From assembly GCF_003217095.1 (NCBI RefSeq), contig NZ_QJSR01000013.1, positions 1-39,811 on the forward strand: a DNA stretch of 39,811 nt, written 5' to 3'. Positions 1-39,811 of this stretch are shown here, in pieces. The notes under the pieces were generated by a model. It was not told the origin of the DNA, did not search any database, and saw only the letters and a list, made by a program, of their open reading frames with translations. The translations under genes were made by a program, and so were the position numbers. Positions within the stretch are counted from its first letter, which is position 1. Each line of letters starts with the position of its first letter. This DNA comes from Rhizobium sp. PP-CC-3A-592. GTDB lineage: Bacteria; Pseudomonadota; Alphaproteobacteria; Rhizobiales; Rhizobiaceae.

Positions 1-902
1 TCCTCCGAACGGGCAGGGGTAACCGCAAATCGTGTGTTGTATGACTCCATGAAATCCGGCAGGAACGCATTGCCGGCCTCCATATTGTCGATGCCAGCCA
101 GCCGCAAATCCTTGACCAGCCGGTCCTGCAGCGTTCGGTTCATCCGCTCGACCCGACCCTTGGCCTGGCTTGAATTTGCACAGAGAATCTCGATGTTTAG
201 CTCGCAAAGCGCACGCCCGAACTGGGTCATGCCTTGGCCACCCTTGGCATCTTGTCTCGCCACCCGGAACACCGAATGCTTGTCCGAATAAAACGCGATC
301 GGCGCGCCGTGACGCTGGAGATAGAGCGCCAGCGCCTCGAAGTAGGTGAAGGCACTTTCGGACCGCACGAAACGCAGTTGCATCAACTTGCCCGTCGCAT
401 CGTCGACGAACACCAGCAGCGAACATGGCGGTCCGCGATCCTCGAACCAGCGATATTCCGACCCGTCGATCTGCACCAGTTCGCCATAGGCCTCACGTCG
501 CAACCGCGGCCGATGAAACGTCCGGCGCTGCTTGCGCGACAGCCACAGTCCGGCATCGACCATCCAGCTGCGAACCGTCTCGCGCGAAACCCGCAAGCCA
601 TCCCGCTCGGCCAGCTTCTCCGTCGCCAAGGTTGGCCCAAAATCCGCATAGCGTTCGCGGACCAGCGTCATCGCATAGTCCCGAACACCATCGCCGATCC
701 GGTTGTTCGATGGACGACCGATCGCCTTGTGCCGGATCGACGCCGCACCACCCGTGCGTATCCGCTCCAGCAACCGGCGAACCTGGCGCTCGCTCAGGTC
801 AAGCACATGCGACGCCGACACCCACGTCATCCGCCCCGCGATGACCTTCGACAAAATCTCGATCCGCTGAAGATCGCGTTCGCTCATCGTTATCAATCCC
901 AT
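1..902 (-). CDS. ISNCY-type transposase, partial (C-terminus off the window)
   Basis: DDE transposase of the ISNCY type common in rhizobia, read on the minus strand from an ATG at 902 (start MGLITMSERDLQR) and open to the window edge, about 300 codons. The N-terminal part is a helix-turn-helix region (RQVRRLLERIRTGG). The DDE core is visible: LVQIDGSEYRW carries the first Asp, FYSDKHSVF the second, and GRVERMNRTLQDR the Glu. No frameshift or stop is seen, so the copy may be intact. Its upstream side carries two repeats at 941-980 that look like terminal transposase-binding sites. The family name comes from recognising the protein; the element's other end lies outside the window. Confidence 0.85.
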   Translation of the reverse strand, partial: MGLITMSERDLQRIEILSKVIAGRMTWVSASHVLDLSERQVRRLLERIRTGGAASIRHKAIGRPSNNRIGDGVRDYAMTLVRERYADFGPTLATEKLAERDGLRVSRETVRSWMVDAGLWLSRKQRRTFHRPRLRREAYGELVQIDGSEYRWFEDRGPPCSLLVFVDDATGKLMQLRFVRSESAFTYFEALALYLQRHGAPIAFYSDKHSVFRVARQDAKGGQGMTQFGRALCELNIEILCANSSQAKGRVERMNRTLQDRLVKDLRLAGIDNMEAGNAFLPDFMESYNTRFAVTPARSE

Positions 903-940
903 CGGCAATCTCCCAGACGTCCTTCAGACCCGGGGAGTGT

Positions 941-980
941 GACATTCCAACTTTGCAGAAACAGGACACTTTAACTTTGC
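941..980. repeat. Direct repeats at the end of the ISNCY-type element
   Basis: Two 16-nt imperfect direct repeats start 24 nt apart: gacattccaactttgc at 941-956 and gacactttaactttgc at 965-980 (13 of 16 identical). They sit just upstream of the transposase start at 902. Repeats of this kind at an IS end are the usual transposase-binding sites, so the element probably ends near 980. The exact tip cannot be fixed without its other end. Confidence 0.55.
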
Positions 981-1030
981 GGTGGAGAAGCTAACCCAAG
1001 TGCATCATGCCTGCTTTGGAGGATATTGGA

Positions 1031-2032
1031 TCAGCTGCCTTCCTGCAAATGCGCCGTAAACACCTCGGTTGGCGTCCTGTATCCAAGACATTTGCGCGGC
1101 TGATTGTTGATATGGTGCGTGAGGTGTAGAAGGTCGCGCTGTGAAACAACTGCCAGATCTGTGGTGCCAGGCAGGTAGCGCCGAATGCGCTTGTTGGTGT
1201 TTTCGACGGTGCCTTTTTGCCAAGGTGCACTTGGGTCGCAAAACCAACTACACGCTCCGATCCCATCTTCCAAAGCCCTGAACCCGGCAAACTCGGTACC
1301 GCGATCAAATGTGAAGCTTTGACGTGCGAATGCCGGTAAAGGCGAAAACGCTCTGATGATCTTGTCCATGATCGGGCGCGAGTGTCGGCTCGGATTCTTG
1401 ATGAGAACGGCATAGCGGCTCTTTCGCTCCACGAGAGTGGTGACATTGGCATGGCCGAATGGGCGTTGGAAGATGAGCAGGTCGCCCTCCCAATGCCCAA
1501 ACCGTGATCTATCTCCAACAAAATCAGGCCGTTGGGATATGCGGTGCGTGGCTGGAAACGCACCGTCGCGTGGCTTTCTTGATCGCATAGGACGACGTTT
1601 GCGGCGTGCCTCCGGTAGATATTGATAGAGACCAAGCCCATAATCTTCCTTGCTGTAGATGAAGCGATAGATTGTCTCCTTACAAACGCGAACGAGACTG
1701 AGGCCGTCTGACAGCAGGCGTCCGGCAATCTGTTCCGGTGACCAGCGAGCCTCCAACTGGTTGACAATCTCTGCGCGCAAAGTCGGGTGGCGCTGCAGCT
1801 TTCTCAACCGCCGGCGCCGCTCTTTGGCAATACCCTCGGCAACCGTGCTGTAATAGCCGTCGTAGTCCGGGAGTTCGCTATCGTGAAACGTGTTGCGCTT
1901 GATCTCGCGGTATATAGTTGAGCGATGGCGACCAAGCTGACGTGCCATCTCGTTGATGGGAACGTTTGCCGCCACTAGGTGATGCAGGCGCCGGCGATCG
2001 GCGAGGGTGATCTGCGTATAGGATCGCGACAT
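1031..2032 (-). CDS. IS30-family transposase
   Basis: Complete 333-aa IS30-family transposase. The N-terminus (residues about 5-47) is the IS30 helix-turn-helix (ADRRRLHHLVAANVPINEMA followed by RQLGRHRSTIYREIKRN). The integrase-like core has D184 in HWEGDLL, D243 in FDRGTEF and E277 in WQKGTVEN, which gives the family's DD(33)E spacing. Length is within the usual 310-350 aa. The ATG at 2032 is followed by a typical MSRSYTQITLADRR start. It lies between the ISNCY element and the 3' end of the ribokinase pseudogene. I could not identify a convincing pair of terminal inverted repeats, so the boundaries of the element are not given. Confidence 0.9.
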   Translation of the reverse strand: MSRSYTQITLADRRRLHHLVAANVPINEMARQLGRHRSTIYREIKRNTFHDSELPDYDGYYSTVAEGIAKERRRRLRKLQRHPTLRAEIVNQLEARWSPEQIAGRLLSDGLSLVRVCKETIYRFIYSKEDYGLGLYQYLPEARRKRRPMRSRKPRDGAFPATHRISQRPDFVGDRSRFGHWEGDLLIFQRPFGHANVTTLVERKSRYAVLIKNPSRHSRPIMDKIIRAFSPLPAFARQSFTFDRGTEFAGFRALEDGIGACSWFCDPSAPWQKGTVENTNKRIRRYLPGTTDLAVVSQRDLLHLTHHINNQPRKCLGYRTPTEVFTAHLQEGS

Positions 2033-2216
2033 GCCAAAATCTCCAAAATGAAACCCCCTGAAATCATTGGCATGTCGCAGTTGGAAATAGAATGTACCCG
2101 GCTACACCACCAGATTAGATAAGATATCTTATGGAACTTAATGCCTAAGTTGTGGCGGCCGGAGCGTATTTTCTTTTGACATCGCCGCTGGAACAGCCGG
2201 GAAAAGCAAGTTGCGA

Positions 2217-3104
2217 TTATCCGCGTTCTTCTTCCTTTGTTCCCACCAATTTCGCGGCTGCATTATTTGCCCGAACCAGCGCATTGCGCATCGCTGACCC
2301 GGAAGCGATGTCCGCAGCAAGCACTCCAATGAATTCGTCTCCGGCGCCGTGCGTGCTCTCGACATGAACTTTCACAGCCCCGATCTGGATCGCTGCTCCA
2401 TTCTTGCTGGCATAGGCGACACCGGCCCCACCTGCGGTAACGACCACCTCTGGAAACATCGCAGACAGTTTCCTTGCAGCCTCCAGCGCGCCTTCCAGCG
2501 TTTCAACGACCGGAACCCCGGCGAGCATTTCAGCTTCGATGGCGTTGACGACGAGGATATCGACGAGCGGTTGGAGATCGCTTGACAGGGCTCTGGCCGG
2601 AGCAGCGTTGATAAGAACACGACCCCCGGCCCGCTTCGCGGCTTGTGCAGCGACGACGTTGGCGGCGTCAGGGATTTCATTTTAGAGAACAAGCAGCGTT
2701 GTCTTGGACAAGACCTCACGAGCTCCGATGACATCCGCTTCACCGAGCGTGAGATTGCTGCCGGAGACTATAACGGCACCGTAGTCACCCTCATCATCGA
2801 AGATTGCCACGCTCATGCCAGTAGACTGGGATGCATCGCGCCTGACATAGGTGTGATCGACACCTTTGCGTTCGAGATTGGCAAGCAGGAAACGCCCAAA
2901 GTCATCGTCTGCAACTGCTCCGATCATCGAGGTGGCAATGCCGGTGCGTGCTGCCGAAACCGCCTGGTTGCCGCCTTTGCCACCGCTTTTGGGATGCCAT
3001 GACGTACCGGTGACCGTCTCGCCCTTACGTGGCCGTGATGGCCCCATGACTGCAATATCATAATGCAGACTGCCAAAGACGGTGACGAGAGGTGAAGGCG
3101 TCAT
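2217..3104 (-). pseudogene. rbsK: Ribokinase (PfkB family), interrupted by an in-frame stop
   Basis: A PfkB-family sugar kinase would phosphorylate the imported sugar of the adjacent CUT2 operon. The frame from the ATG at 3104 gives FGSLHYDIAVMGPSRPRKGE and the first ribokinase signature GGKGGNQAVSAAR, then stops at a TAA (2682-2684) after TTLLVL. The same frame resumes immediately with NEIPDAANVVAAQAA and runs on to 2217. It includes the second signature with the catalytic Asp (HGAGDEFIGVLA). The whole would be about 295 aa, normal for the family. Only this single codon breaks it, where Gln (CAA) is likely. The start overlaps the stop of the RpiR gene by 4 nt (ATGA), so it is the last gene of the operon. 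It could be recent inactivation or a sequence error. Confidence 0.85.
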
Positions 3105-3976
3105 GAAGGTTTATCTTTCCGTTTGGATTTGACCGCAGACATGGTCCGGTCAAGATTTCGTTCGGCCGATTGATAGTCGCGTTGTGCAACTGCCATAAAG
3201 ACGGCATCGAGAATATTCAGCTGCGCGATGCGTGCCGCTGCGTTCTCCCCCATGAGGGGAGAACCCTGTGCCGTGGAACAGAGGACGACATCTGCAGCCT
3301 GGGCCAATGCGGATGAATTGTAGTTAGTGACCGCAATCGTCTTCGCGCCATTTCGCCGGGCAAGCTGAATGGCTTCGATAACGGCGGTGGTATTGCCGGA
3401 ATGGGAAAAGCCGATGGCTATATCGTCGTCTGTAAGCAAAGCTGCCGACATCAACATCATGTGCACATCATCGAACACGCTGGCACGCACGCCGATGCGC
3501 AGGAATTTATGAGACACATCGCGTGCGATCTGCGCCGAACCGCCCACACCGTAGAAATCCCGGTGTTTCGCGCCGTGGATAATGTCTGCCGCCTTGTCGA
3601 AGGCTTCCATGTCTAGAATGGAAAGCGTCTCTTCCAAGGCGTTTATCGACGTGCGAAAAACCTTCTGGACGATTTCCTGCGAGGTATCGTCTACCGAGAG
3701 TTCCTGATGCATTTCGGCTGTCGGCTGTCGGTTATACTGGCTGACGGCCGCGCGAAAATCGCGATAACCGGCAAAGCCAAGCTTCTTGGTGATTTTCACC
3801 ACCATGGCTTCGGAAACACCCGCATCATCTGCGATCTGCTTCAGGGAAGTGTCATCGCTGAAATCGCGCAGCGCAAACACCGTATCGACAACCTTGGCTT
3901 CGAGCGGCGTCAGCAAAGGCATCATCATGCGAATGCGCGGACCGACCGCCTTCATGGCCAGGTTTTCAGTATTCAT
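3101..3976 (-). CDS. RpiR-family transcriptional regulator
   Basis: Predicted cytoplasmic DNA-binding regulator of 291 aa starting MNTENLAMKAVGPRIRMM. Residues about 18-95 form the RpiR helix-turn-helix (SLKQIADDAGVSEAMVVKIT, KKLGFAGYRDFR). Residues about 125-260 form a SIS sugar-phosphate-binding domain (DFYGVGGSAQIARDVSHKF, AIGFSHSGNTTAVIEAIQLA). The ATG at 3976 is chosen because it overlaps the permease stop in an ATGA junction; the open frame upstream of it is an out-of-register shadow. Being inside the sugar operon suggests it controls that operon in response to a phosphorylated sugar, which is inference. The SIS residues look intact. Confidence 0.93.
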   Translation of the reverse strand: MNTENLAMKAVGPRIRMMMPLLTPLEAKVVDTVFALRDFSDDTSLKQIADDAGVSEAMVVKITKKLGFAGYRDFRAAVSQYNRQPTAEMHQELSVDDTSQEIVQKVFRTSINALEETLSILDMEAFDKAADIIHGAKHRDFYGVGGSAQIARDVSHKFLRIGVRASVFDDVHMMLMSAALLTDDDIAIGFSHSGNTTAVIEAIQLARRNGAKTIAVTNYNSSALAQAADVVLCSTAQGSPLMGENAAARIAQLNILDAVFMAVAQRDYQSAERNLDRTMSAVKSKRKDKPS

Positions 3977-4950
3977 TCTCGTCCCCTTGTCGCACGATCG
4001 ATCATCATTGCGACGAGGATTATAAGGCCGGTGGCAAGCAGTTGATAGAAGGCCTGAACATTCATCAGCGTCAAACCGTTGCGCATAGCGCCAAGAATGA
4101 TAGCCCCTAGAATGGTACCGAGAATACTTCCCTTGCCGCCCATTAGCGAGGCACCGCCGATGGCTGCGGCTGCAATCGCGTCCAGCTCCCAGAGATTGCC
4201 AAGGATCGGTTCGGCGGCTCCGAGCCGCCCGATCAGGATTAGCGATGCGAGCGCCGCAAGACTGCCGGAAATGACATAGGCCGTGATTTTCGTCCGAGCG
4301 ATTGGAACACCGGCGACATACGCTGCCTCCTCGTTGCCGCCGACGGCCATGAGATATTCGCCGATGGGGGTCTTTTTCAGAAGGACGGAGGCTGCGATAG
4401 CGACAACCGCGACGATAAGAACTGGTGTTGGAATACCGAAGAGAGTGCCGTTGAACAAGGACCGGAAACCGGGTGGAATGCCGAGGACAGGATTGCCGCC
4501 CGTATAAATTAGGGCAATTGCCCGGTAGGTACTGAGCGTTCCGAGCGTCACGATGAACGGTTGCAGGCCGACATAGGCGACGAGTGCGCCATTGATGAAA
4601 CCGCAGACGACGCCCACTCCGAGACCGGCAAGTACAGCCAGAGGAATCGGAGTGCCGCCCAGCAACAGGGTCGCGGTGATCACGGCGGAGATCGCAGCCG
4701 TCGGGCCGACCGACAAATCGATGCCTCCCGAAATGATGACCAGCGTCATGCCAAGCGCCAGACACGCATTTATGCTCGACTGCTGCAGAATGTTGACGAG
4801 ATTGCGCTCGGAAAGGAAGCCCGGAACGAGCGCGGCGAACACTGCCATAATGACGACGAGGCCGATGAGCGTCCCCGCATCGCGGAGCGAAAATGAGAAG
4901 CGGCGAAAGGCCGGTGCGGACGTCTCGGGTGGGTTGGAAAAGCTGGTCAT
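3973..4950 (-). CDS. CUT2 sugar ABC transporter permease (RbsC type)
   Basis: Inner-membrane permease of about 325 aa for a ribose-type ABC importer. It is very hydrophobic with about 8-10 membrane segments. Family landmarks include NLVNILQQSSINACLALGMT, VIISGGIDLSVGPTAAIS and WELDAIAAAAIGGASLMGGK. The ATG at 4950 (MTSFSNPPETSAP) is preferred over the in-frame ATGs further upstream: those would run into the ATPase gene, and this one has an AGGA-type ribosome site. The start lies 16 nt after the ATPase stop, and the end overlaps the regulator start by 4 nt. It works with the double ATPase and the periplasmic binding protein upstream. Confidence 0.95.
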   Translation of the reverse strand: MTSFSNPPETSAPAFRRFSFSLRDAGTLIGLVVIMAVFAALVPGFLSERNLVNILQQSSINACLALGMTLVIISGGIDLSVGPTAAISAVITATLLLGGTPIPLAVLAGLGVGVVCGFINGALVAYVGLQPFIVTLGTLSTYRAIALIYTGGNPVLGIPPGFRSLFNGTLFGIPTPVLIVAVVAIAASVLLKKTPIGEYLMAVGGNEEAAYVAGVPIARTKITAYVISGSLAALASLILIGRLGAAEPILGNLWELDAIAAAAIGGASLMGGKGSILGTILGAIILGAMRNGLTLMNVQAFYQLLATGLIILVAMMIDRATRGRE

Positions 4951-4966
4951 AGGTTGTCCTGTAGGT

Positions 4967-6493
4967 TCACACGGGCTGCGCAATAGGCGCATTCGTCGCA
5001 TCGGCACGGGCCCCTAGAATGGCATGCGCGACGATCGCGCTTTCTGTCAGTTGGTCGCGTGGAATGGTCGCCGCGATCCGGCCCTCACGCATGACCAGCA
5101 CGCGGTCGGAGAGCCGGATAACTTCCGGCAGTTCCGAGGAGACCACGATAATCGAATGACCTTCGCGGGCGAGGTCTTCGATGAGATGATAAATTTCCGA
5201 CTTTGCACCGACATCGATGCCACGCGTCGGCTCATCGAACAGGAGGATTTGCGATCTGGCCGCCAGCCAGCGAGCGATGATCGCCTTTTGCTGATTGCCG
5301 CCGCTGAACAGCCGGATGGGGCGATCCAGTTGGAACGGTCTTAGATTGACGCGTTTCAACAGATCCCGCGCGGTGGAGCGCAGCTTGCCGGTGCGTATCA
5401 TGCCTGCCGAAGAGAAGCTTGAGAGCGAGGCGAGCGCCATATTGGTGCTGACCGGGCGCAAGGGAATGATGCCTTCTCGCTTGCGTTCTTCCGGCACAAG
5501 TCCGATCCCCGCGGCAATTGCCTCTCGTGGACTGGTAAAGTTCATGGTCTTGCCGTCGATGGTGATGGCACCTGCGCTCAAACGATCAGCACCAGCCAGC
5601 AGTCGCAAAAGTTCCGTCCGGCCGGAACCAACCAGACCGGCAATGCCGAGCACTTCGCCCTTGTGAAGCTTGAAAGAGACGTCCTTGATCTTGCTCGATG
5701 AAGAGAGGTTCTTTGCCTCCAGCTTGACCGTTGTGGTGACAAACGAATTGTGCTCCTCCCGCATCAACTCGCGCCCGACCATCATCGCGATGACATCCTT
5801 CTCGGACGTGCCCTTGAGATCGACCATGCCGACAAGCTTGCCGTCGCGCATCACGCTGGCGCGCTGGCAGATGCGGAACACTTCGTCCATCTTGTGGGAC
5901 ACATAGACGATGGAGACCCCGCTTGCCGAAAGCCTCGCGATCACTTCGGCCAGCCGGTCGAATTCGCTCGGTGTCAGACTCGATGTCGGCTCGTCCATGG
6001 CAATAACCCGCGCCTTGTCGAGAAGAGCACGGCCGATCTCGACGATCTGGCGCTGAGCCACTTTAAGCGATGAAATAGGAGCAGACGGATCAATTGTGTC
6101 ATCGATCATCGAAAGCGCTTCGGCGGCGCGCGCTTCCTGCTCGCGGCGGGAGACGAGCAAGCCGCCAAGGCGCGTTAGCGAATGGCCGAGAAACATGTTC
6201 TGGGCGACGCTCAAATGCGGCACCTGCTGGAGTTCCTGATGAATCATGGCAATCCCGGCTTCGCGGGCGTCCATCGGCTTTCGGAAAGCCACGGCCTGAC
6301 CATCGACGAAGACCGTTCCCGAGGTCGGGCGGAACACTCCGGAAAGGATCCGAAGAAGTGTAGACTTGCCCGCGCCATTCTCGCCGAGAAGTCCGTGAAT
6401 CTCTCCCGGCGCGACCTCGAAAGAGACATCCGTCAGCGCGTTGACGCCCGGAAAACTCTTGGAAATCGTTTCGAACCTCAATCGCGGCATCAT
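4967..6493 (-). CDS. CUT2 sugar ABC transporter ATP-binding protein (RbsA type)
   Basis: A 508-aa ATPase with two fused nucleotide-binding domains, as expected for ribose/xylose/galactose-type importers. Domain 1 has Walker A GENGAGKST, the divergent signature SLKVAQRQIVEIGRAL and Walker B VIAMDEPTSSL. Domain 2 has the degenerate Walker A GLVGSGRTE, signature FSGGNQQKAIIARWL and Walker B ILLFDEPTRGID. A degenerate second Walker A is normal in this family. The start is a double ATG at 6493 with an AGGGAG ribosome site. It sits between the binding protein and permease genes, and a hairpin in the upstream gap may tune its level below that of the binding protein. Confidence 0.96.
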   Translation of the reverse strand: MMPRLRFETISKSFPGVNALTDVSFEVAPGEIHGLLGENGAGKSTLLRILSGVFRPTSGTVFVDGQAVAFRKPMDAREAGIAMIHQELQQVPHLSVAQNMFLGHSLTRLGGLLVSRREQEARAAEALSMIDDTIDPSAPISSLKVAQRQIVEIGRALLDKARVIAMDEPTSSLTPSEFDRLAEVIARLSASGVSIVYVSHKMDEVFRICQRASVMRDGKLVGMVDLKGTSEKDVIAMMVGRELMREEHNSFVTTTVKLEAKNLSSSSKIKDVSFKLHKGEVLGIAGLVGSGRTELLRLLAGADRLSAGAITIDGKTMNFTSPREAIAAGIGLVPEERKREGIIPLRPVSTNMALASLSSFSSAGMIRTGKLRSTARDLLKRVNLRPFQLDRPIRLFSGGNQQKAIIARWLAARSQILLFDEPTRGIDVGAKSEIYHLIEDLAREGHSIIVVSSELPEVIRLSDRVLVMREGRIAATIPRDQLTESAIVAHAILGARADATNAPIAQPV

Positions 6494-6516
6494 CGTTCCA
6501 CTCCCTACAGTATGAA

Positions 6517-6540
6517 GATGCCGGCATTGACGCCGGCATC
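6517..6540 (-). promoter_or_regulatory. Intercistronic hairpin between binding-protein and ATPase genes
   Basis: A perfect 9-bp inverted repeat, gatgccggc and gccggcatc, with a 6-nt loop fills most of the 62-nt gap between the binding-protein stop and the ATPase start. No T-run follows on the transcribed side. A hairpin at this point in ABC operons commonly protects the upstream mRNA or attenuates readthrough, so that more binding protein than ATPase is made. The role is inferred. Confidence 0.6.
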
Positions 6541-6555
6541 CCCCTTCGCCGTTCG

Positions 6556-7620
6556 TTACTTGGCAGCCTTGGCATCTTCCATCAGCACGGCGCGGACATC
6601 GACCCCCTCGCCCTGGTAGCGGCTAAGGTTATCGGCGGTAATCAGCGCCTGCGGGGTCGCGACGACGCGCGGCAGTTTCTGGCCGGCAACGAGGCGTAGC
6701 GCGGTTTCGAGTGCCACTTCACCCGTCAGGACCGGAAAGCTATCAACAGTGCCGGTCAACTCGCCCGCCTTGATCGAGGCATAGGCATCGGAAATGCCGT
6801 CCGTGCCAAACACGGCGACCTTGCCGGCAAGACCCGCAGCCTTGACGGCTTCGACGATGCCGAGCGCCATGCCATCATTGTTGGCGTAGAAGCCGACGAG
6901 GTCGGGATGCTGGTTGAGGATATTTGTGGCGGCATCATAGGACGTCTGCCTGTCCCAATTGCCTGGAACGCTGGCCACGACCTTAAACTTGCCGCCTTCG
7001 CCGATGGTTGACTTGAACCCGTCGGTGCGCTGGACAGCGGCGTAAACGCCGGCCTGCCCTTCGACGATCGCGACCTTGCCGCCCTCGGGCCGCTTCTCGA
7101 TAAACCACTTGGCAACGCGTACGCCGTTGTCGCGCTGAACGTTGCCGACATAGTGCTCCGCCTGCGGGATCACGGCGTCGTTGACGTTGACAACCGGAAC
7201 ATTGGCGGCCTTGGCCTGCTCGATGACCGGCTGCAAATTGGCGTCGGTCTGTGGCGAAACGAGCAGGACATTGTAGCCCTGCGTGATCAGGCCTTCCGCG
7301 ATCGTCAGCTGGCCGAGTTGGTCACCTTCGCTCTGTGCTGCCTGATAGACCACCGGCACACCAACCTTCTTGCCGAACGCCTCGTAGCCTTCACCCAGCG
7401 AGCGCCAATATTCGTTGGTCAGCGTCTTGGAAACAGCACCGGCCTTCGTACCCTCGGGCAGCTTGGGGAAAGCGCCGAGCTTGGCTTCAACTTCCGACCA
7501 GTCCATGCGGTCTTTTTCAGTGTCGGAATTCAGCGGCGCGAGGTCCTGTGCGAAGGCAGCACTGAGCAGGAAACTGGCGGCGACGCCGGCAGCAAAGGTC
7601 GTCTTCAAAAAGGTATTCAT
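6556..7620 (-). CDS. CUT2 periplasmic sugar-binding protein
   Basis: A 354-aa periplasmic binding protein of the ribose/galactose-type (peripla_BP_4) fold. The start MNTFLKTTFAAGVAASFLLS at 7620 has a strong GGGAGGAA ribosome site. The signal peptide likely ends at SAAFA-QDL. Characteristic stretches are LTNEYWRSLGEGYEAFGKK, GYNVLLVSPQTDANLQPVIE, YVGNVQRDNGVRVAKWFIEK, VVASVPGNWDRQTSYDAATN, GFYANNDGMALGIVEAVKAA and VAVFGTDGISDAYASIKAGE. The longer in-frame extension to 7641 adds only charged residues and lacks a ribosome site. The gene is second in the operon, 86 nt after the TIM-barrel gene. The exact sugar cannot be read from the sequence. Confidence 0.95.
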   Translation of the reverse strand: MNTFLKTTFAAGVAASFLLSAAFAQDLAPLNSDTEKDRMDWSEVEAKLGAFPKLPEGTKAGAVSKTLTNEYWRSLGEGYEAFGKKVGVPVVYQAAQSEGDQLGQLTIAEGLITQGYNVLLVSPQTDANLQPVIEQAKAANVPVVNVNDAVIPQAEHYVGNVQRDNGVRVAKWFIEKRPEGGKVAIVEGQAGVYAAVQRTDGFKSTIGEGGKFKVVASVPGNWDRQTSYDAATNILNQHPDLVGFYANNDGMALGIVEAVKAAGLAGKVAVFGTDGISDAYASIKAGELTGTVDSFPVLTGEVALETALRLVAGQKLPRVVATPQALITADNLSRYQGEGVDVRAVLMEDAKAAK

Positions 7621-7706
7621 CGGTTCCTCCCGGATGGGCACGCCTCCGGCATGCCTTTGATTGCAAAGGGTTTCTGGAGTTTTTAAAATTCAGGCGTTCG
7701 GGTAGC

Positions 7707-8687
7707 TCAGCCGAGCATCAACTCTTGGATCACGGCTTGAGCGGAAACGGCATCCTGTCGGTCAATCGCGCCCGAGAGGCGATTGTCTTGCTCGAGGCGA
7801 TCAACAACCTTCAGCATCCGCTTGACGGTCTGGATATTGACCTCGCATTCGTGCACCGGGTCGAGACCGGTCATGTCGGGGAATGTGTCGAAATAGATCG
7901 CACCGTCATAGCCGTCCTTGCGGATCTGGCGCAAAAGCTCGATCGTCTGCTGGGTATGCACCGCACCGACCATCAGGCCATCGTCGCGCTTGGCATAGCC
8001 GTCATTGAGATGGACGCCGAGGACGCGGCTGTAGCGGGCGATCAGCGCCGCGGCAAAGGCCGGCTGCTCGTCGGCATAGAGCACATGGGCAAAGTCCAGC
8101 GTCACGCCGAGATTGAGCATATCGACGTCCTTGATCGCCAGAAGCGTCGTTGCCGCATCGGGCATCAGGCTGTAGGAACGCGGCTCGTTCGGCTTGTATT
8201 CGATGCTGATCAGGCAATCCGGATCATGGGCGCATACTTCACGAATGCCATTGATTTCGTGTTGCCATAGCACATGGTAATCGGCCTGGAAGGCGTAATC
8301 GAAACCGTCCTGGCCAAGCCAGAGCGTCATCAGGTTGCTGCCAGCGGCGCGTGTCGCGTCTATGCCCTGCTTCGTCAGATCGATCGCTTCGCGCCGAACT
8401 GCCGGATCAGGATTGGTGAAGGCGCCGATCTTGAAGGCTGGGTTGGTGTAATAGCGCATGGCAAAACCGTTGATCGCCAAGCCAAGATCGCCGATCTGAC
8501 GGGCCAGAAGCGCCGGATCCTCGGCAACATGATCGGGATAATTGAGATCGAGATCGGTCAGGCCATCGACTTTGGCGGCACGCGTCGCCATTTGCAGCAT
8601 CGTTGGCTTGCCGGAAAGATCCGGCCATTCGGCCTCTGGCTTTGAGGCGAAAGAATTGAGGCGGGTGGCAAATTTCAGTTGGGTCAC
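7707..8687 (-). CDS. TIM-barrel sugar isomerase/epimerase-like protein
   Basis: A 326-aa protein of the xylose isomerase-like TIM-barrel superfamily. Probable metal and substrate ligands appear in the expected order: Glu in ISIEYKPNEP, Asp and His in LGVTLDFAHVLYADEQ, His in VLGVHLNDGYAKRDDG and Asp in GAIYFDTFPDMTG. The start is GTG at 8687 (MTQLKFATRLNSFAS); the ribosome site is weak. It is the first gene of the CUT2 operon, so it probably acts on the imported sugar, or its phosphate, before or in parallel with the kinase. The kinase is broken here, so this may be the remaining entry reaction. Substrate unknown. Confidence 0.87.
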   Translation of the reverse strand: MTQLKFATRLNSFASKPEAEWPDLSGKPTMLQMATRAAKVDGLTDLDLNYPDHVAEDPALLARQIGDLGLAINGFAMRYYTNPAFKIGAFTNPDPAVRREAIDLTKQGIDATRAAGSNLMTLWLGQDGFDYAFQADYHVLWQHEINGIREVCAHDPDCLISIEYKPNEPRSYSLMPDAATTLLAIKDVDMLNLGVTLDFAHVLYADEQPAFAAALIARYSRVLGVHLNDGYAKRDDGLMVGAVHTQQTIELLRQIRKDGYDGAIYFDTFPDMTGLDPVHECEVNIQTVKRMLKVVDRLEQDNRLSGAIDRQDAVSAQAVIQELMLG

Positions 8688-9065
8688 GGCTCTGGCTCAC
8701 TTCGTCGTTACGCCCCTTACTTCACAGATTAATCTGTAATTGTAAAGTTATTAATGTTGTGCGATGCACCAATTCGTCGTGGCGGCCGCGTTGTGCGAGA
8801 TAGAACTTCTTTCATTTTCCGGCGAGAAACGGGCGCGCCGAGGCGCGCTGCTTGATCTGACAGTCGGCTGCATGGATCATGAAATGGTCTTTTGACGGGT
8901 CTGCCGGCAGGAGGGGCAAAAGACTGCGTCAGCCCGCCATCACATCCTCGATCCCCGTGAAGTCATGACATGGGCCGTGCGGACAGCCCGCGATGGACTT
9001 GCTGGTTTATTCCGCACCGGTCCTGCGCCGGATGAAAATGTTTCCGCATATGGCCCAGCGAACTT
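8688..9065. other. Intergenic region between the two sugar operons
   Basis: A 378-nt gap. The first 90 nt are AT-rich and hold the palindrome at 8724-8737 and, presumably, the promoter of the CUT2 operon. A GC hairpin (gcgcgcc-ga-ggcgcgc) lies at 8833-8848. It has no T-run, but it could end transcription arriving from the CUT1 operon, whose last stop is at 9066. No protein family was recognised in either strand of the rest. Confidence 0.5.
8724..8737. promoter_or_regulatory. 14-bp perfect palindrome, candidate operator of the CUT2 operon
   Basis: The sequence acagattaatctgt is a perfect palindrome 37 nt upstream of the GTG start of the first gene of the CUT2 operon, in an AT-rich stretch suitable for a promoter. 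A dyad at this position is what a dimeric repressor would bind, and the operon encodes its own RpiR-type regulator. The link to that regulator is inference. Confidence 0.5.
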
Positions 9066-9989
9066 CTATTTGACGGCGCCTGCCGTCAGGCCTTTCACGA
9101 TATAGCGCTCCAGGAAAATGCCGACGAGGATCAGCGGCATGATGGCGGCCGTAGCAATGGCCGCCATCGACCACCAGTTGATCCCTTGCGAACCTGTCTG
9201 GCTCGCCACCATCACCGGCAGCGTCTTGGCATTGGAACTGGTTAACAGCGCGGCGAAGAAATACTCATTCCAGCAGAGAATGACCGAGAGAATGAACGCC
9301 GCCACCATGCCGGGCAGCGCGATCGGCAGCACGATGCGCAGAAATGCACCCCAAATCGAGCAGCCGTCCACCAGGGCTGCCTGTTCCAGCTCGACGGGGA
9401 TCGTGTCGAACTGGTCGCGCATGATCCAGATCACGATCGGCAGCACCATCAGCGTATAGACCAGCACGAGGCCGGTGAGCGTGTCGAGCAGCATCAGGTG
9501 CTTGTAGAGAACCAGGAACGGCATGGCGAGCACGACAGGCGGCAGGATCAGTTGCGACAGGAAGAAGAACGAGATGTCCTTGTTCTTCATCCAGAGGAAC
9601 TTGTAGGAGAAACGGCTGAGGCCATAGGCGGCGAGAGAGCCGATGATGACCGCAAGAAACGATGCGCCCGCGGACGCTGCGATGCTGTTGAAGAAACGTC
9701 GAATGAACTCGTCGCGCACGGTCGATTGCGCGAAGATCGTATCTGGCGACAGCCCGAGTGAACGCCATCCTTTCCAGTCCGGCATGAAATCGACAAAGGG
9801 AATCAGATGACCCTGCGTAACGTTGACCGCGGTCTTGAACGACGTCGTGACCGTCCAGTAGATTGGAAACAGCGATACAAAGGCCCAGAAGACAAGAGCA
9901 GCATAGATCAGCAGGCTGCCCGTGAGGAATTGTGGCCGGCGCGACCACAGGCTTCCTGGCTCCTCGTATGTTTGCGCAATGATCGTCAT
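9066..9989 (-). CDS. CUT1 sugar ABC transporter permease (MalG type)
   Basis: A 307-aa inner-membrane permease of the MalG family. Six membrane segments are visible, the first at about residues 27-47 (LLIYAALVFWAFVSLFPIYW). The MalG-type cytoplasmic coupling loop reads EQAALVDGCSIWGAFLRIVL (EAA motif, about residues 203-222). The C-terminus is FLERYIVKGLTAGAVK, typical of the family. The start MTIIAQTY has AGGAC upstream and lies 11 nt after the other permease. It is the last gene of the CUT1 operon. Confidence 0.95.
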   Translation of the reverse strand: MTIIAQTYEEPGSLWSRRPQFLTGSLLIYAALVFWAFVSLFPIYWTVTTSFKTAVNVTQGHLIPFVDFMPDWKGWRSLGLSPDTIFAQSTVRDEFIRRFFNSIAASAGASFLAVIIGSLAAYGLSRFSYKFLWMKNKDISFFFLSQLILPPVVLAMPFLVLYKHLMLLDTLTGLVLVYTLMVLPIVIWIMRDQFDTIPVELEQAALVDGCSIWGAFLRIVLPIALPGMVAAFILSVILCWNEYFFAALLTSSNAKTLPVMVASQTGSQGINWWSMAAIATAAIMPLILVGIFLERYIVKGLTAGAVK

Positions 9990-10000
9990 CGGCTAGGTCC

Positions 10001-11125
10001 TCAGTTGTCGCGTTGCATCCACCGGCTCGCCCCTTTGAGAATGAGCGCGACGAAGATGATGATGATCACGAGATAAAATTCTGCAAGCATGGTCCCGTAG
10101 CCGACATTGGAACGGTCACGGTATTCGCGGAAGATGAAACTGGATACCGTGTCCGTCGCCCCGCCCGGTCCGCCCGCCGTCACGTTGATAACGATATCGG
10201 CGAGCTTCAGCTGGAAAATAATGCGCAGAATGATCACGGTCATGCTGACGGGAAGCATCAGAGGAAAGGTGATTTCCTTGAAACTCTGCCAGCCGGACGC
10301 CCCGTCGACCCTCGCCGCCTCCTTAATTTCGGATGGCAATGCCTGAAGGCCTGCGAGCAGCAGGATCATCATGAACGGGATCGACACCCAGGCATCCATC
10401 GCCATGATGGAGGTCCGCGCCAGCCAGGGCGTCGAAAAGAATGCCGGATTGTCCCAGCCGAGATGGCGGGCAAGTGTCGCGGCCGGGCCGAACCGGTACT
10501 CCATGAGCGATTTGCCGATCATCCAGCTGACGGCCACCGGGCTGAGCATCAGCGGCAGGAGAAAGGCGACGCGGAAGAATTTTCGCGCCTTGATCTCGGC
10601 GTTGAGCAAGAGCGCCAGCCCGAAGGCGACGGCATATTGCACGAGGACCGCCAGCACGTAATAGACCATGTTTAGAAGCGCATTCCAGAAATAGACATCG
10701 GCAAACAGCGTACGCAGATTGTTGAGTCCGTTGAATTGCCGGCCGGCGGCAGCGCTTAGATTCCAGTCGGTGAAGGCGATGTAAAAGCCAAAGACGGTGG
10801 GAAACACCACCATGGCGACCGTGAAAAGCACTGCGGGCAGCACGAATACCGCACGTTGCCCATCCTCCCCCCGGATCAAGATCTGGGCGGCGCACAAGGC
10901 GCCCGCCCAGAGGATGTAGGCAAAAAGCAGTGGGCGCCAGCTGACGAGCCCCATGGACGTTATGCCGGAAGCTTCGAGCACCTGCAGGAGGAGCGTGGCA
11001 AGCAGCAGCACGGTTGCGGACCACAGAAGCAATTGGCCGTGACGTGCCCCGCTTATCTGACGCGCCGTTCTCGCTGGACGGGTCGAGGACGGCGGAACCG
11101 CTGCTGGCATGGTGGTGTGAGACAT
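10001..11125 (-). CDS. CUT1 sugar ABC transporter permease (MalF type)
   Basis: A 374-aa inner-membrane permease that pairs with the MalG-type protein. It has a long N-terminal part with three membrane segments, then the transport core with the EAA loop EIKEAARVDGASGWQSFKEI (residues about 290-310) and VNVTAGGPGGATDTVSSFIF near the end. The ATG at 11125 (MSHTTMPAAVPPSS) has an AAGGG ribosome site 8 nt upstream and is preferred over a TTG two codons earlier. It lies 76 nt after the binding-protein gene, with a hairpin in the gap. Confidence 0.94.
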   Translation of the reverse strand: MSHTTMPAAVPPSSTRPARTARQISGARHGQLLLWSATVLLLATLLLQVLEASGITSMGLVSWRPLLFAYILWAGALCAAQILIRGEDGQRAVFVLPAVLFTVAMVVFPTVFGFYIAFTDWNLSAAAGRQFNGLNNLRTLFADVYFWNALLNMVYYVLAVLVQYAVAFGLALLLNAEIKARKFFRVAFLLPLMLSPVAVSWMIGKSLMEYRFGPAATLARHLGWDNPAFFSTPWLARTSIMAMDAWVSIPFMMILLLAGLQALPSEIKEAARVDGASGWQSFKEITFPLMLPVSMTVIILRIIFQLKLADIVINVTAGGPGGATDTVSSFIFREYRDRSNVGYGTMLAEFYLVIIIIFVALILKGASRWMQRDN

Positions 11126-11168
11126 CGACAAACCCTTGACGCATGCTCTTCAGGCATGAATGACAGAA

Positions 11169-11192
11169 CCAGGCGACGCGGGCGCCGCCTGG
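11169..11192. promoter_or_regulatory. Hairpin between CUT1 binding protein and first permease
   Basis: A 7-bp inverted repeat (ccaggcg and cgcctgg) encloses a GC-rich loop just after the binding-protein stop at 11202. It is the second case in this window of a hairpin directly downstream of a sugar-binding-protein gene. It probably stabilises the binding-protein mRNA or attenuates expression of the permeases. The T-run lies on the plus-strand side only, so it is not a classical terminator for this operon. Confidence 0.5.
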
Positions 11193-11201
11193 CTTTTTGG
11201 C

Positions 11202-12863
11202 TCAGGCCCCCAGGGAAGCCTTGTAGAGCGCGATCTGCTCTTCGCGTCCAAGTTGGTCTGTGATTTTGTCCCAGGCAGCAGCAATGGCATCTGCCCCAGC
11301 CTGTGCCGTCGCGTGCCCGGCAAAGACTTTCGCCAGCTCGTCTTCCGCCACGCTGTAATACTGGAAGATGCCGGGAATGCGCGGCTCGATCGCAGCATTC
11401 GGATGATTGTAGGAGTTGGACTGCGAGTTGAGATAGCTCGTGATGAACGCTTCGTCGTAACCGGCAGATACCCACTCCTTGATGTCGAACTGGCTCTTGC
11501 GATAGCACTGGAAGCCTGACGGGTAAGCTGCGGTCCAGAGCGCAAGATCCTTGCCGCCGAGATGGGCGGCCGCGCTCCACGCTGCCTTCTTTTTCTTCTC
11601 GTCACTATCGACGCGCGCCATGACGTAGACGCCCCAGCCGAGATAAGCCATGTTCGGGGCATGGTTCGGGCCACTCGCCAGCTTGTCCCACTGGCCGGTC
11701 TTCGAATTGTAGACGTCATCCGAGCCCGGGAGAATGTCGAAGCCGATCGTATCACCGACAACCGAACTGTCGCTCGTGCGTGCGCCAGCACCAACATCGC
11801 CCCACCAGGAGACCATCGAGCCGGTGCCCGCCAGGAACTGCTGGAAGGCCGTCGTGCCCGGATCGGCATTGAGCTGGTCGCCCGATTCCGACGGCAAGGC
11901 GTCGATAACGTCTTGGATCGCCCGGACCCAGGCCGGATTATTGATGCGCGGCTTCATGGTGTCGGTATCGAACAGCCATGCCTTGTCGTCGGGATGTTTT
12001 GCATACGCTGTGGCGCGGCTGCCGAGAAAATAGAACCCGAAACCGCCCCAGGCCTTTGGTGCATCGAGATAGCCGATTGCATCGATGCCACCGACGGTCT
12101 TGCCCTTGAGGAATTTAGTGACTTCCTGAACCTTTTGCCAGGTCTTCGGCACGCCCCACTCGCCCTCGTGGCCCTCGTCCTTCCAGGCCTTGGCAAGGTC
12201 GGCATCTGTGAAGTAGTCGGTGCGGTAGTTAAAGTTGTGGCAGTCGCCGTCGACCGAGATGCGGTAGGTCTTGCCGTCCCAGGTGCCGACCGGCGCCTTG
12301 AGGTAGTCGACATAGTCGTCCATGTCGATCTGCGCCCTGACCCAGTCCGGCATTTCCGACGCCAGCCCCTTGCCGCACACGTCGCCCTCGAACGGCGCGC
12401 CCATTTCGAGAAGATCGAAATCGACCGTTCCGGTTGCGATCGCCTGCTGCAAACGCGGATTGTAATCGGCCTGTGCTAGGTCGATCCAGGAGATCTTGGC
12501 GCCGGTATAATCCTCCCAGGGTTTCAGGAAGCCGCGGAATAGGACATTGTGGAGGTTCTGATTATTCAATCCCATGAACGAGAGTTCGACGCCGGCGAAT
12601 TCGCCCTGCGTAACGCTCTTCTTCGTGGCCTCCAGGCACATCTCGCCGACCTTCTGCCAGTCAGCGTCCGTTGGCGATCCTTTGCCGACACCGGGAACTT
12701 GCAGGATCTGACTGCGCAGCGATACATCCTGAGCGAAAGCTTCCCCGAACGACGCAAGAGCGCCGCTGGCCGCGGCGACGGCGCCAAGGCTTGCGCCGGT
12801 TTTCAGGACGGCGCGCCGGCTTAAGCCAATCGCCATCATTCTCTCGAAATCACTGACTTTCAT
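11202..12863 (-). CDS. CUT1 extracellular sugar-binding protein with Tat signal
   Basis: A 553-aa solute-binding protein of family 1. The N-terminus carries a twin-arginine motif, SRRAVLKTG, followed by a hydrophobic stretch ending near FGEAFA-QDV, so export is probably by the Tat pathway. It is longer than the usual 400-450 aa for sugar-binding proteins but matches a long subgroup found in rhizobia. Later landmarks are KPWEDYTGAKISWIDLAQAD, FDLLEMGAPFEGDVCGKG and AFQQFLAGTGSMVSWWGDVG. The ATG at 12863 has GGAGGAG six nt upstream. It is the second gene of the operon, 75 nt after the ATPase. The fucU-like gene next door makes a deoxy-sugar such as L-fucose possible, without direct proof. Confidence 0.93.
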   Translation of the reverse strand: MKVSDFERMMAIGLSRRAVLKTGASLGAVAAASGALASFGEAFAQDVSLRSQILQVPGVGKGSPTDADWQKVGEMCLEATKKSVTQGEFAGVELSFMGLNNQNLHNVLFRGFLKPWEDYTGAKISWIDLAQADYNPRLQQAIATGTVDFDLLEMGAPFEGDVCGKGLASEMPDWVRAQIDMDDYVDYLKAPVGTWDGKTYRISVDGDCHNFNYRTDYFTDADLAKAWKDEGHEGEWGVPKTWQKVQEVTKFLKGKTVGGIDAIGYLDAPKAWGGFGFYFLGSRATAYAKHPDDKAWLFDTDTMKPRINNPAWVRAIQDVIDALPSESGDQLNADPGTTAFQQFLAGTGSMVSWWGDVGAGARTSDSSVVGDTIGFDILPGSDDVYNSKTGQWDKLASGPNHAPNMAYLGWGVYVMARVDSDEKKKKAAWSAAAHLGGKDLALWTAAYPSGFQCYRKSQFDIKEWVSAGYDEAFITSYLNSQSNSYNHPNAAIEPRIPGIFQYYSVAEDELAKVFAGHATAQAGADAIAAAWDKITDQLGREEQIALYKASLGA

Positions 12864-12938
12864 GTTAGTCTCCTCCCGTTGATAAACTGCCACGGTGCGT
12901 GGCGGCCAGCGCTTCCTCCTTGAAGAGCCGGCTAGATC

Positions 12939-14000
12939 TCAGTCGATCCTCAACCCACTGTCACTGTCGAACAAATGGACCAGACTGGCATTTGGCGTCA
13001 TCGCGATCGTGTGGCTGGCTGGTTCCTCGACCCGGTCACGAAAAACGCCGATGATTTTCTGCTGTCCGAGCGTGGCAAAAACCTGCGTTTCCGACCCTGT
13101 CGATTCCACCACCGTCACATGGGCGCTGACGTCGCCGCCGAGCGTGAAATGCTCTGGCCGGATACCGTAATAGGACGGACGTCCGTCCGATCCGGCAGGC
13201 GTACGCTCAAGCGGTAGACGAATGCCGTCATCCGTTTCGAAGTACGGCGCCGGCGATGCGCGAATATGGCCCTTGATCAGATTCATCGACGGCGAGCCGA
13301 TAAACCCCGCGACGAAAGTGTTGGCGGGCCGGTCGTATAATGTCAGCGGCGACCCGATCTGCTCGACGCGCCCGTCGCGCAGGACGACGATCCGGTCGGC
13401 CATGGTCATGGCTTCCACCTGATCGTGTGTCACATAGATCATCGTCGTTGCCAGCCTGCGCTGCAGTTCCTTGATCTCAGCGCGCATCTGTACCCGTAGC
13501 TTTGCATCGAGATTGGACAGAGGTTCGTCGAACAGGAATACTTTGGGATCGCGGACGATTGCCCGACCCATGGCTACGCGCTGCCGCTGCCCGCCGGACA
13601 ACTGGCGGGGGTAACGCGCGAGGTACGGCACGAGATCCAAAATCTCGGCTGCCTTGCGCACGCGCGCCTCAATGTCGGCTTTCGTTTCGCCGCGCATTTT
13701 CAAGGCAAAGCCCATATTCTCCGCCACGGTCTTGTGGGGATAGAGCGCATAGCTCTGGAAGACCATAGCGATATCACGATCTTTTGGCGGCAGATCGTTG
13801 ACCACTTTTCCATCAATCCGGATGTCGCCGAACGTAATCGGCTCAAGGCCGGCGACCATGCGCAGCAGTGTCGATTTTCCACAGCCAGACGGTCCGACAA
13901 GGACAACGAATTCGCCGTCGGGGATTTCCACGGAAACGCCGTGGATCACCGTAAGGCCACCATAGGCTTTTCCGACATTGTCGATGTTCATCGATGCCAA
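12939..14000 (-). CDS. ugpC: CUT1 sugar ABC transporter ATP-binding protein (UgpC/MalK type)
   Basis: A 353-aa ATPase that energises the CUT1 importer. Walker A is GPSGCGKST, the Q-loop [12 protein letters not shown], the signature [16 protein letters not shown], Walker [13 protein letters not shown] and the H-loop [18 protein letters not shown]-terminal TOBE-type region (residues about 235-353) follows. The start is probably TTG at 14000 ([10 protein letters not shown]): a GGAGGAG site lies 8 nt upstream of it, but 17 nt from the ATG at 13991. The same leader string GGAGGAGACTAAC precedes the binding-protein gene. It is the first gene of the operon, behind a 5' leader that contains an 11-bp hairpin. 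Confidence 0.94.
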
Positions 14001-14060
14001 AAGTTAGTCTCCTCCAAACGGCGTCGCGCACTCCTCGCGACGGTCGTCCACCCCTGAAAG

Positions 14061-14100
14061 GCCGTGGCAGGCGGAGCCTCCCGGCGCGACCTGCCACGGC
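14061..14100 (-). promoter_or_regulatory. 11-bp leader hairpin upstream of the CUT1 operon
   Basis: A perfect inverted repeat, gccgtggcagg at 14061-14071 and cctgccacggc at 14090-14100, with an 18-nt GC-rich loop. It lies 61 nt upstream of the ATPase start, inside the probable 5' leader. It could be an attenuator, an mRNA-stabilising stem or a regulator site. No T-run follows toward the gene, so a simple terminator is unlikely. Confidence 0.5.
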
Positions 14101-14299
14101 TAGCTTGCCTTGGGAGGACACCATCCGTTCATTGAAACTTCACACATTTATATTTTGTTGTAAAGCGTTCCCTTGAGATTTAGTTTTGAATTTCATGTGA
14201 CCGCTCCTTACCATAAAATAGACGCGGAAACTTCAGCGACTTCATAGTGATTTTTCAAACCGCTGCCGGGGAAAACAGCATTTGGAACCCGAACAGAGA

Positions 14300-14326
14300 T
14301 TGTTGGCATTACAAATATGATATAAT
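14300..14326 (+). promoter_or_regulatory. Extended -10 promoter of the fucU-like gene
   Basis: The string tgatataat at 14318-14326 is an exact extended -10 element (TG-N-TATAAT). A -35-like ttgttg lies 15 nt upstream. The distance to the fucU-like ATG (14366) is about 40 nt, suitable for a short leader that includes the GGGAGG ribosome site. Confidence 0.55.
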
Positions 14327-14365
14327 TCGTAAAGAAAAGTATCGCGGCTAGAGGGAGGCAACGGA

Positions 14366-14806
14366 ATGCTTAAGGGGATCGATCCAATCTTGAACGCTGA
14401 CTTGGTGCATGCGTTGATGTTGATGGGACATGGCGACCAGCTGGTCGTGTGCGACGTGAACCACCCTGCGCAAACGATAGCCGAGCACACCACCTATGGA
14501 CGCCTCATCAATGTCTCCGGTTGCGGCCTCGAGCGTCTCGTGGAGGCTATCATGACGCTTTTTCCTCTGGATACCTTCGTTGATGCACCGGTTAAGCGCA
14601 TGCAGGTGGTCGGTGACGCGGATGCTCAGATGCCGATCTTCTCGGTAATCCAGAAAGCCATAGATCGGTCGCAAGAGAGACCGGTGGTGATGGAGGCATT
14701 GGAACGCTTTGCCTTCTATGAAGCCGCAAAAAGCTCGTTCGCAATCGTCAGAACCTCTGACCCGGGGCCTTATGGATGCTTCATTTTGAGCAAAGGCGTG
14801 ATTTGA
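14366..14806 (+). CDS. fucU: RbsD/FucU-family sugar mutarotase
   Basis: A 146-aa protein of the RbsD/FucU family, which interconverts anomers of imported monosaccharides (fucose or ribose). The start MLKGIDPILNADLVHALMLM is typical of FucU. The catalytic region GHGDQLVVCDVNHPAQ contains H22 and D24, and the C-terminal conserved block is FYEAAKSSFAIV, then GPYGCFILSKGVI. FucU rather than RbsD is suggested by the N-terminal sequence. A GGGAGG ribosome site precedes the ATG. It diverges from the CUT1 operon and is followed at once by remnants of other sugar genes, so it may be the survivor of a larger cluster. Confidence 0.9.
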   Translation: MLKGIDPILNADLVHALMLMGHGDQLVVCDVNHPAQTIAEHTTYGRLINVSGCGLERLVEAIMTLFPLDTFVDAPVKRMQVVGDADAQMPIFSVIQKAIDRSQERPVVMEALERFAFYEAAKSSFAIVRTSDPGPYGCFILSKGVI

Positions 14807-14890
14807 GGTCGCCCTCCAGAGTTACCTTATAAAATCTCTTGGCGTTTTCGCTCAGGACCGTCTTCTACGGATCGGTCCCAGCGAGCGAGT
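14781..14890 (-). pseudogene. C-terminal remnant resembling an amidohydrolase-type lactonase
   Basis: On the minus strand a short stretch reads SLAGTDP, a TAG stop, then KTVLSENAKRFYKVTLEGD and ends at a TGA at 14781. The pattern of a C-terminal KxxLxxNAxRxY resembles amidohydrolase-2 family enzymes, which include L-fuconolactonases. Upstream the frame is lost, although another frame (FVIEYLLDAVLRLEDLPVDA) stays open for about 45 codons. The end overlaps the 3' end of the fucU-like gene by 26 nt. The fragment is short, so the family call is tentative. Confidence 0.35.
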
Positions 14891-15079
14891 TTTTTCTGTC
14901 GGCCGGAATATCTGGCGGCTATCGCAGAAGTGGCGTCGACAGGCAAATCCTCCAACCTCAAAACGGCATCAAGCAAATATTCGATCACAAATATTGGTAC
15001 GGTGTCTTACGTAGACCAGTGGGACCGGAGCTGAAACGTGTGTTCGGATTGCGCATCGAGAGACCTTCCTTGATGCACG

Positions 15080-15300
15080 TCAGATAGCAGGGATTGCTTT
15101 CAGCCAAATTGTCGCGGCAATAGCTCCGCCGTCTGCGTGGCCCAAATTTTAGTCCGCCATGTAACTCGCCCGACCAAGCCGAGGGTGCACCGATTTCGTT
15201 GCCGATGCCCCGGCAATTCCGGCAGCCAAGGCATCTTGCCATGCCGCCATAGTCAGCTTTCCTGAAAATACTCCGGTATCGGACAAACGTCGCTTGACCT
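15080..15300 (-). pseudogene. Dihydroxyacetone-kinase DhaL-domain remnant
   Basis: The minus strand reads [20 protein letters not shown], then ASATKSVHPRLGRASYMAD, a TAA stop at about 15150, then NLGHADGGAIAATIWLKAIP and a TGA at 15080. The RLGRASY-x-x-(D/E)-x-x-xGHxDGGA pattern with the final AIWLKAI is the C-terminal end of DhaL/DAK2-type domains of dihydroxyacetone kinases. Only about 70 residues remain, the nucleotide-binding region is missing, and an in-frame stop lies inside the conserved motif. The gene is dead and points to a former triose or sugar catabolic cluster here. Confidence 0.6.
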
Positions 15301-15366
15301 TGCTGGTACAAGCGAGATGCCGCTTTGTTGTAGCGTGTGGGAGCCGAAAACGACCTTTTGGTTCAT

Positions 15367-15643
15367 CGCATCAGGCGGCGCACTGCTCTTCCACCTGCTG
15401 AGCAAGCTCTACGAACACACCAGCGTCATCATCACGACCAACCTGAGCTTCAGCGAATGGGCCAGCGTCTTCGGCGACGCCAAGATGACGACCGCGCTGC
15501 TCGACCGGCTTACTCACCACTGCCACATCCTGGAAACGGGAAATGACAGCTTTCGCTTCAAGAACAGCTCGGCCCATGAGCCGAAAACAACCAAGGAGAA
15601 ACGCAGGAACTTGACCACCACGACCAACACGAACGATACCTAA
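15367..15643 (+). pseudogene. istB: IS21-family helper ATPase IstB, C-terminal remnant
   Basis: The plus-strand frame from about 15367 reads [60 protein letters not shown] and FRFKNSSA. This is the C-terminal third of IstB, the AAA+ helper of IS21-family transposition. The Walker A part and the partner istA are absent. The break on the left is at about 15366, where the IstB-like frame begins abruptly after the sugar-gene remnants. The stop at 15641 is followed by the element's right end. Confidence 0.85.
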
Positions 15644-15646
15644 GGC

Positions 15647-15696
15647 GGGTCACTTCTCGGTGGAAATGCCGGGTCAGCTCTCAGTGGAAATCAACA
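15647..15696 (+). repeat. IS21 right end with two terminal repeats
   Basis: Two imperfect direct repeats, gggtcacttctcggtggaaa at 15647 and gggtcagctctcagtggaaa at 15671, lie just after istB. IS21 elements carry multiple such repeats at each end as transposase sites. The element stops at about 15696, where IS3 orfB sequence begins. Positions 15668-15696 recur exactly, inverted, at 38992-39020. Confidence 0.75.
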
Positions 15697-15963
15697 GCCC
15701 TGCGTTTGCGGGTGGCCGGGAGCACCGTGGACCTGCTCGATCTTGTATTTGTCCAGCCATTCACCGAGATCGGAGGCGACGTAACACGGAACGTTCTCGG
15801 ACAGCAGGCGCGGCCGGTGTTGGACCTTGACCCTGTCGCAGCCTGAGGCGGCCAGCGCCAGATCGAGCGTGTCGGTGACGTCGTCTACTTTTATGCTGGT
15901 GCACAGCTTCCAGGCAGTGATGTACCGGGAATAATCGTCGAGGATGCTTGCGAGGAATGGCAC
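15697..15963 (-). pseudogene. IS3-family transposase OrfB, internal fragment
   Basis: About 89 codons of an integrase-core transposase: FLASILDDYSRYITAWKLCT, VQHRPRLLSENVPCYVASDL and EQVHGAPGHPQTQG. The frame is cut at its C-terminal side by the IS21 end, so the catalytic Glu region is missing, and the N-terminal third is absent too. The usual LSDN, with the second catalytic Asp, reads LSEN here. It is a dead fragment wedged between the IS21 remnant and dnaE2. Confidence 0.8.
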
Positions 15964-15978
15964 ACGTGATTGGTTCTG

Positions 15979-18900
15979 CTAGTGAAAGTTCCGCGCCTTC
16001 ACCTTCAGCGTATCGATATGCAGATCCCGCACGAAGATGTCCCTTGGCTGCGGCACTTTCTTCGGTCGATCACGCGCATCTCCTCCGCCTACCGAGCCAT
16101 GCGCGAATTCGTCGCCACGCCCTGACGTGACCTTGAATGCCGCATCCATGTCGGCCAGAGCGGAGAGATCGCCTGAGAGATCAAAGAGCTGCTGTGCCAC
16201 GAGGTGAACGACTTCGCCTTCCCGTTGGATGCGCCCGTTGATCGCCATCATCGAAGCCCCCAGCACCACGCGCCGGCGTTTCTCAAACAGGCTCGGCCAG
16301 ACCACGATGTTGGCCGCCCCCGTCTCGTCCTCGATCGTGATGAACATGACGCCCTTGGCTGATCCCGGCTTCTGGCGGACGAGCACGAGACCGGCGGTGT
16401 AAACCCAGCGTCCGTCCCTGCCCGTCATTGCCTCCTCGCAGGTCACCATGCTGCGCTTTGTGAGTTCTTTCCGCAGAAACGCGACCGGATGCTCCCGCAA
16501 TGTCAGGCCGACATGACCATAGTCCTGGACCACATTGTGCCCCTCCGTCATCTGGCGCAGCGCCACCTCCGGCTCCTGCTGTTCGGCAATCGCTCGCATC
16601 TCGCGCTCTGTCGCGGCAGCAAAAAGCGGGAGCGGCTCGTCGCGCAGCGCCTTGATTGCCCAGAGCGCGTCACGCCGCTCGAGCTCGAGACTGGGCAGAA
16701 AGCCATCTGCCTCCGCCAGCTCGACCAGCGAGGCCGCCGGCACACCGGATCGCCTCCACATGTCGTCGACGCTTTCGAAGGGATCGTCCATCCGGGCGGC
16801 GACGATCCTGGCGGCATCGGTGGCGGCCAGCCCCCGCACCATGCGCATGCCGAGACGCACAGCTCGCATCTTGGTGCCAGATATCTTTTCCAGCGTGCAG
16901 TCCCAGCGGGAGCGGTTGACGCAGACCGGGCGGATTTCGACCCCATGGGCACGCGCGTCCCCGACGATCTGCGCTGGCGCATAGAAGCCCATGGGCTGGG
17001 AGTTGAGGAGGGCTGCGCAGAAGGCATCGGGATGATGGCACTTCACGAAGTTGGAGGCGTAGGCAATGAGCGCGAAGGAGGCGGCATGGCTTTCCGGGAA
17101 GCCATAGGAGCCGAAGCCTTCGAGCTGGCTAAAGGTCTTTTCTGCAAACTCCGGCGAGTAGCCGTTCTTCACCATGCCCGAGACCAGCTTGTCCTTGAAG
17201 CGCGAGACACCGCCTGTGAACTTGAAGGTCGCCATGCTCTTTCGAAGCTGGTCCGCCTCGCCGCCAGTGAAGCCCGCGCAGACCATCGCCACCCGCATGG
17301 CCGATTCCTGGAAGAGCGGCACGCCGAGCGTCTTGCCGAGCACGGATTCGAGTTCAGGGGTCGGATATTCGACCTTCTCCTTGCCTTCCCGGCGACGGAG
17401 ATAGGGATGAACCATGTCGCCCTGAATGGGGCCGGGCCGCACGATCGCCACCTGCACCACGAGATCATAGAAGGTCCGGGGCTTGAGCCGCGGCAGCATG
17501 GCCATCTGCGCCCGGCTTTCGATCTGGAAGGTGCCGAGCGTGTCGGCCTTGCGGATCATCGCATAGGTGGCAGCCTCTTCCTGAGGGAGGCTGCCGAGGT
17601 CGAGATCTTCGTGCTTGTGCTCGCGGATGAGGTCGAAGGCCTTGGACATGCAGGTGAGCATGCCGAGCGCAAGCACGTCGACCTTCATCATCCGCAAAGC
17701 CTCGACATCGTCCTTGTCCCACTCGATGATCTGCCGGTCAGCCATGCTCGCTGGCTCGATTGGCACGAGATCATCCAGGCGATCGTGCGTCAGCACGAAG
17801 CCACCCGGATGCTGGCCGAGATGGCGCGGCGCGCCCATGAGCTGTTGGGCAAGCGACAGCGTGAGCACCAGCCGCCGATCGTCCGGGTTGAGGTTCAGCT
17901 CCTTGACGTTCCTCTCGCTGACCGCCTCCGACCACGACCACATGCCGGACGAAAGCGCCTTGATCAGATCCTCCGGAAGGCCCAGCGCCTTGCCGACATC
18001 GCGGATCGCGCCCTTGGCCCTATAGCGTGTGACGGTGGAACAGAGCGCTGCCTTCTGGTGCGTATAGGTCTTGTAGATCCACTGGATGACCTCTTCGCGC
18101 CGCTCATGTTCGAAGTCGACGTCGATATCCGGAGGCTCGTCCCGCTCCTGGCTGACGAAGCGCTCGAACAGCAGGTCATTGGTCTCGGGATCGATCGAAG
18201 TGATGCCGAGGATGTAGCAGACGGCGGAGTTTGCAGCCGATCCCCGCCCCTGGCAGAGGATGCCTTGCGACCGCGCAAAGCGCACGATCGAGAAGACGGT
18301 GAGGAAGTAGGGCGCATAGCGCATGGTGCGGATGAGATCGAGCTCATGGCGCACGGTCTTCAGGACACTCGGTGGCAGACCTTCGGGATAGCGATCGGGG
18401 ATGCACTCCCAGACATAGTGCTCGAGGGATGCCTGCGGTGTCTTGCCCGGAATGATCGCCTCTTCCGGATACTGGTAGGTTAGTTCCTCCAGACTAAAGG
18501 TGCAGCGGGACACGATCTCCATCGTTCGGGCGAGCGCCTCGCGGTGGCGCGGGAACAGACGCTCCATCTCCTCGGGCGGCTTGAGGTACCGGTCGGCATG
18601 GCGCTCGCGTTCGAAGCCGACCCCGTCGATGGTGGTGTTGTTGCGGATGCAGGTGACGATGTCCTGGAGCTGCCGACGGCCGGGCTCGTGGAACAGCACG
18701 TCATTGGTGACGACGGTGCGCACCCGGTAGCGGTGGGCAAGGATCCCAAGCTCATGCAGCCGCATCTGGTCGTTCGGCCGGCGGCGCAGCGACAGCGCGA
18801 GATAGGCGCGATCACCGAAGACCCCCGACAGCTTGCGGAGCTGCACCGCGCAGGTCTCGTCGGGCAGATCGGGCACGAGCACGGCAATGAGGCCCTCGGC

Positions 18901-19242
18901 GTAGAGCTCGAGATCCTCAAACGACAGGATGCAGTTGCCCTTGCCGCCACGGCCCTTGCCAAGCGTCAGAAGACGGGTAAGGCGGGAATAGGCGGCGCGG
19001 TCGGTCGGATAGACCAGCACTGACATGCCGTCGGCAAGATCGAGCCTGCAGCCGACCACCAGACGGATGCCGGTCGTGCGCGACGCCTCGAGCGCCCGCA
19101 CGATGCCCGCGAGCGAGTTGCGGTCGACAATGCCCAGCGCCTCGATGCCGAGCGCATGGGCGGTCGCAAACAGCTCTTCTGCGGAGGACGCGCCGCGCAG
19201 GAACGAGAAGTGGGTGGTGACCTGGAGCTCGACATATCTCAT
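15979..19242 (-). CDS. dnaE2: Error-prone DNA polymerase DnaE2 (ImuC)
   Basis: A 1087-aa C-family DNA polymerase used for damage-induced mutagenic translesion synthesis. It starts [20 protein letters not shown], the N-terminal PHP domain. The polymerase core has the catalytic aspartates in [19 protein letters not shown] and the family string [22 protein letters not shown]-terminal OB region follows ([20 protein letters not shown]), then the DnaE2-typical end ([21 protein letters not shown]). The ATG at 19242, 10 nt after the imuB stop and with a GAGGTGG ribosome site, is used; the longer open frame upstream is an out-of-frame shadow of imuB. It is last gene of the imuA-imuB-dnaE2 operon and probably LexA-controlled through the SOS box at 21505. 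Confidence 0.97.
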
Positions 19243-19252
19243 AGCGCCCACC

Positions 19253-20764
19253 TCATGCGAAGATCCCGTGCAGGAACCAGCGGTGCGAGCCGGTCGCCAA
19301 GTTCTCGCCGTCGCCGCTGCGGAACACCCAGAAGCGTTCGCCGGCCTCGTCCTCCAGCGTGAAGTAGTCGCGCACGGCTGCAATCTCGCTGTCGCGCTTC
19401 CACCATTCGCCAAAGACACGTTCCGGTCCATCCGCCCGCTTGACGCGTCGCCGCTTGCCCCGCCAGGTAAACGACACCGGCGGCTGGTCGGGCAGAAGCG
19501 CGATGACGTCGATCGGGTCGGGGTGGGACAGTAGACGCGTCGGGCGCGGCCAGTGCAGGGTCCAGGTCTCCAGCACATCGGCGGCAGTGGCCGCAATCCG
19601 GCGCACGCTGCGTTCCGGAACGTCGCTGGCAACGGCGGCATAGCGATAGACCCTGTGGCCGCGATTGCCGAAGATGTCGATCAACGGCGTGATGTCGCGA
19701 TCGGTGTCATCGACGAGCGTTGATACACTCTGCGTCTCCTCCAGCGGCTCTGCCATGACGGCGGCCAGCGACAGCTTCTCGATACCGAAGCCCGGCTCGA
19801 TCTTCTCGGTGCGGTCACGGAAGAGTTTTGTGAGCCAGGCGATGTCGCGGGCGGGCTTTGCCGTGCCGGCCCGGATCGCCTGACGCGTGCCATCGACCTT
19901 CTCGACAAGGAGATCGGCGCGCCGGATGCCGAGGCCCCTCTCCTGCAGCTTCTCCACGAGCGCCACCACCAGACGACCGACATACTTGTCGATGGTCTCG
20001 GCGGCTCCAATGGGTTCGGCAAAGGAGCGCGAGACGACGATGAAGTCGGGGTCACGGACCGGATCGATCGGTTCAGACACGCGGCCGTACATCTGATCGA
20101 GCCGGCGGCCGATCTCGGGGCCGAAGCGAAGCGCCAGCGGTGCACGCGGCGTGGCGGAGAGTTCGCCGATCGTGCGGAATCCGAGCGTACGCAGGTCGGA
20201 CACCGTCTTCTCGGGCAGACGCAGCCGCGCGATCAGCAGGCGTTCGACGGCCTTGACCGTCTGGCCCGTGGGCACGATCACGGTCTCGCGCGCGATGGTG
20301 CGGGCGCAGGCGTGCGCGGCCCCCCAGGTATCGGCGATGGCGACGCGTGCCGTGAGGCCCTTTGGGCGGAAGCGGTTGGCGATCCCGGAGATCATCATCG
20401 CCTCGCCGCCCTGGAGATGATCGGCGCCTTCCGTGTCGAGCACGATGCCGTCGGTGCCATCCACGGCAACGACGGGCGAGTAGATCTTCAACGCCCAGAG
20501 CGACAACCGCTCGAGCGCCCGTGCGTCGGCCGAGGGATCGGCATCCACCATCATCAGCCCGGAGAACAAAGCCTGCGCCTTGGCCGCCGCCATGCCGACC
20601 CGCACACCGGCGGCAACGGCTGCCGCATCCGCAGACGATACCCAGCGCTTGGCACCGCTTCGCGCGATCACCACCACCGGCTGCTCAGGCGGAATATCCG
20701 GATCGTCGCGACGGATGCGATCGGTCGGCAGCGTCGGCAGATAGATGGATACGACCCTGGGCAT
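19253..20764 (-). CDS. imuB: ImuB, Y-family polymerase-like mutasome subunit
   Basis: A 503-aa member of the Y-family polymerase group that lacks polymerase activity and acts as the hub linking DnaE2 to the beta clamp in the alphaproteobacterial mutasome. The start [20 protein letters not shown] is characteristic. Further stretches are [40 protein letters not shown] and [20 protein letters not shown]. The end [12 protein letters not shown] is also typical. The ATG at 20764 has GGAG 7 nt upstream and is preferred to a TTG at 20779. The gene overlaps the end of imuA by 80 nt, which suggests translational coupling. Confidence 0.95.
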
Positions 20765-21437
20765 CACAGGCTCCGACAATAAATTCCGCGCATTCTCCCG
20801 ATTTGACCCGCATCAGCTCTAGGAACCATTGCGGCCGGCCGACACCGGGAACCGGCAGCGCCACCGACGGCAGCACGCTGACCCGCCAGCGGGTGGTGGA
20901 TGCCGTCGGCTGGCCGAAGTCATTGGCCTCCGTCTGCCGTCGCCATCGGCGCACCACTAAGCCGAGCGTGCCGGACTTCTCGGCGGCAAGCTGGAGCCGA
21001 CGCGAGGCGGTCATTGGTAGGCGCACGAGTTCGCCGACCACGGCACCGAGACCGCCATGCGATAGGCCCTCTTCCATCGAAGCCAGCACGTCCTCCTCAC
21101 GATCAACTTCCACGAAGACCACACGGTTGGCATCAAGCCCGACCTGGGCAAGCGCGGGGAAAAACAGGTCCGGCCGCGTGAGGCACCAGACGACCTTGCC
21201 CTTGGTGCGCGCGGCAATCCCCGCAGCAAACAGGGCTGCTGCCGCACCATCGACCGTGCCCGATCCGCCGCCGGCGATCTCGTGCAGGGCACCACGGGCA
21301 AGACCGCCGCCCGGCAGAACGGCATCGATGGCGAGCACGCCGAACGACAGCCAGCCCGCTTGTCGCGGAACGCTGCGCTCCAGCGTCGCGATCCGGTCGC
21401 GAAGCTCGGTGAGAACCTGTGCGCGGGCAGCCGTCAT
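20685..21437 (-). CDS. imuA: ImuA, RecA-like mutasome accessory protein
   Basis: A 250-aa ImuA-type protein with a degenerate RecA-like fold, required with ImuB for DnaE2-dependent mutagenesis in the family. Visible features are the N-terminal AQVLTELRDRIATLERS helix, GVLAIDAVLPGGGLARGALHE and KGKVVWCLTRPDLFFPALAQ. Later parts are EEGLSHGGLGAVVGELVRLP and WFLELMRVKSGECAEFIVGA. The ATG at 21437 has a GAGAGGAG ribosome site. It is the first gene of the operon, 68 nt downstream of the SOS box. Confidence 0.94.
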   Translation of the reverse strand: MTAARAQVLTELRDRIATLERSVPRQAGWLSFGVLAIDAVLPGGGLARGALHEIAGGGSGTVDGAAAALFAAGIAARTKGKVVWCLTRPDLFFPALAQVGLDANRVVFVEVDREEDVLASMEEGLSHGGLGAVVGELVRLPMTASRRLQLAAEKSGTLGLVVRRWRRQTEANDFGQPTASTTRWRVSVLPSVALPVPGVGRPQWFLELMRVKSGECAEFIVGACDAQGRIHLSADAADRSHPSRRSGYSA

Positions 21438-21770
21438 CGATCACGCACTCCTCTCAAGGTTTTGCGGGTTACAAGCGCGGCATCATGCCGCTAACGAAGT
21501 TGATGTTCATGACTTGTTCTTTTCGCGATAGGAGTCAAGTCCGCCTTCAATAGGAAAATAGTCGGAAAAGTGCAGACGCTGGCGATTCCGCTTTTGATTC
21601 AGAATGGTAAGTCGCAGACCACCTTCCGGATCATCAACAGGAAATGTACCGGCCTGTGGCGCACGCGTCATCGCCCATTCCCCGAATGGTCGTTACTCGT
21701 AAAATCTCGTCCGCATGGTAGGATCGCCCGACCCTATCTCTCGATCAGCCATCCCATTGGGAAGCGACAG
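21438..21770. other. Divergent SOS control region between imuA and the SRAP gene
   Basis: A 333-nt gap. It contains the SOS box at 21505-21519. The plus-strand frame of the SRAP gene is open back to about 21570, but that stretch shows no domain and its use would bury the required N-terminal Cys. I see no other gene in this gap. Confidence 0.6.
21505..21519. promoter_or_regulatory. LexA/SOS box GTTC-N7-GTTC
   Basis: The sequence gttcatgacttgttc is an exact match to the direct-repeat LexA operator GTTC-N7-GTTC of alphaproteobacteria. It lies 68 nt upstream of the imuA start and 252 nt upstream of the SRAP start. It should repress imuA-imuB-dnaE2 until DNA damage. Whether it also controls the divergent SRAP gene is open. 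Confidence 0.85.
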
Positions 21771-22529
21771 ATGTGTAACCTCTACAACATCACAACGAAC
21801 CAGGAAGCGATCCGTGCCTTTGCCAATGCTGCCCGTGACATCATCGGCAACATGGAGCCGTCGCTCGATGTCTATCCCGACCGGATGGCGCCGATCGTGC
21901 GCAATGCACCCGATGGGGTACGCGAGCTTGCGTCTGTGCGATGGGGAATGCCGAGCTCTTCCCAGGCGCTTTATGAGGCCGCGACGAAGCGAGCGGACAA
22001 ACTGCGCGCCAAGGGGAAGGACGTGGACTTCGACACGCTCCTCAAACACGAGCCGGACGGTGGCACGACCAATGTGCGCAATACCGCAAGCCGCCACTGG
22101 ACGCGCTGGTTGGGGGTCGAGAACCGCTGCGTCGTGCCGCTGACCCGCTTTGCCGAGCCGAACCCTGCCGCCAAGGTCGAAGGCGGACGCACGCTGAATG
22201 CATGGTTTGCGGGCAACGCGAGTGAGCCGCTGATGTTCTTCGCTGGGATCTGGGTCAAGGACTGGACGAGTGTGCGCAAGGTCAAGGAAGGCCTGATCAC
22301 CGCGGACTACTATGCCTTCCTGACCTGCCCGCCCAACGCGGTCGTCGGGCCGATCCACCCGAAGGCAATGCCGGTGATCTTGACTACACACGACGAGGTC
22401 GAAGCGTGGCTGACGCTGCCTTGGCCAGAGGCGAAGGCGCTGCAGCGTCCGCTGCCGGAAGATCGGCTGGTTCTCCTCAATCCTCCTTCTGTTGACAGCG
22501 AACTTGGTTCCGCTGACGCGTTATCGTAA
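21771..22529 (+). CDS. SRAP-family abasic-site-protecting protein (YedK/HMCES type)
   Basis: A 252-aa SOS-response-associated peptidase family protein. Members crosslink to abasic sites in single-stranded DNA through Cys2, which must be N-terminal after Met removal. The ATG at 21771 gives MCNLYNITTNQEAI and so fixes the start; any longer start would destroy the active site. Other landmarks are the conserved Asn region TNVRNTASRHWTRW, CVVPLTRFAEPNP with the catalytic Glu, and AMPVILTTHDEVEAWL with the His. It diverges from the imu operon across the SOS box. Its location suggests damage-linked expression, which is inference. The last ~15 residues are nonconserved. Confidence 0.93.
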   Translation: MCNLYNITTNQEAIRAFANAARDIIGNMEPSLDVYPDRMAPIVRNAPDGVRELASVRWGMPSSSQALYEAATKRADKLRAKGKDVDFDTLLKHEPDGGTTNVRNTASRHWTRWLGVENRCVVPLTRFAEPNPAAKVEGGRTLNAWFAGNASEPLMFFAGIWVKDWTSVRKVKEGLITADYYAFLTCPPNAVVGPIHPKAMPVILTTHDEVEAWLTLPWPEAKALQRPLPEDRLVLLNPPSVDSELGSADALS

Positions 22530-22542
22530 AGATTGCGTCGGC

Positions 22543-22788
22543 TTATCGCCTTCGGCCCTTTGCAGTCGTGGCGACATGAACGAGAGCCGCCGTCGATAGC
22601 AGGATCGAAGAAACCAGCACCGCCACAGACAGCAGTCCGCGGTTCGTGATCTCGGCCGTCGCACGCAAGCCGCTGTTTTTCGTCACCATCAGTGATACCT
22701 CGGCCCGCTGAACATCCCGGCCGCCGAAAGTCGCGCTAAGATCATGGCTTTTGGTCTCACTCGGACCGCTCGAACGATCTTCGCTCAT
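22543..22788 (-). CDS. Small membrane protein, hypothetical
   Basis: An 81-aa protein beginning MSEDRSSGPSETKSHDLSA, with one membrane helix near residues 52-74 (LLSVAVLVSSILLSTAALVH) and a basic tail (TTAKGRRR). No family recognised. The ATG overlaps the stop of the upstream DUF3606 gene as ATGA (22785-22788), which supports it as a real, translationally coupled gene. It converges on the SRAP gene with 13 nt between stops. Confidence 0.65.
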   Translation of the reverse strand: MSEDRSSGPSETKSHDLSATFGGRDVQRAEVSLMVTKNSGLRATAEITNRGLLSVAVLVSSILLSTAALVHVATTAKGRRR

Positions 22789-22958
22789 TTCTCGAGCTTG
22801 TCCTCGACCCTGCTTCGGCTGTTGCCTACGGCTTTTACCGCATCTTCGACGTCGTCTCTCGAAACGCCCTCCTTTTTAGCCTCATAGGCGACTTCGTGAT
22901 CCTGCCCTGCTGCGACACGGGCCCGGTCTTGATTTCTTCCGCGAGTGGTCGTGGCCAT
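22785..22958 (-). CDS. DUF3606 domain protein
   Basis: A 57-aa protein: MATTTRGRNQDRARVAAGQ, then DHEVAYEAKKEGVSRDDVED, then AVKAVGNSRSRVEDKLEK. The DRARVA-x-GQxxEVxYxAKKxGVS pattern followed by a helix with VGNSR is the DUF3606 signature of small rhizobial proteins of unknown role. The start has an AGGAGAT ribosome site 5 nt upstream. It forms a two-gene unit with the small membrane protein and diverges from the ligase gene. Confidence 0.8.
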   Translation of the reverse strand: MATTTRGRNQDRARVAAGQDHEVAYEAKKEGVSRDDVEDAVKAVGNSRSRVEDKLEK

Positions 22959-23085
22959 CTCGTATCTCCTGATGTTGAATCACAGAGGTAACTTGCTACG
23001 ATTCCTGATGTTCCTTCATTCTCGCGATCATCAAGATCAGTATGGTGCCGGTCGATCTTTAACCTTTCAATGCTGTCATCGCCTA

Positions 23086-24141
23086 ATGGCGAGCAAACCC
23101 ATCAACCGTCCAAGACCAACGCACCTCAGGACCGAGGCTGAAGCACCGCTTCGCAGCCAACGGCGAAACCCTCGTGATCCCGCACAGCCCCAGTTGCCGC
23201 TCGACCCAATGCCAGAGCGGATCGAACCGTGCCTTGCCTTAATAACAGCAAAGCCGCCGGAAGGGCCGGACTGGTCCTACGAGGTGAAATGGGACGGCTA
23301 TCGCGTTCACGTCCACTGCGAGCTCGGCGGTAACATCCGCATACTGACCCGTGGTGGTCATGACTGGACACATCGGTTTCCCGCAATCGAGAAAGCCGCG
23401 CTAGAACTTGGTCCGGCGACCATGATCCTCGATGGGGAAGTCGTCGTCCTCGACGAGCAGGGTCGCAGCGACTTCAACGCTCTCGTCGCCTCGCTCGGCG
23501 GCCGTGGAGGCAAAAAGGTCGCAACGGACACGGTAATGTACGCGTTCGACCTGCTTTACCTCGACGGGTACGACCTATCCAAGCTCTCACTTGAGGAGCG
23601 CCGAATGCTTCTCGATCCGCTTCTCGAAAAGGCCGCCGGCGCTATCAGGCTTTCCGAGATGCTCGTCACCGATGGAGCGGCCCTGTTCGCGACGGCATGC
23701 GAACTGGGCCTCGAAGGCATCGTCGCAAAGCGCCTCGATGCCCCTTACAGCTCGGGACGTGGCGGCGATTGGCGAAAGATCAAGTGCGTCCAGTCGGACA
23801 CCTTCGTCGTGGTCGGCTATGAACCTTCGACCTCTTCTCCCGGCGCGATAGCCAGCCTCCTGCTCGGCGCCCGCAAGGGTGACAGGCTAGTCTATGTCGG
23901 CTCCGTCGGAACTGGTTTCAAGGACAGGGATGCACGCGATCTGATAGACAAACTGGATGCCATCCGGACGAAGCGGCCGGTCGTCGGCGTAGAGGGAAAG
24001 TCGCTGGTGTTCGTAGAGCCGATACTCACAGCCGAGATTGAGTACCGTGCCTGGACGGGTGACGGGAAACTTCGTCACGCGAGCTACAAGGGTTTGCGAG
24101 ATGTCGAGGATGCTGCCGACGTGTACATCATCGAAAGATGA
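23086..24141 (+). CDS. Stand-alone LigD-type ATP-dependent DNA ligase
   Basis: A 351-aa ATP-dependent DNA ligase similar to the ligase domain of the bacterial NHEJ protein LigD, without polymerase or nuclease domains. Nucleotidyltransferase motifs are present in order: motif I EVKWDGYRV with the adenylated K68, motif III LDGEVVVLDEQGRSDFNALV, motif IV EGIVAKRLDAPYSSGRGG and motif V WRKIKC. The C-terminal OB domain runs from about residue 240 (TFVVVGYEPST) and includes ARKGDRLVYVGSVGTGF and EIEYRAWTGDGKLRHASYKG. The ATG at 23086 (MASKPINRP) is preferred; an open frame extends further upstream but holds no conserved sequence. No ku gene is in the window, so its partner must lie elsewhere, or it acts in other repair. 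Confidence 0.92.
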   Translation: MASKPINRPRPTHLRTEAEAPLRSQRRNPRDPAQPQLPLDPMPERIEPCLALITAKPPEGPDWSYEVKWDGYRVHVHCELGGNIRILTRGGHDWTHRFPAIEKAALELGPATMILDGEVVVLDEQGRSDFNALVASLGGRGGKKVATDTVMYAFDLLYLDGYDLSKLSLEERRMLLDPLLEKAAGAIRLSEMLVTDGAALFATACELGLEGIVAKRLDAPYSSGRGGDWRKIKCVQSDTFVVVGYEPSTSSPGAIASLLLGARKGDRLVYVGSVGTGFKDRDARDLIDKLDAIRTKRPVVGVEGKSLVFVEPILTAEIEYRAWTGDGKLRHASYKGLRDVEDAADVYIIER

Positions 24142-24257
24142 CGTATCGGCATCATCGGATTGGCGCTTTCCATCCGTTGGACGGAAATTCCAGTTAGACC
24201 AGATCGGCAGGCGCGGTTTTGTAGCATCTATGGACAGGACACGAAGAGCTAGGCGCG

Positions 24258-24410
24258 GTCCAGAACATGAGCCGCAACTGGGTGATTGACAAGTTCAGGA
24301 TCACCGTCGGCTACGACACCGACCTCGAGAGGGCCCGCAAGATCACCAGCGGATCGGCGCGGACCTTCAGGCGGATGTGGCGCCGATATGCCTTCATCCG
24401 ATGCCCTCAC
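24258..24410 (+). pseudogene. MscS-type mechanosensitive channel remnant
   Basis: A short frame reads VQNMSRNWVIDKFRITVGYD, then TDLERARKI, matching the beta-domain region of MscS-family channels after the pore helix (SRNWVIDxFxxxVxYDTDxE). Right after it the reading moves to another frame (RIGADLQADVAP). No membrane segments precede it. This is a fragment with a frameshift, not a working channel. It lies in the decayed gap downstream of the ligase. Confidence 0.55.
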
Positions 24411-24470
24411 GACCCGCGACCGAAGATCAACACTCAATGCCTTGCCCGTTCTCCACCTCCGTGCAGGTGA

Positions 24471-24640
24471 ATGTTGAAACAGAATGGTCTACAGCTCATT
24501 TCGGAGCGTTGGTCAGATCAATCCGCGCTCAGCGCTCACCTTGATGCCGTCGACACCGTGGCGTTAGTCAGCCGGTGGCGAGGTCGGATGCGCGGAGATA
24601 TTCGCAAGTACGATGCCTCGAACGAACGTGACCTCCTGAC
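24471..24640 (+). pseudogene. Antibiotic-biosynthesis-monooxygenase (ABM) domain remnant
   Basis: A frame from 24471 reads KQNGLQLISERWSDQSALSA, then HLDAVDTVALVSRWRGRMRG and DIRKYDASNE. This resembles the C-terminal half of small ABM/YgiN-type quinol monooxygenases (ExWxDxxALxAH). The N-terminal half is missing and the frame runs on into unrelated sequence. It is probably a leftover. The remaining stretch to 24976 shows no recognisable gene. Confidence 0.45.
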
Positions 24641-24976
24641 ATTACAAGACGGAACGCGTCCGTGCAGGCCAGAGAAGAGGCTTCCGCCTTGCGCCGACAG
24701 CAGGCATCGCGAAGAAAAGGTGGTAACTTTTTGCTTCGCCTTCCCGCCTTTCTGCTTTGATGTAGGCGGCGCGAGCTTGATCAGGATGACGTAGCCGCCA
24801 ATTCTGTGTTCGACCAACTTCTTCGATCATCGCGGCCCCGAAAAGGTCAGTGGGCTTGGCTTGCGAACGCTGTAGGATTGCAGCTGCTCTCGTTTGTTCT
24901 TCCGAGCATCTTGTGGAAAACCCCTTGGGAGACACAGAGAGTGGCAACTTTCGGTGAGTGTTCGCATTACTTCGCC

Positions 24977-25411
24977 ATGAACAGTACCAACGACGACCGC
25001 CGACCTTTCGCCCTCGTCGTTGACGACGATCCCCTGCTCCTCATGGATGCGGCTGATATCCTTGATGACGCAGGCTTCCGCCCGCTGGAAGCGGGCAATG
25101 TAGACGAGGCCGAACGGCTGCTTGTGGAATACGACGGTGAATTCACCCTGCTGTTTACCGACGTCCAGATGCCGGGTGGCCGGGACGGGTTTGACCTCGC
25201 CCGCCTGACCGCCGAACGCTGGCCTGATATCGGGATACTGGTCGCGTCCGGGCTGGCCAATCCTGAGCCGGGCCTGATGCCTGAAGACGCTATGTTCCTA
25301 CGCAAGCCTATCTCTGCCGACCTTATCTATGATCGTCTGCAGGTGCTGCTGCCGGACGGACGAAAGCCCGAACCGCTGAAGCAAAAGACCCGCGCCCACC
25401 AATCTTCTTGA
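24977..25411 (+). CDS. Single-domain response regulator
   Basis: A 144-aa receiver-only protein. The acidic pocket is VVDDDP (D16-D18), the phospho-acceptor D62 in LLFTDVQMPGG, and the conserved K110 in FLRKPIS. There is no output domain. Start ATG 24977 (MNSTNDDRRPFALVV), the one nearest the fold; no clear ribosome site is seen. It lies 186 nt upstream of the LOV histidine kinase on the same strand, so it is the best candidate to receive phosphate from that kinase. That partnership is inference. Confidence 0.9.
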   Translation: MNSTNDDRRPFALVVDDDPLLLMDAADILDDAGFRPLEAGNVDEAERLLVEYDGEFTLLFTDVQMPGGRDGFDLARLTAERWPDIGILVASGLANPEPGLMPEDAMFLRKPISADLIYDRLQVLLPDGRKPEPLKQKTRAHQSS

Positions 25412-25597
25412 AACCAATTCCTGCGACATTCCGTATGACCCGGTGTTCACGGACCGGTGAGGCAGACGTTACAGATGGTGGGCCAGGTAATGCTGGCTCA
25501 GCCGCAACGCGCGCCTTATAGGAAACGGTGCTGAGAACAAAACGTGACTGCCAACGCGAACCCGCCCCGCGCATTCGGGTGTTGATCGAAGAGCTAC

Positions 25598-27052
25598 ATG
25601 CAAGACCCCTCCGAAGAACAGCGCATCGACCGCGAGATCCACAGCACCCAGTCTGGAGCCGACCCGTTCGCCGCAGCCATGCGCGCCACGCGCATGCCGA
25701 TGGTCATCACCGATCCACGACTTCCCGACAATCCCATTGTCTTTGTCAACGACGCGTTCGCACGTATGACCGGCTACAGCCGCGAAGAGACACTGGGCCA
25801 TAACTGCCGGTTCCTGCAGGGGCCGGGCACTAACCTTGACGATGTGGAGAAGGTGCGTCAGGCGATCAGAAACCGTGTGCCGATCGAGATCGACCTGCTC
25901 AACTATCGCAAAGACGGCAGCCTCTTTTGGAACCGCCTGCTGGTGTCGCCGGTCTTCGACGGCGGCGAACTGACCTACTATTTTGCCTCTCAGCTCGATG
26001 TCACGCGGGAGAGAACCGCAGGTTATCCTGCAGACCGCGACGTCCTTGAACAAGGCATGCAGCAACGCATTGCTGACCTGACCGCGAGCGAGCAGCGGCT
26101 ACATTTTACCCTCAAAGCCGGTGGCCTCGGCACCTGGACCTTCGATGTGCCGAACCAGAGGCTAGTGTCATCAGCACTGTGCAAGGCCAACTTCGGACGA
26201 GGCGCAGCGGAAACGCTGACTTTCACCGAGTTGCAGGAGATCGTTTATCCCGAAGATTTTCAAAGATGGAAGGACACGCTCAACGCGGCGCTGGCAACCG
26301 ATGGCAACTTCCATATCGAGTACCGGGTGTTTTGGCCGGACGGTTCTCTGCACTGGGTCGAGATCCGTGCCGAAACGCGGTTCGATGACGACGGTGCGCC
26401 GCTGCTGATGAGCGGCATCTCGATCGATATCACCGCGCGACGCGAGGACGAGGCTTACCGTGACCTGATGAACCGCGAGATGGGACATCGCATCAAGAAT
26501 ATTCTCGCCACCGTTGGATCGATCGTTAGCCAGTCGCTCCGCACGGAGGCTCCCGCGTCCAACATGCGCGATACTGTTGCCGAGCGCATCCGCGCGCTCA
26601 GCGCGGCCCATGACATCTTGACCGGCAAGGAATGGGACGTTGCGGGTTTGCGACAGGTCGTCACGCAGGCGGTGCAGCCATTCAACGCCGAAGGCAGGAT
26701 CCGGATCACAGGAGCGGACTTAGACATATCGCGTCGCGCCAGCAGTGCCCTGACGCTTGCCCTGCACGAGCTTTCCACCAACGCTGTCAAGTACGGGTCA
26801 CTGTCCGCCGACAGCGGCTCCGTCAGTGTTGTCTGGTCGGTCTCTGGAGAAACCTTCGAGCTGACCTGGCAGGAAACCGGCGGTCCACCGGTTCGAGTTC
26901 CCGCTCTCTCGGGGTTTGGATCACGCATGATCGAGAAAGCGCTGACCTCCTCGGTCAGTGGCGAAGCCAGAATTCACTACCATCCGGAAGGTGTCATGTT
27001 CCGTCTGATGACGACAACTGCTGAGATGCGAACCTCTGGTCGGGAAAACTGA
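25598..27052 (+). CDS. Blue-light LOV/PAS HWE histidine kinase
   Basis: A 484-aa soluble sensor kinase. Residues about 25-135 are a LOV domain with the photoactive Cys70 in GHNCRFLQGP, which forms a flavin adduct in blue light. Residues about 165-285 are a second PAS/PAC domain (RVFWPDGSLHWVEIRAETRF). The kinase core is of the HWE type: H297 in REMGHRIKNILATVGSIVSQ, the N-box HELSTNAVKYGSLS and the W-x-E of FELTWQETGG. The architecture matches rhizobial and Brucella LOV-HK proteins with an added PAS. There is no membrane segment. The start ATG 25598 has a GAAGAG ribosome site. It probably signals through the receiver protein just upstream. Confidence 0.93.
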   Translation: MQDPSEEQRIDREIHSTQSGADPFAAAMRATRMPMVITDPRLPDNPIVFVNDAFARMTGYSREETLGHNCRFLQGPGTNLDDVEKVRQAIRNRVPIEIDLLNYRKDGSLFWNRLLVSPVFDGGELTYYFASQLDVTRERTAGYPADRDVLEQGMQQRIADLTASEQRLHFTLKAGGLGTWTFDVPNQRLVSSALCKANFGRGAAETLTFTELQEIVYPEDFQRWKDTLNAALATDGNFHIEYRVFWPDGSLHWVEIRAETRFDDDGAPLLMSGISIDITARREDEAYRDLMNREMGHRIKNILATVGSIVSQSLRTEAPASNMRDTVAERIRALSAAHDILTGKEWDVAGLRQVVTQAVQPFNAEGRIRITGADLDISRRASSALTLALHELSTNAVKYGSLSADSGSVSVVWSVSGETFELTWQETGGPPVRVPALSGFGSRMIEKALTSSVSGEARIHYHPEGVMFRLMTTTAEMRTSGREN

Positions 27053-27251
27053 TCCCACATTGAGACGGGAGCAGGCCGGCCCCTGTGTCTCTGGTCGTGA
27101 CTGTGCCAACAATCGCTCTGCTGTTGTCGCTGATCTGGATCTCACCGAGCATGAACAACGCAGAGACCATCTGATCTCGTAGACAGCATATCTTTTGCCC
27201 GCTCAGAATCTCGTGGCTGGTCTGATTCAAGCCACGAGGTTTGAGGACTTC

Positions 27252-28199
27252 ATGGCATCGCCGCCGGACGTGCTCGCGCTCCCTCCGGGATTCGGCAAGC
27301 CGATTAAACTTGAGGATGCGGTTCTCTATGCCGAGTGGCTACGCGACAGGCACGCTTCGGGAACGGCGCTTGGCTCCATATGCAAGGGTGCGTTTCTTCT
27401 CGGGGAAACGGGCCTCTTGTCGGGCAGGACGGTAACAACGCACTGGACCTACGAGGAGGAGTTCCAGACGCGCTTCCCGCAGGTTCTCGTCGATATCGAC
27501 CGACTGTTGATCAACGACGGCGACATACTGACCGCGGGAGGAGTCATGGCCTGGACCGACCTTGCGCTGCGACTGGTGGACCGCTTCCTTGGTCCCGTGG
27601 CTATGCTCGACACGGCGCGAGCGTTTCTGATCGACCCTCCTGGCAGGGAGCAGAGCTATTACAGCGCCTTCTCGCCGCGGCTGAGCCACGGCGATGCGTC
27701 GATCCTGAAGGTACAGCGTTGGATGGAGGAGTCGGATGCGCGGCGCTTCGACCTTACGGTACTCGTCGAGCAGTCCGGGCTGGAAGAGCGCACTTTCCTC
27801 AGGCGATTTCAGAACGCGACGGGAATTACCACGACAGAGTACGTGCAGAGGCTGCGCGTCGGCCGAGCAAGGGGACTGCTCCAGCGAGGCGGCCTCACTG
27901 GAGATCAGGTAGCATGGGAAGTCGGTTACACTGATCCCGGCGCCTTCCGCAAGGTGTTCACCAGGATCGTAGGCCTGACTCCTGCAGACTATCGCAAGCG
28001 TTTTCGGATGCATCGCCGACCAACAGTACGGCCTCGAGCGAAGGCTAAGGATTGCCTTGCAGTTTGTAACCTTCGGCTCGGACCAGCGGTCCGTTCAAAA
28101 GAAAGCCAGCGATATTCCAGCGCGTTCGAGCACATCGCCAAGAAAATGGTGAGCTGTACAGATGATGGTCGTTTTGAGATGGTGGGTGTAAAGGCCTGA
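27252..28199 (+). CDS. GlxA/AraC-family regulator, N-terminally shortened
   Basis: A DJ-1/PfpI-like domain fused to an AraC-type DNA-binding domain. Visible are VLALPPGFGKPI, the nucleophile-elbow region GSICKGAFLLGETGLLSGRT and TVTTHWTYEEEFQTRFP. Later come the AraC helix-turn-helix (FDLTVLVEQSGLEERTFLRR) and GYTDPGAFRKVFTRIVGLTP. Relatives carry about 70 further residues at the N-terminus (the first strands of the DJ-1 fold); here that part is absent and the upstream sequence has no match in any frame. The tail of about 60 residues after YRKRF is also not typical. The ATG at 27252 has a GAGG site; a TTG at 27195 is an alternative. It may be a truncated, non-functional copy. Confidence 0.7.
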   Translation: MASPPDVLALPPGFGKPIKLEDAVLYAEWLRDRHASGTALGSICKGAFLLGETGLLSGRTVTTHWTYEEEFQTRFPQVLVDIDRLLINDGDILTAGGVMAWTDLALRLVDRFLGPVAMLDTARAFLIDPPGREQSYYSAFSPRLSHGDASILKVQRWMEESDARRFDLTVLVEQSGLEERTFLRRFQNATGITTTEYVQRLRVGRARGLLQRGGLTGDQVAWEVGYTDPGAFRKVFTRIVGLTPADYRKRFRMHRRPTVRPRAKAKDCLAVCNLRLGPAVRSKESQRYSSAFEHIAKKMVSCTDDGRFEMVGVKA

Positions 28200-28247
28200 A
28201 CCGAGCAGTTTATCTTGCTGTTGCGGTCACTGAAGCTCCGGATCTGA

Positions 28248-29849
28248 TTAGAAAACCTGTCGCAGGATGACAAACAGGATGAACGACAACGCGATGGATG
28301 CCGGCAGAGTCAGCACCCAGGCGGCGAGCATGTTGCGGACCGTCGACCACTGGAGGCCGGATCCATTCGCCGCCATTGTGCCTGCAACACCCGAGGACAG
28401 GACGTGGGTCGTTGAGACAGGCAAGCCGAAGTGATCGGCAGCACCGATCGTTGCCATGGCGACGACCTCGGCCGCTGCGCCCTGCCCGTAGGTCAGATGT
28501 GTCTTGCCGATCTTCTCGCCAACTGTGACGACAATACGCCGCCATCCGACCATCGTCCCGAGTCCCAATGCCAAGGCAACCGCGACCTTGACCCATAAGG
28601 GGATGAACTTCGTCGCGTTGTCGACCGCCTGATGGTACGTCTTAACGGCCGCCAGATCCGGCTCGTCCATCGCCAGCAGCTTCTGCTTGTCGATCAGCTT
28701 CAGCGCCTCGCCGATGAGATAGATATCGTTACGGATGTTGCTTACCAAATTGGTGGGTACGGCCTCTATCGTCGGAAATGCAGCCACCTCGGCACTCGTG
28801 GCGTTGATGTAGCTCTGAAGGGCGGCCGTGGTCTCGTCGGACCAAGTCTTGGTCCGGACGGCCTCGCTGACAGCGGCCTTGTAATCCGTCACCGGCGTAC
28901 CTGCCTTTACGTATTTTCCGAGCGACTGCTCGACCTGGACCGAGGCCGTCTTGTAGGCTTCGAGGTAGTTGACGTCGGGCGTACGGTTGAGCGCGAAGGC
29001 CGTTGGCACCAAGCCGATAAGGATGAGCATGATCAGACCCATGCCCTTCTGCCCGTCATTGGAGCCATGGGCGAAGCTGACCCCGGTACAGGTAAAGATG
29101 AGGAGCGTGCGGATCCACAAGGGCGGAGGCGCATTGCCGACCGGCTCTCGATAGAGCGCCTTGTTGTGCACCAGCCGCTTCATGATCAGAAGAAGCAGAG
29201 CCGATAGGCCGAAGCCGATGAGCGGCGAGATCAGAAGCGAGAGGCCGATAGTAGTCGCCTGCGACCAGTCCACGCCGCTGGTCGCACTTCCGGCAGGTGC
29301 TAGAAACTCGTTGGCGAGGCCGACACCGATGATGGAGCCGACGAGCGTGTGGGAACTCGAGGACGGGAGCCCGAGATACCACGTGCCGAGGTTCCAGATG
29401 ATCGCCGCCGTCAGGAGCGCAAACACCATGGCAAGACCCGAACCGGAGCCGACCTGCAGGATGAGTTCGACCGGCAGCAGCGCGACGATGCCGAAGGCCA
29501 CCGCGCCACTCGAGAAGAGAACACCGAGAAAGTTGAAGAAGCCCGACCAGACGACGGCGATTTCCGCCGGCATCGAGCGGGTGTAGATGACCGTCGCCAC
29601 GGCATTGGCCGTATCGTGGAAGCCGTTCACGAACTCGAAGCCGAGCGCGATCATCAGTGCCACGCCCAGCAGGATCCACGGAACGGACGTGGCGTTGGTC
29701 AGATCCTGGCCGAGCGCATAGGCGACATAGCCAAGTCCGCCCACGATGAGAACGCCGAACACGGGAAGGAACCAGCGACCCATCGATCTTTTGTCGAGGG
29801 GATGTTCCCGTTCGGAGGAAGATCCATGAAGTGCGGAGAGCTCGGCCAT
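28248..29849 (-). CDS. pit: Pit-family inorganic phosphate transporter
   Basis: A 533-aa inner-membrane phosphate/cation symporter of the PiT family. It has about ten or more hydrophobic segments in two homologous halves. The first half carries FVNGFHDTANAVATVIYTRS with PSSSSHTLVGSIIGVGLANE; the second carries FAHGSNDGQKGMGLIMLILI and PVSTTHVLSSGVAGTMAANG. A large hydrophilic loop lies between. The ATG at 29849 follows AGGAAA; a GTG one codon earlier is possible. No DUF47 partner gene is adjacent. It diverges from a porin, with Pho-box-like sequences in the gap. Confidence 0.95.
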   Translation of the reverse strand: MAELSALHGSSSEREHPLDKRSMGRWFLPVFGVLIVGGLGYVAYALGQDLTNATSVPWILLGVALMIALGFEFVNGFHDTANAVATVIYTRSMPAEIAVVWSGFFNFLGVLFSSGAVAFGIVALLPVELILQVGSGSGLAMVFALLTAAIIWNLGTWYLGLPSSSSHTLVGSIIGVGLANEFLAPAGSATSGVDWSQATTIGLSLLISPLIGFGLSALLLLIMKRLVHNKALYREPVGNAPPPLWIRTLLIFTCTGVSFAHGSNDGQKGMGLIMLILIGLVPTAFALNRTPDVNYLEAYKTASVQVEQSLGKYVKAGTPVTDYKAAVSEAVRTKTWSDETTAALQSYINATSAEVAAFPTIEAVPTNLVSNIRNDIYLIGEALKLIDKQKLLAMDEPDLAAVKTYHQAVDNATKFIPLWVKVAVALALGLGTMVGWRRIVVTVGEKIGKTHLTYGQGAAAEVVAMATIGAADHFGLPVSTTHVLSSGVAGTMAANGSGLQWSTVRNMLAAWVLTLPASIALSFILFVILRQVF

Positions 29850-29890
29850 CACAATTTCCTGATTGAACTTTCATCCCCTATTCCGGCATC

Positions 29891-29908
29891 GTGAACCTCT
29901 CGTGACAG
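29891..29908 (-). promoter_or_regulatory. Pho-box-like site upstream of pit
   Basis: On the minus strand ctgtcac-gaga-ggttcac has one perfect 7-mer half of the PhoB consensus (CTGTCAT/C), 4 nt spacing, then a weaker half. It sits 42 nt upstream of pit. The second half matches the consensus at only 4 of 7 positions, so this is suggestive only. Confidence 0.3.
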
Positions 29909-29950
29909 CCGGATGCCGTCCCCCTCGTTTAAGATCCGCGCTTCATCCGA

Positions 29951-29968
29951 CTGTCACCACTGCTTCAC
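29951..29968 (+). promoter_or_regulatory. Pho-box-like site upstream of the porin gene
   Basis: On the plus strand ctgtcac-cact-gcttcac repeats the pattern found upstream of pit: a perfect 7-mer, 4 nt, then a weaker 7-mer ending in TTCAC. It lies 95 nt upstream of the porin start and points toward it. Suggestive only. Confidence 0.3.
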
Positions 29969-30062
29969 AGACGCTCGCTATTCGCCTCTTGCGATCATCA
30001 CGGATGCGTGAAGCGGAAGCTTCAGCCGCGGCGACGTCAACGGAAACGGGGCATCTCCTCTC

Positions 30063-31133
30063 ATGAACATCACGCGTTTTCTCATCGCCAGCGCTGCGGC
30101 ATTGACAAGCGGTGGGTCGGTCCATGCTGCCGATGCGATCGTAGCAGCCGATCCGGAAGCCTTGAGCTACGTTCGCGTCTGCGATGCGTTCGGCAAGGGC
30201 TACTTTTATATCCCCGGCACGGAAACCTGTCTCAAGGTGGGCGGATATCTTCGATCCGACTCGCTCTTCGGCGAAAGCCCCTACACAGGCGTCAACGACG
30301 GCTGGGTTCCTCTTACCCGTGCAACCCTGCGCTTCGATGCCGTCTCCGACACTGAATACGGCGAACTGCACGGCTTCATGGAGCACCGCTATCAGGTGGT
30401 CAATGGCACTCAGACCTTCACGTTGATCAGCAGCTACATAGAGCTCGGTGGCTTCCGCGCAGGCTTTTCCGACTCCCGCTTCGACAAATGGCTGGATTCG
30501 GCAGGGAACATCGTGAACGACGACGTTATCGACTTCTCTCCGCCGCGCACCAACCAGATCAGCTATGTCTTCAAGGCCGGAAACGGCATCAGCCTTCTGG
30601 TTGGGGCAGAAGAAGGCAACGGCTCATACAAGACCAACTATACGCCAGTCCCGACAGTTCCCTACGATGAAGGCGACTGGCCGCACCCTCTTGTCGGTGC
30701 CAAGATCAAGCAGGACTGGGGCGGCTTCGCTATCATCGGCGGCTATGATGCACATGCCGAGACCTTTGCTGGCAAGGCGCGCCTCGATCTCGTGCTCAAC
30801 AAGACCTTTTCCGTCTTTGCGATGGGTGGCTACCAGTCTGACTGGGGCAACTCGGATGGCCCTGGCGGTTCGCGTCGCCGCAATTTCTTTGCGTCCTGGA
30901 ATGGCGAATATGCCGCTTGGGGCGGCTTCACGGCCAAGATCACGAAGAAAGCGTCGCTGAACACCCAGGTAGCTTACGAAGAAGACGGCACGTTCGCCGG
31001 CGCGGTGAACGTAAAATACGCCGTCGTTGACGGGCTGAGCCTGCAGCCGGAATTGAACTACACCAAGTTCGGCGGCAGCCGCGGCAACGAACGCGCATTT
31101 GGCGGGACGGTCCGCCTACAACGTGACTTTTGA
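30063..31133 (+). CDS. Outer-membrane porin (Omp2b/RopA-type)
   Basis: A 356-aa porin of the alphaproteobacterial porin_2 family, forming diffusion pores in the outer membrane. A signal peptide precedes the likely cleavage at SVHA-ADA. The diagnostic N-terminal block YVRVCDAFGKGYFYIPGTET, followed by CLKVGGYLR, contains the two conserved Cys. Many alternating beta-strand stretches follow, and the last residue is Phe (TVRLQRDF), the usual outer-membrane insertion signal. It is intact and followed at once by a strong hairpin. The ribosome site is weak. Nearby pit suggests, but does not prove, a link with phosphate supply. Confidence 0.94.
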   Translation: MNITRFLIASAAALTSGGSVHAADAIVAADPEALSYVRVCDAFGKGYFYIPGTETCLKVGGYLRSDSLFGESPYTGVNDGWVPLTRATLRFDAVSDTEYGELHGFMEHRYQVVNGTQTFTLISSYIELGGFRAGFSDSRFDKWLDSAGNIVNDDVIDFSPPRTNQISYVFKAGNGISLLVGAEEGNGSYKTNYTPVPTVPYDEGDWPHPLVGAKIKQDWGGFAIIGGYDAHAETFAGKARLDLVLNKTFSVFAMGGYQSDWGNSDGPGGSRRRNFFASWNGEYAAWGGFTAKITKKASLNTQVAYEEDGTFAGAVNVKYAVVDGLSLQPELNYTKFGGSRGNERAFGGTVRLQRDF

Positions 31134-31142
31134 AGTATTCTC

Positions 31143-31178
31143 ACCGCACCGATGCCGAGGGATCGACATCGGTGCGGT
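31143..31178 (+). terminator. Hairpin downstream of the porin gene
   Basis: A perfect 12-bp inverted repeat, accgcaccgatg at 31143-31154 and catcggtgcggt at 31167-31178, with a 12-nt loop, starts 10 nt after the porin stop. There is no T-run, but position and stem strength suit an mRNA 3'-end or terminator. Confidence 0.65.
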
Positions 31179-31237
31179 CGTCCGCCAGAATCTCCACGTC
31201 AGGGGTTCGCAGTAGCCACTATGACGCTGGGATGCGC

Positions 31238-31576
31238 TCATGCAATGAGGCTGGCAGGACTGACGTCCGCCGCCAGCTTCTTGCGGGACTTCTTTAAAAG
31301 CGCGGGCTCAGCCTTCGCGGGCGCTTCCTCCTCATCGTCTGTGTCGATACCCAGACTGTCGAGACGATGCCTGATGGCCAACGCGTAGATGACGTCGAGC
31401 ACGTGCTTGTTCGTGACATCGGGATCTGTCAGGGCCAGCAAAGCAGCCCGAACGATCTTCTTGCTTGAAGTCTTCGGCACCTGCTTGGCGACATAGTCAA
31501 AGAGCTGCTGGCCGCTGAGGCCATCCGTCGCTCCGTCGACCAGGGCATGGTAGATCTTCTTATGCTTCTCGCTCAT
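31238..31576 (-). CDS. Conserved-looking hypothetical protein
   Basis: A 112-aa hydrophilic protein starting MSEKHKKIYHALVDGATDGL with a GGAG ribosome site about 8 nt upstream. The first 75 residues look folded and helical (DYVAKQVPKTSSKKIVRAAL). An acidic hinge (DTDDEEEAPAKAEPA) and a basic helix (LLKKSRKKLAADVS) follow. I do not recognise a family. It is transcribed toward the porin. The ATG at 31576 is used because the longer in-frame start adds only a poorly composed stretch. Confidence 0.7.
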   Translation of the reverse strand: MSEKHKKIYHALVDGATDGLSGQQLFDYVAKQVPKTSSKKIVRAALLALTDPDVTNKHVLDVIYALAIRHRLDSLGIDTDDEEEAPAKAEPALLKKSRKKLAADVSPASLIA

Positions 31577-31791
31577 TGCGTTCGCTCCAACGACCGTCCA
31601 ACATCGGCACGGCTGACGATAATAGCGCACACGGCGGAGCGTTCCACCAATACCACAGCATTTGTTTTAGAAGCATCTAAGTTATCTATGCCGATAGCAG
31701 TTATGTTCAGCGTCTGTCACTAACAGAGGCCAATCTGTTTTTCGTCGCTGAGCTTCCGGCAATTCTTTAAGCTGCCATAAAGTCTGTGATC

Positions 31792-31974
31792 TTAAAGTGG
31801 ATCCAGCAGTGATCGAAGCTGACGTTTGTCGCTGATACCGAACTGATACCAGTCAATCGGCGATCTGGCTTTGAGCTGAGCGTCCTCGGTGGAGCCGTCG
31901 ACCCTCTGGGCGACACGTCGTTGTCGATCCAGAGTCGCCTGGTGCTCGAGCTCGCCTTGAGCGTCATTGTTCAT
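31792..31974 (-). CDS. Possible small hypothetical protein
   Basis: A 60-aa frame, MNNDAQGELEHQATLDRQR onward, ending SDKRQLRSLLDPL. It is hydrophilic and helical, with codon use like its neighbours and a weak GAG-type ribosome site. No family recognised. It lies between the hypothetical at 31238-31576 and the GGDEF-EAL gene. It is plausible but unproven. Confidence 0.35.
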   Translation of the reverse strand: MNNDAQGELEHQATLDRQRRVAQRVDGSTEDAQLKARSPIDWYQFGISDKRQLRSLLDPL

Positions 31975-32001
31975 CCGCTCAACGTCGTCCCGCCCGTGAA
32001 T

Positions 32002-34281
32002 CTAGACTGCGCTACGGCGACCATACGCTCCCTCAGATATGATCTTGCTCTCGCTAATCGACTTTAGGATGAACGAAGGAAGGTCGTCTTCGAGGATTGG
32101 TTTGCTGAAAAAGAACCCCTGTAGCTGGTCGCAATGCAGCTCGGCCATCCTGATTGCCTGCGACTGGGTCTCAACACCTTCGACTGTCACCGACATCGAC
32201 AAGGCGTGCGCGAAGTCTATGATGGAGCCAATGGTATCCAGCGCATGCCTTCCCCGGACCGTCCGGTCACTGAGGAATGACTTGTCGATCTTGACCTTGT
32301 CGAATGGAAACTTCCAGAGCGACGAGAGTCCGGAATATCCCGTTCCGAAGTCGTCCATGGCAATGGAGACTCCGAGAGCCTTAAGTTCGTTCAACTCGTC
32401 GAGCACGGCTGTCGTGTCCTCTAGAACCGCACTTTCAGTAATTTCCAATTGAAGCCGGGCCGGCATCAGACCGCTTTCGCCGAGCGAATGCGCCACATCT
32501 CCGACAAGCCGCTCTCTGGAAAGTTGAAGCGGCGAGACATTTGCCGCAATTACGATGTCATCCGGCAGTTCAGCCGCTGTCTTGCATGCCTGCAGCAAAA
32601 CCCATCTGCCTACTTCACAGATCAATCCGAGGGATTCTAGAACGGGAATGAACTCGACCGGTGAAACTGGCTTGCCATTGCCATCATTCATTCGAAGCAG
32701 TGCCTCAAACCCGGTGATCTTGGAGCCGTCGGAGCTGTACTGCGGCTGATATGCGAGCGTGAACTCAAGCCGAGCAGCAGCCTCACGAACGCGCTCTTCC
32801 AGCTCGACCTTTCTGCGCTGCTCGGCTTCCATTTTGGCATCGAAAAGGCGTGCTTGATTTTTTCCCAAACGTTTAGCCTCATAAAGAGCGAAATCCGCCG
32901 CCTGCATGAGCTTGGCTTCGCTGTCGCCGTGGTAGCCGAAGATCGCCGTCCCGACGGACGCGCTCAAACTCACGGGTTTGTCTGATATCACGACCGGGTC
33001 TCGCAAAGCCTTCAGGATCCGCTGGGAGAACGTCTCGACGCTTCCAGCCGTATAGCCGTTCTGCAACACGACAAACTCGTCGCCACCCCGTCGCCCGACA
33101 ATATCCCCGTTCGAAACCAGTCCCAGAAGACGCACTGCCACATCCTGCAGAACCTGGTCCCCAACATGATGACCCAACGTGTCGTTAATCCCCTTGAACC
33201 CATCGAGATCGACGGCATGAATGGCGAACCCTCCACCGTTTGCCTGCACCTCGGCAATCAGGATCGACATCTCGTTCGAGAAGGCGGCCCGGTTCTTCAA
33301 CTGTGTCATCGCATCGTGATGGGCGAGAAAGACGATTCTTTGGTCCAGCTCGACAATGAGCGAACGGAACACGCTTAACCCTATGAAGAAGACCACCACG
33401 GCGGCGACGCTCGACAACTGTAGTGCCAGATTGCGTTTCCCTCGCAGGCCATCCAACCGTTGCTCTATTAGGCGCTCCAGATTGTCGCTCATCGCGCTCC
33501 AGGCCTGGATGACAAGCTTCTTCTCGGCCTTTCCATCTGTCGGCACGAAATCCTCGCCCCTGCGGAACGGCCCCTCGAGAAGGCTCGCCCTGACCCTGTG
33601 TCCGGAGATAGACATGAGATGGACCGAGCGCATGGCAAGTTCGACCTTGGTCGAGAGCTTTCTCTCGAGTGATCCGTCCAAGTTGGCAGCCAAGGCATGT
33701 TTGTATGTCTGTCGCATGCCCTTGAGCGCATCTTCGAGCCGCATCGTTTCGAGGAACAGCCACGACGCGTTCTGGGACAAAGCTGCGGGAACCGCCTGGC
33801 TGGAAGACATCATCTGCGATAGCGCGTCGATCGACGCGATGACCTGCGGCGTCTGGAAGATCATCGTCTGTATGAGATAATAGCTATCGATCTCCGGATC
33901 GATTGTAAGACCGGTTTCGTCGCTGATAGCGGAGATCAACGCAAGCAACGCATAACGGACCGCTTCCGGATCGACGCTTTCAGCGGAAAGTGCGACTTTG
34001 ACCGCGTTGGAAAACGGGCTTGAGCCAAAACGCGGATCCATTTCGGCGCGGACCGCATCGAATGTCGTGAGATATTGGGTTCCGGCAGACGAGCTGCCGC
34101 TTGACAGGTCTTCGAACAGGGGGATGACAGCTCGGAGATATTCGATGCCGGCGCGTTCGGTAATAGCAAACGTGATCGCCTTCTGACTTTGCGAAACGAA
34201 CAGCCAGCCAAACACAATGCTTGGCACTGCGAGCAGGACAACGACCAGCAGGAACCGATACTTTGTCATGCGCGCATTCAT
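32002..34281 (-). CDS. GGDEF-EAL cyclic-di-GMP enzyme with periplasmic sensor
   Basis: A 759-aa membrane protein starting MNARMTKYRF. One membrane helix at about residues 7-30 and one near 295-320 enclose a roughly 260-residue, mostly helical periplasmic part of unknown ligand. A GGDEF domain follows (about 335-490) with an intact RRGGDEF active site. The inhibitory RxxD site is missing (SNGD instead), so feedback by c-di-GMP is probably weak. The EAL domain (about 510-740) keeps its key residues: E in FEALLRM, N in ANVSPLQLS, E in LEITESAV, DD in AMDDFGTGYS, K in VKIDKSF and E in VEGVETQ. It may make or degrade c-di-GMP, with phosphodiesterase likely. The ATG at 34281 is chosen because upstream codons have no conserved sequence. 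Confidence 0.93.
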   Translation of the reverse strand: MNARMTKYRFLLVVVLLAVPSIVFGWLFVSQSQKAITFAITERAGIEYLRAVIPLFEDLSSGSSSAGTQYLTTFDAVRAEMDPRFGSSPFSNAVKVALSAESVDPEAVRYALLALISAISDETGLTIDPEIDSYYLIQTMIFQTPQVIASIDALSQMMSSSQAVPAALSQNASWLFLETMRLEDALKGMRQTYKHALAANLDGSLERKLSTKVELAMRSVHLMSISGHRVRASLLEGPFRRGEDFVPTDGKAEKKLVIQAWSAMSDNLERLIEQRLDGLRGKRNLALQLSSVAAVVVFFIGLSVFRSLIVELDQRIVFLAHHDAMTQLKNRAAFSNEMSILIAEVQANGGGFAIHAVDLDGFKGINDTLGHHVGDQVLQDVAVRLLGLVSNGDIVGRRGGDEFVVLQNGYTAGSVETFSQRILKALRDPVVISDKPVSLSASVGTAIFGYHGDSEAKLMQAADFALYEAKRLGKNQARLFDAKMEAEQRRKVELEERVREAAARLEFTLAYQPQYSSDGSKITGFEALLRMNDGNGKPVSPVEFIPVLESLGLICEVGRWVLLQACKTAAELPDDIVIAANVSPLQLSRERLVGDVAHSLGESGLMPARLQLEITESAVLEDTTAVLDELNELKALGVSIAMDDFGTGYSGLSSLWKFPFDKVKIDKSFLSDRTVRGRHALDTIGSIIDFAHALSMSVTVEGVETQSQAIRMAELHCDQLQGFFFSKPILEDDLPSFILKSISESKIISEGAYGRRSAV

Positions 34282-34551
34282 GATATATGCTCTTTCTGAC
34301 AACGTAATCAGCAGTCCTGCGTCAGGAAGACTCAAGTATTGCCATCAGCCTCAGGCGAAGAGCCACTCTAACTTCATTGGATTACGGGTAAGTTAAGAGG
34401 AACGCTTGCACACTGACTCAGCTTTCGGGGCAAGGCTCCTTAACCAGCAGTACCTCTCTTGAGCCAGTCACATCTCTCCCCTTTACCGAATACACTCGCG
34501 CAGCAATGAACATTGACAAAGAGAGTCATACGCCTGGGAAGAAGGCTCAAT

Positions 34552-36447
34552 TCACCCAGCACGCGCCAGTGCTGTCACATTCGCCTCCGTGCGGTCGCGC
34601 CCCAGGCTCTTCGCACGGTAAAGGGCTTCATCGGCCATCTTGACGATATCAGATGAGACAAGGGTGTCCGGCGGGTACTGCATACAAACCACTCCGATGC
34701 TCGCGGTCACGATGCCAGCCTCGCTTGCCACATGGGTGACTGCAAGGGTGCGGATGGCGTGGCGCAGATCGTCTGCAATTCTCATGGCTTCCTCCAGCGC
34801 CACGCCAGGTAGAACAAGGCAGAACTCCTCCCCTCCATACCGTGCGGCGGTATCGGACTTGCGGCGGGCCGCCTTCCCGATGGCGCCGCCGACCAGTTTC
34901 AGGCAGTCATCGCCTGCCGCATGGCCGTAGGTATCGTTGAATGCCTTGAACCTGTCGACGTCGAGGAGAAGGAACGAGAGTGGAGAACCTGAACGGCGGC
35001 TATCGGCAAGGTCTCCAGCGATGGCCTCGTCGAAAGCCCTCCGGTTGGCAAGACCGGTCAGCGCGTCCGTCGTCGACAAGCCTTTCATCTCCAGCGCCAT
35101 CTGTCGTAGGCCTTCTTCGGAGCGCTTCATGAGCGTGACATCCGAAGCCACGACCATTGCGGAACCATCCTCAGCAACGCGGGTCCGCAGGCTCAACCAC
35201 CTGTCGTCGCACAGGTGGATGAGTTCGTCCTTGGCAACCTGCAGCGTCGCGGCCAGGTCCTGGATCTGTTCTTCGCTGGCATCGACAGGCAGACCTTTCC
35301 GTTCCCCGTTTCTTACGACGGCACGGATGATGTCAGTGATGTGCGCTCCGGGCACGCGGGCGTAAGCCGAGCGCGGAAAGATAGCGCGGTATTGTTCGTT
35401 GCAGAACAGGAGCGTGCCGGCTCGATCGAACATAGCCAGACCGTCAGACATCTGCGCCATGGCTCGGGCCATGAGGTCCCGACTGTCTTGAAGATCCTGG
35501 GCCAGTCGCTTCCGCTCGGTAATATCCGTGGTGACACCCGCCAGACCCACCAGATGGCCCTGACGGTTCCTGAGCGGCACCTTCGACGTGGAGTACCAGC
35601 GCCTCGTCGCCTCTCCTCGGTCTATGCACTCTTCGAAATCGACGAGGGCTTCGCCGGACTGCAGGATAGCCTGCTCGCGCTCGAACAGCGCCTGTGCCCT
35701 GTCTGCAGGCTCCAAGTCGAAGTCACTGAGGCCGATCATCTCGGAGGATCGGCTTCGCCCATGATGATGGGCAACGTTCCTGTTCGTAACAACGAACCTG
35801 CCCTTCAGATCTTTCACATAATGGAAGTCGGGAGCCTGCGTCAGAGCTGCATGTAGAATATCCCGCTCAAGCGTGAATGAGCCGAAATACCGGATTGCAA
35901 GCCCCGCCGCGGCCGTCGCAGCGAAGTTCGCAAGGGCGATCGGAACGGCAAGCTGGCTCATCGCGCGTTCGAAGAGATCATTCGGCAGCAAATTCAGGAC
36001 AGCGACAGACAGTCCCGCTGCCGCAAGGGCGCTGACGATCACGGACAGTCGGTCGGTCGCCTTACAACGGTCAAGGACGGTCCCGAGCGCCAGCGCGCTG
36101 ATGGCCATGATCGCGATTGCCAGGATACCGATGCCCGCTGCTGCACCTCCGAGGAAAAGCCGGAACGCACCCGCGATGAGCACTGTCACCAGCAGCGATA
36201 CAGGGCCGCCAAGCACGCCCGACGTCATGATCATCGACAGACGAAGATCCAGATAGACCCCTTGATCGAAACGGATCGACAGCGCCATGGATGCGATGGA
36301 TCCCAGACCAAGCACGGCCCCCAGACATGCCTGCTGCTGGAGCTTCGACAGCCCGTAGAGCCGGTATCCTACATGCATCCACGCTGAGATAATGAGCGCG
36401 ACGCATGCGAAGTTGCCTACAAGTGTCTGCCATTCTGCCGTCATCAT
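34552..36447 (-). CDS. 5TMR-PAS-PAS-GGDEF diguanylate cyclase
   Basis: A 631-aa membrane sensor. Residues about 5-190 hold five or six membrane helices of the LytS-like 5TMR type (LRLSMIMTSGVLGGPVSLLV). A PAS domain follows (about 205-320) with FHYVKDLKGRFVVTNRNVAH and GVTTDITERKRLA. A second PAS (about 325-435) reads LMARAMAQMSDGLAMFDRAG. The GGDEF domain (about 455-620) has an active GGEEF motif and an intact inhibitory site RKSD five residues before it. It most likely makes c-di-GMP. The start is a double ATG at 36447. It lies upstream of, and in the same direction as, the GGDEF-EAL gene, about 270 nt away. Confidence 0.94.
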   Translation of the reverse strand: MMTAEWQTLVGNFACVALIISAWMHVGYRLYGLSKLQQQACLGAVLGLGSIASMALSIRFDQGVYLDLRLSMIMTSGVLGGPVSLLVTVLIAGAFRLFLGGAAAGIGILAIAIMAISALALGTVLDRCKATDRLSVIVSALAAAGLSVAVLNLLPNDLFERAMSQLAVPIALANFAATAAAGLAIRYFGSFTLERDILHAALTQAPDFHYVKDLKGRFVVTNRNVAHHHGRSRSSEMIGLSDFDLEPADRAQALFEREQAILQSGEALVDFEECIDRGEATRRWYSTSKVPLRNRQGHLVGLAGVTTDITERKRLAQDLQDSRDLMARAMAQMSDGLAMFDRAGTLLFCNEQYRAIFPRSAYARVPGAHITDIIRAVVRNGERKGLPVDASEEQIQDLAATLQVAKDELIHLCDDRWLSLRTRVAEDGSAMVVASDVTLMKRSEEGLRQMALEMKGLSTTDALTGLANRRAFDEAIAGDLADSRRSGSPLSFLLLDVDRFKAFNDTYGHAAGDDCLKLVGGAIGKAARRKSDTAARYGGEEFCLVLPGVALEEAMRIADDLRHAIRTLAVTHVASEAGIVTASIGVVCMQYPPDTLVSSDIVKMADEALYRAKSLGRDRTEANVTALARAG

Positions 36448-36565
36448 TTTATCCCCAACCGATTGCTTCTTAGCAAAATTTTATTGAGGACGTGTTGACG
36501 TGAATCACCCAGCCACATCTGAGAAGCGCAATATTCATATAGCCTCGCCTCCGACGATCTGAGTG

Positions 36566-36845
36566 GACCTGTTGGGACCCCCGTCCCGAACTGCTTCATC
36601 GAGCGTGTGCATGTGCCGGTTCGCCGAGTCAAAGACCGCTGAAGAAATCACCAGGTCCAACTGCTGTCGTTCGTCGAACCCGACATCGCCGAGCGCTCTC
36701 GCGTCTACTTCTGTCGCCTGTTGCGGGGACCGTGGAAAGTTTGGCAGAAAAGTCGAAGATCGCCTGGAGATGCCCCTCAAGTTCGGCATCGACTCCGTTC
36801 TCGAAAATCGCATCAATGACAACTGCCCGCTCGGTGCGAGTGATG
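36566..36845 (-). pseudogene. CMD/AhpD-like peroxidase-related gene, frameshifted remnant
   Basis: One frame reads AVVIDAIFENGVDAELEGHL then QAIFDFSAKLSTVPAT; the other continues after about 36730 as TEVDARALGDVGFDERQQLD, LVISSAVFDSANRHMHTLDE. Joined, they resemble the C-terminal half of carboxymuconolactone-decarboxylase / alkylhydroperoxidase-like proteins (...A-KL-x-x-P...x-L...GF-x-(D/E)xx-(I/L)xDxVxxxAxFxxxNR). The N-terminal catalytic CxxC half is not present. It is a broken fragment. Confidence 0.5.
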
Positions 36846-36892
36846 AGCTTCCTGCGAAGTCCTGGGTTCCCCCCGCGTGTCATTGGCGATCA

Positions 36893-36998
36893 GCCGATCA
36901 TCGACGTCGTCATTCTGGGCGGCGGCTTGGCAGGGATTGTTGCTTCCGGCATGCTGAAGCGCTCGGGCGCGATGCACGAAGGTGAACCGCGCTTCTGA
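36893..36998 (+). pseudogene. Flavoprotein Rossmann-motif fragment
   Basis: A short frame reads DVVILGGGLAGIVASGMLKR before ending at SGAMHEGEPRF and a stop. GGGLAG is the dinucleotide-binding GxGxxG motif seen at the start of FAD-dependent oxidoreductases. Nothing of the remaining enzyme follows. It could be chance. Confidence 0.3.
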
Positions 36999-37041
36999 AC
37001 GGACATAGGACTTCCAACGACCTTAACCGCCCGGAAACACG

Positions 37042-37455
37042 ATGCAGCTACCACCGAACTTAAAATCTCTCGCACCGATAGCTAATCTATTTGCCGACCC
37101 GCGTCTTCCGTTCGGATTTTGGGCCGGTGGTGAGATTGCCGACGGCATCGGCCAAGTTCCCTGCTATATACTCTCGCCTGAAGCGCAAATCTTCGTTTCC
37201 GCGGTCGATGCTGGAAACTGGGTACGACCTGAAATCAACTGGTCGGGCGCGGACGAAAGAGAACGCTACAGGCGGCTCTATACGGCGGCAGGTGCTATCG
37301 AGACCGCGACAATCGATGATCTCGTACATCTGCTGACGACGTTGATCCGCGGCGACCGCTTCAATGAAGGAATGCTCGCCAAAGCCTTTGATGATGGGGT
37401 CATCCACCGCATACTGGCTAGATCTGTGACACTGAGCGAGACCAACGATTCGTGA
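37042..37455 (+). CDS. DUF6508 family protein
   Basis: A 137-aa protein starting MQLPPNLKSLAPIANLFADP. The pattern FGFWAGGEIADGIGQVPCYI, LSPEAQIFVSAVDAGNWVRP and VHLLTTLIRGDRFNEGMLAK matches DUF6508, small bacterial proteins of unknown function. The ATG at 37042 follows CGGAAAC. The flanking genes give no hint of the role. Confidence 0.75.
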   Translation: MQLPPNLKSLAPIANLFADPRLPFGFWAGGEIADGIGQVPCYILSPEAQIFVSAVDAGNWVRPEINWSGADERERYRRLYTAAGAIETATIDDLVHLLTTLIRGDRFNEGMLAKAFDDGVIHRILARSVTLSETNDS

Positions 37456-37471
37456 GAGAACGGACACCGAG

Positions 37472-38050
37472 CTATTGCGGCAGGTTCTTGTAGCTGAACA
37501 CCGCCAAGACCTCCTCCCCCGACAGATCCAATCGCTCCAGCAGGTCCTGATGAAGCCGTACGGATGCGCCCCGATGACGCTCGATGATATCCTTCGCCCG
37601 AGCAAGCTGCTCCCGCAGAACGCCGTCCACCCTGACCATCAGGTGCGGATCGAGATGCTTGATCTCATCCAGCCGCCTATCGCCGACATCGCCATAGGAA
37701 GCCAGGTACTCTCCCATTCCATGGCTACGTTCCATGTCGACGGCGATCCAGATCGCACGATGAAGATCCGACCCCTCGCCTGCTGACGCTCCGTCATTTT
37801 GCTGACCTAGAAAAATCTCTACGATGGCGATGCCGGTCATGAACAGCGCGATCATGTCCAGATAACGCCGACGCGTCCTGCGGATCCAAGGTTCCGTGGC
37901 AAAACGTGTGCCGCCCAAGGGCTGCGCGCCCCATGTGATGGTTGCCGCCGAAGAGATCGTCACGCGTGCCAACTGCAGTCCAAGTTCGAGCCCGACCATG
38001 CGACGATGGAAGTAAACTTCAGCGGGCTGAGCGGATTCTTCGACCGACAA
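37472..38050 (-). pseudogene. FtsH-like M41 protease domain remnant, zinc motif lost
   Basis: The minus-strand frame of about 190 codons matches the C-terminal half of FtsH-like ATP-dependent zinc proteases. It includes LGLQLARVTISSAATITWGA, WIRRTRRRYLDMIALFMTGI, GASAGEGSDLHRAIWIAVDM and GVLREQLARAKDIIERHRGA. Where HEAGH should precede VVGLELG, the sequence is VYFHRRMVGLELG, so two of the zinc ligands and the catalytic Glu are gone. The third ligand (Asp in EGSDL) remains. The AAA+ ATPase domain is absent and there is no good start (TTG at 38050; the frame opens after a TAG at 38102). It is a decayed fragment, probably not expressed as a protease. Confidence 0.7.
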
Positions 38051-38079
38051 AGTCGCCGGGCGTTCATTGTCGCAGAAGG

Positions 38080-38307
38080 CTACAGGCTCCTGGCGGTCGG
38101 GCTAACCGACTTCAGCAGATGAAGGCGATTGCCAGCGACGTCGATGATTTTCTGCCGCTGTAAGAAGTAGAGGCCTTGAAGGATCTGATCCTGGGCGAAA
38201 CCCTTTGCGGTGAGAGGTGGTCCGACCTCGTAGAGGCTTATGTCCGTTGCCGGCTCGATGGCGAGGTCCCGCAGGAGCGCGATGATTGCTTGATCGGCAG
38301 TGACCAT
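38080..38307 (-). CDS. Small hypothetical protein
   Basis: A 75-aa protein starting MVTADQAIIALLRDLAIEPA, with an AGGAACGAAA ribosome site 4-10 nt upstream. The sequence GFAQDQILQGLYFLQRQKII, then DVAGNRLHLLKSV, looks like a small winged-helix-like fold, by eye only. No family recognised. Its end overlaps the degenerate 5' part of the M41 remnant. Confidence 0.6.
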   Translation of the reverse strand: MVTADQAIIALLRDLAIEPATDISLYEVGPPLTAKGFAQDQILQGLYFLQRQKIIDVAGNRLHLLKSVSPTARSL

Positions 38308-38815
38308 TTTCGTTCCTTATGCAGAGGATAAAAAAAGAGGTTGATGGCAGGTAGCTGACGCATGTCGGCGTTCTTGTTATGTTCTCCACCAAACGGCTCC
38401 TTGAGTCAACGCTTGCTGTGGTGACCTTGAGGCGGAGGCGGAAAACGCTCAAGCCTATGAAGATGAGGACGCATAGAAGAGCCTTTGCTAGTCAAAGGGC
38501 AATGTTTTGCAAAGCCAGTCATTACGCATTTGTCCGTAATTAGGTAGCAAATGCCACAAAGTTGATTACTGGCGAAAAATTCAACCTTTAATGGATAGTT
38601 AACCAGTTAGCAACACCTCGATCGACTCTCGCCCTCGCGCCTGGTATGAGATCGACATGGTTACGAGAGCAACACGAATAGGCTGACGACTTCACCCCGC
38701 CCCAGAGGCGGACGTCAGCATGTGTTTCTTGTTCTGAGGTGACCATTGTCCTCCATCACTCTCCCGATCCTGCGTCCCAACGCCTACGACCCCTTCGAAG
38801 ACTAGGCAAGGAGGT
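38308..38815. other. Intergenic region without recognisable gene
   Basis: About 510 nt, AT-rich from 38500 to 38620. I found no coding match, palindrome of note or promoter pair that I would stand behind. It leads into the nested IS fragments. Confidence 0.5.
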
Positions 38816-38991
38816 TGGAAATACGAGCGTTGCCTTTGGCCTGACCCCAAGGACGAATACGGTCAGCACTTCCTGCTGACCAAGAAGGCGCGCAACGTCG
38901 ATCCCGAGGCCGTCTGGGGACTGAGCGAGGCGGAGGCCTACGGCCTGTTCTGCGGTTTCCGCTGGTCGGCCAACGGCGGCGAGCCGTTCTG
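38816..38991 (+). pseudogene. IS1595-type transposase, N-terminal fragment
   Basis: The frame reads YERCLWPDPKDEYGQHFLLT, then KKARNVDPEAVWGLSEAEAY and GLFCGFRWSANGGEPFC, where it runs into an IS21 end. FRW-x-x-x-x-GEPxC just before a zinc ribbon is the N-terminal pattern of IS1595-family transposases. The zinc ribbon's later cysteines and the whole catalytic domain are cut off. The family call rests on about 55 residues. Confidence 0.6.
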
Positions 38992-39020
38992 TGTTGATTT
39001 CCACTGAGAGCTGACCCGGC
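38992..39020. repeat. IS21 end, inverted copy of 15668-15696
   Basis: A 29-nt sequence beginning tgttgatttccactgagagc and ending ctgacccggc is the exact reverse complement of the IS21 end at 15668-15696. It interrupts the IS1595 fragment and is itself followed within a few nt by the start of an IS3-type element. Only the tip of this second IS21 copy survives. Confidence 0.8.
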
Positions 39021-39063
39021 GGGGGTGCGGACGAAAACTTGGACCACCAGCAGGAGGTAGTTC

Positions 39064-39811
39064 ATGTATTCCTACGCAGACAGACTTCGAGCCGTTGAGC
39101 TCTACATCCGGCTTGGCAAGCGGCTCAAGGCAACCATTCGGCAGTTGGGTTATCCCACAAAGAATGCCCTGAGGGGTTGGTACCGCGAGTACATCGAGAA
39201 TCGCGACTTGCGTGTTCAGGCGGTAGCTCGAGCACCAAAATTTCCCGAGGCCCAAAAGCAGGCTGCCCTTGAGCATTACCGCACTCACGATCGTTGCATC
39301 TCTTCGACGATGAGGGCGCTTGGCTACCCTGGTCGCGGAACTCTAACCGGATGGGTCCGGGAGGCCTTTCCGGAGGCGCGCTCATCCGTGGTTGGCCGAT
39401 CTTGGCGCCGTGGCTATTCCGATGAGATCCGGCAAGCAGGGGTCATAGGTCTCTGTGGTGGGGATGAAAGTGCTCAACAGGTGGCTGACCGGCTGGGCGT
39501 CTCAAGGCCGACATTGTATAGCTGGAAAGACCAGCTTCTCGGTCATGAGGCTTCTTCATCCATGAAACGCCGCAAAACCAACGCTAAAGCGCCAGAACGT
39601 GAAGAACTCGAGCGACAGCTTGAAGCCCTCCAGCGTGATGTCCGCCAGTTGCAACTCGAGCATGATCTCCTAAAGAAGGCCAATGAACTGCTAAAAAAAG
39701 GCCTGGGCGTCGATCTGCAGATCCTGAGTAATCGGGAGAAGACACAGCTGGTTGACGCCCTTAGGAATATCTATCGAGTGCCGGAACTGCTTGCCCAATT
39801 GGGCTTGGCGC
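39064..39811 (+). CDS. IS3-family transposase, partial (C-terminus off the window)
   Basis: A plus-strand frame of about 249 codons, open to the window edge, starting MYSYADRLRAVELYIRLGKR after an AGGAGGT ribosome site. It has two helix-turn-helix units (TIRQLGYPTKNALRGWYREY and AQQVADRLGVSRPTLYSWKD), then a leucine-zipper-like coiled coil (EELERQLEALQRDVRQLQLE). A run of seven A (39692-39698 region) lies where IS3 elements often frameshift, but the frame stays open past it (KKGLGVDLQILSNREKTQLV), so orfA and orfB may be fused. The catalytic domain lies outside. The element's left end is probably near 39025. Confidence 0.85.
   Translation, partial: MYSYADRLRAVELYIRLGKRLKATIRQLGYPTKNALRGWYREYIENRDLRVQAVARAPKFPEAQKQAALEHYRTHDRCISSTMRALGYPGRGTLTGWVREAFPEARSSVVGRSWRRGYSDEIRQAGVIGLCGGDESAQQVADRLGVSRPTLYSWKDQLLGHEASSSMKRRKTNAKAPEREELERQLEALQRDVRQLQLEHDLLKKANELLKKGLGVDLQILSNREKTQLVDALRNIYRVPELLAQLGLA

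Follow-up and report, generated by a model that had tools for sequence, protein, structure and literature searches.

The region at 15979–24141 of the window (the whole 39,811-nt stretch of Rhizobium sp. PP-CC-3A-592 DNA that was analyzed) was found to contain dnaE2-imuB-imuA, an exact SOS box, a SRAP gene, a membrane-protein/DUF3606 gene pair and a stand-alone NHEJ-type ligase gene. Judged from its sequence, this island is probably composite, with an SOS mutasome-SRAP unit adjoining a general-stress end-joining unit. Gene finding and family matches confirmed the gene set named in the initial annotation, including the exact SOS box. Its proposal of one damage-tolerance module held for the grouping, which was shown to be recurrent, but not for the exact gene order, and a single SOS regulon was not shown.

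The imu operon, its SOS box and the SRAP gene

The imu genes are located on the minus strand. The dnaE2 gene (15979–19242), predicted to encode an error-prone C-family polymerase, starts with ATG at 19242, has an intact frame and scored 1373.6 bits against NF004225 (cut-off 939), thus providing the DnaE2-type polymerase of an ImuA-ImuB-DnaE2 mutasome. The product of imuB (19253–20779; start codon uncertain) matched PF00817 and PF11799 above cut-off and is a predicted Y-family polymerase-like mutasome subunit of the accessory clade. The imuA gene (20685–21437) was assigned from its position in the operon and a match to NF033429 (E 3e-17) that, at 63 bits, is below the cut-off of 150.

The LexA box expected upstream of imuA in such a mutasome was also found: the exact SOS box GTTCATGACTTGTTC is located at 21505–21519 (plus strand), 67 nt from imuA and 251 nt from SRAP. 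The window contains two exact SOS boxes compared to 1.45 expected by chance, and the string was therefore rejected as proof by itself. It is the position that makes the box meaningful: imuA was matched in 38 accessory imu loci, the window being one of them, and 37 of these showed an exact box directly upstream of imuA. Just past the box, a TTGAC at 21534–21538 (minus strand) is a candidate −35 element of imuA; counted by eye, 35 of 37 accessory loci have the corresponding GTCAA no more than 40 nt past the box. A scan of 21300–23200 for the sigma-70 consensus gave zero sites. By its placement, the box belongs to imuA and overlaps the likely imuA promoter.

The SRAP gene (21771–22529, plus strand) has a Met-Cys start, and its product showed a SRAP (YedK/HMCES) domain above the curated cut-off (PF02586, 66.9 bits compared to 27.1) and a match to PDB 2aeg (E 8e-81) that places it in a plasmid-type subfamily. 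In an alignment, Cys2 and the active-site residues Glu129 and His196 corresponded to the same residues of the chromosomal SRAP. N101 is common to the plasmid SRAPs and 2aeg, in a column different from that of the Asn of chromosomal SRAP, which is presumably also an active-site residue. A longer SRAP ORF starting at 21570 was rejected because of a 1-nt gap in the leader of two related loci (L003 and L005).

The DUF3606 unit and the stand-alone ligase

Between SRAP and the ligase, a gene for a protein of 81 aa that is predicted to have a single membrane segment (22543–22788, minus strand; best 19-residue hydropathy 2.4) and the DUF3606 gene (22785–22958, minus strand; PF12244, 61.4 bits compared to a cut-off of 24.3) form a two-gene unit on the strand opposite to SRAP and the ligase, a detail absent from the initial annotation. 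Profile searches assigned the membrane protein to no family, and relatives were found only in L003, from Rhizobium sp. Leaf371, among the loci searched. For DUF3606, the best match in a PDB profile search reached only E 0.039.

An EcfG-type promoter motif, GGAAC-N16-AGTT (22990–23014, minus strand), begins 56 nt ahead of the DUF3606 start and is present in L003 too. EcfG-type motifs were detected at 30 of 56 DUF3606 genes compared to 1.1 expected, and 26 of these motifs lie between −53 and −85 relative to the DUF3606 match. The strict form GGAAC-N16-17-CGTT, from which the motif of the window deviates by its AGTT end, was found at 13 of the 56.

A ligase, Ku, Xth or SRAP was present within 3 kb of 17 of 46 DUF3606 sites, compared to 1 of 120 control windows; the other 29 sites had no such neighbor within that distance. 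The controls were 6-kb windows from core imu regions, partly of other genomes, with three windows taken per region, two of them overlapping. The ligases that DUF3606 adjoins fall at three distinct positions in the ligase tree, and DUF3606 was also found next to Ku or Xth. Both small proteins had been proposed as new members of a repair grouping, should that grouping be conserved: linkage of DUF3606 to repair genes extends well beyond this strain, but among the loci searched the membrane protein was seen in none besides the window and L003. Most likely, DUF3606 serves as a small accessory protein in end joining or in base-excision repair when cells are stressed. More tentatively, it may be an unrecognised protein that, in Hyphomicrobiales, assists end joining and excision repair under general stress, expressed from EcfG promoters and often back-to-back with a lone ligase, and plasmids may have fused this unit with the SOS mutasome-SRAP unit into an island answering two alarms. 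No prior description of DUF3606 as a companion of SRAP-imu, plasmid imuABC or EcfG-driven ku-ligD was found in the literature searched, where matches to DUF3606 were unrelated, judged by title and abstract.

The ligase gene (23086–24141, plus strand) starts 556 nt after SRAP. Its 351-aa product was shown to contain an NHEJ-type ATP-dependent DNA ligase domain (TIGR02779, 316.3 bits compared to a curated cut-off of 227.75), as in LigD (PDB 1vs0), with a KxDG motif (K68-WDG). Unlike LigD, it showed ligase domains only, and no polymerase or phosphoesterase domain was found in a Pfam scan; a three-domain LigD was rejected (TIGR02776, 276.9 bits, below 373.2). In a tree of 41 rows, built from 67 ligase matches after removal of short, duplicate and listed loci, the ligases of the window and of plasmids fell into one clade of 17 rows. 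All ten other divergent DUF3606/ligase pairs examined (six genomes) also carried GGAAC-N17-19-TT directed toward the ligase, compared to a rate of 0.026 per 140 nt, by a spacing rule that was fixed after the sequences had been inspected; a further pair, in which the ligase frame is in pieces (L269), is outside the ten. The ligase-directed motif was found in neither the window nor L003 (0/2).

Recurrence, plasmid location and alternative explanations

SRAP, ligase or Xth genes were present in 11 of 39 accessory imu regions compared to 2 of 40 core imu regions, and counting DinB as well raised this to 19 of 39 compared to 2 of 40. In two of the 11 regions the ligase match was a full-length LigD, together with SRAP in L136 and with nothing else in L157. 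The accessory set comprised all 39 places of at least 359 bits (38 and the window) in a sample of 121 genomes, and for the core set 40 of the remaining 92 were selected by their long contigs; G086:C84, a partial match of 50% that contains two stops, scored below 359 bits and belongs to neither. On a SRAP tree of 58 rows out of 117 matches, after exclusion of sequences without a Met-Cys-Asn start, short ones, duplicates and L057–L082, the SRAP-imu linkage requires at least two changes; the imu-linked SRAPs of L129 and L151 are outside this tree. Besides, at least 80% of an imuB-imuA/ligase-SRAP query was covered in 139 plasmid records, and five annotated plasmid examples were found. Thus imu, SRAP and lone LigD-type ligase genes are recurrent neighbors, and the SRAP-imu link has more than one origin. 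The exact order imu-SRAP-membrane protein-DUF3606-ligase was found in two genomes only, that of the window and that of Leaf371 (one of 80 SRAP-centred loci, L003), and was rejected as a conserved seven-gene unit.

The location on mobile DNA suggested by the initial annotation is indirectly supported by the plasmid homologues and by L003, in which the 8.2-kb block shares both its edges with the window and has different flanks that begin right at these edges. Against it, repC was found on contigs C6 and C7, not on C13.

All seven genes might answer LexA through a single box, SRAP divergently and DUF3606 and the ligase along with it, as the initial annotation had it. An exact conserved box does lie between imuA and SRAP; in seven loci with the imuA/ligase-SRAP order, the common intergenic stretch contains a single exact box and no other; and among 73 SRAP loci that lack imuA, five show an exact box in the 400 nt upstream, and four of these five have a box at −73 to −92. 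Such SOS-only control is nevertheless doubted and appears rather improbable, because the box is close to imuA and distant from SRAP, no exact box is present between DUF3606 and the ligase, where the EcfG-type motif is found instead, and the DUF3606 and membrane-protein genes are oriented against read-through from SRAP.

Repair genes might also accumulate as loose cargo on large rhizobial replicons, with no joint function. The rarity of the exact order, the flanks that switch at the block edges, the frequent presence of ligases of this type on plasmids (matches in 1494 records) and the SRAP relatives, 72 of 80 of which had no imu gene in the examined locus, are consistent with this, but the contrast between accessory and core imu regions, the repeated SRAP-imu linkage and the varied end-joining and excision-repair neighbors of DUF3606 make it unlikely. 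A role in plasmid establishment, in which the island would aid survival of incoming or plasmid DNA by lesion bypass, abasic-site shielding and end sealing and would raise the mutation rate after transfer, agrees with the plasmid homologues (477 of 875 matching plasmid records are predicted conjugative) and with the transient hypermutability that, according to the available text, a plasmid imuABC cassette conferred after transfer from Cupriavidus to Ralstonia (PMC4151985). It seems quite doubtful, as no transfer or replication gene was detected among 20 Pfam-scanned window proteins and repC lies on other contigs.

Relation to known systems and a possible mechanism

The SRAP-imu link, plasmid imuABC and EcfG-driven ku-ligD are already known. 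The available text of Aravind et al. (2013; PMC3765255) describes SRAP beside imu genes and an SOS context, as in the island, and also SRAP with Ku and ATP-dependent ligase, but places the ligase in neighborhoods of DinB, LexA and Ku, names no EcfG-driven half and does not contain DUF3606. Accessory imuABC cassettes are over-represented in plasmid-bearing rhizobia according to PMC4151985, of which the available main text lacks the word ligase and mentions no SRAP or DUF3606 partner. In Sphingopyxis granuli, ku-ligD belongs to the EcfG regulon with GGAAC-N16-CGTT promoters (PMC7083833), a parallel to the proposed general-stress unit, but that system is ku-ligD rather than a lone ligase, and DUF3606 is absent from the available text.

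In the composite island favored here, LexA would occupy the box that overlaps the imuA promoter and be removed after damage, upon which ImuA-ImuB-DnaE2 would copy past lesions, while the neighboring SRAP is expected to use Cys2 for binding to abasic sites of single-stranded DNA. Under general stress, an EcfG-type sigma factor would transcribe the DUF3606 and membrane-protein genes, and the divergent lone ligase would seal breaks, probably together with a Ku protein whose gene lies at another place in the genome. No Ku gene was found inside the island; a search of the source genome showed that it encodes LexA, NepR, Ku and a LigD. Besides the lack of Ku in the island, this reading is weakened by the AGTT end of the DUF3606 motif in the window, by the missing ligase-directed motif in the window and L003, by the 29 DUF3606 sites that lack a repair neighbor, by the 72 SRAP relatives with no imu gene and by the two accessory regions in which the ligase match is a full-length LigD.

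These results address the question why rhizobial plasmids bear additional polymerases of the error-prone type and additional ligases for end joining. If LexA and EcfG both feed the island, DNA damage as well as starvation or drying would govern damage tolerance, mutation and end joining. Starvation and drying are conditions that soil bacteria face between hosts. With such control, the DUF3606 family would also gain its first testable role.

Gene content and recurrence of the grouping

Within 15979-24141, dnaE2-imuB-imuA were located on the minus strand and a SRAP gene on the plus strand, with an exact SOS box (GTTC-N7-GTTC) between imuA and SRAP. A membrane-protein/DUF3606 pair overlapping by 4 nt (minus strand) and a stand-alone ligase (plus strand) complete the seven genes. 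The ligase passed the curated cut-off of TIGR02779 (NHEJ ligase domain) but fell below that of the full LigD model TIGR02776.

The genes had been proposed as one damage-tolerance module carried on mobile DNA. The exact seven-gene order is rare, since DUF3606 and the membrane protein were found in 1/80 SRAP-centred loci (the best 80 of 180 confirmed relatives), namely L003 from Rhizobium sp. Leaf371, and a ligase copy (92%) in only one of seven Rhizobium-genus genomes searched, again Leaf371 (G122). Among the same 80 loci, several of which end early at contig ends, imuA, imuB and dnaE2 were each present in seven, and 72 had no imu gene.

What does recur is imu together with SRAP, ligase or Xth. 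An imuB search of 121 genomes gave 39 accessory places (the window and 38 fetched, all of at least 359 bits) and 92 others, 40 of which served as the core type. SRAP, ligase or Xth were present in 11/39 accessory vs. 2/40 core imu regions (Fisher P 0.006, kinship ignored), and with DinB included in 19/39 vs. 2/40 (P 8e-6, kinship ignored); the regions were 3.5 to 20 kb long and part of the DinB matches were short fragments. In two accessory regions (L136 and L157) the ligase match was a full-length LigD. Among plasmids, 139 of 875 matching records, many perhaps near-copies, covered at least 80% of a query joining imuB-imuA and ligase-SRAP, a cover reachable without the whole SRAP. Annotated examples were Rhizobium WSM4643 and SRDI969, Agrobacterium salinitolerans (with dinB in addition), and A. 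fabrum Kin001 and Ensifer adhaerens M8 (both with xth and DUF3606 in addition). Three accessory loci (L130, L131, and L136) had dinB and a SRAP match downstream, plus Xth or full-length LigD, and are a further kind of repair neighbourhood.

The SOS box between imuA and SRAP

Two exact SOS boxes were observed in the window against 1.45 expected, and the significance of the box derives from its position. An exact box was found immediately upstream of imuA in 37 of the 38 accessory loci with an imuA match, window counted, and within the 1 kb searched upstream in 39/40 core loci. GTCAA (TTGAC on the imuA strand) followed within 40 nt of the box in 35/37 accessory loci, as counted by eye, so that the box overlaps the probable imuA promoter.

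The initial annotation had centred the repair island on this box; its distance to the SRAP start is 251 nt. The imuA-SRAP intergenic stretch was kept throughout five close copies (window and L003-L006; mean column identity 92%), and one operator common to imuA and SRAP is thus possible. In 10 of the 80 SRAP loci, vs. 2.4 expected, an exact box lay no more than 400 nt upstream; imuA was also present upstream in five of these 10, and 5/73 SRAP loci without imuA had such a box.

Origins and flanks of the block

The window SRAP grouped with 2aeg in the PDB, a protein from an Agrobacterium pAT plasmid. Its identity was approximately 50% with the SRAP proteins encoded in two plasmid imu-ligase blocks, against 27% with the chromosomal SRAP of the same genome. 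In the SRAP tree (58 rows), the 14 imu-linked rows required two changes, both forced by well-supported branches. The plasmid blocks together with L052 and L055 made up one of the two imu-linked sets; the second, consisting of the window and L003-L006, was nested among SRAPs without imu. Judged from this tree, the SRAP-imu linkage arose more than once. The ligase tree had 41 rows; in it, the window and Leaf371 ligases formed a separate branch within a clade of 17 rows, which includes the seven-row plasmid imu-linked branch as well. Other DUF3606-paired ligases (kin of Mesorhizobium rows, and rows of family f35) were placed elsewhere in this tree.

The region 15976-24144 showed 91.6% identity to L003 with no alignment beyond the block, and 15975-22481 was common to the window and L004-L006, the left edge likewise lying 3 nt past the dnaE2 stop. 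Homology to L003-L006 starts at one same base (15975-15976), and the sequence directly to the left of it in those loci shows no alignment to the window. Window 12517-14855 was also present in L004, so the two are partly in the same place; L004-L006 share about 5 kb right of SRAP that is absent from the window. The left flank of the window resembled Rhizobium leguminosarum plasmid DNA (83%). Within the host genome (5.12 Mb in 27 contigs), repC was located on C6 and C7 and not on C13, the contig of the window. A mobile history of the block, as first suggested, is likely.

A transposase (rve) fragment (15691-15963) abuts the dnaE2 end, and the right end of the window (38985-39811) matched plasmid DNA, at best at 96.5%; some of the matching records carry an IS3-family transposase annotation there. 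Two long ORFs left of the L003 block resembled recombinases by eye, with no Pfam match. ABC-3C systems adjoin the repair islands of both L003 (12535-15558; PF20291, PF20285) and the locus L089 (12571-18831), and ABC-3C is annotated in E. adhaerens M8 pC; these neighbours suggest a defence-island setting.

DUF3606 and its predicted control

Earlier papers describe SRAP with imu genes, and also with DinB, Ku, and ATP-dependent ligase (PMC3765255), UmuC-like polymerases linked with SRAP-like proteins (PMC12926913), imuBC enriched on plasmids in rhizobia (PMC4151985), NHEJ genes on Rhizobiales plasmids (PMC7719229), ku-ligD in the EcfG regulon (PMC7083833) and heat-induced ku and ligD in Mesorhizobium loti (PMC3989490). 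In the papers searched, which covered few subscription journals, none was found joining imuB, dnaE2, ligD, and Rhizobium, and in a set of 10 papers none combined SRAP, LigD, and ImuA; the two papers matching DUF3606 were unrelated judging from title and abstract, and PF12244 gave no match.

DUF3606 is the novel component of the grouping. The count drew on 46 of the 57 DUF3606 places listed beyond the window; a repair gene lay within 3 kb of DUF3606 at 17 of the 46 vs. 1 of 120 control windows (partly overlapping, in core-imu regions). The neighbours were ligase (12), SRAP (7), Ku (3), Xth (2), and DinB (1), with ligase, Ku, Xth or SRAP at every one of the 17 sites. In this search the other 29 had no repair gene within 3 kb; two of them (L234 and L288) contained Xth fragments. 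On named plasmids, neighbours included a Ku pair, xth, and ligase; Agrobacterium vitis CG957 had no repair gene beside DUF3606, and Rhizobium TAL182 had no annotated repair genes near it, only xth, ligase, and dnaE2 fragments. DUF3606 and the membrane protein had been put forward as new members, should the grouping prove conserved; DUF3606 neighbours repair genes far beyond this strain, and the membrane protein was seen only in L003 among the SRAP-centred loci.

Upstream of DUF3606, GGAAC-N16-17-NGTT was found in 30/56 cases (the 46 counted sites and 10 named, window included) vs. 1.1 in random stretches, at -53 to -85 in 26 of the 30, and the strict CGTT form in 13/56 vs. 0.46. The window has GGAAC-N16-AGTT. 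A GGAAC-N17-19-TT motif (spacing rule chosen post hoc) also faced the ligase in 10/10 other divergent DUF3606/ligase pairs tested, from six genomes, and was absent in the window and L003.

Downstream of the ligase, a receiver-domain protein (24806-25411) and an HWE histidine kinase (25598-27052) are encoded, the latter with a PAS domain that looks LOV-like by eye; the general stress response is often fed by HWE kinases. At the family level, the chemistry of SRAP and the action of the mutasome are established, and the role of DUF3606 is inferred from its neighbour genes. The host genome encodes LexA, two NepR, and Ku, as well as a LigD whose frame on contig C2 spans 910 aa, and it therefore has both alarms and a Ku to serve as partner. 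From the motifs, imu is predicted to be under LexA and DUF3606 under EcfG-type control.
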